Assembly (NCBI RefSeq): GCF_014284235.1
Contig: NZ_JACOGD010000001.1
Span: 496,001 to 560,000 of the forward strand
From: Cognatundibacterium curvum
Lineage (GTDB): Bacteria; Pseudomonadota; Gammaproteobacteria; Burkholderiales; Burkholderiaceae_D
Direction: 5' to 3'
DNA: 64,000 nucleotides
The notes beneath the pieces were generated by a model. It made no database searches and had not been told where the DNA came from. It saw nothing but the letters and a program-made list of their open reading frames with translations. Of this stretch, positions 1 to 64,000 are shown piece after piece (the stretch's first letter is position 1; each line of letters opens with the position of its first letter). A program made the translations under genes and the position numbers.

Positions 1-408
1 TGACCAAGTGATGGATAAAGGCGGCGGCAACAGGTCACCACTGAAACCGACAAAAATCCCGAAGTAATTCGCAAAATAAAAAAACACTGACATCAGTTCT
101 ATCCACTGCCACTGCACGCCCGCCAGTTGCATCACTCCAAGTGAGATCAGCACAAACACGATCAGCGCCGGCATCAGACGAAAAAAACGACGTAAGTAAA
201 ATTTCGAAATACTGACCTGCGCCGTCTTATCCCATTCAGCAATCATCAGGCGGGTAATGATGTAGCCACTGATAAAAAAGAAGATAGTCACACCTAAACC
301 ACCAGGCACAATATGCCCTAGCCAGGCATGGGAGATCAGTACCAACAGGATGGAAACACCACGTAGCCCATCCAGGGCTTGCAGGCGTGAATGCGAAGCA
401 GGATTCAT
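1..408 (-). CDS. Acyltransferase family 3 membrane protein, N-terminal part (cut by window edge)
   Basis: Reading the minus strand from the ATG at 408 gives a protein beginning MNPASHSRLQALDGLRG and continuing with hydrophobic segments up to the window edge. The LDGLRGxxxxxV start, followed by a His within the first membrane helix (LISHAWLG), is typical of the acyltransferase-3/OatA family. These are integral membrane enzymes that move acetyl or other acyl groups onto cell-surface sugars. It lies 18 bp downstream of a glycosyltransferase in the exopolysaccharide locus, so decoration of the polysaccharide is a reasonable inference. About 136 residues are present and the C-terminus is missing. 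The family is fairly sure; the substrate is unknown. Confidence 0.8.
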   Translation of the reverse strand, partial: MNPASHSRLQALDGLRGVSILLVLISHAWLGHIVPGGLGVTIFFFISGYIITRLMIAEWDKTAQVSISKFYLRRFFRLMPALIVFVLISLGVMQLAGVQWQWIELMSVFFYFANYFGIFVGFSGDLLPPPLSITWS

Positions 409-426
409 GTTAACTTCAGTAAAAAA

Positions 427-1371
427 TCAGGAGGATTCCGGGCTGCCATAGGCTTCGGGAACTTTACCGGCAAAATGATTGAGCTTGCCAAACTGCGATG
501 CCACAATTCTGGCCCAGCGAAACGCACGCTGAGGTGCAAATAAAATCAATAAGGCCACACACAGCATGCCTATCAATGCCTGCAGTATTGCGCGCAGCCC
601 TAGCCAGCAAGCCCTTAGCGGACGCTGTGCTGCAGGTGTCATTAGTAATTCGGTACGCATAAACAGTTGTCCGGTCCGGAATGAGCGCTGCAATAACCAT
701 TTCCGCGTAGCGCGCTCCGCGGGAACCGATTCAAACACAGGCGCATCATCGCACCAGATCATTTTCGCACCTGCCATGTCGAGACGGCGAAATAAGACAG
801 AATCTTCACCACCGGTACGCCCGAAAGCAGGATCAAACACCGCACCATTCTGCGCCTGAGCCAGTAACACACTGCGCCTGACCAAGACATTACCGCTGCG
901 TGCATCATGGTGATCAATGACCGTCCCATTCGGCAAGCGCCGTCTCTCAAAATAGCCACCGCGCCTGACCCATTCCGGCGTACTTGCATCGTATTCGGGC
1001 ACCACAGGCGCAAACACCACATCCGCCTGATAACTGCGTTGCGCATTTCTAAGTTCGCGTAACCAGGAACTCTGAGGGTATTCATCATCATCGACCATGC
1101 ATATCCACTCGCCTTGCGCAGCACTAATCGCTACATTTCGGGCCAGTGAAATATTGGAGACAGGTAAATGGATAAATGTCAGGCGCTCGCCAAACAAGGC
1201 TGCCTGCTTCTGCAATTCGGACTGAGCCGAATGAGCTGGATCGTTGTCTACCACGATAATCTGCAAGGTGACATCCTGAATATCCTGCATCCGTATTGCA
1301 TTCAGCAGGCGTGCCAACAATTGGGGACGCTTAAATGTACAGATACAGATACTGATACTGATTTCGACCAT
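427..1371 (-). CDS. Family 2 glycosyltransferase (exopolysaccharide locus)
   Basis: The 314-residue protein has a GT-A fold signature. The N-terminal ICICTFKRPQLL segment is the nucleotide-sugar binding start, and CMVDDDEYP near residue 93 carries the Asp-rich metal/UDP-sugar motif. An ED motif (GGEDSVLFRR, around residue 188) fits the family's catalytic base position. A hydrophobic segment near residues 258-280 suggests membrane association. It lies 1 bp after the epsG stop and upstream of the acyltransferase, so it is probably cotranscribed with epsE-F-G. It likely adds one sugar of the repeat unit at the inner membrane; donor and acceptor cannot be read from sequence. Confidence 0.85.
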   Translation of the reverse strand: MVEISISICICTFKRPQLLARLLNAIRMQDIQDVTLQIIVVDNDPAHSAQSELQKQAALFGERLTFIHLPVSNISLARNVAISAAQGEWICMVDDDEYPQSSWLRELRNAQRSYQADVVFAPVVPEYDASTPEWVRRGGYFERRRLPNGTVIDHHDARSGNVLVRRSVLLAQAQNGAVFDPAFGRTGGEDSVLFRRLDMAGAKMIWCDDAPVFESVPAERATRKWLLQRSFRTGQLFMRTELLMTPAAQRPLRACWLGLRAILQALIGMLCVALLILFAPQRAFRWARIVASQFGKLNHFAGKVPEAYGSPESS

Positions 1372-1372
1372 G

Positions 1373-2317
1373 TCAGTTTTTGCGTTTTGCGTTTTTTTTG
1401 CGACGACCTGGCATCCAGTTCAATACAGTCTGGAACCAGCGTTTTTTTTGCAGCGACTGGTATTCGTTGTACACCGTACCGGCAATATCAACACCCGCTG
1501 CCTGCATGTCATTTTTGACCTGACGCAAATCACTGATACGGGTCAGGTCCTTTTTCGCCACCAGCAATGCGGTACCGACCTGATGCGCGAGCATCTGTGC
1601 ATCGGAGGCATTGCCTGATGCATGGGTATCGACCACAAATGCATCAAAGTCTGCATAGCAGCTGTCCAGCAAATCTTTGATACGCGGGACTTGCAATAAC
1701 TCCAGCGGATTTGGTGGTCGTGGCCCCGATGGCAATAACTGTAGTCCTGGTAATAAGGGGATCAATACTTCATCGAGCTGCTGACGCCCTGCCAGTACCG
1801 ATGACAAGCCATCGGGCGAGCCCAGCGCAAAGAACTGATGCAGGCTGCCGCTACGCAAATCGCCATCAATTAACAGTGTACGCCGCCCTACCTGTGACAA
1901 GGCTATCGCGAGGCTCACCGCCATATAGCTTTTCCCCTCACCGCTTGCGGAGCTGACGACCGCAATCCGGATTTTGTCAGCCGTATCAAATTTCAATAGC
2001 AGCTCGCTGCGCAAACGCCGGATTTCTTCCGCTTCTTTTGAAAATGGCTGATGAAAAAAACGCAGAGAAGGATCGGCTATACCGTTTAACAGATCCTTAG
2101 AAGTGAAACCAAACTGCTGACCCAAGGCCTGATCAATCTGCGCCTGTGTCAGCAAACCGAGACGCAATGCTGCATCACCAAAACGTAGTTTGTGCTGCCT
2201 TTGCTCATGCGCGATCTGCTCAATCTGCGCTTCGGTCAGCAAGCCTTGCTGCAGGAATAATTCGCCCAATCTGCCAACCTGATGCCGTTCAGTTCGCATG
2301 CTCATAGACTCAGACAT
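1373..2317 (-). CDS. epsG: EpsG-type chain-length tyrosine kinase (CpsD/CapB family)
   Basis: This is a BY-kinase-like P-loop ATPase that would pair with the EpsF membrane protein to control polysaccharide chain length. I chose the ATG at 2317 (314 aa) because AAAGGAG lies just upstream; a longer frame opens at 2407. It overlaps the epsF stop by 8 bp. Walker A-like SSASGEGKS is near residue 122, LLIDGD near 148, and a Walker B-like FVVDT follows. The first 70 residues hold two copies of a LxxGLLTxAQIxQ element resembling MshEN-type domains. The C-terminus is basic and lacks the tyrosine cluster usual in Wzc/CapB kinases. The family is clear; kinase activity is inferred. Confidence 0.85.
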   Translation of the reverse strand: MSESMSMRTERHQVGRLGELFLQQGLLTEAQIEQIAHEQRQHKLRFGDAALRLGLLTQAQIDQALGQQFGFTSKDLLNGIADPSLRFFHQPFSKEAEEIRRLRSELLLKFDTADKIRIAVVSSASGEGKSYMAVSLAIALSQVGRRTLLIDGDLRSGSLHQFFALGSPDGLSSVLAGRQQLDEVLIPLLPGLQLLPSGPRPPNPLELLQVPRIKDLLDSCYADFDAFVVDTHASGNASDAQMLAHQVGTALLVAKKDLTRISDLRQVKNDMQAAGVDIAGTVYNEYQSLQKKRWFQTVLNWMPGRRKKNAKRKN

Positions 2318-3752
2318 GCTTACTCCTTTGAGCAGCAGTGAACTGTGTGCTGCTATCACCGTCTGTACGCTCCAAAAATCCAATCTGAGCCAGTACAGGC
2401 ACATCAAACTCGCGCGCCAGGTCTTCAGCGCAGCGTACTTTGCGCTGCATCAGCTCCAACAGAAATGCAAGACTGAAGCCGAACATCAATCCGGCAATCA
2501 GGCCAAATACCAGGTTATTGCGCAGCAGCGGCTTAGCATGTTTTTCGGGCAATTCAGCCCAGCGCATTACAGATGCATTAGAAATCGCGACATTACTGGT
2601 CATGAGTAACTCATCAAATTTTTGTATCGCGGCGTTATACACTTTTTGGACGCTGTCGAGCTGACGCTGATACGAACTGATTACATCGCGGTGACGCTTG
2701 TTTTCAAAGGTTTTTTTCTGATAGCCAGCCAATTCAGCTTCCATCACTTTTTCCTGCTGACGCAAACGCGCCTCAGCAGAATTAACCGAGTCGACCGCCG
2801 TCGTTGACTCACGCTTTAATTTCTCGATCAAAGACTGGCGCTCATCCTGAATCGCAATATATTTCGGATGGCGTGGCCCCAGCGTCGTTTTTGCATTGGC
2901 AAGCTGGGTGTCTAACGCTACCAATGCCGCCTTTAAGCCTGAGATATGGCCTATGCCTGCGATTTCAGGCAAGTCGGAATTGGTGTTGCCCTGCCTGAGC
3001 ATATTCTCCAAGGCCTGCCTTTTGGCCTGCGCCTCGACGCGCTGCAACTGAGTTTCAATCAGGCGGTTACTGAGTACGCCCATCTGGCGTGATTCGACAT
3101 CAGCGCGCTCATCAACATCGACAATCTGATGTTCTTGCTGATAAGCCGTGAGCTTCTTCTGGATATCATCCATCTGACGGCTCAACGTCTCAAGCTGGGC
3201 ATTGTATTGATCACGGCGGGCACGGGCCGGTGCATTTGCCATTTCCAGCGACAGGTCGATGTATGCCTTAATGACCGCATTCACTACATCCCGGGCATGT
3301 GCCGGGTCATGAGAAGAATATTGAATTTCAATGACACGGCTGTTTTTATGCGGCGCGACTTCGATTTTATCGGCGATCGTTTCTGCCAGATGCCGCAAAC
3401 CACGCTGTTCACCATAGCGCGCAATCAGCTTACGTGCCTCGTCAGTATCATGCAGGCCCAGGGCGGCAATCACATGCTCTGCGGCTTTGACGCTTTTCAT
3501 CACATCATATTGGGTTTGCAGATAACTCTCATCCTGCAGGGGATGAAACTGGCGACCCGCAATCGGGTCATTCATTTTATAGTCGATGAATACATCAGCA
3601 TTCGCGACATAGGTCTTGGGGACGACCAGGCTGGCAATCGCCGCCATGACCACCGAAATCACAGTCACGACAGCAATCAGGTTGCGGCGCGCATTGAGCA
3701 TTGCGCCTATCTGGGTAAAAGATAAAATCAGGTCAGCTGAGGGAGAGCGCAT
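2310..3752 (-). CDS. epsF: EpsF-type chain length determinant (Wzz/GumC family)
   Basis: This 480-residue inner-membrane co-polymerase has a Wzz domain at the N-terminus, a first membrane helix near residues 24-46 (LIAVVTVISVVMAAIASLVVP), a long periplasmic coiled-coil part rich in Glu/Gln/Lys/Arg (about 180-370), and a second helix near residues 413-435 preceded by a Pro-rich segment (ELPEKHAKPLLRN). The cytoplasmic kinase is a separate gene (epsG), as in the methanolan-type EpsE-F-G arrangement. It sits 8 bp downstream of epsE and overlaps epsG. It likely sets polymer length in Wzx/Wzy-dependent export. Confidence 0.88.
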   Translation of the reverse strand: MRSPSADLILSFTQIGAMLNARRNLIAVVTVISVVMAAIASLVVPKTYVANADVFIDYKMNDPIAGRQFHPLQDESYLQTQYDVMKSVKAAEHVIAALGLHDTDEARKLIARYGEQRGLRHLAETIADKIEVAPHKNSRVIEIQYSSHDPAHARDVVNAVIKAYIDLSLEMANAPARARRDQYNAQLETLSRQMDDIQKKLTAYQQEHQIVDVDERADVESRQMGVLSNRLIETQLQRVEAQAKRQALENMLRQGNTNSDLPEIAGIGHISGLKAALVALDTQLANAKTTLGPRHPKYIAIQDERQSLIEKLKRESTTAVDSVNSAEARLRQQEKVMEAELAGYQKKTFENKRHRDVISSYQRQLDSVQKVYNAAIQKFDELLMTSNVAISNASVMRWAELPEKHAKPLLRNNLVFGLIAGLMFGFSLAFLLELMQRKVRCAEDLAREFDVPVLAQIGFLERTDGDSSTQFTAAQRSKHV

Positions 3753-3760
3753 CGACTACC

Positions 3761-4690
3761 TTAAAAAATACGTTCATTAACCACTACCACATCTCCTGGC
3801 AGCACAACATCTTTAATATTGGCAGGCATTTCTATCAGTTCGCCATGCTTATCTTTACGATGAATCACGATGCGCGACGAAGAGCCACGCTCAGAAACAC
3901 CGCCACCCACTGCCAGTACCCGCATCACATTCATGGCCTCTTCCATAGGATAGCTACCGGGACGGCGCACTTCACCATACACATAAAAAGTCTTTTGCTG
4001 ACCGACTACCAGCACATCATTCGGCAGAATTTTCTGCATCAGTTTTTCACTATTTTTATTATTTTCAAACTCGATTTGCATGGTATCGACTTCAGCAGCA
4101 TCCTGATCCGCACCTGCATTCTTACGTAATAATTTGACTGACTTGTCCGCACGCGTGGTCAGGCCACCAGCCAGACTCAAAGCATCCAGCACATTCAACT
4201 GCCCCTGCATAGGAAAACGTCCTGGCCGTACTACTTCACCAAAAACTGAAAAATTACGACTGATCTGTTGACCGATACGTACTGCAACCTTGGGGTTGAT
4301 CAGGTACTGCCCCTGCTCTAATTTATTGGCAAACTGAATCGCCACATCCATGGTCGATTTGCCTTTAACTTCCATCGCGCCAACCAAAGGGAGGGTGATA
4401 ATCCCCATCGAGCCCACCACCACATCCGCACTCAGATCTGGCTGACCAAACACAGTAATGATCAGCTGATCGCCCTCGCCAACGACATCACTACGTGTTT
4501 CCATCATTCCGGAATCGGCGCTGTTTTCGATGACGGGCGTTGTCTTTTTGGGCGATGGACTCACTGCTGGCTGATAGGAGAGACTGAAATCCAGCTTTAA
4601 ACGTAATCCGTGCAGTTGCGATGACTCTTCGGCGCAGGCAACCGAAAAAAATGAAGAAAGCAGTATTCCGCAATAACAAGCGCGGAGCAT
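3761..4690 (-). CDS. epsE: EpsE-type outer-membrane polysaccharide export protein (Wza family)
   Basis: The protein has a poly-export domain (VVGEGDQLIITVFGQPDLS..., with GxxxLPLVGxxxVKG) followed by two SLBB-like segments (VFGEVVRPGRFPM and VYGEVRRPGSYPM). Wza-family proteins form the outer-membrane channel for capsule or exopolysaccharide. I place the start at 4690 (309 aa) because this ATG begins a signal peptide (MLRACYCGILLSSFFSVACA) and is preceded by GAAGAG; an in-frame ATG at 4777 would add 29 residues that do not look like a signal. It is the first gene of the minus-strand group epsE-F-G-GT-acyltransferase. Confidence 0.88.
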   Translation of the reverse strand: MLRACYCGILLSSFFSVACAEESSQLHGLRLKLDFSLSYQPAVSPSPKKTTPVIENSADSGMMETRSDVVGEGDQLIITVFGQPDLSADVVVGSMGIITLPLVGAMEVKGKSTMDVAIQFANKLEQGQYLINPKVAVRIGQQISRNFSVFGEVVRPGRFPMQGQLNVLDALSLAGGLTTRADKSVKLLRKNAGADQDAAEVDTMQIEFENNKNSEKLMQKILPNDVLVVGQQKTFYVYGEVRRPGSYPMEEAMNVMRVLAVGGGVSERGSSSRIVIHRKDKHGELIEMPANIKDVVLPGDVVVVNERIF

Positions 4691-5227
4691 GTCACTCTTC
4701 AAATTTACAATTGGTGAAAAAATCATTGAAAACCGATTATTGGGATGGAATTTGCTTATTTTATCGTGCTGCCGCACTTATGATTGCATATTTTTGTCAT
4801 AGAAACAAAATCGCGCCGCAGTTTGGTCGAATTCATTTCCTTGACAACAATTATTCACTGCACAGCACCTAAGCTACCACTCAATTTAAGCTGCTGATAC
4901 AGGATAGGCGCTTGCCTTACCAGTTTGATTTCATCACAGTTTAAACCAGCAAGCTTCTCCCGCGCATTCTCATTTGTACTTGCACAACATTTCTTCAATT
5001 GAAAAATAGTGCAAAAAGTACATTTCCATTTATTCACCATGTTAGCTTAACTCTGCCGAAGGATTTATCTGCGAAGACTCGGGTTTCGCGTCCATTCTGC
5101 TGAATGGCAAAGTGTCAGGCTCAGAACTAAGAACTAAGCCAAGAACAAGCAAGGAAGAAATCCATGCGTCTGATGAAGTTAAGCAAGCCAGAGATGCATT
5201 TATGTGTCCACCTCTCTTAGGAAAACG
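4691..5227. other. Divergent intergenic region between epsE and the lipoprotein gene
   Basis: About 540 bp lie between two divergently transcribed exopolysaccharide-locus genes, so promoters for both directions probably lie here. A TTGACA hexamer occurs at 4841-4846 on the plus strand, but no convincing -10 follows at the right distance. Small open frames (4855-5040 minus; 5164-5220 plus) have no recognisable product and I do not call them genes. The direct repeat GAACTAA-GAACTAA near 5125-5140 is short. Nothing else stands out. Confidence 0.4.
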
Positions 5228-7057
5228 ATGAAAAAGCGATTTGTGATTACCAATGAAAACACTTTTTTTTCTGCTTTACTGTTAATTAGCATCCTGCCTG
5301 GCTGTGGTGGCGACAAAGCCACTGAGGCTGACTTTGTGGCGAGAGCAGGCGCTCAGACTGCGGGCTCGTCGCAGGTCAGCTCACAAGCTCTGCCTGACAC
5401 TTCAGATCAAGTGCCGCTGGCTGCTGCGCCTGATTACCACAGCCTTATCCAACAGGCGCCGCCGGGAAAACAGGCCGGCCTGCTTGCCACCGCGCTAGGT
5501 AAGCCCAACCAGTTATTGCTAGGACTGGGTGTGCAATACCTGTCCGACATTGCCAGTGATGCCGTTGTCATGCCCTACTTTGGAGTGACTAAAATTGATA
5601 TTTATGACCGGTATCTTAATGGCATAGACCCACAGACTTCCTGGGTAGGATGGAATAGCCCGACCGGCGCATACGCCAGTATGGTTGCCAGTGATGCCGC
5701 GAGTTTAGGGGCCGTTCCTATGTACACTTTGTACCAGATGGCCTCGCAAGGTGATGGAAACACCACGTGGCTGACCGATACCACGCTTATGACACAGTAC
5801 TGGAATAATGTACGCACTCTGTTTCAGAAAATACAGGCTACCGGCAAGCCAGCTTTAGTCAATGTAGAGCCAGATTTTTGGGGGTATATCCAACGCATTT
5901 ACAATGCGTCGGGAGTGATCACTGCTTACCAGACCGAGCCAGGCAGGGTCGCCATTGCAGTCGCATCAGCAAACAGCAGCGAATGCAATACCCAGCCCAA
6001 TACAGCGGTAGGCATGGTGTCTTGTATGATTTCGATGGCACGCAACTATGCGCCCAACGCCTATCTCGGCTTCCCGCCCTCAGGATTTCCGGATCTGCTT
6101 GCGCAAGAACCCGCCTTCATGCAAAAGTTAGGCGCTGGCAAAGCTGACTTCGTTGTGATGCAAACATCCGATCGTGATGCCGGCTGTTATCTGAGCAATG
6201 CTGTCGATTGTCGTTCTGCAGGCGGCACCGGCGATATAAGTCAAACCTACTGGGATACTTCGAATTTCCAGTGGGCCTTTTCACAAGCTGCGCAGTACTC
6301 CAGCGGCAGCTACAATGCTGCTGGCGTCTACACACCACCCGTGTACTCACTGCCACTGATATGGTGGCAAACACCGATGGGGACACCGGCCGCCGCCAAT
6401 GGGACAGGGACAGCCAGCGCAACGGCTTCACCCTGGCGTGACAACCGCATGGATTACTTCCTCAATAATCCTGCACAATTGACAGCGATGAATACGTTTG
6501 CTGTCGTGTTCGGGTCAGGCGCTGCATCACAAACGAATTTGAGCAACGATTTCACCAGCACAGGGCAACATCAGTTTGTAGCACTACAAGCCGCTTACAA
6601 AAAAAAACCTGCAAATTTACCCACGGCCGTCCCGGTGTACACAGATAATTTGGCCATTGGCTGGCAGGGAACATGGGGATGGAATGCAAACGTGAACTTT
6701 TCCAGCGCCACCCCGTTGCAGTCGGGTAGTTACGCGATGAATGTCATCACAACCGGTGCCTACGGTGCAGTCGGATTGACCAGTACTACTCCTGTTGCGT
6801 TCAACAGCCCGAACGCGGCCATTCAGCTCTGGGCTTATTCTGCGACTGCCTTGCCTATAGTGCTGATTCTGTGTCCGGTTGAAAATGCTTGCAATGCACA
6901 TGTGACGCTCAACTTACCACCTGCAAAGTGGACTTTCTTCAGTATCCCGGCGTCCAAATTTGGTAATCCCGGTACGATCAAACGGATTAATATTCAATCC
7001 AATTCACCATCTGAAGTGGTTTCTTTTACGATAGACCAGTTGTATGTCGTGAAATAA
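5228..7057 (+). CDS. Secreted lipoprotein of unknown function with a C-terminal carbohydrate-binding-like domain
   Basis: I do not recognise a characterised family. The ATG at 5228 follows TTAGGAAAACG, a good ribosome site, and starts a lipoprotein signal with lipobox LPGC (Cys26); an earlier ATG at 5204 lacks this. The mature part (about 580 aa) is rich in Trp, Tyr, Asn and small residues. Residues about 70-430 carry acidic/aromatic segments such as KIDIYDRYL and NVEPDFWGY, reminiscent of TIM-barrel glycoside hydrolases. The last 130 residues (from VPVYTDNLAIGW) look like a beta-sandwich carbohydrate-binding module. Its place inside the polysaccharide locus supports a role in polymer trimming or binding. 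That role is inference. Confidence 0.55.
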   Translation: MKKRFVITNENTFFSALLLISILPGCGGDKATEADFVARAGAQTAGSSQVSSQALPDTSDQVPLAAAPDYHSLIQQAPPGKQAGLLATALGKPNQLLLGLGVQYLSDIASDAVVMPYFGVTKIDIYDRYLNGIDPQTSWVGWNSPTGAYASMVASDAASLGAVPMYTLYQMASQGDGNTTWLTDTTLMTQYWNNVRTLFQKIQATGKPALVNVEPDFWGYIQRIYNASGVITAYQTEPGRVAIAVASANSSECNTQPNTAVGMVSCMISMARNYAPNAYLGFPPSGFPDLLAQEPAFMQKLGAGKADFVVMQTSDRDAGCYLSNAVDCRSAGGTGDISQTYWDTSNFQWAFSQAAQYSSGSYNAAGVYTPPVYSLPLIWWQTPMGTPAAANGTGTASATASPWRDNRMDYFLNNPAQLTAMNTFAVVFGSGAASQTNLSNDFTSTGQHQFVALQAAYKKKPANLPTAVPVYTDNLAIGWQGTWGWNANVNFSSATPLQSGSYAMNVITTGAYGAVGLTSTTPVAFNSPNAAIQLWAYSATALPIVLILCPVENACNAHVTLNLPPAKWTFFSIPASKFGNPGTIKRINIQSNSPSEVVSFTIDQLYVVK

Positions 7058-7427
7058 TAAGCTGCCTATGCGATTTACAGTCTGCGGAAGCGACGCAATC
7101 CTTTGCAACAGTTTCCCACGCTGGCAATTGTCACAAAATTTAGCCACGTGCAAACACGCGTACTATGTAACAAGAAAATCCCTGAAAACCAGGCATTGAG
7201 ACAGATCTGCATGGATTTATTGCCATACAGCACTTATGTTAACACATTAAATTACCATTTAAACAATGTTGCGAGACAATTTCCGTAAAAAGATTTCCGT
7301 AATAACAATTGTTCACTTTCATTAATTGTCCTTAGCCCGGAGCTGAGCTACCATTGCACAAAAGGAACGACGCAAGCACGATGCGGCAGTTCTGCCCAAA
7401 ACACCTTCCCTTCCCTCATCATTTGCT
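7058..7427. other. Non-coding stretch upstream of glycosyltransferase gene
   Basis: About 370 AT-rich bases separate the lipoprotein gene from the next glycosyltransferase. A 61-codon frame (7103-7288) has no ribosome site or recognisable product. A promoter for the 7428-9751 pair is expected here, but I found no convincing -35/-10 pair and no strong hairpin terminator. Confidence 0.3.
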
Positions 7428-8321
7428 ATGCAAAATATAACTACAGTTCCTTTGGTCATCATTGCGCCTGTCCGCGACGAAGCAGATCTGATACGACTGA
7501 CGCTGGATTCAATGGTGGCGCAAACTGTGAGACCGGTTGAATGGATCATCGTAGACGACGGTTCCAGAGACAATACCGCTGAAATTGTTAATGAATACGC
7601 ACAAAAATATCCGTTTATCCGCCTGGTGCAAAGACCTGACCGTGGCTTTCGTAAGGTGGGCGGAGGTGTAGTCGCCGCGTTTAAATTCGGTATCACCCAA
7701 ATTTTGCATCAGGACTATCAATACATTGCCAAGCTCGATGGCGATATGTCCTTTGGCCCGCGCTACCTGGAAAAAATGTTTGCCGAGTTTGAGCGAGATC
7801 CTAAACTGGCTGCGGTATCAGGCAAAGTGTTCCGCACTGAGCAAAATCAGCGTATAGAAGAAATCATCATTGATGAACATGTGGCCGGACAGTTCAAACT
7901 CTACCGGCGCAACGCATTTGAAGAAATCGGTGGCTTTGTTGAGGAAGTGCTCTGGGATGGTATTGACGTACACACTGCCCGTATGAAGGGCTGGAATACC
8001 AAGAGTTTTTATGATGAAGATGCGATATTGATGCATCACCGTCTGATGGGTTCATCCGATAAAAATGTCTATCGTGGCCGCCTGCGCTGGGGACGTGGCA
8101 TCTGGTTTATGGGCTACCACCCACTCTATGCGGTGGCATCCGGCGTATTCCGCATGCGTGAGAAGCCCTTTGTAATCGGTGGCCTCTTAATCATTGCAGG
8201 CTATCTGGGCGCCGCGTTACGAGGTGCGCCGCGTTACGAAAACCCTGAATTCCGGCGCCATCTGCATCAGTGGCAACTGGCGCAAATCAAGAATTTATTG
8301 TTCAAATCCAAAACAAAATAA
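7428..8321 (+). CDS. Family 2 glycosyltransferase
   Basis: The 297-residue protein begins VIIAPVRDEADLIRLTLDSM, then IIVDDGSRDNT (nucleotide binding) and KLDGDMSFGP near residues 104-113 (the DxD-like metal motif), with an RWGRG segment in the place of the QxxRW motif of processive enzymes. A single hydrophobic segment near the C-terminus (FVIGGLLIIAGYLGAAL) suggests membrane attachment. It is followed closely by the WcaJ-like priming transferase, so both likely act on the same lipid-linked repeat unit at the cytoplasmic face. The sugar specificity is unknown. Confidence 0.83.
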   Translation: MQNITTVPLVIIAPVRDEADLIRLTLDSMVAQTVRPVEWIIVDDGSRDNTAEIVNEYAQKYPFIRLVQRPDRGFRKVGGGVVAAFKFGITQILHQDYQYIAKLDGDMSFGPRYLEKMFAEFERDPKLAAVSGKVFRTEQNQRIEEIIIDEHVAGQFKLYRRNAFEEIGGFVEEVLWDGIDVHTARMKGWNTKSFYDEDAILMHHRLMGSSDKNVYRGRLRWGRGIWFMGYHPLYAVASGVFRMREKPFVIGGLLIIAGYLGAALRGAPRYENPEFRRHLHQWQLAQIKNLLFKSKTK

Positions 8322-8332
8322 TAACGGACACT

Positions 8333-9751
8333 ATGTTCAGTCATCCATCCTCTGCCCAACATGCACAGAGCGCCCATCTGCTGTCTGTCCTGACCGGCAT
8401 TGCGTTCAGCAGCGTGATCTGTATCACGCTGTTCTGTATTATTTTCAATGTCGAAACTGCCGAAGTAGAAGTATTTGGGGTACGCATACTGATCGCCGCG
8501 CTCAGCAGCATTATCGTCTTTTCCAGCCACAGCCTGCTCAACTCACTGCAGGACAGACGTGCTTATACCCTGTTCCCCAAGCTGACCTGGCGCTGGTTCA
8601 TCGTGTTCATGATCGTATTGCTGACGGCTTACGTACAGAAATCCTCAGAACAATTATCACGCAAGGTGATGTTACTTTGGCTGTGCATCACGCCTTTCGT
8701 GCTGATGGCGACTGCATTATTCATCCGTTCCGCCGCCGTTTTGTATTACTCCAATCCGGCACGGCGACGCAAAGCAGTGTTGATTTGGTCGAATTCAGCG
8801 TGTGCCGATCTGGTCGATTCGCTCAAACATTCACCATTGGCCGCAGTGGACATCGTAGGCTTCTTTGACAATCGCAGCGAATCGCGCCCACCTAGCGGCA
8901 TAGAAAGGCTGGGCAATCTGGAGGATGCAATAGAATGGATAGTCGATCCTGAAACTGGTAAGGTCAAGGTCGATGTGGTCTTCATCGGCATGAATACCAA
9001 GGAGCCACCGGAACTGGCTGAGGTCATCGAGATCCTGTTTGACAGCACTGCCACCACCTATTTTGTACCGGAATCCCTGATCTTTGGCATGCCAGGCATA
9101 CAATTGCGCGAACTGGCTGGCAAGCCGGTACTAGCATCCGTGGAAACTCCGTTTATCGGCGTCACCGCTTTACCTAAACGTCTGATTGACTTCTTCGGCG
9201 CGTTGATTGGACTAATCTTGTTGTCACCTGTACTGCTGTGCGTAGCAATGTGCGTTAAACTGAGTTCACCTGGCCCGGTCTTGTTTAAGCAAAAGCGCTA
9301 TGGCATCGCCGGTAAAGCGATCAGCGTTTACAAGTTTCGCTCTATGCGTATGACGAGCAAGGATGCGCCTGTGATACAGGCAACTGTAGGCGACCCACGC
9401 GTCACCCGCTTCGGCAGTTTTATACGTAAAACTTCAATTGATGAATTGCCTCAGCTGTTCAATGTACTCAAAGGTGATATGAGTCTGGTCGGTCCACGCC
9501 CACATGCAGTCGCGCACAATGAGCTATATCGCAAACTGGTGACTGGCTATATGTTCCGGCACAAGGTCAAACCCGGCATTACCGGCTGGGCACAAGTCAA
9601 TGGCTTGCGCGGTGAGACAGACACACTGGAGAAAATGCAGGCCAGGGTCGACTATGATCTCTACTACTTGCAGCACTGGTCGATCTGGCTGGATTTTGTG
9701 ATTATCTGGCGTACCGTAAAAGTACTGTTCGGCGACAAAAACGCTTATTAA
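8333..9751 (+). CDS. Undecaprenyl-phosphate glucose/galactose phosphotransferase (WcaJ-like)
   Basis: This polyprenyl-phosphate hexose-1-phosphate transferase primes exopolysaccharide repeat synthesis. The ATG at 8333 (472 aa) comes 11 bp after the preceding stop with a GGA just upstream; an in-frame ATG at 8270 would overlap the previous gene by 52 bp. Four hydrophobic helices occupy the first ~130 residues, followed by a CoA-binding-like domain. The C-terminal bacterial sugar transferase domain contains PKRLIDFFGALIGLILLSP, SSPGPVLFKQKRYG, YKFRSMR, SIDELPQLFNVLKGDMSLVGPRP and PGITGWAQVNG. The signature is complete, so function is likely intact; the exact hexose is not known. Confidence 0.9.
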   Translation: MFSHPSSAQHAQSAHLLSVLTGIAFSSVICITLFCIIFNVETAEVEVFGVRILIAALSSIIVFSSHSLLNSLQDRRAYTLFPKLTWRWFIVFMIVLLTAYVQKSSEQLSRKVMLLWLCITPFVLMATALFIRSAAVLYYSNPARRRKAVLIWSNSACADLVDSLKHSPLAAVDIVGFFDNRSESRPPSGIERLGNLEDAIEWIVDPETGKVKVDVVFIGMNTKEPPELAEVIEILFDSTATTYFVPESLIFGMPGIQLRELAGKPVLASVETPFIGVTALPKRLIDFFGALIGLILLSPVLLCVAMCVKLSSPGPVLFKQKRYGIAGKAISVYKFRSMRMTSKDAPVIQATVGDPRVTRFGSFIRKTSIDELPQLFNVLKGDMSLVGPRPHAVAHNELYRKLVTGYMFRHKVKPGITGWAQVNGLRGETDTLEKMQARVDYDLYYLQHWSIWLDFVIIWRTVKVLFGDKNAY

Positions 9752-9762
9752 TTTGCACTACA

Positions 9763-9793
9763 CTGAACCCTGCAAAACACCTGCCGGGTTCAG
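9763..9793. terminator. Inverted repeat between convergent genes
   Basis: CTGAACCC at 9763-9770 pairs perfectly with GGGTTCAG at 9786-9793 across a 15-base loop. It sits between convergent genes and overlaps the stop of the minus-strand acetyltransferase. No T-run follows on either side, so it is a weak terminator candidate. Confidence 0.35.
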
Positions 9794-10839
9794 GATTTGC
9801 GCCAGGCTTTCAGCTTCACGCCCAAAGCGGAATCACGCAGATAGCGCTTACCACGCCACAAGCCACCATGTACTTTTGCCAGCAAGGCCGGGCGCGAAAC
9901 AGCACCTTCACACAATTCAGTAAAACCGGTAGCAAAGCGCTGCTTATAGGCTTGCTCACCGCGTCCCAGATCGATCAGTGTAACACCCTCTGCAGCACCA
10001 TATTCTGCGCAACGGGCGAGCAGTATTAAGCCCGGTGAATACTCGCCAAACTGCGTGTCATACCAAGGGAACCAGTAATGCAGTGTGTTGGCGCTACGCA
10101 TACCAAAATGCGCGGCCACCAGTTTGTCACCCGCATACAGTACAGACAGCACGCCCGCAAAGTCGCTGCCACGCTGAGCCTGTATCCCTTCCATCAGTTG
10201 CCGTATCCAGGCGACGGCAAATATGTCCGCCTGCGGCCCCAGGGTGCGCACGAATTGTTGCGATTTCCCATCCAGCAGCGTCTGAAAATCCGCTGCGTCC
10301 ACAGAACTGAATTCAAAGCGCACATCACCCACACGCTGCCCTAATTTGCGGGCATTGGTTTCTACTTTCTTTAACAGACCAGCTTCACGAGTTGCTGCCA
10401 GCCTGGCACCGTAAGCCGCATAGCCTCCGTCCAGATTCAGGCACAAGGATCGGCTGCCGGTCCAGGCGTGACTGGCAAATTCCTGCATGACGGCGGGTAC
10501 GTGATTGAATGCCAGATAGGATTTCCCCATTGCCCTGAGCAGGTCAGACATAGGGAAAGTCATGTCTGGCGCGTGTAACACACCCTGATAGTCACTGAGA
10601 CCTTCGCCGATGAAGTTTAGCTGCTGGCCAGCCAACTGATGGTAGGGAAACAGGCCTGCGACCTGCCCTGCCTGTTCCATCACCAGCAAGCGCGCATCAG
10701 CACGCTGTTGCGCCACCAGTTGGGAAAAACGCGGATGAAAATAAGGACTGTCATAGACAGCCGCCGTCTGCTGCAGACGATGCCAGCTCGAAATCAAGCC
10801 TGCGTCCAGCTCGGAAAAACTAATTATGCTGAATTTCAT
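9790..10839 (-). CDS. FemAB/BcsL-like GNAT acetyltransferase
   Basis: The 349-residue protein resembles the Acetyltransf_6 (CelD/BcsL) group, a GNAT/FemAB-like fold. Visible features are the central domain with KKVETNARKLGQRVGDVRFEF, a substrate-side YAGDKLVAAHFGMRSANTLHYWFPWYD segment and the late YSPGLILLARCAEYGAAEGVTLIDLGRGEQAYKQRFA block typical of this group. Such proteins are frequent near exopolysaccharide genes and are thought to acylate sugars or amino sugars. It overlaps the end of the yihY-like gene by 20 bp and is probably translated with it. Substrate unknown. Confidence 0.75.
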   Translation of the reverse strand: MKFSIISFSELDAGLISSWHRLQQTAAVYDSPYFHPRFSQLVAQQRADARLLVMEQAGQVAGLFPYHQLAGQQLNFIGEGLSDYQGVLHAPDMTFPMSDLLRAMGKSYLAFNHVPAVMQEFASHAWTGSRSLCLNLDGGYAAYGARLAATREAGLLKKVETNARKLGQRVGDVRFEFSSVDAADFQTLLDGKSQQFVRTLGPQADIFAVAWIRQLMEGIQAQRGSDFAGVLSVLYAGDKLVAAHFGMRSANTLHYWFPWYDTQFGEYSPGLILLARCAEYGAAEGVTLIDLGRGEQAYKQRFATGFTELCEGAVSRPALLAKVHGGLWRGKRYLRDSALGVKLKAWRKS

Positions 10840-12103
10840 TGCCGTTTTCGCTGCTGTCTTCGTTATTCAGGAAATACTGCTGCAAGCTGGTTTGCAAGCC
10901 TGCTTCTATCTGGCTCTCAACCAGGGCAGACAAGCGGCTACCCTGCACCGGCGCATACACAAATACGCGATAGACATCGGCAATACGCAATTCAGACGGG
11001 TTCATGGTCAGTACCCAGTACTCTTGCTGATTCCGTTCAGATCGCCAGCGCCGCTTAGCCGGTTCAGCAACTTGTTCAGGCATCACCTTGGCTACCCAAT
11101 TAAGCTCGGCCATACTCTGCAGTAAATCCTCGATTTCATCGAGACCAAACCAGGTAAAGGTACGAATCTGGGCGATGCTGACGCTGGCTAAACGCCCTTC
11201 TTGTCTGGCACGCACCAGGACGCCGAGTATGCGTACAGCATCATCAAAACGGCTGCCCGGTGTCGGCACATGCCACCAGCGCTCAAAGCGCACCACGGGC
11301 AAAGCCGCAGTGATCACTGCCCCGACCAGCGTGATCAGCCAGGATAAATAAATCCAGACCAGAAAAATCGGTATCGCTGCCAATGCGCCATACACAATGG
11401 TGTAAGTCGGAAAATGCGTGACAAACTGGGCAAAGCCGCGTTTAGCGACTTCAAATGCAAGTGCTGCCACCAGTCCACCCCAGGCTGCATCCTGCCAGGC
11501 TACCGGGCGGTTAGGCACAGTGGTGTAGAGCAAAGTGTACGCGCCGGTCGTAAACAAAATCGACACCAGGGTATAAAAAATGGCACCAATCAGTGGCACT
11601 GCATTCACCACCCCGCTGGTGGCGGTAAACAGGTATGAGGTGGCGGAAATCGATATACCGATCAGCAAAGGCCCCAGCGTGACGATCGCCCAATACACCA
11701 ACACCCTTTGCACCAGCGGGCGTGAACGCTTGACTTGCCAGATCTGATTAAAAGCGCGGTCTATCATCGCCATTGTCGCAAATGCGGTAAGCATCAGCGC
11801 CACACCACCCACCGCAGACAGGCGGGTAGCCTTGGTTGCAAACTGGGTCAGATAACCAAGTATGGTGTTGGCTATCCCCTTAGGCATCAGGTTTTGCACA
11901 AAATACGCTTCCAGCGAAGTACGGAAGGTATTAAACAAGGGGAAAGCGGTGAAAATCGCGAGTGCCACCGTCAAGATAGGCACCAGCGCCAGTACCGTGG
12001 TGAATGTGAGACTGCCCGCGACTTGCGGAAGTCGCCCTTCCTGCAACCTGCGTAATGCGAATTGAATGAGATTACGGATGTGTTGCCAGGTCATACCACG
12101 CAT
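10820..12103 (-). CDS. YihY/BrkB family inner-membrane protein
   Basis: This 427-residue protein has about six membrane helices in its first 280 residues, beginning with GSLTFTTVLALVPILTVALAIF, the family signature, and including FNQIWQVKRSRP and FLVWIYLSWLITLVGAVITA. The C-terminal ~140 residues are soluble, as in proteobacterial long forms. The family was once annotated as ribonuclease BN; that assignment was withdrawn, and the molecular role remains uncertain. The start at 12103 is favoured over 12094 by an AGG five bases upstream. Confidence 0.85.
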   Translation of the reverse strand: MRGMTWQHIRNLIQFALRRLQEGRLPQVAGSLTFTTVLALVPILTVALAIFTAFPLFNTFRTSLEAYFVQNLMPKGIANTILGYLTQFATKATRLSAVGGVALMLTAFATMAMIDRAFNQIWQVKRSRPLVQRVLVYWAIVTLGPLLIGISISATSYLFTATSGVVNAVPLIGAIFYTLVSILFTTGAYTLLYTTVPNRPVAWQDAAWGGLVAALAFEVAKRGFAQFVTHFPTYTIVYGALAAIPIFLVWIYLSWLITLVGAVITAALPVVRFERWWHVPTPGSRFDDAVRILGVLVRARQEGRLASVSIAQIRTFTWFGLDEIEDLLQSMAELNWVAKVMPEQVAEPAKRRWRSERNQQEYWVLTMNPSELRIADVYRVFVYAPVQGSRLSALVESQIEAGLQTSLQQYFLNNEDSSENGNEIQHN

Positions 12104-12247
12104 AACTGCCTAATTAAATTTCAACAGACTCTATTTTAATGAGTTTAATGAGATTGCAAGCATAAAGCTTCATAATATAGGCCGTATGCGAAATCGAAAC
12201 CACGATGAACTCCACTTCACCGGCATACTGAGAACTAAGATTTTTAA

Positions 12248-13273
<1,026 letters not shown>

Positions 13274-13281
<8 letters not shown>

Positions 13282-14677
13282 TTTTCTGACCGCCTGTCGT
13301 CTGTGCGTGGGCCACGCGAATGTGCTGACCGCAGAGCAGGACAAGACACCTTACGAAACTGAGTGGCGACGCCGGGTACAAGGCAAGGCATTGGCTGTCA
13401 TCCGGCCCGGTAATACCGATGAAGTCGCGGCCATCGTCGCGCTGTGTCATGCGCATCAGGTGCCTGTCGTGCCGCAAGGTGGTAATACCGGACTGGTGAT
13501 CGGCTCCATCCCTGATCAGCAAGGTAGCGCCATCATTTTATCTTTGCGGCGTATGACGCAGATACGCGCTGTCGATGCCGGTAATTTCACACTGATTGCG
13601 GAAGCAGGCTGTACGCTGGCACAGGTTCAACAAGCGGCTGATGCGGCCGGTCTGTTATTCCCGTTGTCGCTGGCTTCCGAAGGCAGTTGTACCATAGGCG
13701 GCAACCTGGCCTCGAATGCAGGCGGCACCGCCGTACTGCGTTATGGCAATGCACGTGAACTCTGTCTGGGCCTGGAAGTGGTCAGCCCCGATGGGCAAAT
13801 CTGGCATGGACTCAGTGGTCTCAGGAAAGATAACACCGGCTACGATTTGCGTCAGCTGTATATAGGCTCAGAAGGAACGCTGGGTATCATTACCGCCGCA
13901 GTCCTGAAGCTCTACCCCAAACCGGCAGCACAAAAAACCGCCTGGCTCGCACTGGAATCCCCGCAGCAAGCCTTGCAAGTCTTGCGTGCAGCAAGTGAAG
14001 CGCTGGGCGCCATGCTGACCACCTTCGAACTGATGGCGCATGTCTGCCTCGGGTTAGTGCTGAAACATCTGCCGGGCAGTACGGCGCCGCTGGCACAGGC
14101 AGCGCCCTATTACATTTTGCTGGAGTTATCGGATCAGGAATCCGAACAGCATGGCAACGCGGCGATGGAACAGCTGTTACAGCACTTGCTGGAAGCGGGG
14201 CTGATCAGCGATGCCGCTATTGCCGGATCTTTGCAACAGGCGCGCCAGCTGTGGGCCTTGCGTGAAAACATCTCGATGGCGCAGGCCGCTGAGGGTAAAA
14301 ATCTCAAGCATGATATTTCCGTTCCTATTTCTGCCATCCCTGCTTTTATAGCCCAAACCGATGCCTTGCTACAGCAGCACTTTCCAGCTTGTCAGGTAGT
14401 GTGTTTCGGGCATATGGGCGATGGGAATTTGCATTACAACGTGTCACCGCCAAGCGACAACAAAGAGGCTTTTTTTGCCGCAGAAAAACAAATCACGACG
14501 CTGATACACGACCAGGTGCAGTTATTCCACGGTTCTATCTCCGCTGAACACGGTATCGGTGCCATGAAGCGCGCTGATCTGGCAAAATATACCAGTCCAA
14601 CCGAAATGCTTTTAATGCGCACGATTAAGCAAGCTCTTGACCCGCTCAATATAATGAATCCGGGCAAAATACTGTAA
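13274..14677 (+). CDS. FAD-binding 2-hydroxyacid dehydrogenase (GlcD/D2HGDH family)
   Basis: The flavoprotein (467 aa from the ATG at 13274) has a PCMH-type FAD domain at residues about 40-220, with PQGGNTGLVIGSIP and LASEGSCTIGGNLASNAGG, and a FAD-oxidase C-terminal domain with GHMGDGNLHYNV, ISAEHGIGAMK and the terminal LDPLNIMNPGKIL. These match the D-lactate/D-2-hydroxyglutarate/glycolate oxidase subgroup. An upstream in-frame ATG at 13112 lies inside the previous gene and gives an unrelated sequence, so I rejected it. Exact substrate is not determined; D-2-hydroxyglutarate or D-lactate are the usual ones. Confidence 0.85.
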
Positions 14678-14712
14678 CGGCGTTGCGGGCTTGCAGAACA
14701 GGGAGTCAACTC

Positions 14713-15168
14713 ATGCACGCCATTCACGCTACTACGCTAGTCAGCTTAATGACGCTGTTAACCATGGCCACAGCCCATGCCGAGACCTATCGCTGCATCA
14801 GTCAGGGACAAACCGTTTATCAGGAAACACCCTGCCGCCAGGACCAGCAGGCAGCCGGAACAGTGCAGCCTGCCTCCCAGCCCACGGCTCAGGATAGCGC
14901 CGCAGCACGCACCCGGCTCAAACAGCAACAGGAAGAATTACGCCGTATCGATCAGCAGCGCCAGCACGAAACCGAACTGGCGGCAAAACAACAGCGCAAC
15001 ATAGCCGCAAAAGCGGAACGACAAAAACTAGCCTGTGATAAAGCCAGCCTGCAACTGCGCTGGGCGAAAGAAGACTTGCGCCAGGCAACGCCCGCTAAAG
15101 AAGCGAAGGCCAGACAAAAACTCAAACGTCAGCAGGAAAAAACCAGCCTGGCTTGCGCTCAGCGCTAA
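14713..15168 (+). CDS. DUF4124 periplasmic protein with coiled coil
   Basis: The ATG at 14713 follows GGGAG and starts a signal peptide ending ATAHA. The mature N-terminus ETYRCISQGQTVYQETPC is the short DUF4124 domain, with two Cys that could form a disulphide. The remaining ~100 residues are a charged Gln/Glu/Lys/Arg-rich helix with heptad character (KQQQEELRRIDQQRQHETEL). The role is unknown; DUF4124 proteins are common periplasmic proteins in beta- and gammaproteobacteria. The longer frame from 14683 lacks a signal at its start. Confidence 0.72.
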   Translation: MHAIHATTLVSLMTLLTMATAHAETYRCISQGQTVYQETPCRQDQQAAGTVQPASQPTAQDSAAARTRLKQQQEELRRIDQQRQHETELAAKQQRNIAAKAERQKLACDKASLQLRWAKEDLRQATPAKEAKARQKLKRQQEKTSLACAQR

Positions 15169-15264
15169 ACTGCATGCACTCAGCAAGGCGGCCGCAGTTT
15201 CGGCATAATAGCTTGCCGTAAAGAGCACCCCGCTCTCGCTACTCAAGAAAGAAAGCCCCTGCCC

Positions 15265-16380
15265 ATGAGTCTGCTTTTCACCCCAACCCAATTAGGAACA
15301 CTCAAACTCAACAACCGCATTGTGATTGCACCTATGTGCCAGTATTCAGCGCAGGACGGTATCGTCAGTGACTGGCATCTGATGCACTTAGGCAGTCTCG
15401 CGCTGTCCGGTGCAGGCTTGCTGATTATTGAAGCGACTGCTGTAGAACCGGATGGGCGGATTTCCCCGGCCGATGTGGGCTTATGGTCAGATGAAACTGA
15501 AGCAGCCTTAGGCAAAGTATTACAAGCTGTGCGCCGCTACTCCAATATGCCGCTCGCGATTCAACTGGCGCACGCCGGACGTAAAGCATCGAGCCAAATT
15601 CCTTGGGAAGGCGGTCAGTTACTGCAAGCCGAACACGGCGGCTGGTCAACCTGGTCAGCCTCTGCCATTCCACATGGCGCGACTGAAACCCCACCGCTTG
15701 CGCTCGATCAGGCTGGCATCGCACGTGTCAAACGCGCCTTTGTCGATGCCGCAGTACGCGCCCATCGTCTGGGCATAGACAGCATAGAACTGCATGCAGC
15801 CCACGGTTACCTGATGCATCAGTTTTTATCGCCTTTATCCAATCAGCGTGAAGATGAGTACGGCGGCAGTCTGGAAAACCGCATGCGCTTGCCTTTGGAA
15901 ATCGTCGATGCGGTCAAAGCTGCGCTGCCAGCGGATTATCCGGTCGGCGTCAGGATTTCCGCCAGCGACTGGGTCGAAGGCGGCTGGGATCTGGCGCAAA
16001 GTATCGTTCTGGCGCAAGCGCTGGAACAACGCGGCTGCGCGTTTATTCATGTGTCCAGCGGTGGTTTATCACCACGCCAGCAAATCCCGCTGGAACCCGG
16101 CTATCAGGTGCATTTTGCCGCGGCGATTAAAGCTGCGCTCAGCCACTTGCCTGTGATCGCGGTCGGGCTGATTACCGAAGCTGAACATGCGGAACAAATC
16201 CTGCAAGATCAGCAGGCCGACCTGATAGCAATCGCACGTGGCATCCTGTATGACCCGCACTGGCCATGGCATGCCGCTGCCAAGCTGGGCGGCACCGTTG
16301 AGGCCCCGCCACAATACTGGCGCTCTCAGCCACGTGATCAGAAAGCCTTGTTTGGTGAAACCCGCATCGGCGGCCGTTAA
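15265..16380 (+). CDS. NADPH dehydrogenase of the old yellow enzyme family (NamA/YqjM-like)
   Basis: The 371-residue TIM-barrel FMN enzyme begins LFTPTQLGTLKLNNRIVIAPMCQYSAQDG; the Cys in MCQYS is the YqjM-class redox-tuning cysteine. QLAHAGRKAS, the HAAHGYLMHQFLSPLSNQREDEYGGSLENR block and VGLI near the C-terminus are classical OYE motifs. It reduces activated alkenes and other electrophiles with NADPH. The gene is monocistronic between a DUF4124 gene and a strong terminator. Confidence 0.9.
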   Translation: MSLLFTPTQLGTLKLNNRIVIAPMCQYSAQDGIVSDWHLMHLGSLALSGAGLLIIEATAVEPDGRISPADVGLWSDETEAALGKVLQAVRRYSNMPLAIQLAHAGRKASSQIPWEGGQLLQAEHGGWSTWSASAIPHGATETPPLALDQAGIARVKRAFVDAAVRAHRLGIDSIELHAAHGYLMHQFLSPLSNQREDEYGGSLENRMRLPLEIVDAVKAALPADYPVGVRISASDWVEGGWDLAQSIVLAQALEQRGCAFIHVSSGGLSPRQQIPLEPGYQVHFAAAIKAALSHLPVIAVGLITEAEHAEQILQDQQADLIAIARGILYDPHWPWHAAAKLGGTVEAPPQYWRSQPRDQKALFGETRIGGR

Positions 16381-16425
16381 GCCGTAACACCAAGCCTCAG
16401 CCAGGGGCTAAGCGGCAAAAACAAA

Positions 16426-16459
16426 AGCGGGCACCACACTGGTGTCCGCTTTTTGTTTT
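16426..16459 (+). terminator. Rho-independent terminator after the OYE gene
   Basis: AGCGGGCACC at 16426-16435 pairs with GGTGTCCGCT at 16441-16450 (one G-U on the plus strand) around a 5-base loop, followed by TTTTGTTTT. Confidence 0.88.
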
Positions 16460-16529
16460 GTGCCTGTTCTCTTTAATTTGAAAGACCATGGTTGCTGGCC
16501 TGAATACAGACAAATCAGCAGCTACTGTA

Positions 16530-19172
16530 TTAATTCAGCTTTTTCAGCGCCTCGCGCACATAAGTGACATTACTGCTGTTCGGCGCCAGCTCCAGATAGC
16601 TTTGATAGGCTTTTCTTGCCTTCTCTTTGTCAGCGCTACGCGCCAGCGCATCGCCCAGGTTCATGTAAGCGATGGCCCGTGAAGGATCCATGCTAATGGT
16701 GTTTTCAAACCAGCGTGCCGCCTCAGGATACTTTTGCTGTTTAAAATAAACAAAGCCCAGATTGTTGGCCGCCAGTGCAAAGTCAGGCCGGTACTTGAGC
16801 GCCTCGGTGAACGCCGCTTCCGCCTCGGCATATTGCTTCTCTTTGTAGAATTGCAGACCCTGGTCATTCGCTCTTTGTGCCAATTGACGTGAGGAGCCCT
16901 GCACCAGCTTAGGGGCGGAAATTTTCTGTTCACCGCCATTGAGGTTCTTAATCACAATAGGCGCCTCGCTGCCCGGCTTGGCGGCCACCACACTGAGTTT
17001 ATTATTCAGTGCGATTTCTTCTGAAGACAGCTGATTGGTTTTGGCACTTAAATATTCCGTTTCGGCACGCAGTTCAAATATAAATTCGCCCCCCTCTGAG
17101 CCTGGCAAGCTGCCAAAGGCCGGCGTCTGCGCTGACATGCCCGCAACTGCAGGTGCTGTATACGCGGCCAGCTCAGTGGCGGTAATGATGCCATCGCCAT
17201 TTAAATCCGCTTTACCGTTCAAGGCCTGCAGCAAAGTCCAGGTGAACACAGAATGTCCATTCGGGCCACCATCTGCCACTAACTGATCGGCACCACCGGC
17301 AGTCAGCATCTGACGCCCCAGGCGTTTCGCATTATCTTTCAGGAAGGCCGCATTACCACCACGCGTAAGTCCCAGCCCGCTATAACAGGCATCCATGACA
17401 AAGAACACATGTTTAGCCTGCAGATTTTCTGCAATATTCTGCAAATCCGTCATGGGAATCGCATCGACAGACAACTGCGCCGGATCAGAATCAACCGGAA
17501 TGATATACCCCAGATTACGTCCCGAACTGAGCTGACGGGTAGCACCATGTCCCGCAAAAAAGATAAAGACGCGATCATCTTTTTTCAGTTTGCCATGACC
17601 TAACTGATCATGAAATGCGGCCAGTATATGATTGCGCGTGGCTTCCGCATTACTCAGCGTGATCACCTTCTCTCTAGCAAAACCAAAGCGGTTGATTAAG
17701 GTGTCGCGGATCGCATTGGCATCCTGTACTGCATACTGCAGCTTAGGCCATTTCTGATAATCGTTAATGCCGATCACCACGGCCCAGCTATCCTGATACT
17801 CGCTGCCCAGACTGACTTTTTCCGGTGCCGCTTGACGCTCCTTGCCGACCTTGAATTCACTGCCATCCCAGGCCGCAAAGCGATAACCATCCGCAATCAG
17901 TTTATCCAGCACCAGCGGCAAGGCCTTGACGGTACGTTCATGAATATCATGGAACAGGATGATGCCGCGCTGCTCTTTTTCGACTGAGGACAGCACACGT
18001 TCAACGATAGAATTAGGCACCGGGTCGGCCCAGTCCAGCGAATCGATATTCCACATCACAGAGCGCAGCCCCAGCTTGCTCAATAACTCCATGCCCTCTT
18101 TGTTCTTCGCACCGTAAGGAAAGCGAAATAAAGGCGAGCGGCTGGGATCTATCGCTTTGAGTAACTGATCGGTCTGTCCGATTTCGGCACGCAGATTGTC
18201 GCCACTCTCTTTCGACAACAAAGCGTGACTGTAGCTGTGATTGGCTAAGGCATGGCCTGCTGCTTTCAGACTTTTGCTGATGTCCGCATTTTTATTCAGC
18301 TTTTCCTTGCCCTGAGCATCAATACTGCCGACGTTACGACCGACTTCAAAAAAGACGGCAGGCACATTATATTGCTTGAGTATCGCGGCGATTTCCTGGG
18401 TATAACTGGCATGCGGACCATCATCGAAACTCAGCACCACGGTTTTCGGCGGCAAACCACGGCCGAATATCTCTTTTTCAGCACTCGCATCCGGAATCTC
18501 CGGATAAGGCAGAATCACACCGTAATCTTTCAATATCTGCTCGCGCTGATAAATTTTCCTGAGCTTGGTCAGATAGTCATCCCACTTCTCACGTTTAAGC
18601 TCAATGGAGCGGGTTTCAAAGCGCGCGAAAATCGCCTTGAGTTCCTGGTCGTAGTTTTGCTCGATTTCGGCCAGCGCACTCAAATCTTCCGAGATACGCT
18701 TATGCTGTTTGACTGCTGGCAGCGTCTGTTCTTTTGCCACCAGGCGCTGCAAATACGTGAGTACCTCGCGGAAGGCAAGGCGGTCGGCATCGTATAAGTT
18801 GTCGCCTGATTCTATGTAATTGAGTATGCCGTCCACATAACTGAGGCGCTGACTGGCGCTCAGGCTGGATGTTTGCTCCAGCCTTGCCTCCAGCTTTTTC
18901 AAACGCGCCAGATTATCGTGGAATAAGGCGCTGCCTACCCGTATCGCTTCTTTGCGTTCTTTCTCATTCAAGGTTTTTTCATCCGCCAGCAAGACGATGG
19001 TCTGGCGGTAGGCCTTGAGCAAGGCAGGTAATTCTTCCGGCAACTCAGTCTGTGCATCCGCAGCCTGAGCAAGTACCTTAGCGGCACCCAAAGGAGTGGA
19101 TTGATAGAGATAAGCGGCGCCAGCAATGCCGCTCAGGCTTATCGCAGCGGCAATCAAATAGTTGAATTTCAT
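16530..19172 (-). CDS. Fusion of polysaccharide deacetylase, caspase-like peptidase and TPR repeats
   Basis: This 880-residue exported protein has an N-terminal membrane anchor or signal (residues 4-23) and a helical region to about 235. A NodB-type deacetylase domain follows (about 243-440), with SFDDGP at 248-253, NHSYSH (His312, His316) and RFPYG at 350-354. Then comes a C14 caspase-like domain (about 460-700) with the His542 dyad residue in AGHG and Cys596 in DACYSG. An EF-hand-type loop DLNGDGIITATE sits at 656-667, and three TPR units at about 765-867. All catalytic residues look intact in both enzymes. It is monocistronic on the minus strand. Joining a cell-wall or polysaccharide deacetylase to a metacaspase-like protease suggests envelope surveillance or processing, which is inference. 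Confidence 0.85.
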   Translation of the reverse strand: MKFNYLIAAAISLSGIAGAAYLYQSTPLGAAKVLAQAADAQTELPEELPALLKAYRQTIVLLADEKTLNEKERKEAIRVGSALFHDNLARLKKLEARLEQTSSLSASQRLSYVDGILNYIESGDNLYDADRLAFREVLTYLQRLVAKEQTLPAVKQHKRISEDLSALAEIEQNYDQELKAIFARFETRSIELKREKWDDYLTKLRKIYQREQILKDYGVILPYPEIPDASAEKEIFGRGLPPKTVVLSFDDGPHASYTQEIAAILKQYNVPAVFFEVGRNVGSIDAQGKEKLNKNADISKSLKAAGHALANHSYSHALLSKESGDNLRAEIGQTDQLLKAIDPSRSPLFRFPYGAKNKEGMELLSKLGLRSVMWNIDSLDWADPVPNSIVERVLSSVEKEQRGIILFHDIHERTVKALPLVLDKLIADGYRFAAWDGSEFKVGKERQAAPEKVSLGSEYQDSWAVVIGINDYQKWPKLQYAVQDANAIRDTLINRFGFAREKVITLSNAEATRNHILAAFHDQLGHGKLKKDDRVFIFFAGHGATRQLSSGRNLGYIIPVDSDPAQLSVDAIPMTDLQNIAENLQAKHVFFVMDACYSGLGLTRGGNAAFLKDNAKRLGRQMLTAGGADQLVADGGPNGHSVFTWTLLQALNGKADLNGDGIITATELAAYTAPAVAGMSAQTPAFGSLPGSEGGEFIFELRAETEYLSAKTNQLSSEEIALNNKLSVVAAKPGSEAPIVIKNLNGGEQKISAPKLVQGSSRQLAQRANDQGLQFYKEKQYAEAEAAFTEALKYRPDFALAANNLGFVYFKQQKYPEAARWFENTISMDPSRAIAYMNLGDALARSADKEKARKAYQSYLELAPNSSNVTYVREALKKLN

Positions 19173-19579
19173 GAGTTAATAATTGGCAGGTAGTATGGAT
19201 ACAACACAGACGATATGGTAGGTGAAAGCTGTAGCTCTGTGGGTTGCGGACAAGATGAAAATTGTAAAGTTTCAGAAACGCTTTGCCAGCGACAACGTCC
19301 GGTGAACATCAGCCACGCGCTATGCAAACCGAGGGCGCGAACAATTTAGGCGTTGCAAACATGAACTACAAGCTGAGTTTATGTGCGATTGCGACAACTA
19401 GGTTTTTATACAACATTGTATTTTTTAAATGCAAAAAACATTCTAAAAATCAAAAACTCCGTGCTAGAGTCGCCTCGCTATTGCATAAAAGCATAATTTC
19501 CTGAATATCATGCCTTTTGCATAGCCTCCCCCTACACCGAAGCATCCCGTGTCTGAACTGACTGAACAAGGAGATACCT
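19173..19579. other. Divergent intergenic region before the ferritin-like/MNIO operon
   Basis: About 400 bp separate the fusion gene (minus) from the ferritin-like gene (plus). The second half is AT-rich. Weak plus-strand promoter-like elements occur: TTGCAT near 19480 followed after 16-17 bases by an AATAT element. AAGGAG at 19569-19574 is a strong ribosome site for the ATG at 19580. I saw no clear operator palindrome and no credible gene. Confidence 0.35.
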
Positions 19580-21640
19580 ATGTATTCAGCTGTCCCAGAA
19601 GCACCGCAAGAAGCAATCAAAAATCGCCCGTTGGAATTTTTCGCGACCGATAAAGCTGCCGTGCAAGCCATTGCTCAGGCTGCAGTCAGCGTGGAATTAT
19701 TTACCATTCCGGTTTACATGAATTCCATGTATTCCATCTACGGCACCCATCAGATTAATTCCAAAGGCAATACCTATTACAAAGGCCGTCAATGGCCAGG
19801 GATGTCAACCAGTGCGCATCCGCATACTGCCAATGAACGCGCCTTTAATGTGATTTTCAGTGTCTTCATCCAGGAAATGCTGCATCTGCAGATGGCAGCC
19901 AATCTGGCGACTGCAATCGGTGTCAAACCCCAGTTTACCGCAGGGTCCGGTCTGCAAAATGCGGAACGTGGCTGGACTTGCTACGGCCCGCAAAAGAGCG
20001 TCATCCCCTGTATCGTGGACCTGAAAGATACCTGCACTTATCACAACGTGAAAGTGAATCTGGAAGCACTGAATCACAATCAGATACAGCTGTTTCTGGC
20101 AATAGAACAGCCAGAAAATCAAGCGCGTGAAGAGTTACGTCAGAATGCGCACAAGTATTTCCCGGATGTGCCGTTTGCTGGCTGGACCCCATCCAAGGGC
20201 TTTGCTGAGCTGCCTCTGTTCGGTACCATTGGTTACATGTATGAATGCTATGCGCGTTACATCAGCATGGAATATAGCGATGGTCAGACTTTATGGCAAA
20301 AACTGTTTGTGAATGGATCTGTCCAGCAGGACATGTTTAATACGAATAACAGTTCCCACCCGAAAAAAGAATACCCCCATTTTTCTACGCTGTTCGGGCC
20401 GGAAGAGCAGGATGGCGGCGGTACGCATTCACATAATAAAGCGATCGATATGATGTGTGCCATCACCGACCAGGGTGAAGGCAATGCGGCCGGTATTCGC
20501 CATTACCGTCGCACCCATCTGCTACGCGCAGTGCAGCCGGATTATCGCGAAAACGATGAGGCGCTCAAAGCCGATTATCCATCCTATAACGGTGAAGGCA
20601 AACCGGTAGCCTCAGCCGATGCCGCAGCACGCTTCCACAGCGCAGCCTTTGATCATTATGAACGTTTCCAGGATGTGAAAAAAATTCTGGAATCACGCAG
20701 TGAAATTCCTTCGGAACGCCTGACCACCTGGGAACAATGGCATGCACAGGGCCACCACTGGACCAGCGATATGCTGATCAATCATGAATATGTGGCGGCC
20801 AAGGCACCCGCCAATATCCCTAAACCTGCAGATGTCGCAGGTGCACTCAACCGCCTGAAAGCGGCAGGCACCAGCACATTGAAGACCCTGAGTCAGGTTT
20901 CAGCCGGTGCTATTTATGGCATTACCTCTGTGCTCGATGAATACTGGCAACAGCAAAGTACCGGCTTCCCCTACCCGTCTATGGTGGGTTCGGGCGACAG
21001 GATCGCGATCTGCTGGGCCATTACCGGTCAATCACCCGACCTGTCGGTCTCTGTACCGCTGCCAGATCCGGAAACCCTGTATCACGCTTGCCAGGGTATG
21101 CAATTGAGTGGCAAAGACAGCAGCCATCAATGTGCAGCGATAGAGGTCTATCATACCTGTCGCGGCTCCAATGGCTGCCATGCTCAGGGTGGGTGTGGCT
21201 TTGCCCAGCTCGATAGCGGCGGTGGATCTTGCGGCAGTTCATCCTGTGGCAGCGTGAGCAACAAATCCGCATCCGCCAAATCTGCCACAACGGAGACCGC
21301 CGGACAAAATCTGTGTGGTGGTCCGACACCCGGCCCGGCACCATCGGATTTATACAGTGCGCCCAGCGACAATAAGTGCAAGTCGTTTGGGGGCTGTGCA
21401 GTACCGATTTCCGCTTCCCAGTTGTATCCGGAGAGTGGCAGCATGACACTGTATAACTTCGAAGACCGGCCACCACATCGCTCTGTACCATTGAATGAAA
21501 CCATGCCTTTCCATCAGGGTGAAAACGTCTACGATCTGGCCTGGCAAGCTTATGCCAAGGTAATGAAAGCCAGAAAGCAGGAACCGGGAACACGGCCGGC
21601 ACCAACTGATTTACGTCTTGCGTTGCCGCCATCAACCTGA
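19580..21640 (+). CDS. Ferritin-like (VioB-type) protein with cysteine-rich C-terminal tail
   Basis: The 686-residue protein opens with a ferritin-like helical domain of the VioB-associated type. Glu39 lies in [17 protein letters not shown], Glu99 and His102 form an ExxH motif in [10 protein letters not shown], and a Glu lies in YMYECYARY (222); these are candidate diiron ligands. The middle region (300-450) has no recognised domain. The tail from 504 to 606 holds ten cysteines: C504, 518, 527, 533, 539, 551, 556, 579, 600, 606. They sit in Gly/Ser-rich context with [14 protein letters not shown] and CKSFGGC. No signal peptide is visible. The MNIO and DUF2063 genes follow at 26 and 14 bp. Violacein genes are absent, so a violacein role is not supported. 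The tail may be an MNIO substrate (inference). Confidence 0.75.
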
Positions 21641-21666
21641 TTTTTACAAGTTATTCACGCACTGAG

Positions 21667-22602
21667 ATGAAGACAACTATCACGTCAGGATCAAGCAGCG
21701 AAACACGCCTGGGCCTCCCGCATCTGGGTCTGGGTGTGGGTCTGCGGCATGTTCATTTTCAACACATACTCGAGCATGGCCCCGGGGTCGACTGGTTTGA
21801 GATTATTTCTGAAAACTTTATCGATCACCATGGTTTTGCGAGGCATGTATTGAATCAAATCGCAGAACATACACCAGTTGTAATGCATGGCGTATCCCTG
21901 TCTGTCGGCAGCTGCGATCCACTCGACATGTTGTATTTGTCCAAACTCAGGCAACTCGCATCGGAAATCCAGCCAGCCTGGATTTCCGATCATTTATGCT
22001 GGACTGGAGTTCAGGGCATCAACAGCCACGATTTATTGCCCATGCCATTAAACGAAGAATCGTTCCGCCATGTGGCAACCAGAATCCGTCGGGTACAGGA
22101 TTTTTTACAACGACCACTGATACTGGAAAACCCCAGTACTTATCTCGAATTTCAGCAATCTGAATTCACCGAATCTGCCTTCCTCGCCGCCCTGTGCCAG
22201 GAAACCGGTTGCGGCCTGCTGCTGGATGTGAACAACGTCTATGTCTCAGCCTATAACCATGGCTATGATCCACGTGCCTATTTAATGGAGTTACCGGCTG
22301 ATCGTATTGTACAGATACATCTGGCGGGGCCAACAGACTGTGGTGACTATCTGATTGATACCCATGACCAGCCTGTCCCGACTGCAGTCTGGGCTCTGTA
22401 TGCGCTGGCCCATCAACTCACCGGAGGAGTATCAACCCTGTTGGAATGGGATGCGAAAATTCCCGCTTATCCGGAATTACTGGATGAATTACATAAAGCA
22501 AGACAGGTTATTAACGGAAATTTACCTGAACTGCCCGCAGTCACCGCAAAAACGGCACATGCGCATGCGTTGGCAGGTTCCTTGCAAGCCTTGATGACCT
22601 GA
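21667..22602 (+). CDS. DUF692 multinuclear non-heme iron oxygenase (MNIO; BufB/HvfB/MbnB family)
   Basis: This 311-residue TIM-barrel protein carries the DUF692 metal-binding pattern: His74 in VMHGVSLS, Asp108-His109 in ISDHLCW, Glu154-Asn155 in LENPSTY, Asp187-Asn190 in LLDVNNVY, His218 in IHLAG, the DTHD segment at 231-234 and Glu260 in LLEWD. Characterised members (MbnB, TglH, HvfB/BufB) use a multi-iron centre to convert cysteines of peptide substrates into oxazolone/thioamide, thiooxazole or related groups. Its partner would be the DUF2063 protein encoded 14 bp downstream. No separate small precursor peptide is seen beside it; the upstream ferritin-like protein carries the only Cys-rich tail. 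Confidence 0.9.
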
Positions 22603-22616
22603 TTTATTTTCCGACT

Positions 22617-23582
22617 ATGAAGCCTAATCTGAATGATGCATCTGTGGCAAAAACTGAAGTAAGGCTTGCGCAAATACAGGCCTGGTTCATGACCGCGATC
22701 AGCCATGCTGGCGGATATCGTGCGGGCGTGCACGCCGCGCAGCAAATGTTTTCGCTCAATGAGACAGCGCTGTTAAAGCCGGGTCATGAACAGGCCTCGC
22801 GTCTGCCTATCTATGCCAGTGGCTATCTGTTGCGTTTGCAGGAGTGCCTGGAAGCGGATTACCCGGTACTGATGCGTACCTTAGGGAAGGAATTGTTTCA
22901 TTTTTTTTGCCGCCAGTATCTGGCCCGTCATCCATCGCATTCTCCCTCTTTATTTGATCTGGGCGCAGGGTTTCCGCAATTTTTGCAGCAATCCCAGCCA
23001 GCCAGCGGCGAACATGAAAACGATCTGTTGTTTGTCTTCCCGGTCGAGCTGGCATTTCTGGAGCGCGCTTATACCGAGGTATTGCGTGCGCCCGGGCTGG
23101 AAATCCAGTCTGAGACCGGCAGCGCATACGATCAGGAAACGCCCGTCCCGGCCCTGCTGACACTTATGTCAGATCTGCACCCTGCCGTGGAACTGAATGC
23201 AGAATCCAATGTCAGTACCAATCCAAGCTGGTCGGCGGCGCCCTGCTTGCGTTTACTGTCGGTGCAGTTTCCTCTGGCAGACTTCTGGCAAGCTGCCAAG
23301 GCCGGGACCGAAAACAATACCGATCCGGTACAGCCGGAACCCCAACCCGGCTGGCTGGCCGTGAGCCGAATTCGTTATCGTGTACTGCTGTATAAGCTAC
23401 AGGAATGGCAATTTCATGTTCTGGTTAGCTTGCAGCAAGCAGAAGCCCCGGTAAACGATGTGGAATGGCTCGCCAGACAAGTCGCTGTGCATACCGGACT
23501 GAGCGACATTGCCACTACAGATGCACTGCGCTTGTGGTTGCCAGTGGCTGCACAAAACAATCTGGTGGTGCGCATGCCTTAA
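22617..23582 (+). CDS. DUF2063 protein, partner of the MNIO enzyme (BufC/HvfC-like)
   Basis: The N-terminal ~140 residues match DUF2063: RLPIYASGYLLRLQECLEADYPVLMRTLGKELFHFFCRQYLARHPSHSPSL is spread across 63-113, followed by LFDLGAGFPQFL. The rest is the alpha/beta C-terminal part typical of HvfC/BufC, with a RIRYRVLLYKLQEWQFHVLVSL segment near 247. In studied systems these proteins act with the MNIO enzyme to recognise or present the cysteine-rich substrate. The gene is the last of a three-gene plus-strand operon, and its stop directly abuts the stop of the convergent histidine kinase gene with no spacer. Confidence 0.85.
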   Translation: MKPNLNDASVAKTEVRLAQIQAWFMTAISHAGGYRAGVHAAQQMFSLNETALLKPGHEQASRLPIYASGYLLRLQECLEADYPVLMRTLGKELFHFFCRQYLARHPSHSPSLFDLGAGFPQFLQQSQPASGEHENDLLFVFPVELAFLERAYTEVLRAPGLEIQSETGSAYDQETPVPALLTLMSDLHPAVELNAESNVSTNPSWSAAPCLRLLSVQFPLADFWQAAKAGTENNTDPVQPEPQPGWLAVSRIRYRVLLYKLQEWQFHVLVSLQQAEAPVNDVEWLARQVAVHTGLSDIATTDALRLWLPVAAQNNLVVRMP

Positions 23583-24530
23583 CTATGCAGCAGGTAGAAG
23601 CGGCAATTGCAGACTGAAGCAACTACCTACACCCACCTGACTTTGGACACTCAGGCTGCCACCATGCTTGACCGCAATGCTGTAACTCATGGACAAACCC
23701 AGCCCTGTACCGTGTCCGACATCCTTGGTCGTGAAAAACGGATCAAATATCCTTTGCAGATTTTCTGCGGCGATACCGCAGCCAGAGTCAATGACTTCGA
23801 CGATGGCCCAATCCCTGTCCTGTTCGGTTTGCGGCCTGAGCACGAGCCGTATCAAGCCATTTCCATGACAGGCATCGACCGCATTATTGAGTAAATGGCT
23901 TAACACCAGCTGAATTTCCAGCTCATTGCCGACGACGACAATATCTGATCCCAGAATTTTTTCGATATGACATTGCTGCTTATGCTCACCCAGCGTCGCC
24001 AGTGCAATCGCAATACTGCTGTGCAGGCTGATACTTTGCGCTTGTTGCTGACCGAGTTCAGTGTATTGCTGTAGTTTACCAATCAGATCGCGTACCCTTA
24101 GCAAGCCATGATAAGTCTCATCAAGCAGAATAGGCAACTCTCCCTGCAGGTAGGGCAAATCCAGCTGCTCCAGCTTTGTATGCAAACTGTTCAGTTGCAT
24201 AGAATCCGGACTGCTCCCCAGAGTCTGTACACTTTGAGCAAGCGTGATTAATTGTTCTGACCATTCACGCAGACACTTGAGATTACTCAGGCAGAACCCA
24301 ATCGGATTATTGATTTCATGCGCCAGTCCTGCAGTGAGCTGCCCCATGGCAGCCAGTTTTTCGGTCTGCAGCAACTGGTTACGGGTATGCTGCAAATGAG
24401 CCAGCGTTTCATTTAACTCCAGCACTTTATCGTACAAAACCCGTGTTTTTTCATCCAGCAGTTTTTCCGCCAGCAGCCTGGCCTGGCGCTCACGCTGATA
24501 AGCTCGCAGATATGCGTCAGCTTCGCTCAT
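23583..24530 (-). CDS. Cytoplasmic sensor histidine kinase paired with H-NOX
   Basis: The 315-residue kinase has no membrane segment. An N-terminal coiled coil (residues ~8-60, ERQARLLAEKLLDEKTRVLYDKVLELNE) leads into the phospho-acceptor box GLAHEINNPIGF with His71. The ATPase domain shows the N box LLNNAVDA (213-220), G1 DSGCGI (248-253), F box FDPFFTTK (262-269) and G2 GTGLGLS (274-280). The start overlaps the H-NOX stop by 4 bp. H-NOX-associated kinases are controlled by the NO-bound state of the heme protein. No response regulator is encoded nearby, so its target lies elsewhere. Confidence 0.87.
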   Translation of the reverse strand: MSEADAYLRAYQRERQARLLAEKLLDEKTRVLYDKVLELNETLAHLQHTRNQLLQTEKLAAMGQLTAGLAHEINNPIGFCLSNLKCLREWSEQLITLAQSVQTLGSSPDSMQLNSLHTKLEQLDLPYLQGELPILLDETYHGLLRVRDLIGKLQQYTELGQQQAQSISLHSSIAIALATLGEHKQQCHIEKILGSDIVVVGNELEIQLVLSHLLNNAVDACHGNGLIRLVLRPQTEQDRDWAIVEVIDSGCGIAAENLQRIFDPFFTTKDVGHGTGLGLSMSYSIAVKHGGSLSVQSQVGVGSCFSLQLPLLPAA

Positions 24531-25075
24531 GGCTGATGGAAGTGTATATGTAAGCGGCAGCGTTCCGCACCATCATGCATACATTCGGGATGCTCTATCT
24601 GTATTTGTTGTGAAAACTGTGCCGCCGCCCCTTTAATCAAACCCACAGCGGCATGACACAGCTTACGTCTGGACTGGTAATACATCACCAGCATTTGCTC
24701 ATTGCTATTGTCATAGTCGAAGCTGGGCAGATAAGCATCCGGATACAAGCGCCGCACTTCCTTATGAATCACTTTATCAACTGACAGCAAAAAAGGACGT
24801 AAATCATTTAGCTGACGCAATTCCGGCGGAAGCGAGTTGTAGAGACGGGAAAACAAAAATTCGCCAAATGCCTCAACTAACTGCGTGGCTGGCAAATTTG
24901 TTTTTTTAGATAGCAGAGCTACCAGCCCCAACAATTCTGCATCCTCATATTGCTGTCCGGCCGTATAAATACCGCCAGAGACAGGATTAAGTTCAGTCAG
25001 CACTTCGTCCCACATATGCATGCCCAGTTTCTCGATGACCATGTCGGACAGCGCGGTAAAAATTGATCCTTGCAT
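24527..25075 (-). CDS. H-NOX heme nitric-oxide sensor
   Basis: The ATG at 25075 (182 aa) is chosen because AAAGG lies 7 bases upstream and the protein then starts MQGSIFTALSDMVIEKLGM, the usual H-NOX start. A longer frame to 25129 adds unrelated residues. His104 (DKVIHKEVRRLYP) matches the proximal heme ligand, Pro117 the conserved distorting proline, and Y133-x-S135-x-R137 (YQSRR) the propionate-binding motif. The residues after this motif, KLCHAAVGLIKG, show no obvious distal tyrosine, which favours NO over oxygen binding (inference). It forms a two-gene operon with the histidine kinase. Confidence 0.9.
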   Translation of the reverse strand: MQGSIFTALSDMVIEKLGMHMWDEVLTELNPVSGGIYTAGQQYEDAELLGLVALLSKKTNLPATQLVEAFGEFLFSRLYNSLPPELRQLNDLRPFLLSVDKVIHKEVRRLYPDAYLPSFDYDNSNEQMLVMYYQSRRKLCHAAVGLIKGAAAQFSQQIQIEHPECMHDGAERCRLHIHFHQP

Positions 25076-25413
25076 ACATGAGCCTTTCACGAAGTGAATG
25101 AGCAAAACACAGATGCTTCCTGCGTACATTCAGCACCTGATGGCTACTTCAGCTTATGTGAAAAGTTTCCGAACCACAAATTTCTTTTTTGAAATTTCCA
25201 GGATTTTTGCAGTGATTAACATTAGCCCGATGCCGATGGCAGTCTTTCGCTACCCAAATGAACCCAAATGAAAACAGCCATGACAAGCTTGTGATCTGGC
25301 TCTTCATGGCTGTCAGTAAGGGCATTGAAAAGCACCCTTGCTCAGAAAGCGTTTGCTACGGTGTGGTAGCGACTTCGGAGATTTTCGTGCTAATCAACTG
25401 TGTGTAAAGTGCC
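25076..25413. other. Intergenic region between SPFH gene and H-NOX gene
   Basis: Both flanking genes are on the minus strand. The stretch should hold the H-NOX promoter and the end of the SPFH transcript. A tandem ACCCAAATGA-type 10-mer occurs twice at about 25251-25270, and a long-loop inverted repeat lies beside it. No gene is visible. Confidence 0.35.
25274..25313 (-). terminator. Possible terminator of the NfeD-SPFH transcript
   Basis: ACAGCCATGA at 25274-25283 pairs perfectly with TCATGGCTGT at 25304-25313 across a 20-base loop. On the minus strand it is followed by TTTTCATTT, a weak T-run. It lies 100 bp downstream of the SPFH gene stop. Confidence 0.45.
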
Positions 25414-26385
25414 TCAGACTTTGCTGCTGACTTGATTCGTGACGACTTTAGCCGCAGCAGGACTGGCAGCAGGCTGAGTTTTAATTACTTGCATTGCGGT
25501 CGCAATCAAACCGCTCATATCGCCGAGGTTAGCCGGTACGATCAAGGAATTATTGGTCTTCGCCAGATTACCGAACGCGCCTACATACTGCTCCGCCACC
25601 TTCAGATTGACCGCATCAGCGCCGCCCGGAGACTGGATCGCCGCTGCAGTCTTACGTATCGCTTCAGCGCTCGCTTCAGCGATGGATAAAATTGCAGCTG
25701 CCTGACCTTCGGCACGGTTAATCGATGCTTGCTTTTCACCCTCAGAGCGGGCAATAGCAGCTTCACGTTCACCGTTAGCGATATTAATCTGTTCCTGCTT
25801 ACGGCCTTCGGAAGCGGCGATCAGTGCACGCTTTTCACGCTCGGCTGTAATCTGCGCCTGCATCGCATGTAAAATCTCTTTAGGTGGCGTTAAGTCTTTG
25901 ATTTCATAGCGCAATACCTTCACGCCCCAGTTTGCGGCAGACTCATCGATCGCACTCACGATTGTGGTATTGATGTGATCGCGCTCTTCAAAGGTTTTGT
26001 CCAGTTCCATCTTACCGATCACAGAGCGCAAGGTAGTTTGCGCGAGCTGAGTAATCGCCGCAATGTAATTCGATGAACCATACGAGGCGCGCATTGCGTC
26101 AGTAATCTGAAAATATAAAATCCCATCTACCTGCAATTGCGTATTGTCTTTAGTAATACAAACCTGGGGCGGTACATCCAATGGGATTTCTTTGAGGCTG
26201 TGTTTGTAAGCGATGCGGTCTATGAAAGGAACCACAATATTCAAACCTGGTCCTAAAGTTGCATGATATTTCCCCAGACGTTCCACCACCCAGGCATGCT
26301 GTTGAGGCACGACGTTAATCGTTTTGATGACGAACACCAGAGCCATGATGAACAGTATCAGAGCCACTCCACCGATATTTTCCAT
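25414..26385 (-). CDS. SPFH/stomatin-like membrane protein (paraslipin, QmcA-like)
   Basis: The ATG at 26385 (323 aa) follows AAAGGT and gives a membrane helix at residues ~4-24 and then the band-7 domain: VPQQHAWVVERLGKYHATLGPGLNIVVPF is split across 25-54, and KMELDKTFEERDHIN and WGVKVLRYEIKDLTPP are diagnostic. A coiled coil rich in Glu/Ala/Arg (ERKQEQINIANGEREAAIARSEGEKQ region) follows. SPFH proteins form large membrane-anchored cages. The partner NfeD gene lies 106 bp upstream on the same strand, the usual pairing. The frame extending to 26448 has no ribosome site and is less likely. Confidence 0.9.
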   Translation of the reverse strand: MENIGGVALILFIMALVFVIKTINVVPQQHAWVVERLGKYHATLGPGLNIVVPFIDRIAYKHSLKEIPLDVPPQVCITKDNTQLQVDGILYFQITDAMRASYGSSNYIAAITQLAQTTLRSVIGKMELDKTFEERDHINTTIVSAIDESAANWGVKVLRYEIKDLTPPKEILHAMQAQITAEREKRALIAASEGRKQEQINIANGEREAAIARSEGEKQASINRAEGQAAAILSIAEASAEAIRKTAAAIQSPGGADAVNLKVAEQYVGAFGNLAKTNNSLIVPANLGDMSGLIATAMQVIKTQPAASPAAAKVVTNQVSSKV

Positions 26386-26491
26386 GTTATTACCTTTATT
26401 GTTATTGAGAGAAAAAGTCGAAACGATGTATGTGTGATCGTTTCTCATTCAGCTACTACATGCAAACCACTGCTGCCAGTATTCAGCAAAC

Positions 26492-26926
26492 TCAGGCTGG
26501 TCTGACAATCAATCGACTACCCTGTACTTCCTGTATCTGATACGAGCCCGGCAAACCAGCGCCGTGATGCAGCTCTACATCCCACATCGCGCCGCGATAC
26601 ATTGTTCTGGCCTGAAAGCTGCCGTCACCCAGGTCGCGCCACTGTTCAACCTGCAAGCGCTGGCCAACATCCATATTCACATTCGGATCACAGGCCGCTT
26701 GCTGACCTGGTTTCCAGCCATAAGGGCTTTTGTGCAGTATCAGCGTGGCCAGCCCGCCCACTAAACCCGCCACGATCAGTTGCGTACCGCTGGCTGCGCC
26801 AAAAAAAGCGACCAACGCAGCAGCGGCTAAACCCAGCGCAATCATTAATAAATAAAAAGTACCGGTCAGCAGTTCCAGACTCACTACCACACCCGCTGCG
26901 ATACACCATAGGGTCCAAGCACTCAT
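26492..26926 (-). CDS. NfeD-family membrane protein (short form)
   Basis: This 144-residue protein has two or three closely spaced membrane helices in the first 70 residues (LWCIAAGVVVSLELLTGTFYLLMIALGLAAAALVAF region), followed by a soluble OB-fold domain with GQRLQVEQW, YRGAMWDVEL and a final VQGSRLIVRP. This is the short NfeD1b type, which lacks the protease domain and works with SPFH partners. GAGGAGG lies 8 bases before the start. It is the first gene of the pair. Confidence 0.85.
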   Translation of the reverse strand: MSAWTLWCIAAGVVVSLELLTGTFYLLMIALGLAAAALVAFFGAASGTQLIVAGLVGGLATLILHKSPYGWKPGQQAACDPNVNMDVGQRLQVEQWRDLGDGSFQARTMYRGAMWDVELHHGAGLPGSYQIQEVQGSRLIVRPA

Positions 26927-26945
26927 GTTTCAGCCTCCTCTTCTT

Positions 26946-26993
26946 ATTAGCATTGCAATTAGTATTGCATTTGGCGTTGCAATAGGAATTGCA
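26946..26993. repeat. Four imperfect 12-bp tandem units upstream of the NfeD gene
   Basis: Units ATTAGCATTGCA, ATTAGTATTGCA, TTTGGCGTTGCA and ATAGGAATTGCA lie end to end, all finishing in TTGCA. They begin 20 bp upstream of the NfeD start codon, where the leader or promoter should be. Confidence 0.75.
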
Positions 26994-27094
26994 TTTTGAT
27001 GGATAAAACGACAAAAATCAGCGGTAATCGCTGTCAAATGTATACACCGTTTTTATGAAAGTTGCATGACTGCCTTTCAGTGAGACAGCAATAA

Positions 27095-27131
27095 AAAAAC
27101 GCGGACTGAACAAGATTCAGCCCGCGTTTTT
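27095..27131 (-). terminator. Rho-independent terminator of ppsA
   Basis: ACGCGGACTGAA (27099-27110) and TTCAGCCCGCGT (27116-27127) form a 12-bp stem. The single non-Watson-Crick pair is G-U only in the minus-strand RNA, and a T-run follows on that strand. It therefore serves ppsA, whose stop is at 27200. Confidence 0.85.
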
Positions 27132-27199
27132 CAGTCATGACGACTAGTTTCATGACGCCTAGTTATTACTTCTGTTTGCCAATTAGCTCAGGTACCTGC

Positions 27200-29617
27200 T
27201 TATTTAGCCACCTTTGCCAGCTTTTGCCAGGTATCGACCACAGAGTCAGGATTCAGCGAAATCGACTCTATGCCTTCCTGCATCAGCCACTCGGCAAAAT
27301 CCGGATGATCGGATGGACCCTGACCGCAAATACCCACATATTTATCGAGCTTGCGGCACGCAGCGATAGCACGTGACAACAAGGCGCGCACCGCAGGATC
27401 ACGTTCATCGAAGTCAGCTGCCAGTAACTCCATACCGGAATCGCGGTCCAGACCCAGAGTGAGCTGAGTCAGATCGTTGGAACCGATAGAGAAGCCATCG
27501 AAGTGTTGCAGGAAGTCTTCTGCCAGGATCGCATTGGATGGAACTTCACACATCATGATCAGACGCAGGCCATTTTCGCCGCGTTTCAGACCATACTGTG
27601 CGAGCAGGTTGACCACTTTTTCAGCCTGACCCAAAGTACGCACGAAAGGCACCATGATCTCTACGTTGGTCAGACCCATGTCATTGCGCACGCGCTTCAT
27701 TGCCTGACATTCCATTTCGAAGGATTCTGCAAAATCCGATGCCAGGTAACGCGCTGCTCCGCGGAAGCCCAGCATAGGATTTTCTTCATCCGGTTCGTAG
27801 CGTGAACCGCCTATCAGTTTTTTATACTCATTGGATTTAAAGTCAGACAAACGCACGATGACTTTCTTAGGCCAGAATGCGGCCGCAATCGTCGCCACAC
27901 CTTCTGCCAGTTTATCGACATAAAAGGCTTTAGGCGAAGCATGACCACGCGCAACCGATTCAACCGCTTTCTTGAGCGCCGGATCGATGTTTGGATACTC
28001 AAGGATAGCCTTAGGATGCACACCAATATTGTTATTGATAATGAATTCCAGACGTGCCAGGCCCACACCTTCGTTAGGGACGGACTGGAAGTCAAATGCT
28101 AATTGTGGGTTACCCACGTTGAGCATGATTTTCAAAGGCAGCTTCGGCAATTCACCGCGTACTTCTTCGGTGACTTCGGTTTCCAGCAAACCATCGTAAA
28201 TCTTGCCTTCGTCGCCTTCGGCGCAAGATACAGTCACCAGGGTGCCATCTTTCAGCATATCGGTTGCATCACCACAGCCAACCACCGCTGGCACACCCAG
28301 TTCACGCGCGATAATCGCGGCGTGGCAGGTACGGCCACCACGGTTAGTCACAATAGCGGAGGCACGCTTCATCACAGGTTCCCAGTTCGGGTCTGTCATG
28401 TCGGCTACCAGCACGTCGCCCGGCTGCACACGTTCCATTTCAGATGGATCGTGAATCACACGTACGCGGCCAGCACCGATCTTCTGGCCAATCGCGCGGC
28501 CGGAAGCGAGCACAGTGCCGCTGCCTTTGAGTTTGAAGCGTTGTTGCGCGTCAGTCGCTTTTTCCTGCGATTTGACTGTTTCAGGACGTGCCTGCAGGAT
28601 GTACAACTTACCATCGCGACCGTCTTTACCCCATTCGATATCCATAGGGCGACCATAGTGCTTCTCGATGATGACGGCATACTTGGCCAGCTCAACCACT
28701 TCGTTGTCGTCCAGCGAGTAGCGGTTACGCATTTCAACTGGTACGTCCACAGTTTTCACGGAACGGCCAGCCTTGGCTTCACCGGTGAATTCCATTTTGA
28801 TCAGCTTGGAACCGATATTGCGGCGGATAACAGGCAATTTACCTTGTTCCAGCATAGGCTTATGCACATAGAATTCATCCGGATTCACTGCGCCCTGCAC
28901 CACGGTTTCACCCAGACCATAGCTGGAGGTAATAAACACCACATCCTTAAAGCCGGATTCAGTATCTATCGTGAACATCACACCGGCCGCGCCCAGATCG
29001 GAGCGCACCATGCGCTGCACACCGGCAGACAAGGCAACTTCGGCATGAGTAAAGCCTTTATGAACGCGGTAAGAAATCGCGCGGTCATTGTAGAGCGAGG
29101 CAAACACGTGCTTCATGGCTTCCAGCACGTTCTCGATACCGACCACATTCAGGAAGGTTTCCTGCTGACCGGCGAAAGACGCATCCGGCAAATCTTCTGC
29201 AGTTGCGGAAGAACGTACCGCAAACGAGACTTCACCGACAGAATCAGCCACCAGCTTGTTATAAAACGCTTCAATTTCCTGTTGCAGACGTGGCTGGAAT
29301 GGGGTGTCGATTATCCATTGACGGATTTCTGCACCGGCTTTCGCCAATTCTTTGACGTCTTCGATATCCAGTGTTTCCAAACGGTCGGCGATACGTTTTG
29401 CCAGCGGCAAGCCGCCGTTTTCGCTATGCGACAAAAAGTCACGGAAAGCCTGTGCAGTGGTCGCGAAACCACCTGGTACGCGCACACCGGCCGTGGCCAG
29501 CTGGCTGATCATTTCGCCTAGAGATGCATTTTTACCGCCGACAGATTCAACATCTGTCATCCGTAAATGCTCAAATGAGGCAACATAAGTTGCTTCAGTA
29601 TTTGCTGCGTTGGACAT
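27200..29617 (-). CDS. ppsA: Phosphoenolpyruvate synthase
   Basis: PEP synthase converts pyruvate and ATP to PEP, AMP and phosphate, feeding gluconeogenesis. The start at 29617 (805 aa) has AGAGG nearby and gives [18 protein letters not shown]; a frame to 29704 is an extension. The N-terminal ATP-binding domain has [11 protein letters not shown] and [27 protein letters not shown]. The phosphohistidine domain has the catalytic His in [21 protein letters not shown]. The C-terminal PEP-binding barrel ends with [15 protein letters not shown] and the CGQGPSD cysteine. The divergent neighbour ppsR encodes its regulatory kinase/phosphorylase. Confidence 0.95.
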
Positions 29618-29753
29618 AACAACCTCTTTTTGATGGTAAGAAATCTGTACTGCTTCGTGTCTGGCCTGATTTTTGTTATTCTGGTCGCCAGTCACGAACC
29701 ACATGCTATTTCAGCATTTTACATGCTGTGCTGCAAAATAGATCGCTGCTACA

Positions 29754-29776
29754 CAATATATTGGAATGATATATTG
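29754..29776. promoter_or_regulatory. Perfect palindrome between ppsA and ppsR
   Basis: CAATATAT (29754-29761) and ATATATTG (29769-29776) flank 7 bases. It lies in the divergent promoter region, 53 bp before ppsR and about 135 bp before ppsA. It could be an operator for a shared regulator; no known regulator matches with certainty. Confidence 0.4.
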
Positions 29777-29828
29777 ACGCGCAAGCAGAAATTTTTTTCA
29801 CCTTTGGCATTCTTAATGCATAGAGCTC

Positions 29829-30677
29829 ATGAGCGAATCCACCACCAATAATAATCCTATCGCCAACCGCACCGTGTTCTTTGTCTCCGATGGAACTGGT
29901 ATTACCGCTGAGACCTTTGGCCACTCCGTACTGACGCAGTTTGACCTCAAGTTCAGACAAATCCGGCTACCTTTTGTAGATACCCTTGATAAAGCGCATG
30001 AGGCCTTACGCCGCATCAATGATGCCTACACCACCGAAGGCAATCGTCCTATCGTGTTCTCCACCCTGGTCAAGACCGAACTCGCGAATGTTGTTTTTCA
30101 ATCCAAGGGTTTGCACATGGATCTGATCCAGACTTTCGTGTCTCCGCTGGAGCAGGAGCTGGGTATCAAATCCACCCACACCATAGGCCGCAGTCACAAT
30201 ATCGCTGACACGGAAGAATATAAGAACCGTATCGAGGCGATCAATTTTTCGCTCGCGCATGATGATGGCCAGTCAAACAAGAACCTGTCTACGGCTGATG
30301 TGATACTGGTGGGTGTATCGCGTTCAGGAAAAACACCGACCAGCCTGTATCTGGCGATGCAGTATGGGATTAAGGCCGCCAATTACCCGCTGATCCCGGA
30401 TGATTTTGAACGCGGCAAGCTGCCTTCGGTGCTGCCTGAATTTAAGGCCAAGATGTTTGGATTGAGTATTGCGCCAGAACGGCTGAGTGAAATCCGCAAT
30501 GAGCGCCGGCCAGGCAGTAAATATGCGTCGCTGGAAAACTGCCGCTACGAAGTGAATGAAGCAGAAGCGATGATGAAGCGCGAAGGCATACGCTGGCTGT
30601 CCTCGACTGCCAAGTCGATTGAGGAAATTTCCACCACCATCCTGCAGGAAATCAAAGCCGATGTGCGTGTCTATTAA
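29829..30677 (+). CDS. ppsR: PEP synthase regulatory protein (bifunctional kinase/pyrophosphorylase)
   Basis: This 282-residue DUF299-family enzyme inactivates PEP synthase by ADP-dependent threonine phosphorylation and reactivates it by phosphate-dependent removal. [24 protein letters not shown] is the N-terminal signature, and [15 protein letters not shown] near 159-173 is the P-loop. [15 protein letters not shown] and the [17 protein letters not shown] block follow. Divergent placement beside ppsA supports the role. The ATG at 29829 lies 8 bases after a GCTC sequence without a strong ribosome site. Confidence 0.93.
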
Positions 30678-30699
30678 GCGCGCTTAGCTGCAAAATACC

Positions 30700-30740
30700 A
30701 AGGGCTGAACGCAATGCGGGTTCAGCCCTTAGCGTTTTTT
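30700..30740 (+). terminator. Rho-independent terminator after ppsR
   Basis: AAGGGCTGAAC (30700-30710) pairs perfectly with GTTCAGCCCTT (30720-30730), followed by AGCG and a run of six T at 30735-30740. It lies 23 bp after the ppsR stop and before the convergent RNA methyltransferase. Confidence 0.85.
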
Positions 30741-30762
30741 GAGCGTTTTTTTCAACGCATTT

Positions 30763-31548
30763 TTAAGTTAACTGCTGCCTGACCTGCTCAAAAAAACAAA
30801 TCGCAGCACTCGCAGCCACATTCAGGGATTCTATCGCGGCCTGTTGTGGGATGGTCACAGTCTGCGTCGCCTTGTCCATCAGTGCAGCGGACACACCCTG
30901 CCCTTCATGACCAAACATCCACACCACAGGCTGGTTTAAAGCGGATTGGTAAATGGTGGTCTTGGTATGGGAACTGGTGGCCAGCACCGGGATCTTACTG
31001 CGATTCAGGACCTCGGCCAGATCGCAGTTTTCGTAAATATGCAGTAAAAAATGTGCGCCCATACCAGCCCGCATCACCTTGGGCGACCAGGCTGACACCG
31101 TACCGCTACTGCAAAATACATGACGGATACCGGCAGCGGCCGCACTGCGCAGTATCGAGCCCAGATTGCCCGGATCTTGCAAACCATCGAGTACCACTGC
31201 CGTTTCTGTAAGTGCCGCAGGCAAGGCACGTTGCGGCGTAGGAACCACAAACAAGATGCCGACGCCATGTTCAACCTGGCTCAGCGTTTCATACAAAGCA
31301 TCCGGCAGACAGATTTTCTGTGCAGCATCGAGCAGGTTGCTGCTGACCAGCTGATTGACTTCCGTGTTCGCCAAAGCCGATTCAGACACCACGCACAGCT
31401 CAGGCGCACCGAGCTGCTGGCCATAGGCCTGGCACAAATGCACACCATCGAGCAAGGTCTTGCCAGCCTTGCGGCGCGCCTGGGCCTGCGTCGCCAGTTG
31501 TCTGAGTTCTTTGAAAAGCGGATTGTCCCGCGAAGTAATATGTTTCAT
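30763..31548 (-). CDS. TrmH/SpoU-family RNA 2'-O-methyltransferase
   Basis: The 261-residue SPOUT methyltransferase has an N-terminal substrate-binding domain ([26 protein letters not shown]) and the knotted C-terminal domain with all three motifs: [30 protein letters not shown] and [18 protein letters not shown]. It is the RlmB/TsnR-like type that methylates rRNA or tRNA ribose; the exact position is not deducible. Its start overlaps the rnhB stop by 4 bp (ATGA), so it is translationally coupled to rnhB. Confidence 0.88.
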
Positions 31549-32189
31549 GCTAACAAAGCCTTGACTGGCCCAAATGATTTTCTGTGTACCGGTGTGACAC
31601 CGTGTTGCTGCAGGCGTGCCAGGTGCAATGCGGTCGGATAGCCCTTGTGTTGATCGAAGGCGTAATCCGGATACAGCTGATGCAGATCCAGTAAGGCATG
31701 ATCTCTGGCGGTTTTAGCCAGGATAGACGCGGCCGATATCGCCGGGACTTTATCGTCGCCCTTGACGATTGCTTCAGAACGCACCGCCATCACCGGGCAA
31801 CGATTGCCATCGATCAGTGCCAGCTCAGGCGTGATGCTGAGTTGTTCGACTGCACGGCGCATCGCCAGCATGGTCGCCTGCAAAATATTGAGCTGGTCGA
31901 TTTCCTCGACTGAACTTTCGGCTATCGCCCACGCCAGTGCTTTTTCCTTGATTTCCACCGCCAGCGCATCCCTTTGCGCTTCGCTGAGTTTTTTGGAATC
32001 GCGCAATCCGTTAATTGGCCGCGCCGGATCCAGTATCACCGCTGCCGCCACCACACTGCCAGCCAGTGGCCCGCGACCAGCTTCATCCACGCCACAAATC
32101 AGTAAATCATCATGACTGAATAGCGCCAGCGTTTGCTGCGGCTCAGTCTTGTCCTGTGCGTTCTTTGGCGCCTGCTTCTTGTTGACCAT
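31545..32189 (-). CDS. rnhB: Ribonuclease HII
   Basis: RNase HII cuts RNA in RNA-DNA hybrids and removes misinserted ribonucleotides. [21 protein letters not shown] supplies the first catalytic Asp-Glu pair; ALIDGN and later SILAKTARD contain the other conserved residues. The ATG at 32189 follows AAAGG and lies just after the stop of the upstream glutaredoxin-like gene; longer starts would overlap that gene. The last residues [13 protein letters not shown] are the family's C-terminal signature. Confidence 0.93.
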
Positions 32190-32190
32190 C

Positions 32191-32445
32191 TTAAACCTTT
32201 GCAAAAAACTGTCTGAGCGCCGCTTCATCGAGGTGGTAATGACAGATGCGCTGTGCGTCACCACCGGGATGACGGCCTATCAGTACGGGCACCAGTTCGT
32301 CGTACAGACTCAACAGTTCTTCATCAGCGTCAACATCCAGCACATCCACGGTAAATGAATATTGCTGGGAGTAGCTGTTCAATTGGGTCAGCATGTCGTC
32401 ACACAAATGACAATAGCTGCGTGAATAGAGGGTGAATGCGATCAT
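32191..32445 (-). CDS. Glutaredoxin-like (DUF836) thiol protein
   Basis: This small 84-residue thioredoxin-fold protein has the CxxC site in [12 protein letters not shown] and a cis-Pro region in DELVPVLIG. The fold and size match the glutaredoxin-like DUF836 family, often found near rnhB or lipid A genes in proteobacteria. The stop is one base before the rnhB start, so the two are cotranscribed. Redox partner is unknown. Confidence 0.8.
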
Positions 32446-32644
32446 ATCGCGGCGCCTGCAGTCAGATTGCTAAAGACTGGCATTATAAATGCCGATCAGC
32501 AAAATACTGGCATATTTTGTGCCCCGGAGCGCAGTCGAAACTTCATACACTGAGGATTGATGCGGTTCTCAGGCCAAAAAACGGCCAACAGGCGCATCAA
32601 ATCTGAGACATTTTAAATTGAGCTGCTCAAAATTCGGGCTGTAA

Positions 32645-32672
32645 TAAAAAAGCTGCCCACTCAGGGGCAGCT
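32645..32672 (-). terminator. Rho-independent terminator after mucD
   Basis: On the minus strand AGCTGCCCC-TGAGT-GGGCAGCT forms the stem, followed by a T-run (plus-strand A-run at 32646-32650). It lies about 35 bp after the protease stop. Confidence 0.85.
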
Positions 32673-32707
32673 CAGGATGCGGCTTAAGACCTTGCTTACA
32701 GTTGGTC

Positions 32708-34165
32708 TTACTGCGCTTGCGGACGTATCAGCACGAACTGCGATGCGTTTTCACGTTTTACCAATAGCACCGCTGGTTTCTTAGGCTCCAGCTTACTCAA
32801 CATGGCATTGAATTGCTTGGCATCTTTCACGTCTACCTGGTTCAGCGACAGGATCAGATCACCCGGACGCAGGCCTACGGCTGCTGCCGCGCCATCGACG
32901 GACTCGATCACCACACCACCGCCAGGCAAGGCTTTCTTTTGCGCCTCATTCAGATCCGTCACATACACACCGAGTAAATTGCTCAGCTCTTTCTTTTGCT
33001 TTTTATCGGCTTTCTGCGCGACCTTATCTGCATCACGCTCTGCCACGACCAATGTCAGCTCTTTGATGGCGTTTTTACGCCAGACACTCATGCTGACTTT
33101 GCTGCCAGGACGGGTAGCACCTACTGCCCTGAGCAATTCGGCACGGGTCTCAATATTCTGACCATTGAACTTCAATACCACGTCACCATCCTGCACACCG
33201 GCTTTTTCAGCTGGAGAACCTGGTTCAACCGCAGCAATCGGTACGCCCTGCGCTTTTGGCAAGCCTAAGCTTTCTGCGATTTCCTTAGACATTTCACCCA
33301 TCTGCACGCCGATACGGCCGCGCGATACACGACCATGCTGCTTGAGCTGCTCGGCCACACGCATCGCTTCATCAATCGGGATGGCGAAGGAAATCCCCAT
33401 ATAACCACCGGAGCGGCTGTAAATCTGCGAGTTAATACCGATCACTTCGCCACGCATGTTGATCAGCGGGCCACCGGAATTGCCAGGATTCACAGCTACG
33501 TCAGTCTGTATCAACGGTACATAGTCACCAGTATCACGCGCCTTGGCAGAAATGATACCCGCTGTGACGGTATTTTCCAGATCGAACGGGGAACCAATCG
33601 CGATCACCCATTCACCAGCCTTGATCTTTTCAGAATCACCGATGGTGATCTTAGGCAGCTTATTCGCCTCAATTTTCAATACTGCGACGTCGGTACCTTT
33701 ATCACTGCCGACTACCTTGGCTTTGAATTCGCGTTTATCGGTCAGCTTGACATACACTTCCGATGCGCCATCCACCACGTGTGCATTGGTCAGCACATAG
33801 CCATCGGCAGAGACAATGAAACCGGAACCGACACCGCGCGGCACTTCCTCTTCCTGTGGCGCTTGCTTACCTTTGCGTGGCGCTTGATTCTGCTTAGGAA
33901 TCGGCATACCAAAGAAGCGGCGGAAAAATTCCAGCTGCTCGTCATCAGCACCTTGTTGCTGACTGACTTTTTCCGTTGTGCGGATATTCACGACTGCCGG
34001 TCCTGATTTTTCGACCAGCTCAGTAAAATCTGGCAAACCGACGGGTGCAGCGGCCAATGCGACTGGGGTCAGCTGCATGACGGCCGGAGCAACGAAGCCC
34101 ACACAGGCACTCACTACTAAAGTGGACACCATTTTTTTAACTGGAGACAGTGTTTGTGCTTTCAT
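32708..34165 (-). CDS. mucD: Periplasmic DegQ/MucD-type serine endoprotease
   Basis: This 485-residue Do-like HtrA protease has a signal peptide (about residues 1-39). The trypsin-like domain carries the triad His129 (TNAHVV), Asp159 (GTDVAV) and Ser230 (GNSGGP). Two PDZ domains follow (about 280-370 and 395-480). Residues 70-110 form a Gln/Lys-rich LA-type loop. It degrades misfolded envelope proteins. It lies 43 bp downstream of rseB and is the last gene of the rpoE-rseA-rseB-mucD operon, as in other beta/gammaproteobacteria, so sigma-E control is likely. Confidence 0.93.
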   Translation of the reverse strand: MKAQTLSPVKKMVSTLVVSACVGFVAPAVMQLTPVALAAAPVGLPDFTELVEKSGPAVVNIRTTEKVSQQQGADDEQLEFFRRFFGMPIPKQNQAPRKGKQAPQEEEVPRGVGSGFIVSADGYVLTNAHVVDGASEVYVKLTDKREFKAKVVGSDKGTDVAVLKIEANKLPKITIGDSEKIKAGEWVIAIGSPFDLENTVTAGIISAKARDTGDYVPLIQTDVAVNPGNSGGPLINMRGEVIGINSQIYSRSGGYMGISFAIPIDEAMRVAEQLKQHGRVSRGRIGVQMGEMSKEIAESLGLPKAQGVPIAAVEPGSPAEKAGVQDGDVVLKFNGQNIETRAELLRAVGATRPGSKVSMSVWRKNAIKELTLVVAERDADKVAQKADKKQKKELSNLLGVYVTDLNEAQKKALPGGGVVIESVDGAAAAVGLRPGDLILSLNQVDVKDAKQFNAMLSKLEPKKPAVLLVKRENASQFVLIRPQAQ

Positions 34166-34208
34166 AGTTAGTCAACTTCCTTTACTTTTTGCTTAGCTTA
34201 TTACTTGA

Positions 34209-35264
34209 TCACTTATTTGTTTTCAGCTCAATCGAATTCATGACCTGACGAATCGCACTGACCGGCACTTCACCGACTACGGTCAGCCAGTATTCGCCCT
34301 GACGTTTTCCCATGATAGTCATAGCGCCCTGCTGCAGACTGCCTTCCGTTCTTCCCTCGCTATAAGGCTCGATAAAAACAGACATAGCAGCCAGCCCGTC
34401 AGAAAACATCATCTGTATCACCTGATGCGATTTCGCTGTTTTGTTAGCTGTTGCGTTAGCCGAAGCACTGCCAGCATTACCCGCACTGGATGCATTGCTG
34501 GTGCTGGCGGGAGATGGAATCACCCGTTTCAGTTCCTTGGTTTTGGTAAAACCGGCAGGCAAAGCCTTAACGACCCAGCCAGAATGAATATTGGATTGCA
34601 CAGTCAGATTTTCAATACGCCACTGACTCACATTGGGAAAACTGGGCCTGAGTTTATTCTTGTCGATCTCATTGACTTGCAATTGCGTGAATGCGATTTG
34701 CTCTATGACTTCGTTCTTAGGATTGACGGTCTGCGCACGCAACATCAGACCAGAAGATTTTTCTGCGCACAGCCTGTAGCCATAGCGGAATCCATCCTTG
34801 GGTTCCAGCGAATAAGTCTGACACTCCAGACCGGCCACACGGCTCATTTCGCCTTTACGGATGGTATAAAAATCAGGCAGATACTGGGCATTCTGAGTCA
34901 GCAAGGCAGGAAAAGACTCCTGACTGACATCTTTCTCCACTTGTATGGTTTTGCTGTCCGGCAGATAGCAGGAGACTTCGTCATTTCTGCGTATGTATTC
35001 GCGTGGTTTACCGTCGAGTATTTCCAGTTTTTCAGTCTCACCAGCGCTATCAAGATAGTGCGTGATCCTGGAAGTACGTATCTGACTCGCCTGCTGATAA
35101 ACAAAGGTGCCGGAGTAATTCATTTTTTGCGCAGAGGCTTGTATCTTGCGCAGCACATGTTGAATTTCGCGCTTATCTTCCGCATTCTCAGTGGCAAACA
35201 CTGAGCTGCTCAGCGTACATAGTAAGACCAGGTTCGCTGCGGTATAGAGACGACGACCAGACAT
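34209..35264 (-). CDS. rseB: Sigma-E regulatory protein RseB/MucB
   Basis: The 351-residue periplasmic protein has a signal peptide ending SSVFA, then the lipoprotein-sensor-like N-terminal domain (KMNYSGTFVYQQASQIRTSRITHYLDSAGETEKLEILDGKPREYIR spread across ~40-90) and the C-terminal MucB/RseB domain. It binds the anti-sigma factor RseA and shields it from proteolysis until lipid or LPS signals arrive. An Ala/Ser/Asn-rich linker near 255-275 is low complexity. The gene starts 4 bp after the rseA stop. Confidence 0.9.
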   Translation of the reverse strand: MSGRRLYTAANLVLLCTLSSSVFATENAEDKREIQHVLRKIQASAQKMNYSGTFVYQQASQIRTSRITHYLDSAGETEKLEILDGKPREYIRRNDEVSCYLPDSKTIQVEKDVSQESFPALLTQNAQYLPDFYTIRKGEMSRVAGLECQTYSLEPKDGFRYGYRLCAEKSSGLMLRAQTVNPKNEVIEQIAFTQLQVNEIDKNKLRPSFPNVSQWRIENLTVQSNIHSGWVVKALPAGFTKTKELKRVIPSPASTSNASSAGNAGSASANATANKTAKSHQVIQMMFSDGLAAMSVFIEPYSEGRTEGSLQQGAMTIMGKRQGEYWLTVVGEVPVSAIRQVMNSIELKTNK

Positions 35265-35268
35265 CTTG

Positions 35269-35922
35269 TTATTTCTCCGCAGCCGGCGTAACGACGTTGG
35301 CGCGCGTCACATACTGCGCACCGCTACTGATGGCGGGTGAAAAGCGCTGATGCGCAATCAGGTAGCTGTCTATACGCGGATCACGCAGCATGTCCATTTG
35401 ATTGCCATTCGCTGTTTTTGCTGTCTGCTCTGCGCTGTCACTCGCCGCCACCGGTGGCGTCGCACTTGTCCGTACCCGCGCCGAAGCCAGTTGCAATTCA
35501 GGCGTGGAATTCCTTGCCAATGGTGTCTGCTCAGTGACCGCCGCAGGTTGCAATAATTTAGGGGTGATAACTAATGCCAGCATAGCTGCCGCAGCGATAC
35601 CGGCCACGCCCGCGTAAGAGCGCAGCAGCGACTGTCGCAGTCCGGATTTGCCTGCATCTGCCGGACGCTGGTGCAGCGCGGGCACCAGCAACACCGGTTC
35701 AGACTCAAAGCGTGCGGCAAAACGCGCAGTAAAATCTGCACTCATCGGTTGCGCCAGGTCGTCAGACCGCAGCACATCGCCGATCTGATGATAAATATCC
35801 CAGTTCGTCTTATCGTCAGACGCGATCAGTTCAGCGATAGCTGCCTCAAGCTGGGCATCATCGATTTCACCATCCATCAATGCGGATAAGTTTTCTTGTT
35901 GAGTCGTATTTTTCATCATCAT
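35269..35922 (-). CDS. rseA: Anti-sigma-E factor RseA
   Basis: The N-terminal anti-sigma domain is visible as ENLSALMDGEIDDAQLEAAIAELIASDDKTNWDIYHQIGDVLR spread across ~10-55. A single membrane helix lies near residues 115-135 (YAGVAGIAAAAMLALVITP), and the periplasmic part is Pro/Thr-rich. It holds RpoE inactive at the membrane. Three clustered ATGs (35928, 35922, 35919) are possible; AGGA lies 8 bases before 35922, which I prefer. The frame running to 36063 overlaps rpoE and is not used. Confidence 0.88.
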   Translation of the reverse strand: MMMKNTTQQENLSALMDGEIDDAQLEAAIAELIASDDKTNWDIYHQIGDVLRSDDLAQPMSADFTARFAARFESEPVLLVPALHQRPADAGKSGLRQSLLRSYAGVAGIAAAAMLALVITPKLLQPAAVTEQTPLARNSTPELQLASARVRTSATPPVAASDSAEQTAKTANGNQMDMLRDPRIDSYLIAHQRFSPAISSGAQYVTRANVVTPAAEK

Positions 35923-35960
35923 ATTCATGGTCCTGCAAAGTGTTTCTATAACTGCCAGGC

Positions 35961-36563
35961 TTACCAGCGCTGGTCCAGATTGGTTCCCAACATGGGCCGC
36001 AAACGCTCGGCAATCGCTTCCCTGGCCCGGAAAATACGGCTTCTGACCGTACCGATCGGACACAACATGACTTCGGCAATCTCGTCGTAACTCAATCCCT
36101 CAATCTCACGCAGGGTAATCGCGTTCCTTAATTCTTCCGGCAATGCCGCCATCGCTGCATTGACTGTTTGTGCTATCTGCTTACTCGCCAGCAAAGACTC
36201 CGGCGTATTAATGTCGCGTAAGCCTTCTGCATCAACAAATCCTTCCGCCTCTTCCACATCCGCGTCAGTCGAGGTCGGTGCCCTGCGGCCTTGCGTCACC
36301 AAATGGTTTTTCGCCGTGTTAATACCGATCCGGTACAGCCAGGTATAAAACGCTGACTCGCCGCGAAAATTTGGCAACGCACGATACGCCTTGATGAACG
36401 CCTCCTGCACCACATCCTCTGCTTCCGCCTGATCATAGACGAGCCGGGACACGAGCCGCATCAGTTTCCTTTGGTATTTGGAAACCAGAAGCTCAAATGC
36501 CTTTTTATCTCCACGCTGCACGCGCTCGACCAGCAATTGGTCTATCTCGCGCTCTGTCGTCAC
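35961..36563 (-). CDS. rpoE: ECF sigma factor RpoE/AlgU
   Basis: The 200-residue ECF sigma factor carries region 2 (FELLVSKYQRKLMRLVSRLVYDQAEAEDVVQEAFIKAYRAL across ~22-64, then FYTWLYRIGINTAKNHL) and region 4 (LPEELRNAITLREIEGLSYDEIAEVMLCPIGTVRSRIFRARE). It directs the envelope stress response. The downstream rseA, rseB and mucD genes complete the regulon core. A matching sigma-E promoter lies about 90-115 bp upstream, implying autoregulation. Confidence 0.94.
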   Translation of the reverse strand: MTTEREIDQLLVERVQRGDKKAFELLVSKYQRKLMRLVSRLVYDQAEAEDVVQEAFIKAYRALPNFRGESAFYTWLYRIGINTAKNHLVTQGRRAPTSTDADVEEAEGFVDAEGLRDINTPESLLASKQIAQTVNAAMAALPEELRNAITLREIEGLSYDEIAEVMLCPIGTVRSRIFRAREAIAERLRPMLGTNLDQRW

Positions 36564-36651
36564 TCAATCATCCCTATTCTTCTTCTGAACAACTGGTATT
36601 TATCCCGGTCTCTTGCCGTATGCACGGAATTTTTCCCGCTTTATGCCCCAA

Positions 36652-36679
36652 TAGAGTCTCTTTCATTCAGGGAAGTTCC
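36652..36679 (-). promoter_or_regulatory. Sigma-E-type autoregulatory promoter of rpoE operon
   Basis: On the minus strand GGAACTT (36679-36673) is followed after 17 bases by TCTA (36655-36652), close to the enterobacterial sigma-E consensus GGAACTT-N16-17-TCnnA. The -35 lies inside the 3' end of the upstream ygfX-like gene, and the expected transcript start is roughly 80 bp before the rpoE ATG. Confidence 0.75.
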
Positions 36680-37154
36680 CGGATTTCATGACTTTCCTGC
36701 TTTCTTTTTGCTGAAACTGCTGCAAACTGATCAGCGCACGCCGCAGGTCACGCCTGACGGTGGCAGGTGCAGAGTCTGGCAGCAGCAAAAAAGACAATTT
36801 AGAACCATCCTCACGCACAAATTCCAGCGCCGCCAAATGACTCCAGAACAGAGATGCAGGCCCCAGCGTGCAGACCTGAGCAGGCGACCAAGCTGGCGCG
36901 CACCAGACATGCAGCAGGCAAAGTCCATCGCTGCTTACGACGATGCGTAAAATTCGCTGGGCCCGCCACCAATACCAGATTTGCCGAGCGAGCAAGATAC
37001 CTGAAATCATCGTCAGTGCAATCAGCCACGGGCGCGGACAATCAAAAATTAACAATGAATAACAAACACTGAAGCAAGCGCAGACTGCCATTGCAATCAC
37101 CAGTGCCAGCAATATGCGCGATGGCCTCAGATCAGCAAGGATGGATGGCTGCAT
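36663..37154 (-). CDS. YgfX/CptA-like inner-membrane protein
   Basis: This 163-residue protein has an N-terminal Pro-containing start (LADLRPSRILLALVIAMAVCACFSVC), two membrane helices within the first 60 residues, and a soluble beta-rich part (ILRIVVSSDGLCLLHV ... SHLAALEFVREDGSKLSFLLLPDSAPATVRRDLRRAL). Size, layout and the L..SRxL start match the YgfX family. In this group of bacteria it is regularly found between fabF and rpoE. E. coli YgfX has been described as a membrane toxin and as linked to flavinylation; which applies here is unknown. Confidence 0.65.
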   Translation of the reverse strand: MQPSILADLRPSRILLALVIAMAVCACFSVCYSLLIFDCPRPWLIALTMISGILLARQIWYWWRAQRILRIVVSSDGLCLLHVWCAPAWSPAQVCTLGPASLFWSHLAALEFVREDGSKLSFLLLPDSAPATVRRDLRRALISLQQFQQKESRKVMKSGNFPE

Positions 37155-37171
37155 CAGCTTTGTCCCTGAAT

Positions 37172-37215
37172 GAAAAAAAGCACCTCATTTCCGAAGAAAT
37201 GAAGTGCTTTTTTGT
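37172..37215 (-). terminator. Rho-independent terminator of the fatty-acid operon
   Basis: On the minus strand AGCACTTCATTT-CTTCGG-AAATGAGGTGCT forms a 12-bp stem capped by a stable UUCG-type loop and followed by a run of seven T. The one non-canonical pair is G-U only in the minus-strand RNA. It lies about 40 bp after the fabF stop and just before the ygfX start. Confidence 0.9.
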
Positions 37216-37248
37216 AGATGCTATGCATCAGTCAGATGTATGAGGCGA

Positions 37249-38490
37249 TCAGACTTTTGCAAAGATCAGGGTGCCGTTTGTTCCACCAAAACCAAACGAA
37301 TTTTTCATCGCATAATCGATCTTGACGTCTCTCGCTACATTGGCACAGTAGTCGAGATCACATTCAGGATCCTGATTAAAGATGTTGATCGTTGGCGGTG
37401 AAAGCTGGTGATGCACAGCCAGTACCGTGAAAACAGATTCCAGACCACCCGCACCACCGAGCAAATGCCCGGTCATGGATTTGGTGGAATTGACTGTCAG
37501 CTTGTAGGCATGATCACCGTAAGCAGCTTTGATCGCATCCGTTTCGTTTTTATCACCCAGAGGCGTCGATGTGCCATGCGCATTCAGATATTGAATCTGA
37601 TTCGCATTCAGGCCTGCATTTTTCAATGCATTGACCATACTGCGGCGCGGACCATCCATGCTAGGGGAAGTGATATGGTAGGCATCGCCACTCATGCCGA
37701 AGCCAACGACTTCTGCATAAATTTTGGCACCGCGTGCTTTCGCATGCTCATACTCTTCCAGCATCATGACACCGGCACCTTCACCAAGCACAAAGCCATC
37801 GCGGTCTTTATCCCACGGACGCGATGCCGTTGCCGGATCATCGTTACGTGAAGACAAAGCACGCGCTGACGCAAATCCACCCAGTCCCAGCGGGGAAATC
37901 GTGGACTCAGCACCACCGGCTATCATCGCATCCGCATCACCGTATTCAATCATACGGGCAGCAGAACCGATGCAATGCAGACCTGTGGTACAGGCTGTGA
38001 CGATCGCAAGATTTGGCCCCTTCAGACCATACTTGATCGACAGGTGACCGGAAATCATGTTGATAATCGAGGCTGGCACAAAGAAAGGACTGATGCGGCG
38101 TGGGCCACGTTCGATCAGCGTTTCCTTGGTTTCTTCTATCATAGGCAAGCCGCCGATACCAGAACCCACGATCACGCCGACGCGATCAGCATTTTCTTCT
38201 GTGACAGTGAAACCACTATCCTGAAACGCCTGCATCCCGGCAGCTATGCCGAAATGGATGAAGGTATCCATGTTACGGGCTTCTTTTGCCGGCAGATATT
38301 CCTCGACATTGAAGCCTTTCACTTCTCCCGCGAAATGCGTGGAAAAGGGAGTTGCATCAAATTTGGTGATCGTGGCAATACCTGACTGGCCAGCCTTAAC
38401 AGCATCCCAGGCACTGGAAATTGTATTGCCTACTGGCGAGACACATCCCAGACCGGTTACCACGACACGACGTTTAAGCGTACGACTCAA
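37249..38490 (-). CDS. fabF: 3-oxoacyl-ACP synthase II
   Basis: The 413-residue condensing enzyme elongates acyl-ACP with malonyl-ACP. The active-site Cys is in TACTTGLHC, and the two catalytic His lie in [11 protein letters not shown] and [12 protein letters not shown]; the [11 protein letters not shown] end is typical. It follows acpP by 34 bp at the end of the plsX-fabHDG-acpP-fabF operon and is followed by a strong terminator. Confidence 0.96.
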
Positions 38491-38524
38491 GCGCTTCTCC
38501 TGGATTTAAAAACGGGGTAATGAA

Positions 38525-38764
38525 TTACGCCTTGAGGTGTGCAGTTGCGTAATCAATCGCTTGTTGCACTGTTGTGATTTTTTCTGCTTGCTCGTCAGGG
38601 ATTTCCATTTCGAATTCGTCTTCGAGCGCCATCACCAGCTCAACTGTATCCAGGGAATCAGCACCCAGATCATCAACGAAAGAGGATTCGTTTTTGATGT
38701 CAGCTTCAGCGACGCCCAGTTGTTCAGCGACGATTTTCTTAACGCGTTGTTCGATATCGGACAT
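38525..38764 (-). CDS. acpP: Acyl carrier protein
   Basis: This 79-residue acidic protein starts [17 protein letters not shown], with Ser37 in [15 protein letters not shown] as the phosphopantetheine attachment site. The start at 38764 is supported by ACTGGAG upstream; eight extra residues to 38788 are not expected in AcpP. It carries growing acyl chains for the neighbouring Fab enzymes. Confidence 0.97.
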
Positions 38765-38815
38765 GTGTATCTCCAGTGAAAAAATCAAAAATAAGGGCCT
38801 ACAGAAAGTGCGCGC

Positions 38816-38846
38816 ATTTTAGCAGGTTTGTAGACAAAAAATGCAA
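38816..38846 (-). promoter_or_regulatory. Likely acpP promoter with extended -10
   Basis: On the minus strand TGCTAAAAT (extended -10 with TAAAAT at 38821-38816) lies about 50 bp before acpP. A TTGCAT element at 38846-38841 is a candidate -35, although its 19-base spacing is long. The 234-bp fabG-acpP gap would allow acpP to be expressed above the rest of the operon. Confidence 0.5.
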
Positions 38847-38998
38847 GACCCAATTTATTTAGTCATAACTCCGCTTAAAATCGGCGAAATGTCTAACTTT
38901 TACCAACAAACTACCAGATACCCGCACAAAACCGTTCCAGGCTGAAATGACAGTAAACAATCAAGTCAGCAGAATCCGGCTATGCCGGTATCCTGTTT

Positions 38999-39751
38999 TT
39001 AAGCCAGGTACATCCCGCCATTTACATGCAGGGTGGTACCGGTAATATATCCGGCATCAGGTGAAGCCAGGAATACTGTCGCGGCGGCGATATCTTCCGG
39101 GCGACCGAGTTTCGCCATCGGAATCTGCACCAAAATTGCCGCTTTTTGCTCATCGCTGAGCGCCTTAGTCATATCGGTATCAATGAAACCGGGCGCAATA
39201 CAGTTAACCGTGATATTCCGGCTACCGATCTCACGCGCTAATGCACGACTCATGCCAGCCACACCAGCTTTGGCCGCCGCATAGTTCATTTGCCCCGGAT
39301 TACCGGATGAGCCGACCACAGAAGTGATGTTAATGATACGGCCATGTTTGGCTTTCATCATGCCACGCAAAACTGCACGCGACAGGCGCGCGACCGAATT
39401 CAGATTGGTGGTGATCACATTATCCCAATCCTCTTCCTTCATGCGCATCGCCAGCTGATCCTGGGTAATGCCCGCATTATTGACGAGTATGGACAGGCTG
39501 CCGAATTCTTTTTGAATTTCATCAACCAGGCCCGAGCAACGCTCTACGTCGTTAACATTAAAAGCGACGCCCTTACCCGCTTCCGGACTGATTTCAGCGA
39601 GGTAAGCAGAAATTGCCTGCGCGCCGGATTCTGTGGTTGCAGTACCAATCACTTTGGCACCAGCCTGCGCCAGCGCAACAGCAATCGCCTTACCTATACC
39701 GCGTGATGCGCCGGTAACCAGCGCTACTTGATTTGCTAATGCCTGAGTCAT
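38999..39751 (-). CDS. fabG: 3-oxoacyl-ACP reductase
   Basis: The 250-residue SDR enzyme reduces 3-oxoacyl-ACP with NADPH. The cofactor loop TGASRGIGKAIA, the NNAG motif (LVNNAGITQD), the catalytic Ser in NITSVVGSSGNPGQ and the YAAAK motif are all present, and it ends HVNGGMYLA. Its ATG overlaps the fabD stop by 4 bp. Confidence 0.96.
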   Translation of the reverse strand: MTQALANQVALVTGASRGIGKAIAVALAQAGAKVIGTATTESGAQAISAYLAEISPEAGKGVAFNVNDVERCSGLVDEIQKEFGSLSILVNNAGITQDQLAMRMKEEDWDNVITTNLNSVARLSRAVLRGMMKAKHGRIINITSVVGSSGNPGQMNYAAAKAGVAGMSRALAREIGSRNITVNCIAPGFIDTDMTKALSDEQKAAILVQIPMAKLGRPEDIAAATVFLASPDAGYITGTTLHVNGGMYLA

Positions 39752-40680
39752 TTCAATAATTCCAAGACTTTTTCTAAACTTGCCTGATCAAAAATAGTAT
39801 CACCGACCAATTCGCCCTGTATGCGCTTAGTCAAACCGCTCAATACTTTACCCGGACCGCATTCAATCACATGACTGATACCAGCCTGATGCATAGCCTG
39901 TATGGTTTCCACCCAACGCACAGGACTCGCCGCCTGACGCACCAATGCATCCTTAATCGCTGCCGTATCATTGACTATCGCCACATCGACATTATTAATT
40001 AACGCGATTTCTGGTGCAGAAAAATTCAACCCGGCCATATACGCCTGCAAACGATCTGAGGCTGGCTTCAGCAACGAGGAATGGAATGGTGCAGACACTG
40101 GCAATGGCAATGCGCGCTTGGCACCTTTGGCCTTGGCGATTTCACAGGCGCGCTCAACCGCGGCCTTGGCACCGGCGATCACCACCTGCGCCGGCGCATT
40201 GAAGTTAACCGCCTCAACCACCTCACCCTGCGCCGCTTCAGAGCAAGCCGCTTTCACATCTTCATCACTCAGACCCAGTATCGCTGCCATGCCACCCTGC
40301 CCAACCGGTACCGCCTCTTGCATCGCCTGAGCACGGAAGCGCACCAGCGGCACTGCATCTTTAAAGGCGATCACACCAGCTGCTACCAGCGCGGAATATT
40401 CGCCCAAGCTATGACCGGCAACCAGGCGCGGCACTTCACCACCTGCAGCGATCCAGGCGCGATAGCAAGCTACCGCTGCAGTCAGCATCACCGGTTGTGT
40501 ATTGGTCGTCAGGTCCAGCGCTTCTTTCGGGCCCTCAGCGATCAATTTACCCAGGTCAAATCCCAATGCGTCAGAGGCTTCCGCAACGGTTGCCTGCACC
40601 ACAGGATTATCAGCAAAGCCATTGAGCATGCCGATAGCCTGAGAACCCTGACCGGGAAAAACAAATGCAAATTGGGTCAT
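39748..40680 (-). CDS. fabD: Malonyl-CoA:ACP transacylase
   Basis: The 310-residue acyltransferase moves malonyl from CoA to ACP. FVFPGQGSQAIGML is the N-terminal motif, GHSLGEYSALV carries the catalytic Ser, and SAPFHSSLL supplies the catalytic His. It ends in the typical ECGPGKVLSGL block. It lies about 105 bp downstream of fabH and is coupled to fabG. Confidence 0.96.
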   Translation of the reverse strand: MTQFAFVFPGQGSQAIGMLNGFADNPVVQATVAEASDALGFDLGKLIAEGPKEALDLTTNTQPVMLTAAVACYRAWIAAGGEVPRLVAGHSLGEYSALVAAGVIAFKDAVPLVRFRAQAMQEAVPVGQGGMAAILGLSDEDVKAACSEAAQGEVVEAVNFNAPAQVVIAGAKAAVERACEIAKAKGAKRALPLPVSAPFHSSLLKPASDRLQAYMAGLNFSAPEIALINNVDVAIVNDTAAIKDALVRQAASPVRWVETIQAMHQAGISHVIECGPGKVLSGLTKRIQGELVGDTIFDQASLEKVLELLK

Positions 40681-40785
40681 TTTTCTAAGTCTCTCTTTAT
40701 CGAATAATAGAAATGAATTTCTTTTTCCTTAATACTTCACCATACCGCAGCGTTTGCGCAAACTCAGGCCGCAAACGCTCCAACA

Positions 40786-41772
40786 TTACATCTGTACGAT
40801 AGCCGCACCCCAGGTAAAGCCGCCGCCTACACCTTCCAGCAAGACTTTATGTCCGGGCTGCACACGGCCATCACGCACGGCCAGATCCAGTGCCAGCGGT
40901 ATCGACGCGGCCGAGGTATTACCATGTTGATCTACGGTGACCACCAGCTTCTCCAGCGGCAGACGCATTTTCTTTGCAGTGCTTTGCATAATGCGGATAT
41001 TGGCCTGATGCGGGATCAGCCAGTCGATATCACTGGCTTGCAGTCCAGCCAGTTCCAGCGCCTCATTCGCCACTTTCTCCAGCACCGTCACCGCCAGCTT
41101 AAATACTGCCTGACCATCCATATGCAGATAGGCACTGCCCGCTACCACACCCTGCTCCACATTTCCTGGCACGCACAGAATATCCTGATAGCTGCCATCA
41201 GCATGCAGCTTGGTCGCCAGCACACCCGGCGTTTCCGAGCGAGACATCACCACCGCACCGGCACCGTCACCAAACAACACGCAAGTGGTACGGTCTTCAA
41301 AATTCAAAATACGCGAAAATACTTCAGCACCAATCACCAGTACGTTTTTGTGGGCACCGGATTTAATCATGCTGTCGGCTACCGCCATCGCATACATAAA
41401 TCCACTGCACACCGCCTGCACGTCCATAGCCGCTGCACCATTCTGAATTCCCAGCTTGTTCTGCACTACACAGGCAGTACTTGGAAATCCACCGAGAAAA
41501 TCCGGTGTCGAGGTCGCGAGGATAATCATGTCGATATCAGAAGCAGTCATGTGCGCCGCTTCAAGCGCACGTTTTGCAGCTTCTGTACCCAGATCACTGG
41601 CTTTTACACCAGGCTCTGCATAATGACGGGAGGCGATGCCACTGCGGGAAAAAATCCAGTCGTGCGAAGTTTCTATCCCTTTAGCGGCAAGCTGCTCTGC
41701 CAACTCATGATTACTGACTGCTTTAGGCGGCAGATAACTGCCGGTACCGATAATTTTGCTGAAAAAAGTCAT
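40786..41772 (-). CDS. fabH: 3-oxoacyl-ACP synthase III
   Basis: The 328-residue enzyme starts fatty-acid synthesis by condensing acetyl-CoA with malonyl-ACP. The catalytic triad is in [10 protein letters not shown] (Cys), IPHQANIRI (His) and GNTSAASIP (Asn). [13 protein letters not shown] is the standard N-terminus. Its start overlaps the plsX stop by 4 bp. Confidence 0.96.
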
Positions 41773-42845
41773 GCGGTTTTTTGTATCAGTGGTTCGTTAT
41801 ATTCAGGCGAAGCCGGGTCTGCCACCGGCATCAGTTTCGCCATCGAAGTCGAGATACGGGTGAGTACATCATTTTTTGCAGCGTCAAACGCCCGCTGTAT
41901 CGCCCACTCGTAACTGTATTTATCCGCACTGCCATGACTCTTAAATACCAGACCGCGCAGACCCAGCAGGCTGCCGCCGTTGTAATTCGAGGGGTTCATG
42001 GTACGTGAGATAGATTTCAATGCGCCGCGTGCAATCAATGCACCCAGCATATTGAGGGGATTACTTTTGAATGCATCGGTCAGGGTGGTTTTTACAAAAC
42101 GCCCCATGCCTTCCGCTGCTTTCAGGGTCACATTACCGACGAAGCCATCGCAAACCACGATATCGGTAGTACCCTTGAAAATGTCATTGCCTTCTACGTT
42201 GCCATAGAAGTTCAGCAGGCCACGCTCATGGTCTGCACGCAGCAAGACTGCGGTTTTTTTGACCACGTCATTGCCTTTAATATCTTCCTCACCCACGTTC
42301 AGCAAGCCTATGGTAGGACGCTCATTGCCTTCCAGCGCAGAAACCAGGGCAGATCCCATAATTGCAAACTGATGTAAGTGCAAAGGTTCGCAATCGACGT
42401 TAGCGCCGAGATCCAGCATATAAGTGGGACGATTTTTTTGATTCGGCAACATGCTGCAAATCGCAGGACGATCCACGCCCTGCATGGTTTTCAGCACATA
42501 GCGCGATACGGCCATCAGGGCACCGGTATTACCGGCGGAGACGCAAGCCTGTGCTGCACCCTCTTTCACCTGGGTCAGCGCGACACGCATAGAAGAATCT
42601 TTTTTACGGCGCAATGCAATCTCGACCGGATCATCCATGGCGACCACTTCGGACGCATGGATCACCTTCAGACGCGGATGATTGCTCGCATGGTTCTTTT
42701 TCAGCTCTTCCTGAACTTCAGATTCCAGGCCAACCAGCAGGAACTCGACATCCGGTTCGCGATTGGCAAAGGCAACGGCTGCTGCCACAGTAACCGCAGG
42801 CCCATGATCCCCGCCCATGCAGTCAATGGAAATTTTTATTGTCAT
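41769..42845 (-). CDS. plsX: Phosphate acyltransferase PlsX
   Basis: The 358-residue enzyme makes acyl-phosphate from acyl-ACP for phospholipid synthesis. [20 protein letters not shown] is the signature start, followed by [10 protein letters not shown] and [18 protein letters not shown]. It begins the fatty-acid gene block and is separated from rpmF by 248 bp that include a hairpin. Confidence 0.95.
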
Positions 42846-43033
42846 GTAGTATTACGCAACTTCAAGCCGAAACGCCTAGTGTATCAAATTAGAGGACTAT
42901 TTCAGTTATTTTCATTGCTAATTTGCAAGTATTTAATAAAAAAACCGGCAAAACAAGGTTTTTACCGGCACCGGTGCTGCAAAATTTTCAAGAAAACCTG
43001 TTCATCAGCATGAATCCCGGAAAAATTTGCCCA

Positions 43034-43078
43034 TAAAAAAAGCGGCGCCAAGTTCTAGACTTGTCACGCCGCTCTTTT
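43034..43078 (-). terminator. Hairpin between rpmF and plsX
   Basis: AGCGGCG (43041-43047) pairs with CGCCGCT (43067-43073), with an inner CAAGT/ACTTG stem. On the minus strand seven T follow directly. It is a likely terminator or attenuator separating yceD-rpmF from plsX. Confidence 0.75.
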
Positions 43079-43093
43079 TACCAAGAAAACGAA

Positions 43094-43276
43094 TTATTCG
43101 TCGTTCTTAGTTTTCAATACTTTACGACCACGGTAAAAGCCGTTAGGGCTGATGTGGTGACGCAGATGTGTCTCACCAGTTGTTGGCTCGATACCTAACT
43201 GTGGTGCAGTCAGGAAATCGTGGGAACGGTGCATGCCACGCTTGGATGGGGACTTTTTATTTTGCTGAACTGCCAT
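43094..43276 (-). CDS. rpmF: 50S ribosomal protein L32
   Basis: The 60-residue basic protein starts [20 protein letters not shown] and continues with [21 protein letters not shown], the L32 pattern without zinc-binding cysteines. A frame extended to 43366 adds residues foreign to L32. It sits between yceD and plsX, the usual order. Confidence 0.96.
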
Positions 43277-43414
43277 GATAACTCCTAATACTTCAAAAAA
43301 TGTTTCTAAAAATTTACACACCTGGCTAAAGAATGCGCACATCGCAATGCGAACATCGCCAACCAAGAATCCCTAACAATACTTCGACCTGAGTGTTTTT
43401 TCAGAATAATGCCA

Positions 43415-43939
43415 CTAGGTACGCCCATTTATTGTCTTCAGCACGGCAAACGGCGATTCTTTTTTACCGACTTCTGCGTCAATCCCTGCAGTAGGTTTTG
43501 CTGAAGCCAACGATACATCCGGGCATACTGCATGTTTGGGCGATTGGGGTATTGCCAGCAGCGCCTCATCCTCTATCAAATCCATGATATTGAACGTTTT
43601 ACTGCCTACTACAACATCGACCTCGTCATCTTCTAGCAATGCCTCAATTTCATCAGCATTTTCTTCGTTTTTGGCGAGTATCAATACAGACTCTGAGTCT
43701 ATCTCATATGCAAACGGAGCCAGACAACGCTGGCAATTCAGATTCACACTACCAGTCACACTCAGTATCAGGCGGGGATGCCCCAGCTGATCTTTTCCGC
43801 CAGTCAGAGACCAATTCAGACTCCCTTCGGTGCCTGTACATTCCTCAGCCAGACGGGGTAAATCTGCGACCAGTATGCTTCCAGAACGCTGCTCTTCGAG
43901 CCGGCAAAACGTGAAAGCGTCAATCACAAAAGCTTGCAT
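43415..43939 (-). CDS. yceD: YceD/DUF177 protein (23S rRNA accumulation)
   Basis: This 174-residue protein carries the DUF177 pattern, including the CxxC-like LNCQRCLAPFAYEI segment and the acidic EENADEIEALLEDDEVDVV stretch, and ends near the ribosomal gene rpmF. YceD affects 23S rRNA accumulation in E. coli and plants. It is 138 bp upstream of rpmF and is preceded by a clear promoter. Confidence 0.88.
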   Translation of the reverse strand: MQAFVIDAFTFCRLEEQRSGSILVADLPRLAEECTGTEGSLNWSLTGGKDQLGHPRLILSVTGSVNLNCQRCLAPFAYEIDSESVLILAKNEENADEIEALLEDDEVDVVVGSKTFNIMDLIEDEALLAIPQSPKHAVCPDVSLASAKPTAGIDAEVGKKESPFAVLKTINGRT

Positions 43940-43967
43940 AGGATTATTTGAACCCAGAAAACCTGCG

Positions 43968-43997
43968 ATAATAACAGCACTTGCGCTTCTTAGTCAA
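43968..43997 (-). promoter_or_regulatory. Sigma-70-type promoter of yceD-rpmF
   Basis: On the minus strand TTGACT (43997-43992) and TATTAT (43973-43968) are spaced by 18 bases, about 30 bp before the yceD ATG. Confidence 0.65.
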
Positions 43998-44123
43998 AGG
44001 TCAGGCCGATTTTTTCAGAAAAATCATACGCTTGCGGTGCATTTTTACTGTTCAGCACACAAGCAAAGTCTGACCCGGCATCAGCGCAGCATCTCTGACA
44101 CTACTCAACGCCAGCCAACAACG

Positions 44124-44720
44124 ATGATAAACCCGACAATTATACTGGCTTCCAGCTCTGCTTACCGCAAAGAATTACTATCCAGACTGCAACTACCGTT
44201 TCTGAGTATCGCGCCTGACATCGATGAGTCGCCCAAGCCCGGCGAAGGTCCGGCCGATACCGCCTTACGCCTGGCACAGCAAAAAGCAGCTGCCATCGCG
44301 CAATTGCATCCCGAATCCTTAGTGATAGGCTCAGATCAGGTTGCCACGCTGGATGATTTGCAAATCGGAAAACCGGGCAATCATGCCAATGCGCTCAAAC
44401 AATTGCAATTGATGCGAGGCCGTGAAGTGATTTTCCATACCGCGCTATGTCTGCTCGACAGCAGACAGCAGGCGCCCCAGCCTTTACAATTGCGCAATGT
44501 ACAGACCCGGGTCCAATTCCGGGATCTCAGTGATGCAGAACTGGATGCCTACCTGCATCTGGAACAGCCTTACGACTGCGCAGGCAGCGCAAAGAATGAA
44601 GCACTGGGCATCAGTATTCTGTCTGCAATCCATAGCGATGATCCGACCGCATTGACTGGCCTGCCACTGATTGCGCTGACTGATATGCTGCGCCACGCTG
44701 GCGTGCGCTTCTTTAGCTGA
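44124..44720 (+). CDS. Maf-family nucleotide pyrophosphatase
   Basis: The 198-residue protein begins MINPTIILASSSAYRKELLSRL, the Maf signature, with the later SDQVATLDD segment and SAKNEALGIS block. Maf proteins hydrolyse non-canonical or modified nucleoside triphosphates; placement next to yceD/rpmF fits the YceF (7-methyl-GTP) subgroup. The start at 44124 is chosen because the frame upstream to 43830 overlaps yceD and gives unrelated sequence. Confidence 0.9.
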   Translation: MINPTIILASSSAYRKELLSRLQLPFLSIAPDIDESPKPGEGPADTALRLAQQKAAAIAQLHPESLVIGSDQVATLDDLQIGKPGNHANALKQLQLMRGREVIFHTALCLLDSRQQAPQPLQLRNVQTRVQFRDLSDAELDAYLHLEQPYDCAGSAKNEALGISILSAIHSDDPTALTGLPLIALTDMLRHAGVRFFS

Positions 44721-44746
44721 ACTCCGCCTGCTGCAAACCGGCCGCT

Positions 44747-44786
44747 CCCGAATACCCGAATACCCGAATACCCGAATACCCGAATA
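44747..44786. repeat. Five perfect 8-bp tandem repeats (CCCGAATA)
   Basis: CCCGAATA occurs five times head to tail, followed by a degenerate sixth unit CACAAATA. It lies between maf and the RsmI-like gene, ending 28 bp before the latter's start codon. Copy number could change by slippage. Confidence 0.95.
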
Positions 44787-44814
44787 CACAAATATCCAAA
44801 GAACACTCACCCCT

Positions 44815-45573
44815 ATGACGAAAACCGGCACCTTATTTTTGATTCCCAACACCCTGGGCCAGTGCGAGACGCAACAAACCAGCCTGCTGCGCAATATCAT
44901 TCCCGAAGCGGTACAGCAAATGTCCTCGCAACTCGGCTACCTGGTCGCGGAAAACGCCAAGACCACGCGCGCCTACCTGAAATTCCTGGCCCAGCAGCAT
45001 CCTTTACGACTGGCCATGCAAGAAATTCAGATACAAGAATTGAATGTCAATACCCCGGCCCAGGCATTAGAAGGCTTATTGCAGCCCCTGCTACAAGGGC
45101 ATGATGTCGGCCTGATTTCTGAAGCCGGTGTGCCTGCCGTGGCCGATCCGGGCGCCAATCTGGTCAGACTGGCGCATAGCAAGGGCATTGAGGTACGCCC
45201 GCTGGTCGGCCCGTCTTCGCTATTGTTGGCACTGATGGGCAGTGGCCTCAATGGTCAGAGTTTCGCGTTTCATGGCTATCTCCCGACCGACGCCGCATTG
45301 CGCGCCAAACGCATCAAGGAACTGGAAGACCGCTCACGCAAGGAAAAGCAAACCCAGTTGCTGATAGAAACCCCTTACCGCAACGCAGCCATGCTGGAAG
45401 CACTGGCAACGCAATGCCAACCGTCCACCCTGATCTGTGTCGCCACCGATCTGACCCTGGCCAGCGAATCCATACGCACCCTGAGCGCAGCGGAATGGAA
45501 GAAGAAATTGACCACCAACCAGGCACCGGACTTCCATAAAAAACCGACGGTATTTCTGTTCCTCGCCGCATAA
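44815..45573 (+). CDS. RsmI-like SAM-dependent methyltransferase
   Basis: The 252-residue protein has the tetrapyrrole-methylase fold seen in RsmI/YraL: GTLFLIPNTLG at the N-terminus, GHDVGLISEAGVPAVADPGANLVRLAH (SAM side) and VGPSSLLLALMGSGLNGQSFAFHGYLP. It is shorter than typical RsmI and the first residues differ, so it may be a paralogue of the 16S rRNA C1402 ribose methyltransferase with another target. ATG at 44815 has no strong ribosome site; tandem octamers lie just upstream. Confidence 0.8.
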   Translation: MTKTGTLFLIPNTLGQCETQQTSLLRNIIPEAVQQMSSQLGYLVAENAKTTRAYLKFLAQQHPLRLAMQEIQIQELNVNTPAQALEGLLQPLLQGHDVGLISEAGVPAVADPGANLVRLAHSKGIEVRPLVGPSSLLLALMGSGLNGQSFAFHGYLPTDAALRAKRIKELEDRSRKEKQTQLLIETPYRNAAMLEALATQCQPSTLICVATDLTLASESIRTLSAAEWKKKLTTNQAPDFHKKPTVFLFLAA

Positions 45574-45710
45574 AAACGCACGACCGGTTGATTTTTCTAA
45601 TTTCAGCTAAGATGGATGTTTTTAGGAAATGACGTAAAACAAGTCCAGTGCATCCCGGCATCACCTGTTTTACGCCCTCCCCTTACACGCAATCACTACC
45701 GGAGCCAAGC

Positions 45711-46871
45711 ATGCTGAATTTTGACTTTTACAATCCCACCCAGATCCTTTTCGGTCAAGGCAAGATTGCTGACCTCGACAAAGTCGTTCCCAAGGAAGCC
45801 AAGGTATTAGTGCTGTATGGCGGCGGCAGCATCAAGAAAAACGGTGTGTTTGACGAAGTCATGCAAGCCTTAGGGCTGCGCAGCGTCACAGAATTTTCTG
45901 GCATAGAACCCAATCCCAGCTACGAAACCTTAATGAAAGCCGTCGCCGTGGTGCGCGAACATGGCATCGACTTCTTGCTCGCAGTCGGCGGCGGCTCTGT
46001 CATCGATGGCACTAAATTCGTCGCAGCTGCCGCATTGTTTGAAGGCGAGGATCCATGGGCAATTCTGGAAAAGCGCGGCAACAATATCACCCGCGCCCTA
46101 CCCTTTGGCAGCGTACTGACCCTGCCCGCCACCGGTTCGGAAATGAATGCTGGCGCGGTCGTCACACGCCTGTCGCTACACGCCAAAATGGCGTTTTCCA
46201 GCCGCCACTGCTTTCCGCAGTTTTCGGTACTGGACCCAAGCAAAACCTTTAGCTTGCCGGTACGTCAGGTTGGCAATGGTGCGGTTGATGCCTTTGTGCA
46301 CGTGATGGAGCAATATCTGACTTACCCGGTCAACGCGCCAGTGCAGGACCGCTTTGCAGAAGGCATATTGCAGACTCTGATAGAAGAAGGCCCGAAAGCA
46401 CTCGCTAATCCGGACGATTATGAAGTACGCGCCAATCTGATGTGGTGTGCCACCATGGCACTGAACGGCGTGATTTCCACCGGCGTGCCGCAAGACTGGG
46501 CGACTCACATGATAGGCCACGAACTGACCGCATTGCATGGCCTCGATCATGCGCAAACACTGGCCATCGTACTGCCATCCATGCTCAGGGTACGCAAAGA
46601 TGCTAAACGCGCCAAACTGCTGCAATTTGCTGACAGAGTCTGGGGCCTGCGTGAAGGTGATGAAGATGCGCGCATCGAACAGGCGATCAGCCGCATGCAA
46701 GCCTACTTCGAGCAAATGGGCGTCAAAACCCGCCTGCGCGACTATGGCTTAAGTGCCGCCGATATTCCGGCCATCATCAGCGCACTGGAATCTCACCGCA
46801 TGATCGCGCTGGGTGAAAAACGCGAAGTCACGCCCGAGATTAGCCGTCAGGTGCTGGAGCTGAGCGTATAA
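45711..46871 (+). CDS. Iron-containing alcohol dehydrogenase (YqhD/BDH-like)
   Basis: The 386-residue group III dehydrogenase has LFGQGKIADLDKVVP and YGGGSIKKNG in the NAD(P)-binding part, GGGSVIDGTKFVA and LPATGSEMNAGAVVT, then metal ligands in DAFVHVMEQYL and the HMIGHELTALHGLDHAQTLAIV block. The GGGS-IDGTK pattern favours an NADPH-linked YqhD-like aldehyde reductase. GGAG lies 6 bases before the ATG at 45711; the frame to 45648 is an extension without support. Confidence 0.9.
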   Translation: MLNFDFYNPTQILFGQGKIADLDKVVPKEAKVLVLYGGGSIKKNGVFDEVMQALGLRSVTEFSGIEPNPSYETLMKAVAVVREHGIDFLLAVGGGSVIDGTKFVAAAALFEGEDPWAILEKRGNNITRALPFGSVLTLPATGSEMNAGAVVTRLSLHAKMAFSSRHCFPQFSVLDPSKTFSLPVRQVGNGAVDAFVHVMEQYLTYPVNAPVQDRFAEGILQTLIEEGPKALANPDDYEVRANLMWCATMALNGVISTGVPQDWATHMIGHELTALHGLDHAQTLAIVLPSMLRVRKDAKRAKLLQFADRVWGLREGDEDARIEQAISRMQAYFEQMGVKTRLRDYGLSAADIPAIISALESHRMIALGEKREVTPEISRQVLELSV

Positions 46872-46896
46872 GCTTAAGACCGCCGCCAGAAATAAC

Positions 46897-46930
46897 AACG
46901 CCCGCTGCATGACACAGCGGGCGTTTTTTT
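46897..46930 (+). terminator. Rho-independent terminator after the alcohol dehydrogenase gene
   Basis: AACGCCCGCTG (46897-46907) pairs perfectly with CAGCGGGCGTT (46915-46925) around CATGACA, followed by T-run to 46930. It lies between convergent genes. Confidence 0.9.
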
Positions 46931-46970
46931 CACAACAGGAATAACCAAGAATACTTAGGCGCTACAGCAC

Positions 46971-48197
46971 TTAACGCACTGCCCTTTCGATATGACAGTG
47001 CAGACTCAGGAAGCGCAATGCGCCGCTGTAATTGCTGTCCCAGTCATCCATCAGATAATTATTAGCTTCCTCGATAAAATTATTCCAGTCTTCGAGCAAG
47101 CCTTCCTGCTTTTCATGTGGTGCTGCCGTATTAATCCAATGGGTAGCCAGCTCATGCGTAAAACCCTGTTCGCGGAATTTTTTCACGATGCTTTTCGCGC
47201 TCTTTTCCGGCAGGCTGGTTTTCGGCGCCACACCTGCTGCGATGCAGACAAACAAAGTCATGAGCGAGTCCACATCGGTTTTACCCTTGGTCAGACGGGT
47301 CCATTCCTTAGACACCAGCGCATCATAAGCTGAGGTATCCTCGATCTCATGATCTCGCAGGTAATAGCGATCCTTGAGCGAAAACACCAGCTTATCCAGC
47401 GACGCTTTTTTATCTTTGAACAGTGGTAGGTCATGCTCACAGATTTCCTGCACGATGCGATTTACGAGCGCATGAAACTGCTGCGGCACCTCGGAGATAT
47501 CCAGCATCTCCATCGCCTGAACACGTTCTGCCGGTGTCAGACTGCGGATCGTATCAACCAGGGTGGCAAATTCCACCTGATTCTCCAGACTACCATCCTC
47601 ACCGCCAAACACCGTCACCAGCAAAGCGCTGCGCACGATACCAACTGCCTCGGCATCCTCATCCTGCAAATAGCTGCGCGACAAACCCAGCACTTCACCA
47701 AACCAGAAACCCGCTTCAATTTCCAAGGCATTTTGCTGGCGATGTTCCAAAGCCTGGCGGTAATCGGCTGGCTTTTCACGCAAGGACCAGGCTTCCAGAA
47801 AATCCTCGACCTTGCCCTTGACCTCGCGTCCCAGCAAGGCGTATTCCGGCATCGCAAACAAGGCCTTGAGCAAACCTGAACCACCACGCGACAAAGTCAG
47901 AAAAGTGTTATCCCGTATCAGTTTGGCCGCAATCTCCAGATCACCGCCTGAGGTTTCCAGCAAATACAGGCTCGCCAGATTCACTATGCGTTTACGCGCG
48001 AGTTCAATTTCGGGGCGCAGGTATTTACTGCCAAACGCTTCAGCGATCTGTACCATGCCCTTGGGCGCCTCAGCTTCAATCGCCGCGATCTTACTGCTGG
48101 TCAGGATGGCGCGCTGCACCCCATAGCGCAAGGCGGTTTCAAAAAACGGACGCTGATCGAGTACCGCAAGCTCAAAATTACTGCTTATTTCGCTCAT
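46971..48197 (-). CDS. Uncharacterised helical protein, last gene of J-domain cluster
   Basis: I do not recognise a family. The ATG at 48197 gives 408 residues, starting MSEISSNFELAVLDQRPFFE; a longer frame to 48242 adds a hydrophobic start without a ribosome site. The protein is mostly charged and looks alpha-helical, with no signal, no membrane helix and no enzyme motif I can see. Segments such as ARKRIVNLASLYLLETSGGDLEIAAKLIRDNTFL suggest repeated helical hairpins. It follows two acidic unknown proteins and a J-domain protein on the same strand (162 bp gap to its neighbour). A role with that chaperone is inference. Confidence 0.7.
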   Translation of the reverse strand: MSEISSNFELAVLDQRPFFETALRYGVQRAILTSSKIAAIEAEAPKGMVQIAEAFGSKYLRPEIELARKRIVNLASLYLLETSGGDLEIAAKLIRDNTFLTLSRGGSGLLKALFAMPEYALLGREVKGKVEDFLEAWSLREKPADYRQALEHRQQNALEIEAGFWFGEVLGLSRSYLQDEDAEAVGIVRSALLVTVFGGEDGSLENQVEFATLVDTIRSLTPAERVQAMEMLDISEVPQQFHALVNRIVQEICEHDLPLFKDKKASLDKLVFSLKDRYYLRDHEIEDTSAYDALVSKEWTRLTKGKTDVDSLMTLFVCIAAGVAPKTSLPEKSAKSIVKKFREQGFTHELATHWINTAAPHEKQEGLLEDWNNFIEEANNYLMDDWDSNYSGALRFLSLHCHIERAVR

Positions 48198-48359
48198 GTG
48201 GCTTATTTCCTTCAATTCCAGAGATAACATCAAAAGCCGCACACAGACTAGCTACGCTGTGCACGACTGATGGGCCCATAAAAAATGCAGAAGACGTCAG
48301 ACGCGCTCTGCATTTCAGGGAGCAGGCCCGCCGTGCAGGCCCTGTCTGCAATCCGCCTG

Positions 48360-49115
48360 TTACAGTGCGGACTCCTCATCGTCATCATCACCGTCATCAT
48401 TGTTTTTCGGTGCTTCTTCAGGCTCACCCTCAGCTGCCGCGGCTTCCGGATCATCGCTTTGCAGATTCGCCAGATAAGCCTTATAACGTGCACGCAGTTT
48501 CATCAGCACTTCACGGAAAATCTCTGGCAACTCATAGCGCAGGATATAGGTCACCTGCATCCAGTCATGATCTTCCAGGTTCGCCATATCCAAAGGTGAG
48601 GCCAGCCCCTCGTTATCATGATCGAGGTTCATCAGATCATCTTCACGTGCGGCAGTGCGCTCGCCGTCACCGTATTCGTACAGATCAAAGGTTGCATACT
48701 TGTAGAAATGTTCGACCATCTGGGTACGGTCGAGCAGGTAATCCACCAGCGCATCGTAGCCGCCGTCAACTTCTGCGATTTCATACAAAAATTCCGCCGG
48801 ATCGGCACCGTCACGGAAAATCACGGAGTTGATCATGCCGCGCAATTGCTCATGGGTCTGATCACCATAGCGACGCTCCAACACCACTGCCTGGGCGAAT
48901 TGCTCAGGCGTGACCACCAGATTCACCAGCGACTCTTTGGATGCATCGTATTCACGTATCACAGCCAGTAAATCCTTGGCAGGCAAATCGTCCAGCGCCG
49001 CGACCAAGGCCTTGTCGCCATGGGTTTCCGCGATATTCGCCAATGCGAATTCAGCACCGGCAATGTCACCGGCCAAAATCAAACTCTGCGCTTCAATAAC
49101 AGCAGGTAAAGTCAT
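48360..49115 (-). CDS. Uncharacterised acidic protein of J-domain cluster
   Basis: I do not recognise a family. It has 251 residues and is strongly acidic. The N-terminal half is helical (AQSLILAGDIAGAEFALANIAE, TPR-like in feel). The middle is rich in Asp/Glu/Tyr (YKYATFDLYEYGDGERTAARE), and the C-terminal 35 residues are a low-complexity Glu/Asp/Pro/Ala tail ending DDDDEESAL. No signal or membrane segment is present. It lies 12 bp downstream of the next acidic gene and is cotranscribed with it. Confidence 0.7.
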   Translation of the reverse strand: MTLPAVIEAQSLILAGDIAGAEFALANIAETHGDKALVAALDDLPAKDLLAVIREYDASKESLVNLVVTPEQFAQAVVLERRYGDQTHEQLRGMINSVIFRDGADPAEFLYEIAEVDGGYDALVDYLLDRTQMVEHFYKYATFDLYEYGDGERTAAREDDLMNLDHDNEGLASPLDMANLEDHDWMQVTYILRYELPEIFREVLMKLRARYKAYLANLQSDDPEAAAAEGEPEEAPKNNDDGDDDDEESAL

Positions 49116-49127
49116 ACTCAGTTTTCC

Positions 49128-49724
49128 TTAATCTTTACGGTCAAAGCCTTGCTCGGCCAGCCAGTCAGCCCCTGCCTCACCCAGATCATAATCATCGCCA
49201 TCATCACCATCGTCGCGGCCATGACGTCCGTACTGACCATCGAGATCGCCGTTTTCACGGTCTTCAGACTCCTCATCATGCTCCTCGTTATCCGCATCAT
49301 CTGCGGCATCGGCAGCACTGCCTGCGCGTCGGCTCTGCGCGCCACGCAACAGGTATTCCAGCACTGCGGCAGTCACCAGAAAGCGGTCACCGGCAGCTTC
49401 GGTCTGCACGACTTTCGCCAATGGCTCAGCCCAAGGTTCCAATCTGACTGCAGCATTCAGTGTTTTCCAGGCTGGCAAGCTGGCCTGCTCTTTGGCAGTC
49501 AGCGCTTCCAGTGCGAGCGGATTGAGAAAAATAAAACCCTGATGGAAGGCCGAGGCCAGCATTTCGGGATTGCTTTCCATCATAGGCAACAGCAAAGGCA
49601 GTTGTTCCGCCTTTTCGCGCAAACGTGCCTTCAGAATATTTTTGCCTTCGGAATCTGATTTCAGATCGTCGATTTCAGCCTTATAGACTGCCATCAAATC
49701 CTCAAAAAAACGGGACAATTTCAC
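49128..49724 (-). CDS. Uncharacterised protein with Asp/Glu-rich tail, overlapping J-domain gene
   Basis: I do not recognise a family. The 198-residue product has a helical N-terminal domain of about 130 residues ([18 protein letters not shown] ... [15 protein letters not shown]) and a repetitive acidic segment from about 138 ([20 protein letters not shown], then [11 protein letters not shown]), ending [12 protein letters not shown]. Its ATG overlaps the J-domain stop by 4 bp, implying translational coupling. A client or co-factor role with the J protein is possible but unproven. Confidence 0.7.
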
Positions 49725-49999
49725 TGCAATACTCCTGATAAATAAGCTTTCCAGATTTCGCTGGCGGTTTCCAGCGGCGAATCCAGCAAATTACGGCGCC
49801 GGTTCTCATCATAGGCCGCGCGCTTGCTGTCGTCGGTCAGCACATCATAGGCTTCTTTCACCGCATGAAATTTAGCGGGCGCCAGTTCAGAGTCATTGCG
49901 GTCGGGATGGAATTCCGCCGCTTTCTGGCGGTAAGCTTTTTTGATATCTGCCAGCGTCGCATTCGGCGCGACACCGAGAACAAGGTAATGGTCTGTCAT
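49721..49999 (-). CDS. Short J-domain protein
   Basis: The 92-residue protein consists almost only of a J domain: [32 protein letters not shown] contains helix I-II and the HPD loop (His31-Pro32-Asp33), followed by [26 protein letters not shown] ~25-residue tail follows. There is no G/F or zinc domain, so it is a class III J protein that would stimulate DnaK ATPase for particular clients. It leads a four-gene block of unknown proteins. An AGAG sequence precedes the ATG. Confidence 0.88.
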
Positions 50000-50017
50000 C
50001 TGCTCTCTGAGATCGGT

Positions 50018-50050
50018 ATAAAAACAGAGCGGCTGCAGGATTGCAGCCGG
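50018..50050 (-). terminator. Hairpin between slyD and the J-domain gene
   Basis: CGGCTGCA (50030-50037) pairs perfectly with TGCAGCCG (50042-50049) around GGAT. On the minus strand it is followed by CTCTG and five T. It lies about 20 bp before the J-domain start, so it either ends slyD or attenuates the downstream block. Confidence 0.7.
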
Positions 50051-50142
50051 TCTAAGTCTTGCTAGTTAGTGGCCGGCCATACGCCGGTCAGCCTCAGTAT
50101 GATTTGGGTTCAGTCTGCAGTCAGACTGCCCTCATTCAGCAA

Positions 50143-50622
50143 TCAGTGGTGGTGACCACCAACGCCATGCGCATGGCCATGAACCACCTCTTCATCGGTG
50201 GCAGCACGTACTTCCAGCACTTCGGTATCAAAACGTATGGTCATGCCAGCCAGCGGATGATTGCCATCAAGCTTAACCACGCCTGCGTCAATGCTCAGCA
50301 CACGGAACTGCATGGTTTCTTCGGTTTCCGGGTCACGGGTTTCAAACATCATGCCGACTTCGATGTCCGGCGGGAAGGCGCTGATGTCTTCTTCACGTAC
50401 AAATTCAGGGATCACGTCACCGAAACCATCTTCCGGCTGCAACAGCACAGACACTTTATCACCGGCTTGCTTACCTTCTAAGGAAGCTTCTACAGCAGGC
50501 AAAATATTATCGTAATCACCATGCAAATACACGATAGGTTCACGATTCTGATCGATCAGCTGACCTTCCATATTGAACATAGAGTAATTCAGGCTGACGA
50601 CGGTATTGGCTTTGATTTGCAT
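50143..50622 (-). CDS. slyD: FKBP-type peptidyl-prolyl isomerase SlyD
   Basis: The 159-residue protein starts MQIKANTVVSLNYSMFNMEGQLID, with the insert-in-flap chaperone region (FPPDIEVGMMFETRDPETEETMQFRVLSID spread across 86-118) and DGNHPLAGMTIRFDTEVLEVRAAT. The His-rich tail (HGHAHGVGGHHH) is the known metal-binding tail of SlyD, here short. The ATG at 50622 replaces a longer frame to 50700 whose extra residues are not part of the family. Confidence 0.93.
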   Translation of the reverse strand: MQIKANTVVSLNYSMFNMEGQLIDQNREPIVYLHGDYDNILPAVEASLEGKQAGDKVSVLLQPEDGFGDVIPEFVREEDISAFPPDIEVGMMFETRDPETEETMQFRVLSIDAGVVKLDGNHPLAGMTIRFDTEVLEVRAATDEEVVHGHAHGVGGHHH

Positions 50623-50827
50623 GGCTAAAAAAGGAAATGAGGGGAAGAACCCGATCAGGTCAGCATTGTGAGCATAGCCAGCAAGCTGCCAGACCGGCAC
50701 GGGATTGCCAAATTCATATTGAGTCTGACAATTCCCGGTTAACTGACTCGCTATTGTACCAGAGCCAGCCGCTCAGCTGCAGCCTGTCAATCCGCCAGTT
50801 CACGTTTGAAGCGTAGCGGATGAAGGT

Positions 50828-51100
50828 TTATACGCCTATTTTCTCCAGCATAGAGCCAATTTCACGCAGGGCGGGTTCCAGCTTGGGATGCTGGGCAGCG
50901 AATTTGGCGGATAGGGCCAGCGAACGTTCGCTCAGTGCGGCAAACACCGGGTCATCATGCTGACGGTCTGCCTCCAACACCTGATCTATATCCTGATTCA
51001 GATCTTCCAGCATGGATTTCAATTCATCATCCAGCGGTGCCTGCCCGGATAATTCGGTATGCAACTGGCTCAATAACTGTTTTAACTGTTCTCGTTTCAT
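50828..51100 (-). CDS. DUF4404 small helical protein
   Basis: The 90-residue protein begins MKREQLKQLLSQLHTELSG and ends with LREIGSMLEKIGV; length and helix pattern match DUF4404. No function is known to me. It lies between slyD and ispF on the same strand. Confidence 0.75.
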   Translation of the reverse strand: MKREQLKQLLSQLHTELSGQAPLDDELKSMLEDLNQDIDQVLEADRQHDDPVFAALSERSLALSAKFAAQHPKLEPALREIGSMLEKIGV

Positions 51101-51165
51101 GATTACCTCCGGATTAGTATGTTCTGTCCCGTGCTGAGCACATGACCGCCTTGCGTCGTTTTAGT

Positions 51166-51672
51166 CTAGCTGGCTTCCAGCGGATATACCAGCACCACCG
51201 CTTCCGCTGCGATGCCCTCTTCCCGCCCCAGATAACCTAGCTTCTCATTAGTTTTGGCCTTGATATTGACCTGAGAAACAGCCACCTGCAAATCCTCTGC
51301 CACATGCGCAATCATCAGCGGAATATGCGGCGCCATCTTAGGTGCCTGTGCGATGATGGTCGCATCCAGATTACCGACCGCGTAGCCCGCTTCGTGCAGA
51401 CGCTTGACGGCTTCGCGCAATAAGACCCTGGAATCAGCGCCCTTAAAGCGCGCATCGGTATCGGGAAAATGACGGCCTATATCACCCATGGCCGCTGCAC
51501 CAAACAGCGCATCAGTAATCGCATGCAGCAAGACATCGGCATCGGAATGGCCGAGCAAACCCAGCGTATGCGGGATATCAACGCCACCTATGATCAGTTT
51601 GCGATCCTGTACCAGCGCGTGGCAGTCATAACCTTGCCCGATACGGAAAGGAGGGAGTTTATTCTTCATCAA
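51166..51672 (-). CDS. ispF: 2-C-methyl-D-erythritol 2,4-cyclodiphosphate synthase
   Basis: The 168-residue trimeric enzyme of the MEP isoprenoid pathway has the metal-binding DxH (GQGYDCHAL, Asp16-His18) and the [33 protein letters not shown] block, plus [16 protein letters not shown] at the end. It follows ispD by 69 bp, the classic ispDF pair. Confidence 0.96.
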
Positions 51673-51741
51673 ATCACCTGTACTTTTTTAAGACTTAATT
51701 GAAATCCGCTGATATTCAGCTGAATTTCAGCGTTCGCGGGC

Positions 51742-52470
51742 TCAACCCGGCAGCAGATTCATAAAACGCGCCACCTGTTCCAGATCGGCTGGTTGCGTCA
51801 CCTTCAGATTACAGATATCGCCAGCCACCAGCAGCGGCGTATAGCCAGCTGCTTCCACTGCACTGGATTCATCCGTCACTTGCGCCGCCTGATCCAGTGC
51901 ATCACATAGCAGAGCATAACGGAACATCTGCGGGGTTTGCGCCAGCCAGACCTGTTCGCGCGGTATGGTCTCCACCCTGCACTGCTGATCTGCATGCACC
52001 CGTTTGACCGTATCCACCACTGGCAATGCCAGCAAACCACCTACTGCATGCTCGCCAACCTGCGTCAGCAGAGATTGCAACAAAGACTGCGTCAGGCCGG
52101 GACGCGCGGCGTCATGCACCAGCACCCAGTCCTGCGCCTGTACGCCACCATGCGCAGCCAGCGCCGCCAAACCCTGACGCACGGTGTCGCGCCGGGTGGC
52201 ACCACCACAGCGCAGCACCGTCAGCTTGTCATGCGCTGCCAAAGCCTGATCGACATACGCATCTTCCGGGCTCACCACCACATAGATATGGCTGACTGGC
52301 GAAAAATCCAGGAAGGCATTGACGGTATGCTGTAACAAGCTGGCAGCGCCAAGTTGCAGGTATTGTTTAGGAATGTTACTACCCATACGCGCACCTACGC
52401 CGGCGGCAGGAATCAGGGCGATATAGTTCGGTGAAGACGATTTTTCGGTGTGTGAACTGGTTTGCTGCAT
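51742..52470 (-). CDS. ispD: 2-C-methyl-D-erythritol 4-phosphate cytidylyltransferase
   Basis: The 242-residue nucleotidyltransferase has ALIPAAGVGARMGSNIPKQYL (CTP loop), the GGATRRDTVRQGL block and VLVHDAARPGL, with TDESSAVEAAGY late. It makes CDP-methylerythritol in the MEP pathway. The start at 52470 gives an N-terminal ~15-residue Ser/Thr-rich extension before the fold. Confidence 0.95.
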   Translation of the reverse strand: MQQTSSHTEKSSSPNYIALIPAAGVGARMGSNIPKQYLQLGAASLLQHTVNAFLDFSPVSHIYVVVSPEDAYVDQALAAHDKLTVLRCGGATRRDTVRQGLAALAAHGGVQAQDWVLVHDAARPGLTQSLLQSLLTQVGEHAVGGLLALPVVDTVKRVHADQQCRVETIPREQVWLAQTPQMFRYALLCDALDQAAQVTDESSAVEAAGYTPLLVAGDICNLKVTQPADLEQVARFMNLLPG

Positions 52471-52666
52471 AAAGTCAAATGGCCGCCCGCTGCCGGACTG
52501 GCCTTCGTTTATAATTAGGCGCTCATTTTAACCGTGTATGTCTGCCCTGAGACTGGAGTAGTCAGACTTTAATTTCGGTCTGGCCTGGCAGCCGCAGACA
52601 GAAAACGCAGCAGCCTGACCGACCAATGTGACGGCCTGGTGTTTCACCTCACTGTTTATTCACCTA

Positions 52667-52721
52667 ATCAGCCCAAATCAGCCCTATTAGCCCTATTAGC
52701 CCTATTTAGCCCAATTCAGCC
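52667..52721. repeat. Imperfect ~9-bp tandem units directly before mfd
   Basis: Units of the type ATYAGCCCT occur about six times (ATCAGCCCA, ATCAGCCCT, ATTAGCCCT twice, ATTTAGCCCA, ATTCAGCCG) up to 4 bp before the mfd ATG. They occupy the place of the ribosome site, and no Shine-Dalgarno sequence is visible. A TATAAT at 52510-52515 is the only promoter-like hexamer upstream. Confidence 0.85.
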
Positions 52722-52724
52722 GCA

Positions 52725-55700
52725 ATGTCATTTGATTTCAGCAAATCCTTAGCAAAACCCGGCCACCGCTTCAGCTTACCAGCGCTGCATGGCTCCTCTG
52801 ACGCCTATGCACTGGCGCAGGCCGCAAGCACATTGAAGGCAGAGCAGCGCATGCTGACGGTGTTTGTGGCCCATGCCGGTGATGCACAACGCCTGTTCGA
52901 TGAGATCCCTTGGTTCAATCCGGATTTACGCTGCCACCTGTTGCCAGACTGGGAAACCCTGCCGTATGACGCGTTTTCGCCGCATCAGGATCTGGTGTCG
53001 GAGCGTCTGGCCAGCTTGCATGAAATTCAGAATGGGCGCTGTGACGTGCTGCTGGCCCCTGCCAGCACCGCCTTGCTGCGTATGGCACCGCCGTCTTTTC
53101 TGGCCGCCTATACCTTTTTCTTCAAAAAAGGCGATACGCTGGATGAGGCCAAACTCAAAACCCAGCTCACGCTGGCAGGCTACAACCATGTGAATCAGGT
53201 GATGTCACCCGGCGAGTACTCGGTGCGCGGCGGACTGATCGATTTATTCCCCATGGGTTCTGCGCTGCCCTACCGGCTGGATTTATTTGGCGACAGTATA
53301 GAAAGCATCAAGACCTTTGATGCTGACACCCAGCGCTCTATTTTTCCGGTGCCAGAAGTGCGCTTGCTGCCAGGTCGTGAATTCCCTATGGATGAACCGG
53401 CACGTGCCGCTTTCCGCAGCCGCTGGCGTGAACAGTTTGAAGGCGATCCTTCACGCAGCGCGATTTACAAAGACATAGGCAATGGTATTGCATCGGCCGG
53501 TATTGAATATTATCTGCCCCTGTTTTTTGAAGAAACGGCCACGCTGTTTGATTACCTGCCAGCGCAACCGTATTTCGCTTTAATCGGCGATATTGACGAA
53601 GCGATTAAACGCTTCTGGAGCGATACCCGCTCACGTTATCAGTTCCTGAAAGCGGACCGAGAGCGTCCGGTCTTGCCGCCGGAAAGCGTCTTCCTGCGCG
53701 ATGAAGATTTTTTCAGCCTGCTGAAAACCCAGGCACGCTGGGTGTTGCCAGCAACGGACAAGGCCATGCCTGCCTCCGAGATCAGTGCCTTCCTGCCAGA
53801 TATCGCAGTTAATCGCCGCGCGGATGATCCACTGACCAATCTGCGTGCATTTTTACTGCAGACCGATAAACGGGTCATGATTTGTGCTGAAACCGCAGGC
53901 CGACGCGAGACCCTGCAACAGTATTTCAATGAATTTGATATCGCACTGACTTTGTGTGATGGCTATACCGATTTCATCACCGGCAGCGCGCGCCTGATGC
54001 TGGGTATCGCCCCTCTGCATGCCGGCTTTATGCTGGCCGAAGGGATCGCCTTTATTACTGAGGCCGAGCTGTATGCAGGCAGCGGCAAACGCATAGGCAG
54101 AAAGAAACAGGAAGCGGTGACCCAGGTCGAGCATATGGTGCGCGATCTGTCCGAGCTCAAAATCGGCGATCCTGTGGTACACAGCAATCACGGCATCGGG
54201 CGCTACATGGGTCTGATCAGCATGGATCTGGGTGAAGGTGAAACTGAATTCCTGCATCTGGAATATGCCAAGGAAACCAAGCTGTATGTGCCGGTCGCGC
54301 AATTGCATGTCATTTCGCGCTATTCCGGCGCTTCGCCGGAAGACGCACCGCTGCATAGTCTGGGTTCCGGCCAGTGGGAAAAAGCCAAGCGCAAAGCAGC
54401 CCAGCAGATACGCGACACCGCAGCTGAATTACTGAACCTGTATGCACGCAGAGCCACCCGTCAGGGACATGCCTTTGAATTCTCAGCCAGAGATTATGAA
54501 AGCTTTGCCGAGAGCTTCGGCTTTGAAGAAACGCCGGATCAGGCGGCTGCGATCAATGCGGTGATCGCAGATATGACCTCAGGCAAACCGATGGACAGGC
54601 TGATCTGCGGCGATGTGGGCTTCGGTAAAACGGAAGTTGCGCTGCGCGCCGCCTTCGTTGCCGTGATGGGTGGCAAACAGGTGGCGATTCTGGCACCGAC
54701 TACTCTGCTGGCGGAACAACATGCACAGACTTTCGCCGACCGCTTCGCCAACTGGCCGGTGCGCATCGCAGAATTGTCGCGCTTCCGTACCGGCAAAGAA
54801 GTCAGTCTGGCCATCAAGGGCATGGGCGACGGCACCGTCGATATCGTGATCGGCACCCATAAACTGTTATCTGACGATGTGAAGTTTTCACGGCTGGGCC
54901 TGGTCATCATCGACGAAGAACACCGCTTTGGTGTACGCCAGAAAGAAGCGCTGAAAGCTTTGCGCGCCGAGGTTGATGTGCTCACGCTGACAGCCACACC
55001 TATCCCACGTACGCTGGGCATGGCGCTGGAAGGCTTGCGTGACTTTTCGATTATCGCCACCGCGCCGCAAAAACGACTCGCCATCAAGACCTTTGTACGC
55101 AGTGAAGATGATTCTGTGATCCGGGAAGCCTGTCTGCGCGAACTCAAGCGCGGTGGCCAGGTGTATTTCCTGCACAATGAAGTGGAAACCATACAAAACC
55201 GCAAGGCCATGCTGGAAGCCTTGCTGCCGGAAGCGCGCGTCGTGATTGCGCACGGTCAGATGCATGAACGCGATCTGGAAAAAGTGATGCGCGATTTCGT
55301 GGCACAGCGTTTTAACATCCTGCTGTGCACCACGATTATCGAAACCGGTATCGACGTCCCGAGTGCGAATACCATCCTCATGCATCGCGCTGATAAATTT
55401 GGCCTGGCTCAGTTACACCAGCTGCGCGGACGGGTTGGCCGTTCACACCATCAGGCCTATGCCTATTTGCTGGTCCATGATGTACAGGGTCTGACCAAGC
55501 AGGCTAACCGCAGGCTGGAAGCGATCCAGCAAATGGAAGAACTGGGTAGCGGCTTCTATCTCGCGATGCATGATCTGGAAATCCGTGGTGCCGGTGAAGT
55601 GCTGGGTGATAACCAGTCTGGCGAAATGCATGAAATCGGCTTCCAGATGTACTCAGACATGCTCAATGAAGCCGTACGTTCGCTGAAAAACGGCAAGGAG

Positions 55701-56156
55701 CCCGATCTGGCTGCGCCTTTGCAAAGCACCACAGAAATCAATCTGCATATACCGGCGCTGTTACCGAATGAATTCTGCGGCGATGTACATGAACGCCTGT
55801 CTATCTACAAGCGCTTAGCTAATTGCAGCAAACCGGCTGCGATAGATGATCTGCAAGAAGAACTAATCGACCGCTTTGGCAAATTGCCGGAGCAGGTCAA
55901 ATCCCTGCTGGAAACCCATCGTTTACGCGTTGCTGCCAAGCCGCTGGGCATTATCAAAATTGATGCCCACAGCGAAGCCGCCACCCTGCAATTTGAGCCG
56001 CAGCCGCCAATAGACGGCATGCGCATCATCGAACTGGTACAAAAGAACAAGCACATCCGCTTGAATGGACAGGATAAATTGCGCATCACCGCCAACATGC
56101 CTGATCTTGCCAGCCGCGTGAATCATATTAAACAGACTTTGAAAGCCCTGCATTAA
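52725..56156 (+). CDS. mfd: Transcription-repair coupling factor Mfd
   Basis: The 1143-residue motor removes stalled RNA polymerase and recruits UvrA. The UvrB-like N-terminal part is at about 1-350, with LPDWETLPYDAFSPHQDLVSERL and GEYSVRGGLIDLFP. The RNA polymerase interaction domain (VVHSNHGIGRYMGL) is near 480-550. The translocase has Walker A GDVGFGKTEVA (about 628-638), the DEEH box and TATPIPRTL. The TRCF domain is at the C-terminus (IPALLPNEFCGDVHERLSIYKRLA near 1010). Length is standard. serB starts one base after its stop region. Confidence 0.96.
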   Translation: MSFDFSKSLAKPGHRFSLPALHGSSDAYALAQAASTLKAEQRMLTVFVAHAGDAQRLFDEIPWFNPDLRCHLLPDWETLPYDAFSPHQDLVSERLASLHEIQNGRCDVLLAPASTALLRMAPPSFLAAYTFFFKKGDTLDEAKLKTQLTLAGYNHVNQVMSPGEYSVRGGLIDLFPMGSALPYRLDLFGDSIESIKTFDADTQRSIFPVPEVRLLPGREFPMDEPARAAFRSRWREQFEGDPSRSAIYKDIGNGIASAGIEYYLPLFFEETATLFDYLPAQPYFALIGDIDEAIKRFWSDTRSRYQFLKADRERPVLPPESVFLRDEDFFSLLKTQARWVLPATDKAMPASEISAFLPDIAVNRRADDPLTNLRAFLLQTDKRVMICAETAGRRETLQQYFNEFDIALTLCDGYTDFITGSARLMLGIAPLHAGFMLAEGIAFITEAELYAGSGKRIGRKKQEAVTQVEHMVRDLSELKIGDPVVHSNHGIGRYMGLISMDLGEGETEFLHLEYAKETKLYVPVAQLHVISRYSGASPEDAPLHSLGSGQWEKAKRKAAQQIRDTAAELLNLYARRATRQGHAFEFSARDYESFAESFGFEETPDQAAAINAVIADMTSGKPMDRLICGDVGFGKTEVALRAAFVAVMGGKQVAILAPTTLLAEQHAQTFADRFANWPVRIAELSRFRTGKEVSLAIKGMGDGTVDIVIGTHKLLSDDVKFSRLGLVIIDEEHRFGVRQKEALKALRAEVDVLTLTATPIPRTLGMALEGLRDFSIIATAPQKRLAIKTFVRSEDDSVIREACLRELKRGGQVYFLHNEVETIQNRKAMLEALLPEARVVIAHGQMHERDLEKVMRDFVAQRFNILLCTTIIETGIDVPSANTILMHRADKFGLAQLHQLRGRVGRSHHQAYAYLLVHDVQGLTKQANRRLEAIQQMEELGSGFYLAMHDLEIRGAGEVLGDNQSGEMHEIGFQMYSDMLNEAVRSLKNGKEPDLAAPLQSTTEINLHIPALLPNEFCGDVHERLSIYKRLANCSKPAAIDDLQEELIDRFGKLPEQVKSLLETHRLRVAAKPLGIIKIDAHSEAATLQFEPQPPIDGMRIIELVQKNKHIRLNGQDKLRITANMPDLASRVNHIKQTLKALH

Positions 56157-56157
56157 G

Positions 56158-57045
56158 ATGACGCAAGCTACGACACCTGCTTTTTTGACTTTACATAGTC
56201 CGGCCGCATTCAATGAAGCGCAACTGGCATTTATTCACACCCTGAGCACACACTTGGCAAGCGAAGCCAGCCTGCTCAGCCCACAAGTCGCGCGTTACAC
56301 CCTGACCGCTGCCAGCGATAATCCGGAGCAGGCAAGCGAGATTGCCGCCTGGCGCGAACAGGCCGATCAACTGGGTCTGGACAGCGCCTGGCTGCCAGTT
56401 CAGCGTAGTCTGAGCGAATTTGGCTTACTCGCGATGGACATGGATTCCACCCTGATCACGATAGAGTGCATCGATGAAATCGCTGACATGCAAGGGTTGA
56501 AGCCGCAGGTATCAGCCATCACCGAAGCCGCCATGCGGGGTGAACTCGACTTTCAGGAAAGTCTGAAGCGCCGCGTCGCGCTGCTGCAAGGGCTGGATGC
56601 GAGCGCCTTGGAACGTGTGTATCAGGAACGCTTGCAACTTTCACCCGGCGCTGAGCGCCTGATCGCGGCGGCACAGGCAGCGGGCCTGAAAACCTTGCTG
56701 GTATCGGGTGGCTTCACCTATTTCACTGAGCGTGTGAGCGAAGGTCTGCAACTCAGCTTCCACCATTCCAATGTGCTGGAAATCATCGATGGCAAACTGA
56801 CCGGCCGCGTCACTGGCACAATCGTCGATGCCGAAGAAAAACGTCGTACCGTGGCTGCTACCTGCGCGCAGCTGGGCATCCCTGGCAGTGCCGCTATTGT
56901 CATGGGCGATGGCGCCAATGACTTGCGCATGATGGAAATTGCCGGCCTGTCGGTTGCCTTCCGCGCCAAGCCGGTAGTACGTGCTCAGGCCAGTATCGCA
57001 CTCAACCATTGCGGACTGGATGGCGTATTGAATGTGTTGATGTGA
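56158..57045 (+). CDS. serB: Phosphoserine phosphatase
   Basis: The 295-residue HAD phosphatase makes L-serine from phosphoserine. The catalytic DMDSTLI (Asp in LAMDMDSTL near residue 94) and LLVSGGFTYF, then GDGANDLRMMEIAGLSVAFRAKP, are the HAD motifs I-III/IV; the ECIDEIADMQG and ITEAAMRGELDF blocks identify SerB. The N-terminal ~90 residues match the ACT-like part of proteobacterial SerB. It begins one base after the mfd stop. Confidence 0.95.
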   Translation: MTQATTPAFLTLHSPAAFNEAQLAFIHTLSTHLASEASLLSPQVARYTLTAASDNPEQASEIAAWREQADQLGLDSAWLPVQRSLSEFGLLAMDMDSTLITIECIDEIADMQGLKPQVSAITEAAMRGELDFQESLKRRVALLQGLDASALERVYQERLQLSPGAERLIAAAQAAGLKTLLVSGGFTYFTERVSEGLQLSFHHSNVLEIIDGKLTGRVTGTIVDAEEKRRTVAATCAQLGIPGSAAIVMGDGANDLRMMEIAGLSVAFRAKPVVRAQASIALNHCGLDGVLNVLM

Positions 57046-57295
57046 ACGTGTTGTGATCGTGAAGGTGAACGCAATCGGGAGCAACGCGTGCTTGCTCTCA
57101 GTTGATCTTGGCTGCAGCAATTTAAACTCAAATTTCAAACTCAAATAAATAGCACGACCGTATTTTTTAGCTTACACTCATGCAAGTTTCATCAATGACA
57201 GACTGCCAGGGCAAGCCAGGCTAAGCGGATGCAGAGCAAAGCTGGCCGCCGCACTGGTGAGGAAGTTCTGAACAGAACAACACAGGAGACCAGCA

Positions 57296-58363
57296 ATGTT
57301 TGAAGACTTCATGGGTACCATGCCCGTCGCCGCGCGCCAGCAATTTGATCATGCAGCGCTGGCCGATTATTTGCGCCAGCATGTCCCCGATTTTACTGCT
57401 GCGATGGCAGATCAGCTGCAGGTAGAGCAATTCAAAGGCGGGCAATCGAATCCTACCTTCAAACTCAGCGCGGGCCAGCAACGCTATGTGATGCGCGCCA
57501 AACCCGGCCCGGCCGCCAAACTGCTGCCGTCAGCACATGCGATAGAGCGTGAATTCAAGGTCATGGATGCCTTGCAAAAAGCGGGCTTCCCGGCTGCGCG
57601 CCAGTATGCGCTGTGTACCGATGAAGACGTGATAGGACGCGCCTTTTACATCATGGAATACGTTGATGGCAGAGTATTGTGGGATCAGTCGCTGCCTGGC
57701 ATGACGCCGATGCAGAGAGCGGAAATCTATGATGAACTCAACCGTGTGATCGCACAATTGCACAGCCTGGACTATGCCGCGCTTGGCCTGGCGGATTACG
57801 GCAAACCCGGCAATTACTTTGCACGTCAGATCGATCGCTGGACCAAACAATACCGCGCTTCAGAAACGGAAACCATAGAGGCGATGGACAGACTGATAGA
57901 ATGGCTGCCACATCACATCCCTGCCGGTGACGACACCAGTATCGTGCATGGCGACTACCGGCTCGACAATATGATGTTCCACCCAACTAAACCGCGCGTC
58001 ATGGCGGTACTGGACTGGGAGTTGTCCACGCTAGGCCATCCGCTGGCCGATTTTTCTTATCACTGCATGAGCTGGCATGTATTGCCCGGTCAGTTCCGTG
58101 GTATCAAGGGTCTGGATCTGAAAGCGCTGGGGATTCCGGATGAACAGTCGTATATCGCAAAATACTGCGAGCGTACCGGTAAGCAAATTCGCGCTGAAGA
58201 CTTTAATTTCTACCTCGCCTATAACCTGTTCCGTATGGCTGGCATTTTACAAGGCATCATGAAGCGCTATGTCGATGGCACTGCATCCAGCGCTCAGGCC
58301 AAGGCCTCGGGTGAAGCAGCGCGCCCTATGGCGGAACTGGGCTGGATTTATGCGCAGCGCTGA
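57296..58363 (+). CDS. APH-like phosphotransferase (ACAD10/11-type kinase domain)
   Basis: The 355-residue protein kinase-fold enzyme has the ATP loop FKGGQSNPTFKL, the YVMRAKP lysine, then HGDYRLDNMMFHP (catalytic loop) and VLDWELSTLGHPLADFSY (metal binding). This pattern is the bacterial homologue of the ACAD10/11 kinase domain, which phosphorylates 4-hydroxyacyl-CoAs; its place near acyl-CoA dehydrogenase and MaoC genes supports that role (inference). AGGAG lies 7 bases before the ATG. Confidence 0.87.
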   Translation: MFEDFMGTMPVAARQQFDHAALADYLRQHVPDFTAAMADQLQVEQFKGGQSNPTFKLSAGQQRYVMRAKPGPAAKLLPSAHAIEREFKVMDALQKAGFPAARQYALCTDEDVIGRAFYIMEYVDGRVLWDQSLPGMTPMQRAEIYDELNRVIAQLHSLDYAALGLADYGKPGNYFARQIDRWTKQYRASETETIEAMDRLIEWLPHHIPAGDDTSIVHGDYRLDNMMFHPTKPRVMAVLDWELSTLGHPLADFSYHCMSWHVLPGQFRGIKGLDLKALGIPDEQSYIAKYCERTGKQIRAEDFNFYLAYNLFRMAGILQGIMKRYVDGTASSAQAKASGEAARPMAELGWIYAQR

Positions 58364-58553
58364 AGATCTATGCCGAATAGATGAAAAGTCTTCAGTGTAT
58401 GGAATGCACTTCCCTGAGCAGAACTGCTAAAACATCTGCATAATGGTGGACGCTCATTTCTGAGGGCTGAAGCAAGATCGTCGTTGCGACGATCAGCTTA
58501 CAGTCCCTTTCCAAGTCACGCCCACACTCTGCTAACAAAGACAAAGGAAAATC

Positions 58554-59246
58554 ATGATCGACGTTTACTCCTGGCCTACTCCGAACGGTCACAAAGTGCA
58601 TATCATGCTGGAAGAATGCGGCCTGGCGTACCGGGCAATTCCCATCGATATCGGTGCGGGCGACCAGTTCACGCCCGACTTTCTGGCGATCTCCCCGAAC
58701 AACAAAATCCCTGCCATCGTCGATGCCGACGGGCCGGATGGCAAACCAATTTCATTATTTGAATCAGGTGCGATTCTGGTTTATCTGGCGGGTAAAACCG
58801 GTCAATTCCTCGGCAATACAGATAGAGAACGCTATCAAGCGCTGCAATGGCTGATGTTCCAGATGGGTGGTTTCGGCCCTATGCTGGGACAGGCGCACCA
58901 TTTCCGTATTTATGCGCCGGAAAAAATCCAGTACGCCATTGACCGTTATACCAATGAGGCGCAGCGTCTGTATGGCGTGATCGATCAGCAATTATCGAAA
59001 ACTGAATTCCTGGCTGGTGACCATTACACCATAGCCGATATCGCGGTATTTCCATGGACCAGATCATTTGCCAATCAGGGCATAGACTGGGCCAACTTCC
59101 CGCATGCCAAGCGCTGGTTCGATCAGATCAGCGAGCGGCCTGCAGTACAACGCGGCGTACAGGTACTGGCCGATTTGCGCAAACCACTGACCAACGACAA
59201 AGCCAAAGAAGCTTTGTTCGGAAAAACACAGTACGCAAAAAAATAA
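58554..59246 (+). CDS. Glutathione S-transferase (YfcG/Nu-like)
   Basis: The 230-residue protein has the thioredoxin-fold domain (IDVYSWPTPNGHKVHIMLEECGL, NNKIPAIVD, SLFESGAILVYLAGKTG) and the all-helical C-terminal domain with YTIADIAVFPWTRSF. The TPNGHKV motif is that of YfcG/Ure2p-like Nu-class GSTs, which have disulphide-reductase activity. AAAGG lies 8 bases upstream of the start. Confidence 0.88.
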   Translation: MIDVYSWPTPNGHKVHIMLEECGLAYRAIPIDIGAGDQFTPDFLAISPNNKIPAIVDADGPDGKPISLFESGAILVYLAGKTGQFLGNTDRERYQALQWLMFQMGGFGPMLGQAHHFRIYAPEKIQYAIDRYTNEAQRLYGVIDQQLSKTEFLAGDHYTIADIAVFPWTRSFANQGIDWANFPHAKRWFDQISERPAVQRGVQVLADLRKPLTNDKAKEALFGKTQYAKK

Positions 59247-59335
59247 GCCTTGCCACGGCATTTGCGCCAAATTATGCTGACTATGGAGTGAGCTCATTGC
59301 TACAATGAAATCACTCCAATTTTACAGAGTGACGT

Positions 59336-60562
59336 ATGCGCCGGATAATCAAAAAAAACAGGCTGAAATTAGCCGCGGAAAGCCAACGTCTCGTCAATCT
59401 CGCGTTGGCTGTCGCCCAATCCGCAAGCCGGATTGAAGATAACGCCTGGCAAGCCAGGCTAGATACCTATGTTCGCAAAAACCTCAGACTACAGCATCAG
59501 GATCTGCTTGATGCTGCGGCCGAACATGTATTCCATAGCCATCCACATGGCTATGAAGTGCTGGTAGAAACACTGGAAACCATCAGCACCTCCTGCACCC
59601 TGACCCATCAGGGACAGGACTGGCAATGCCTGCTGGTGGCAGCACCCGTGCTGGCCTGGACCCGTTACGATATTGCATCAGGCGCCCTGCCCGCTACCAT
59701 ACTTAATCACCTTCACCAGCAAATGCAGGCGCATTTGCTGGCCCCGGCTACGCGCTTGCAGTTATTGCCCAATCTGTATTCGATAGATCAGTTACCGCGC
59801 AATCATTGCGAGACCTTCAGCCTGCTGGAAAAACAGGCGCAGGCCCTGGTCGCGCAAACACAGACAGCGAGCGAAGCGCAAAAAGAAAAAACCGTGCCCT
59901 TCCTGGCAGATATACGTTTTTTACTCGCTGTAATCGCCACCCCTGCAGGTGAGAACCTGTTCCGCTGGCAGCAGTTGGATGCGCCCTATGACAGCGAAGC
60001 GGCCAAAGCCCTGTGCCTGGAGGCATGGAAAGCCGGAACCGAAGAGCAATTCAAACACGTATTGCCCGGATGTGGCATCGACCTGCTGCTGCCTGAAGCC
60101 TATTTCAGTGCCTGTCGCGACGCCGACGTGGCAATCCGCCCGGCCTCGATACTGGCTGCAGTGTATTACCTGACGCAGACTTTGGAAAAAGACAGCAGCC
60201 ACTTCCGTGTCGTGATCGGTGCCTGCGCCAATGCCGACAATGCCGGTCAGATTGATGAATTACGCCTGAGCTTCCTGCTCAATGAGACACCGGAGGTGAT
60301 CTATGGCGTGATCTGGCCGCTGTATCAGGCAGAAGATCAGCAAACCGCCATTGGTCTTGATGAGCAGGAAGACTTACAGGGCGATATTCCAGAAATCCTG
60401 CGTCAGGCTGGTATCACAGACATCGTACTGCTGGATGAAGTTTTTTCTATGGAATTCTGCGATGACTGTGGCACGCCACTGTTCCCAGATCATGCAGGTG
60501 ATCTGGTACACCCGGAAATGCCGGATGACATACCCGCCCCCGGTACCGCGCATTTCCATTAA
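59336..60562 (+). CDS. DUF2863 protein
   Basis: The 408-residue protein starts with a basic helix (MRRIIKKNRLKLAAESQRLVNLALAVAQSASRIEDNAW region) and matches the DUF2863 family found in betaproteobacteria. The C-terminal 40 residues contain CDDCGTPLFPDHAGDLVHPEMP, a CxxC knuckle that may bind zinc. No biochemical role is known to me. It is followed by a terminator-like hairpin. Confidence 0.78.
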   Translation: MRRIIKKNRLKLAAESQRLVNLALAVAQSASRIEDNAWQARLDTYVRKNLRLQHQDLLDAAAEHVFHSHPHGYEVLVETLETISTSCTLTHQGQDWQCLLVAAPVLAWTRYDIASGALPATILNHLHQQMQAHLLAPATRLQLLPNLYSIDQLPRNHCETFSLLEKQAQALVAQTQTASEAQKEKTVPFLADIRFLLAVIATPAGENLFRWQQLDAPYDSEAAKALCLEAWKAGTEEQFKHVLPGCGIDLLLPEAYFSACRDADVAIRPASILAAVYYLTQTLEKDSSHFRVVIGACANADNAGQIDELRLSFLLNETPEVIYGVIWPLYQAEDQQTAIGLDEQEDLQGDIPEILRQAGITDIVLLDEVFSMEFCDDCGTPLFPDHAGDLVHPEMPDDIPAPGTAHFH

Positions 60563-60578
60563 AACGGTGAACTTATGC

Positions 60579-60601
60579 CCCGTCTGGTACGGGTTTTTTT
60601 T
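60579..60601 (+). terminator. Short-stem terminator after DUF2863 gene
   Basis: CCCGT (60579-60583) pairs with ACGGG (60589-60593) around CTGGT, followed directly by eight T (60594-60601). The stem is short but the T-run is strong. Confidence 0.6.
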
Positions 60602-60837
60602 CACTATTTCTTTACTGGCTATCAATTACTTTCATATACTTTCATATACCCTCATCTGCAGTGTGGCTTTTTCCACGGTCTGCAGCTGTAGTGAAAATTT
60701 CTTGTGCCAGACCGATTAAACCGATGTAGAATCATTCCGAACGGTCGTGCTATTCCGTTTCTTGCAGCATTCCTTGATCTATAAACACAATGTGGCAACC
60801 TAAGCATCGGTCAGCCCAGTCCCGTACAGGAGACAGT

Positions 60838-62028
60838 ATGGATTTGAATTACAGCGCGGAAGATCTCGCATTCCGTGATCAGGTCAGAGCTTATCTGGAC
60901 ACCCACCTCCCATCCGATTTGCAGCACAAAGTGCTCCATCATTTACGCTTATCCAAAGACGACTACGTGCGCTGGCATCGCATACTGGCCAAACAAGGCT
61001 GGGTTGCGCCCGGCTGGCCGGTGGAATACGGTGGCCCGGGCTGGAGTGCGACCCAGCGTCATATTTTTGAAGAGGAATGTGCGCGTGCCGGCACCCCGGC
61101 CATCTTGCCGTTCGGTGTGAATATGGTGGCACCGGTGCTGATGGCCTTCGGTAATGAAGAACAGAAAGCGCATTACCTGCCGCGCATTTTGAGCTGCGAA
61201 GACTGGTGGTGCCAGGGCTATTCTGAACCTGGCTCAGGCTCAGACCTGGCCTCGCTGAAAACCCGCGCCGAACGTCACGGCGATCACTACATCGTGAACG
61301 GTCAGAAAACCTGGACCACGCTGGCTCAGCATGCCGATATGATTTTCTGCCTGGTGCGCACCGATCCGGATGCGCGCAAACAGGAAGGCATTTCCTTCCT
61401 GCTCATCGACATGAAAACGCCGGGTATCACGGTAAGACCCATCATCATGCTGGATGAAGACCATGAAGTGAATGAAGTGTTCTTCGATAATGTGAAGGTA
61501 CCGGTCAGCAATCTGATCGGCACTGAAAACAAGGGTTGGACCTATGCCAAATATCTGCTGGGTCATGAAAGAACCAATATCGCCGCAGTCGGCCGCGCCA
61601 AACGTGAATTACAATTCCTGAAGCGCGTCGCTGGCAAGCAGCAAAAACGCGGGCTGTCGCTGCTGGCTGACCCAGTCTTTGCACACAAAGTAGCCGCGCT
61701 GGAGATAGAAATCATGGCGCTGGAAATCACGGTCTTACGTGTGATTTCTCAGGACAGTGGCAAGCCAGGCCCGGAAGCATCTCTGCTCAAAATCAAGGGC
61801 ACAGAAATCCAGCAAGACTTAACTGAATTGATGGTGGAAGCCGTTGGCCCCTATGCGCTGCCGTTTGACCCGGCCTATCTGGAAGGTGAACAGGCGCACA
61901 GCGTGACTGAACAGGATGATGCGGCGCCGCTGGCTTCGTATTACTTCAATTTCCGTAAGACCTCGATCTATGGCGGTTCTAACGAAATTCAAAAGAACAT
62001 CATCACCCAGATGATACTGGGACTGTAA
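60838..62028 (+). CDS. Acyl-CoA dehydrogenase, large-type subunit (PimC-like)
   Basis: The 396-residue flavoenzyme starts MDLNYSAEDLAFRDQVRAYLDTHLP, contains YSEPGSGSDLASLKTRAERHGDHYIVNGQKTWTT and GVNMVAPVLMAFGNEEQKAHYLP, and ends RKTSIYGGSNEIQKNIITQMILGL. The next gene, 11 bp on, encodes a second, smaller acyl-CoA dehydrogenase. Such pairs occur in pimeloyl-CoA and related dicarboxylyl- or steroid-type acyl-CoA systems and form mixed oligomers. Substrate here is not determined. The ATG at 60838 is preferred over 60790, with GGAGA just upstream. Confidence 0.9.
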   Translation: MDLNYSAEDLAFRDQVRAYLDTHLPSDLQHKVLHHLRLSKDDYVRWHRILAKQGWVAPGWPVEYGGPGWSATQRHIFEEECARAGTPAILPFGVNMVAPVLMAFGNEEQKAHYLPRILSCEDWWCQGYSEPGSGSDLASLKTRAERHGDHYIVNGQKTWTTLAQHADMIFCLVRTDPDARKQEGISFLLIDMKTPGITVRPIIMLDEDHEVNEVFFDNVKVPVSNLIGTENKGWTYAKYLLGHERTNIAAVGRAKRELQFLKRVAGKQQKRGLSLLADPVFAHKVAALEIEIMALEITVLRVISQDSGKPGPEASLLKIKGTEIQQDLTELMVEAVGPYALPFDPAYLEGEQAHSVTEQDDAAPLASYYFNFRKTSIYGGSNEIQKNIITQMILGL

Positions 62029-62039
62029 AGGAGCGCGCC

Positions 62040-63176
62040 ATGAATTTTGATTTCAGTCAGGAACAGATTCAGTTTGCCGATGCACTCCATCGCTGGGCAA
62101 ATCAGGATTATCAGTTTGAACAACGTAAGCACATTATTCAGTCTGCCAGCGGCACTTCTGATGATGCATGGGCTGCACTGACCGAGCTCGGCGCACTGGC
62201 GCTGCCAGTGCCGGAAGATCAGGGTGGCTTTAACGGCAGCGCGGTGGATATGTTGGTGCTGATGCAGGAACTGGGGCGGGCGCTGGTGGTGGAGCCCTAT
62301 TTCGCGACTGTATTCGCCGCTGAATTCCTGAAGCTGGCGAAAGCCCACTTTGATATTTTGGAACAGGTGGCAGCAGGCCAGACTAAACTCGCAGCCGCGC
62401 TGTATGAAGCGCAATCACGCCATGAGGCTTACGATATCAAAACTACCGTCACTGCCAACGCAGATGGCTATGTGCTCAATGGAAAAAAGACGGTCGTGAT
62501 TCACGGTGCACAGGCTGATCAACTGATTGTCTCCGCCAGAGCGGGTGGTGATCAGCTTGCAGCCAAAGGCATCATGCTCTTCCTGGTCGATGCGCGCAGC
62601 CCGGGTGTCAGCCGTCGCGATTACCGTACCCTGGATGGCATGCGCGCCGCCGATATCAGCTTTGACCAGGTACAGTTACCCGCTATCGCCTTGCTAGGCC
62701 GTGAAGATGGCGGTGCAGACTTACTGGACGCGGCGCTGGATTACGGCATCACTTTGCTGTGCGCTGAAGCCGTCGGTATCATGGAGGCCACCATTGCCGC
62801 CACACTGGAATACCTGAAAACCCGCCAGCAATTCGGCGTGCCTATCGGTAAATTCCAGGTACTGCAGCACAGGATGGCGGACATGTATATGGAGATGGAA
62901 CAGGCACGCTCTATGGCGACGCTGGCGGCAGTCAAGCAAAGCAGCGCAAATGTGCAGGAGAGACGACGCACTGTCTCGGCTGCCAAAGTGCGGGTTGGTC
63001 AGGCTGCGCGCCTGATAGGTCAGCAGGCAGTCCAGCTGCATGGCGGCATGGGTGTCACCAATGAACTGCCGGTGGCGCACATGTTTAAACGGCTCACGAT
63101 GATAGAACTGAGCCTGGGTGATACCGATCACCATCTGGCACGTTTTATCGCGCAATCAGATTTTGCTGCGGCCTGA
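62040..63176 (+). CDS. Acyl-CoA dehydrogenase, small-type subunit (PimD-like)
   Basis: The 378-residue protein begins MNFDFSQEQIQFADALHRWANQDY and contains PEDQGGFNGSAVDMLVLMQELGRALVVEPYFATV, then LKTRQQFGVPIGKFQVLQHRMADMYMEMEQARSMA and QAVQLHGGMGVTNELPVAHMFKRLT. It lies 11 bp after the larger dehydrogenase and is likely its partner. The SD GGAGCG precedes the ATG. Confidence 0.9.
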   Translation: MNFDFSQEQIQFADALHRWANQDYQFEQRKHIIQSASGTSDDAWAALTELGALALPVPEDQGGFNGSAVDMLVLMQELGRALVVEPYFATVFAAEFLKLAKAHFDILEQVAAGQTKLAAALYEAQSRHEAYDIKTTVTANADGYVLNGKKTVVIHGAQADQLIVSARAGGDQLAAKGIMLFLVDARSPGVSRRDYRTLDGMRAADISFDQVQLPAIALLGREDGGADLLDAALDYGITLLCAEAVGIMEATIAATLEYLKTRQQFGVPIGKFQVLQHRMADMYMEMEQARSMATLAAVKQSSANVQERRRTVSAAKVRVGQAARLIGQQAVQLHGGMGVTNELPVAHMFKRLTMIELSLGDTDHHLARFIAQSDFAAA

Positions 63177-63187
63177 GACAGCCCCCG

Positions 63188-63224
63188 GAAAAATCCCAGC
63201 CCTTGTGCTGGGATTTTTCTTTCT
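63188..63224 (+). terminator. Rho-independent terminator after the dehydrogenase pair
   Basis: GAAAAATCCCAGC (63188-63200) and GCTGGGATTTTTC (63207-63219) form a 13-bp stem around a 6-base loop, with the T-run inside the 3' arm. It lies before the MaoC gene. Confidence 0.8.
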
Positions 63225-63259
63225 CTATCAGACCTGCACAACAAAGAAAGGAAAACACG

Positions 63260-63721
63260 ATGTCCGAGCAAACCAACTGGTGGTATTTTGAAGACTTTAT
63301 ACCCGGTGCAGTCATAGAACTGGGTCAACGCCGTGTCACAGAAGAGGAAATTCTGCGCTTTGCGACAGAATTTGATCCTCAGTCTTTTCATATCAATCAT
63401 GAGAGCGCGAAGGACTCTATCTTTGGCGGCGTGATTGCCAGTGGCTGGCATACCTGTAGCATGATTATGCGTATGGTGGTGGATGGTTTTCTGGCACGCT
63501 CGTCCAGCATGGGCTCACCCGGCGTTGATGAAATACGCTGGATCGTGCCAGTCAAACCTGGTGACATACTAACCGTCCGTGCAGAAACCCTGTCCCGCCA
63601 TGCTTCGGTGTCCAAGCCTGACCGCGGTGTCGTCTATACCCTTTGGACTGCTGAAAATCAGCGTGGTGAAGTTGTGTGTACCATCAAGGGTATGGGCATG
63701 TTCGGACGTCGCCCGCATTGA
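63260..63721 (+). CDS. MaoC-like hotdog-fold hydratase
   Basis: The 153-residue protein has the hydratase-2 pattern: FEDFIPGAVIELGQRRVTEEEILRFATEFDPQSFHINHESAKDSIFGGVIASGWHT carries the catalytic Asp and His (FDPQSFHIN), and the SPGVDEIRWIVPVKPGD segment follows. It would hydrate enoyl-CoA next to the acyl-CoA dehydrogenases. The ATG at 63260 follows AAAGGAAAACACG. Confidence 0.9.
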   Translation: MSEQTNWWYFEDFIPGAVIELGQRRVTEEEILRFATEFDPQSFHINHESAKDSIFGGVIASGWHTCSMIMRMVVDGFLARSSSMGSPGVDEIRWIVPVKPGDILTVRAETLSRHASVSKPDRGVVYTLWTAENQRGEVVCTIKGMGMFGRRPH

Positions 63722-63867
63722 TATCCCATAACCTGGGCAGCAGCTGGGTTGAGATAAATAGCGTGATCAACATTGCACGCTAAGGATATTGTCAAGCTTA
63801 TGTCATGTCGGCTACTATCAGGCGCGTTGTGCTTATTTGCTAAAGAAAAATCATCAGGAGAACATGC

Positions 63868-64000
63868 ATGAGTGAGTCCACCAAATCCCGGCCAACACAG
63901 CTCAGTAATCCGGCGCGCCGCCACTGGCTTGCTTCGGGCAGTGTCGGTGTAGCCGCTGCAGGGCTGGCGGGGTTACAACAGAATGCAATCGCACAAGCGG
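63868..64000 (+). CDS. Cut-off protein with Tat-type signal
   Basis: The first 44 residues are MSESTKSRPTQLSNPARRHWLASG, then a Gly/Ala-rich hydrophobic stretch ending AIAQA. RRHWLAS resembles a twin-arginine export signal. The ATG at 63868 has AGGAG (63856-63860) 7 bases upstream; an ATG at 63864 in another frame stops after three codons. The mature part lies beyond the window, so function cannot be stated. Confidence 0.6.
   Translation, partial: MSESTKSRPTQLSNPARRHWLASGSVGVAAAGLAGLQQNAIAQA

Follow-up and report, generated by a model that had tools for sequence, protein, structure and literature searches.

The closest described systems are the Bufferin 2 operons (BufA2-BufB-BufC; captophorins of the Cys-Lys group), in which a precursor gene is followed by an MNIO gene and by the gene for a partner with DUF2063 and RRE domains. 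MNIO chemistry is established on small peptides: a mass loss and absorbance at 302-305 nm were reported for fontiphorin and the bufferins in the available parts of PMC13097082 and PMC12452194. Action on real proteins has been published as prediction. According to the accessible text of Antoine et al. 2025 (PMC12452194), the proposed MNIO substrates include MerC|Buf1, MerC|Buf2, Buf1|cytochrome c|FGE-sulfatase, Buf_EGKC|EF-hand and TIGR04222 proteins. Like the ferritin-like protein (FLP) described here, these have Cys segments joined to other domains of real proteins; unlike it, those in the accessible text are either membrane proteins or contain a bufferin or EGKC domain, and none is ferritin-like (the word “ferritin” does not occur in the available main text).

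Searches of the main texts of openly licensed papers found no ferritin-like MNIO substrate. PMC8224329 contained both terms, “ferritin-like” in the reference list only. Fusions of MNIO substrates to other domains have been put forward before, and a ferritin-like one would add a variant to that kind. A stand-alone ferritin-like protein, CC_0557 of Caulobacter (3hl1), has no room for the additional regions described below (a Cys-rich loop and a C-terminal segment), because its chain is 317 aa long. An analogy is offered by the LodA/LodB quinoproteins, in which an oxidase from the operon itself matures residues of a large enzyme, though by cysteine tryptophylquinone chemistry and other enzymes (PMC4417212, available part).

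The three-gene cassette

The DNA analysed (the window) was a 64,000-nt stretch of contig NZ_JACOGD010000001.1 of Cognatundibacterium curvum, with the cassette at positions 19580-23582 (Table 1). The three close plus-strand genes claimed in the sequence-only reading, for a 686-aa ferritin-like protein, a DUF692 enzyme and a DUF2063 protein, were all recovered: the ORFs were found again at the same coordinates, separated by 26 bp (FLP-MNIO) and 14 bp (MNIO-partner), and the products scored over the cut-offs of PF12902, PF05114 (E 6.9e-108) and PF09836 (73.8 bits vs. 27.2, E 1.4e-20) respectively. A Shine-Dalgarno-like GGAG lies 5' of the FLP gene at 19570-19573. The arrangement fits the A-B-C operon type, with a Cys-containing gene directly before the MNIO and the partner directly after it.

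Table 1. Positions of the cassette genes and of the regions within their products (window coordinates).
Feature	Position	Strand	Basis
Whole FLP (686 aa), Cys-rich loop internal	19580..21640	+	PF12902
PF12902 ferritin-like domain of FLP, residues 33-306	19676..20497	+	Pfam E 1.1e-23, over cut-off
Cys-rich loop of FLP, residues 500-607, proposed MNIO substrate region	21077..21400	+	low pLDDT, conservation, BufA2 resemblance
Folded C-terminal segment of FLP, residues 608-686, end LRLALPPST	21401..21637	+	pLDDT, conserved residues
MNIO (DUF692) enzyme, BufB-type, 311 aa	21667..22602	+	PF05114, NF050167
PME-type-1 partner protein (DUF2063 domain + RRE), 321 aa	22617..23582	+	PF09836, RRE fold
RRE-like C-terminal domain of partner, residues 203-321	23223..23579	+	

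FLP belonged to PF12902 both by the Pfam gathering score and by its fold. E39, E99, H102, E176, E300 and, outside the domain match, H359 are candidate metal ligands, and these putative ferritin-fold metal-site residues were conserved among 79 distinct loop-bearing proteins. No signal peptide was visible by eye at the N-terminus, and the protein is apparently cytosolic. A PF12902-type domain also occurs in the pigment enzyme VioB; the VioB model TIGR04492 did not match the window's FLP, and gave a short match of 27.1 bits, against a cut-off of 1250, in a relative (L178) of a second, divergent FLP type (type II).

No conserved fourth gene was found: most of the further clusters common to groups of loci were frames on the opposite strand or frames overlapping one another within one stretch. 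The choice of ORFs in this comparison preferred long frames, and small genes could escape it. A gene judged LysR-like by eye recurred in seven Janthinobacterium loci and one Chromobacterium locus. The alignment of six loci revealed no clear shared upstream element, promoter-like and terminator-like counts were at chance level, and Rfam gave no match at gathering score across 16000-26000.

Conservation and distribution of the Cys-rich loop

The Cys-rich part of FLP had been read as a C-terminal tail with ten Cys. The ten Cys near the C-terminus stood (residues 504-606, with an eleventh at 478), while the tail reading was dropped, since the AlphaFold2 model places them in an unstructured internal loop between folded parts: residues 501-610 formed a low-confidence segment (mean pLDDT of 10-residue blocks 24-60), followed by a folded segment at residues 611-686 (blocks 79-89). 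The model rests on a shallow alignment of 40 rows.

The loop was found in 128 loci, which gave 79 distinct proteins after identical last 220 residues were merged; this count cannot include loop-less FLPs, because the search pattern demands the loop. H502, C504, H525, C527, C533, C539 and C606 were kept in all 79 (the window's included), C518 in 78 and C600 in 75, and C551, C556 and C579 were more weakly conserved. Linkers differed in length and sequence among relatives. Judged from these alignments, conservation of the loop exceeds chance, five Cys and two His being invariant between variable linkers. The window's loop matched no Pfam or NCBIfam model.

Loop-bearing FLPs occurred in Beta-, Alpha- and Gammaproteobacteria, a Pseudoalteromonas replicon and one viral contig (a phage collection gave no relative of the FLP of locus L179). 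With uncurated ORF starts, their lengths lie between 559 and about 790 aa. An MNIO gene came next on the same strand in 77 of the 77 distinct loop-bearing proteins whose contig goes on past the gene; for the other 2 of the 79 the contig ends at the FLP gene. Co-occurrence of the Cys region with MNIO, proposed beforehand as a check, was thus borne out, a loop without an MNIO not being found. Near relatives without the loop were also absent (0 among the 72 rows found with the whole FLP at E <=0.001, the weakest with about 31% identity). These rows came from 77 loci after removal of L015-L019, second pieces of genes already included, and some genes are doubled among them, the same genome being present in two collections.

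Loop-less PF12902 proteins were more distant (25-32% identity to FLP in local matches). PF12902 was present in 17 of 398 genomes of the phylum, the window's own included, and the loop in 3; the MNIO was present at the loci of all three loop-bearing genomes and absent at the other 14, of which three (L092-L094) are short marginal matches and five have a contig end inside the examined stretch (L183, L191 and L194, and L192 and L193 within 1-4 kb). Across the order of genome G155, the loop profile was found in 1 of 78 genomes, namely G155. The loop and the MNIO may simply be old companions within one FLP lineage. In a 33-row tree of FLP bodies the two loop-bearing types stood apart and a single clade was rejected (p-AU 0.0009, with long-branch warnings), whereas they grouped together (93/89) in a reduced tree from which three long loop-less rows were omitted, with fewer rows of type I and with the loop trimmed away. 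Because the body trees disagree on one lineage, the comparison with loop-less proteins gives no separate proof that the loop is served by the MNIO, and neither tree was counted as evidence on the substrate.

Relationship to bufferins

The loop aligns with BufA2 at its C-x-G-x-N-x-C motifs. Compared with the BufA2 profile, the window's loop reached 67.8% in hhalign, a score attained by none of 200 free and one of 200 Cys-fixed permutations; the type II FLP reached 92.6% (0 of 200, free and Cys-fixed alike). The NCBIfam BufA2 model NF050166 matched the type II relative L178 at E 0.014 and 15.6 bits, below the cut-off of 60, and did not match the window's FLP. The BufA1 profile matched the loop weakly (6.7%), so the likeness is to BufA2, the two bufferin profiles matching each other at 86%. 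By these comparisons the loop is similar to BufA2, and the similarity is clearest for the type II FLP; the likeness of the window's own loop is short and modest. Unlike BufA2, FLP is large (686 aa, not the small size of a bufferin precursor), its Cys segment is internal, no signal peptide is visible and no NF050166 match exceeds the cut-off.

The MNIO scored 355.5 bits against NF050167 (MNIO_BufB; cut-off 310). Unlike the MNIOs of BufA2-BufB-BufC operons, FLP-linked MNIOs formed a clade of their own (100/99) in a chosen subset of 34 FLP-linked and 24 other rows with four long-branch rows dropped; in another choice (31 FLP-linked and 28 other rows) they grouped weakly with BufA2-linked MNIOs (84/55). 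The Buf1 and Buf2 labels follow our reading of the upstream ORFs. The partner contained both the DUF2063 and RRE folds, scored 45.7 bits against the HvfC family NF050145, below the cut-off of 142, and was not assigned to that family; its RRE-like domain is expected to hold the substrate. The other two MNIOs of the genome each had their own bufferin-like precursor, with no FLP in those operons. Among the 59 FLP loci searched, the window's included, no small ORF (40-160 aa) carried any of three bufferin-like motifs, a search that would miss precursors unlinked or without these motifs.

Proposed modification of the loop and alternative explanations

The claim that a stretch of FLP, and not a small peptide, is the MNIO substrate gained support from the linkage (77/77), the lack of a bufferin-like ORF (0/59 loci) and the separate precursors of the other MNIOs. 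From these comparisons we consider it probable that the cassette is a bufferin-type pathway whose substrate is the loop inside a large ferritin-like protein, giving a product with its own soft-metal chelate. A large, apparently cytosolic ferritin-like metalloprotein would take the place of the small precursor in the A-B-C order; the RRE domain of the partner would dock onto it, and the MNIO would oxidise several conserved Cys (candidates C504, C518, C527, C533, C539, C600 and C606) to thiooxazole-type heterocycles. The modified loop would remain part of FLP, because folded parts flank it on either side, and the cassette has genes for neither a protease nor an exporter and shows no visible signal peptide. 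The chelate would most likely be for copper, a link by analogy, since neither a fourth conserved gene nor a regulatory signal was found, and the protein may act as a cytosolic metal buffer or provide a second metal site serving the ferritin-fold di-metal site. Modification, sites, metal and function are all inferred. More tentatively, and rather doubtfully, the altered ligands might work together with the di-metal site, for example in copper-dependent oxidation or metal hand-over; FLP would in that case be a redox-type metalloprotein that builds a second metal site out of its own backbone.

The HxC pairs could instead be an ordinary metal site, the loop being a Cys/His segment binding zinc, iron-sulfur or copper in a ferritin-like oxidase, with the MNIO and partner acting on an unlinked substrate and the genes sharing a pathway. 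Metal sites commonly use HxC pairs and Cys at even spacing, and inheritance within a single lineage may account for the contrast with loop-less proteins. We nevertheless regard this explanation as distinctly unlikely in view of the invariable MNIO linkage, the absence of bufferin-like small ORFs, the BufA2 resemblance and the modelled loop (from the shallow alignment), which is not a folded site. It appears similarly improbable that FLP is a tailoring di-metal oxidase acting with the MNIO, its loop regulatory or for docking and the true substrate a peptide encoded elsewhere. The conserved candidate metal-site residues would suit such an enzyme, as would the domain shared with VioB and the short, far sub-threshold TIGR04492 match of the type II FLP; against it, FLP occupies the precursor position, the genome's two other MNIO operons have precursors and manage without an FLP, and FLP-linked MNIOs are a separate clade.

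Within the substrate reading itself, and not exclusive of it, the loop might undergo another Cys-directed MNIO reaction (carbon excision or cross-linking) in place of thiooxazole formation. The varied MNIO reactions described in the available part of PMC13097082 and the distinct FLP-linked clade are consistent with this, but the same text suggests that partner-type-1 MNIOs broadly give 5-thiooxazoles, the MNIO exceeds the BufB equivalog cut-off and the weak grouping is with BufA2-linked enzymes; such chemistry is possible, though on balance unlikely. A further point against modification of the loop is that DUF2063-type partners reportedly accompany signal-peptide precursors (PMC12452194, in the text available), and FLP has no visible one.

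Modification of the FLP loop remains our preferred explanation, and the cassette makes the question of whether MNIOs modify enzymes directly testable, with its defined gene set, few invariant candidate Cys and a fold relative of solved structure. If the proposal is true, ferritin-like proteins would gain a built-in, ribosomally encoded metal ligand; should the more doubtful cooperation with the di-metal site hold as well, RiPP chemistry would extend beyond small metallophores to a cofactor-building step for an enzyme.

The three-gene cassette

The claim of the sequence-only reading that three close-set plus-strand genes encode a ferritin-like protein (FLP), a DUF692 enzyme (MNIO) and a DUF2063 partner was borne out, with gaps of 26 and 14 bp at the coordinates listed in the table. 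The nearest sizeable genes on either side were on the opposite strand, so the cassette appears limited to three genes. The end of the histidine kinase gene directly abuts the partner gene. The nearest named relative at the FLP locus was U. rugosum (96% over the FLP), and the window genome was Undibacterium-type.

Genes of the cassette and its surroundings (window coordinates)
Feature	Position	Strand	Characteristics
880-aa protein	16530-19172	-	polysaccharide deacetylase and caspase-like (Peptidase C14) domains plus TPR repeats; transcribed away from the operon
FLP	19580-21640	+	686 aa, PF12902
MNIO	21667-22602	+	PF05114; NCBIfam BufB equivalog, 355.5 bits vs. cut-off of 310
DUF2063 partner	22617-23582	+	PF09836
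Histidine kinase and heme-NO-binding (HNOB/V4R) genes	23583-25129	-	convergent with the operon

Distribution and conservation of the Cys-rich loop

The FLP matched 58 loci in a scan of genome contigs (84,980 species): 57 were from Proteobacteria by record titles and one from an uncultured bacterium. Counting the own genome in each case, the FLP was present in 14 of 60 relatives, and its internal Cys-rich segment (the loop, about residues 500-607) was found by profile search in 3 of 398 phylum genomes and 31 of 294 family genomes, with an adjoining MNIO in all 31. Co-occurrence of the Cys-rich region with MNIO, the check proposed earlier, was upheld: pooled over all loci, 77 of the 79 distinct loop-bearing proteins (window protein included) had MNIO directly next on the same strand, and for the other two (loci L008 and L045) the sequence stops there, at the contig end. 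A Pseudoalteromonas replicon carried the FLP, MNIO and partner genes. At one locus (L174, genome G711) the FLP was broken into two ORFs in different frames beside an intact MNIO, which may reflect sequencing error or decay.

Seven loop residues (H502, C504, H525, C527, C533, C539 and C606) were present in 79/79 proteins; other cysteines were less strict (C518 in 78, C600 in 75, C579 in 65 and C551 in 58). Of the 398 phylum genomes, 17 (own counted) carried PF12902; the three with the loop also had MNIO, and the 14 loop-less ones, three of them short, marginal matches, had none within the 6.4-13.5 kb examined at the locus. Loop-less PF12902 proteins were distant from loop-bearing ones.

Substrate identity and origin of the loop

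The genome encodes two further MNIOs, and in front of each lies a small precursor of its own whose N-terminus is signal-like. The first was BufA2 by NCBIfam (98 bits vs. 60); the L130 precursor looked BufA1-like by its sequence, its only listed NCBIfam match being sub-threshold BufA2 (31.4 bits). In the third MNIO operon the FLP occupies the small-precursor position, and no ORF of 40-160 aa with any of three bufferin-like motifs was found in 59 FLP loci. In a tree built from selected rows, FLP-linked MNIOs formed one clade (34 rows, support 100/99, 200 of 200 bootstrap trees); with EGKC-linked rows added as a group, they lay weakly beside BufA2-linked MNIOs (84/55). Two BufA2-type operons, L129 (G000:C11) and L120 (G011), had MNIO open frames of 592 and 607 aa, roughly double the normal size, with no partner match listed beside them; our guess is a fusion with the partner.

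The loop profile resembled that of BufA2 (hhalign probability 67.8%), a score reached by 0/200 BufA2 column permutations and by 1/200 with Cys columns fixed; BufA1 showed no similarity in the profile comparison. A second, divergent FLP type, its gene followed by MNIO and then partner, was present in G155, G572 and G625 (loci L178, L145, the same gene as in L095, and L180). Its PF12902 body had 26% identity in alignment (G155; L095), with short local matches only (about 32-33%) for L178 and L180. Its segment reads H-x-C-M-G-L-N-S-C followed by more spaced Cys, and the C-terminus has an extra Cys-containing part. This loop was nearer to BufA2 (92.6%; 0/200 permutations reach it, Cys fixed or free), and the NCBIfam BufA2 model touched the L178 segment far below its cut-off (E 0.014). 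These profile similarities would fit either descent of the loop from BufA2 or convergence on a BufB-type recognition motif. The two loop-bearing types stood apart in the tree of FLP bodies with all rows and no longer did so without long-branch rows; given this shift in the body tree, loop and MNIO may have come together in separate FLP lineages, or may have been passed down jointly in a single one.

FLP and MNIO also occurred, at L179:3429-6576, on an uncultivated virus contig of 71,198 bp (a predicted phage, IMGVR_UViG_3300041409_000508), neighboured by a phage terminase (phrog_9, E 6.4e-57) and an HNH endonuclease. Relatives of the terminase (<60% identity) were in 1,525 phage records, mostly Mycobacterium, Gordonia, Arthrobacter and Propionibacterium phages. 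The MNIO fell inside the FLP-linked clade on a long branch; the record had no DUF2063 match, and a 53-aa ORF overlapping the MNIO end resembles the partner start by eye, with no Pfam match. This can be a mobile copy of the cassette, seen on one contig for which misassembly is conceivable.

Putative modification and role

Most likely, the partner RRE would hold the FLP and MNIO would oxidise loop cysteines in BufB fashion. No protease gene, exporter gene or signal peptide was visible at the cassette, and the modified loop is therefore expected to remain part of a cytosolic protein. PMC12452194, by contrast, describes DUF2063-type partners as correlated with exported precursors.

MNIOs have been proposed to modify proteins as well (Antoine et al. 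2025, PMC12452194): the accessible text describes bufferin fusions with MerC, cytochrome c, FGE-sulfatase and EF-hands, and TIGR04222 membrane proteins with C-proximal Cys segments. A ferritin-like substrate is absent from that text ("ferritin", 0 occurrences) and from the openly licensed main texts searched. Protein-borne substrates are already proposed in print, and a ferritin-like one would be an added variant within the literature searched.

Function is the least secure step of the proposal. In the accessible text of PMC13097082 and PMC12452194, partner-type-1 MNIOs are suggested as broad 5-thiooxazole makers with a role in copper detoxification. The FLP may serve in copper buffering, or the loop may equip a ferritin-like oxidase with a second metal site, both roles being possible.
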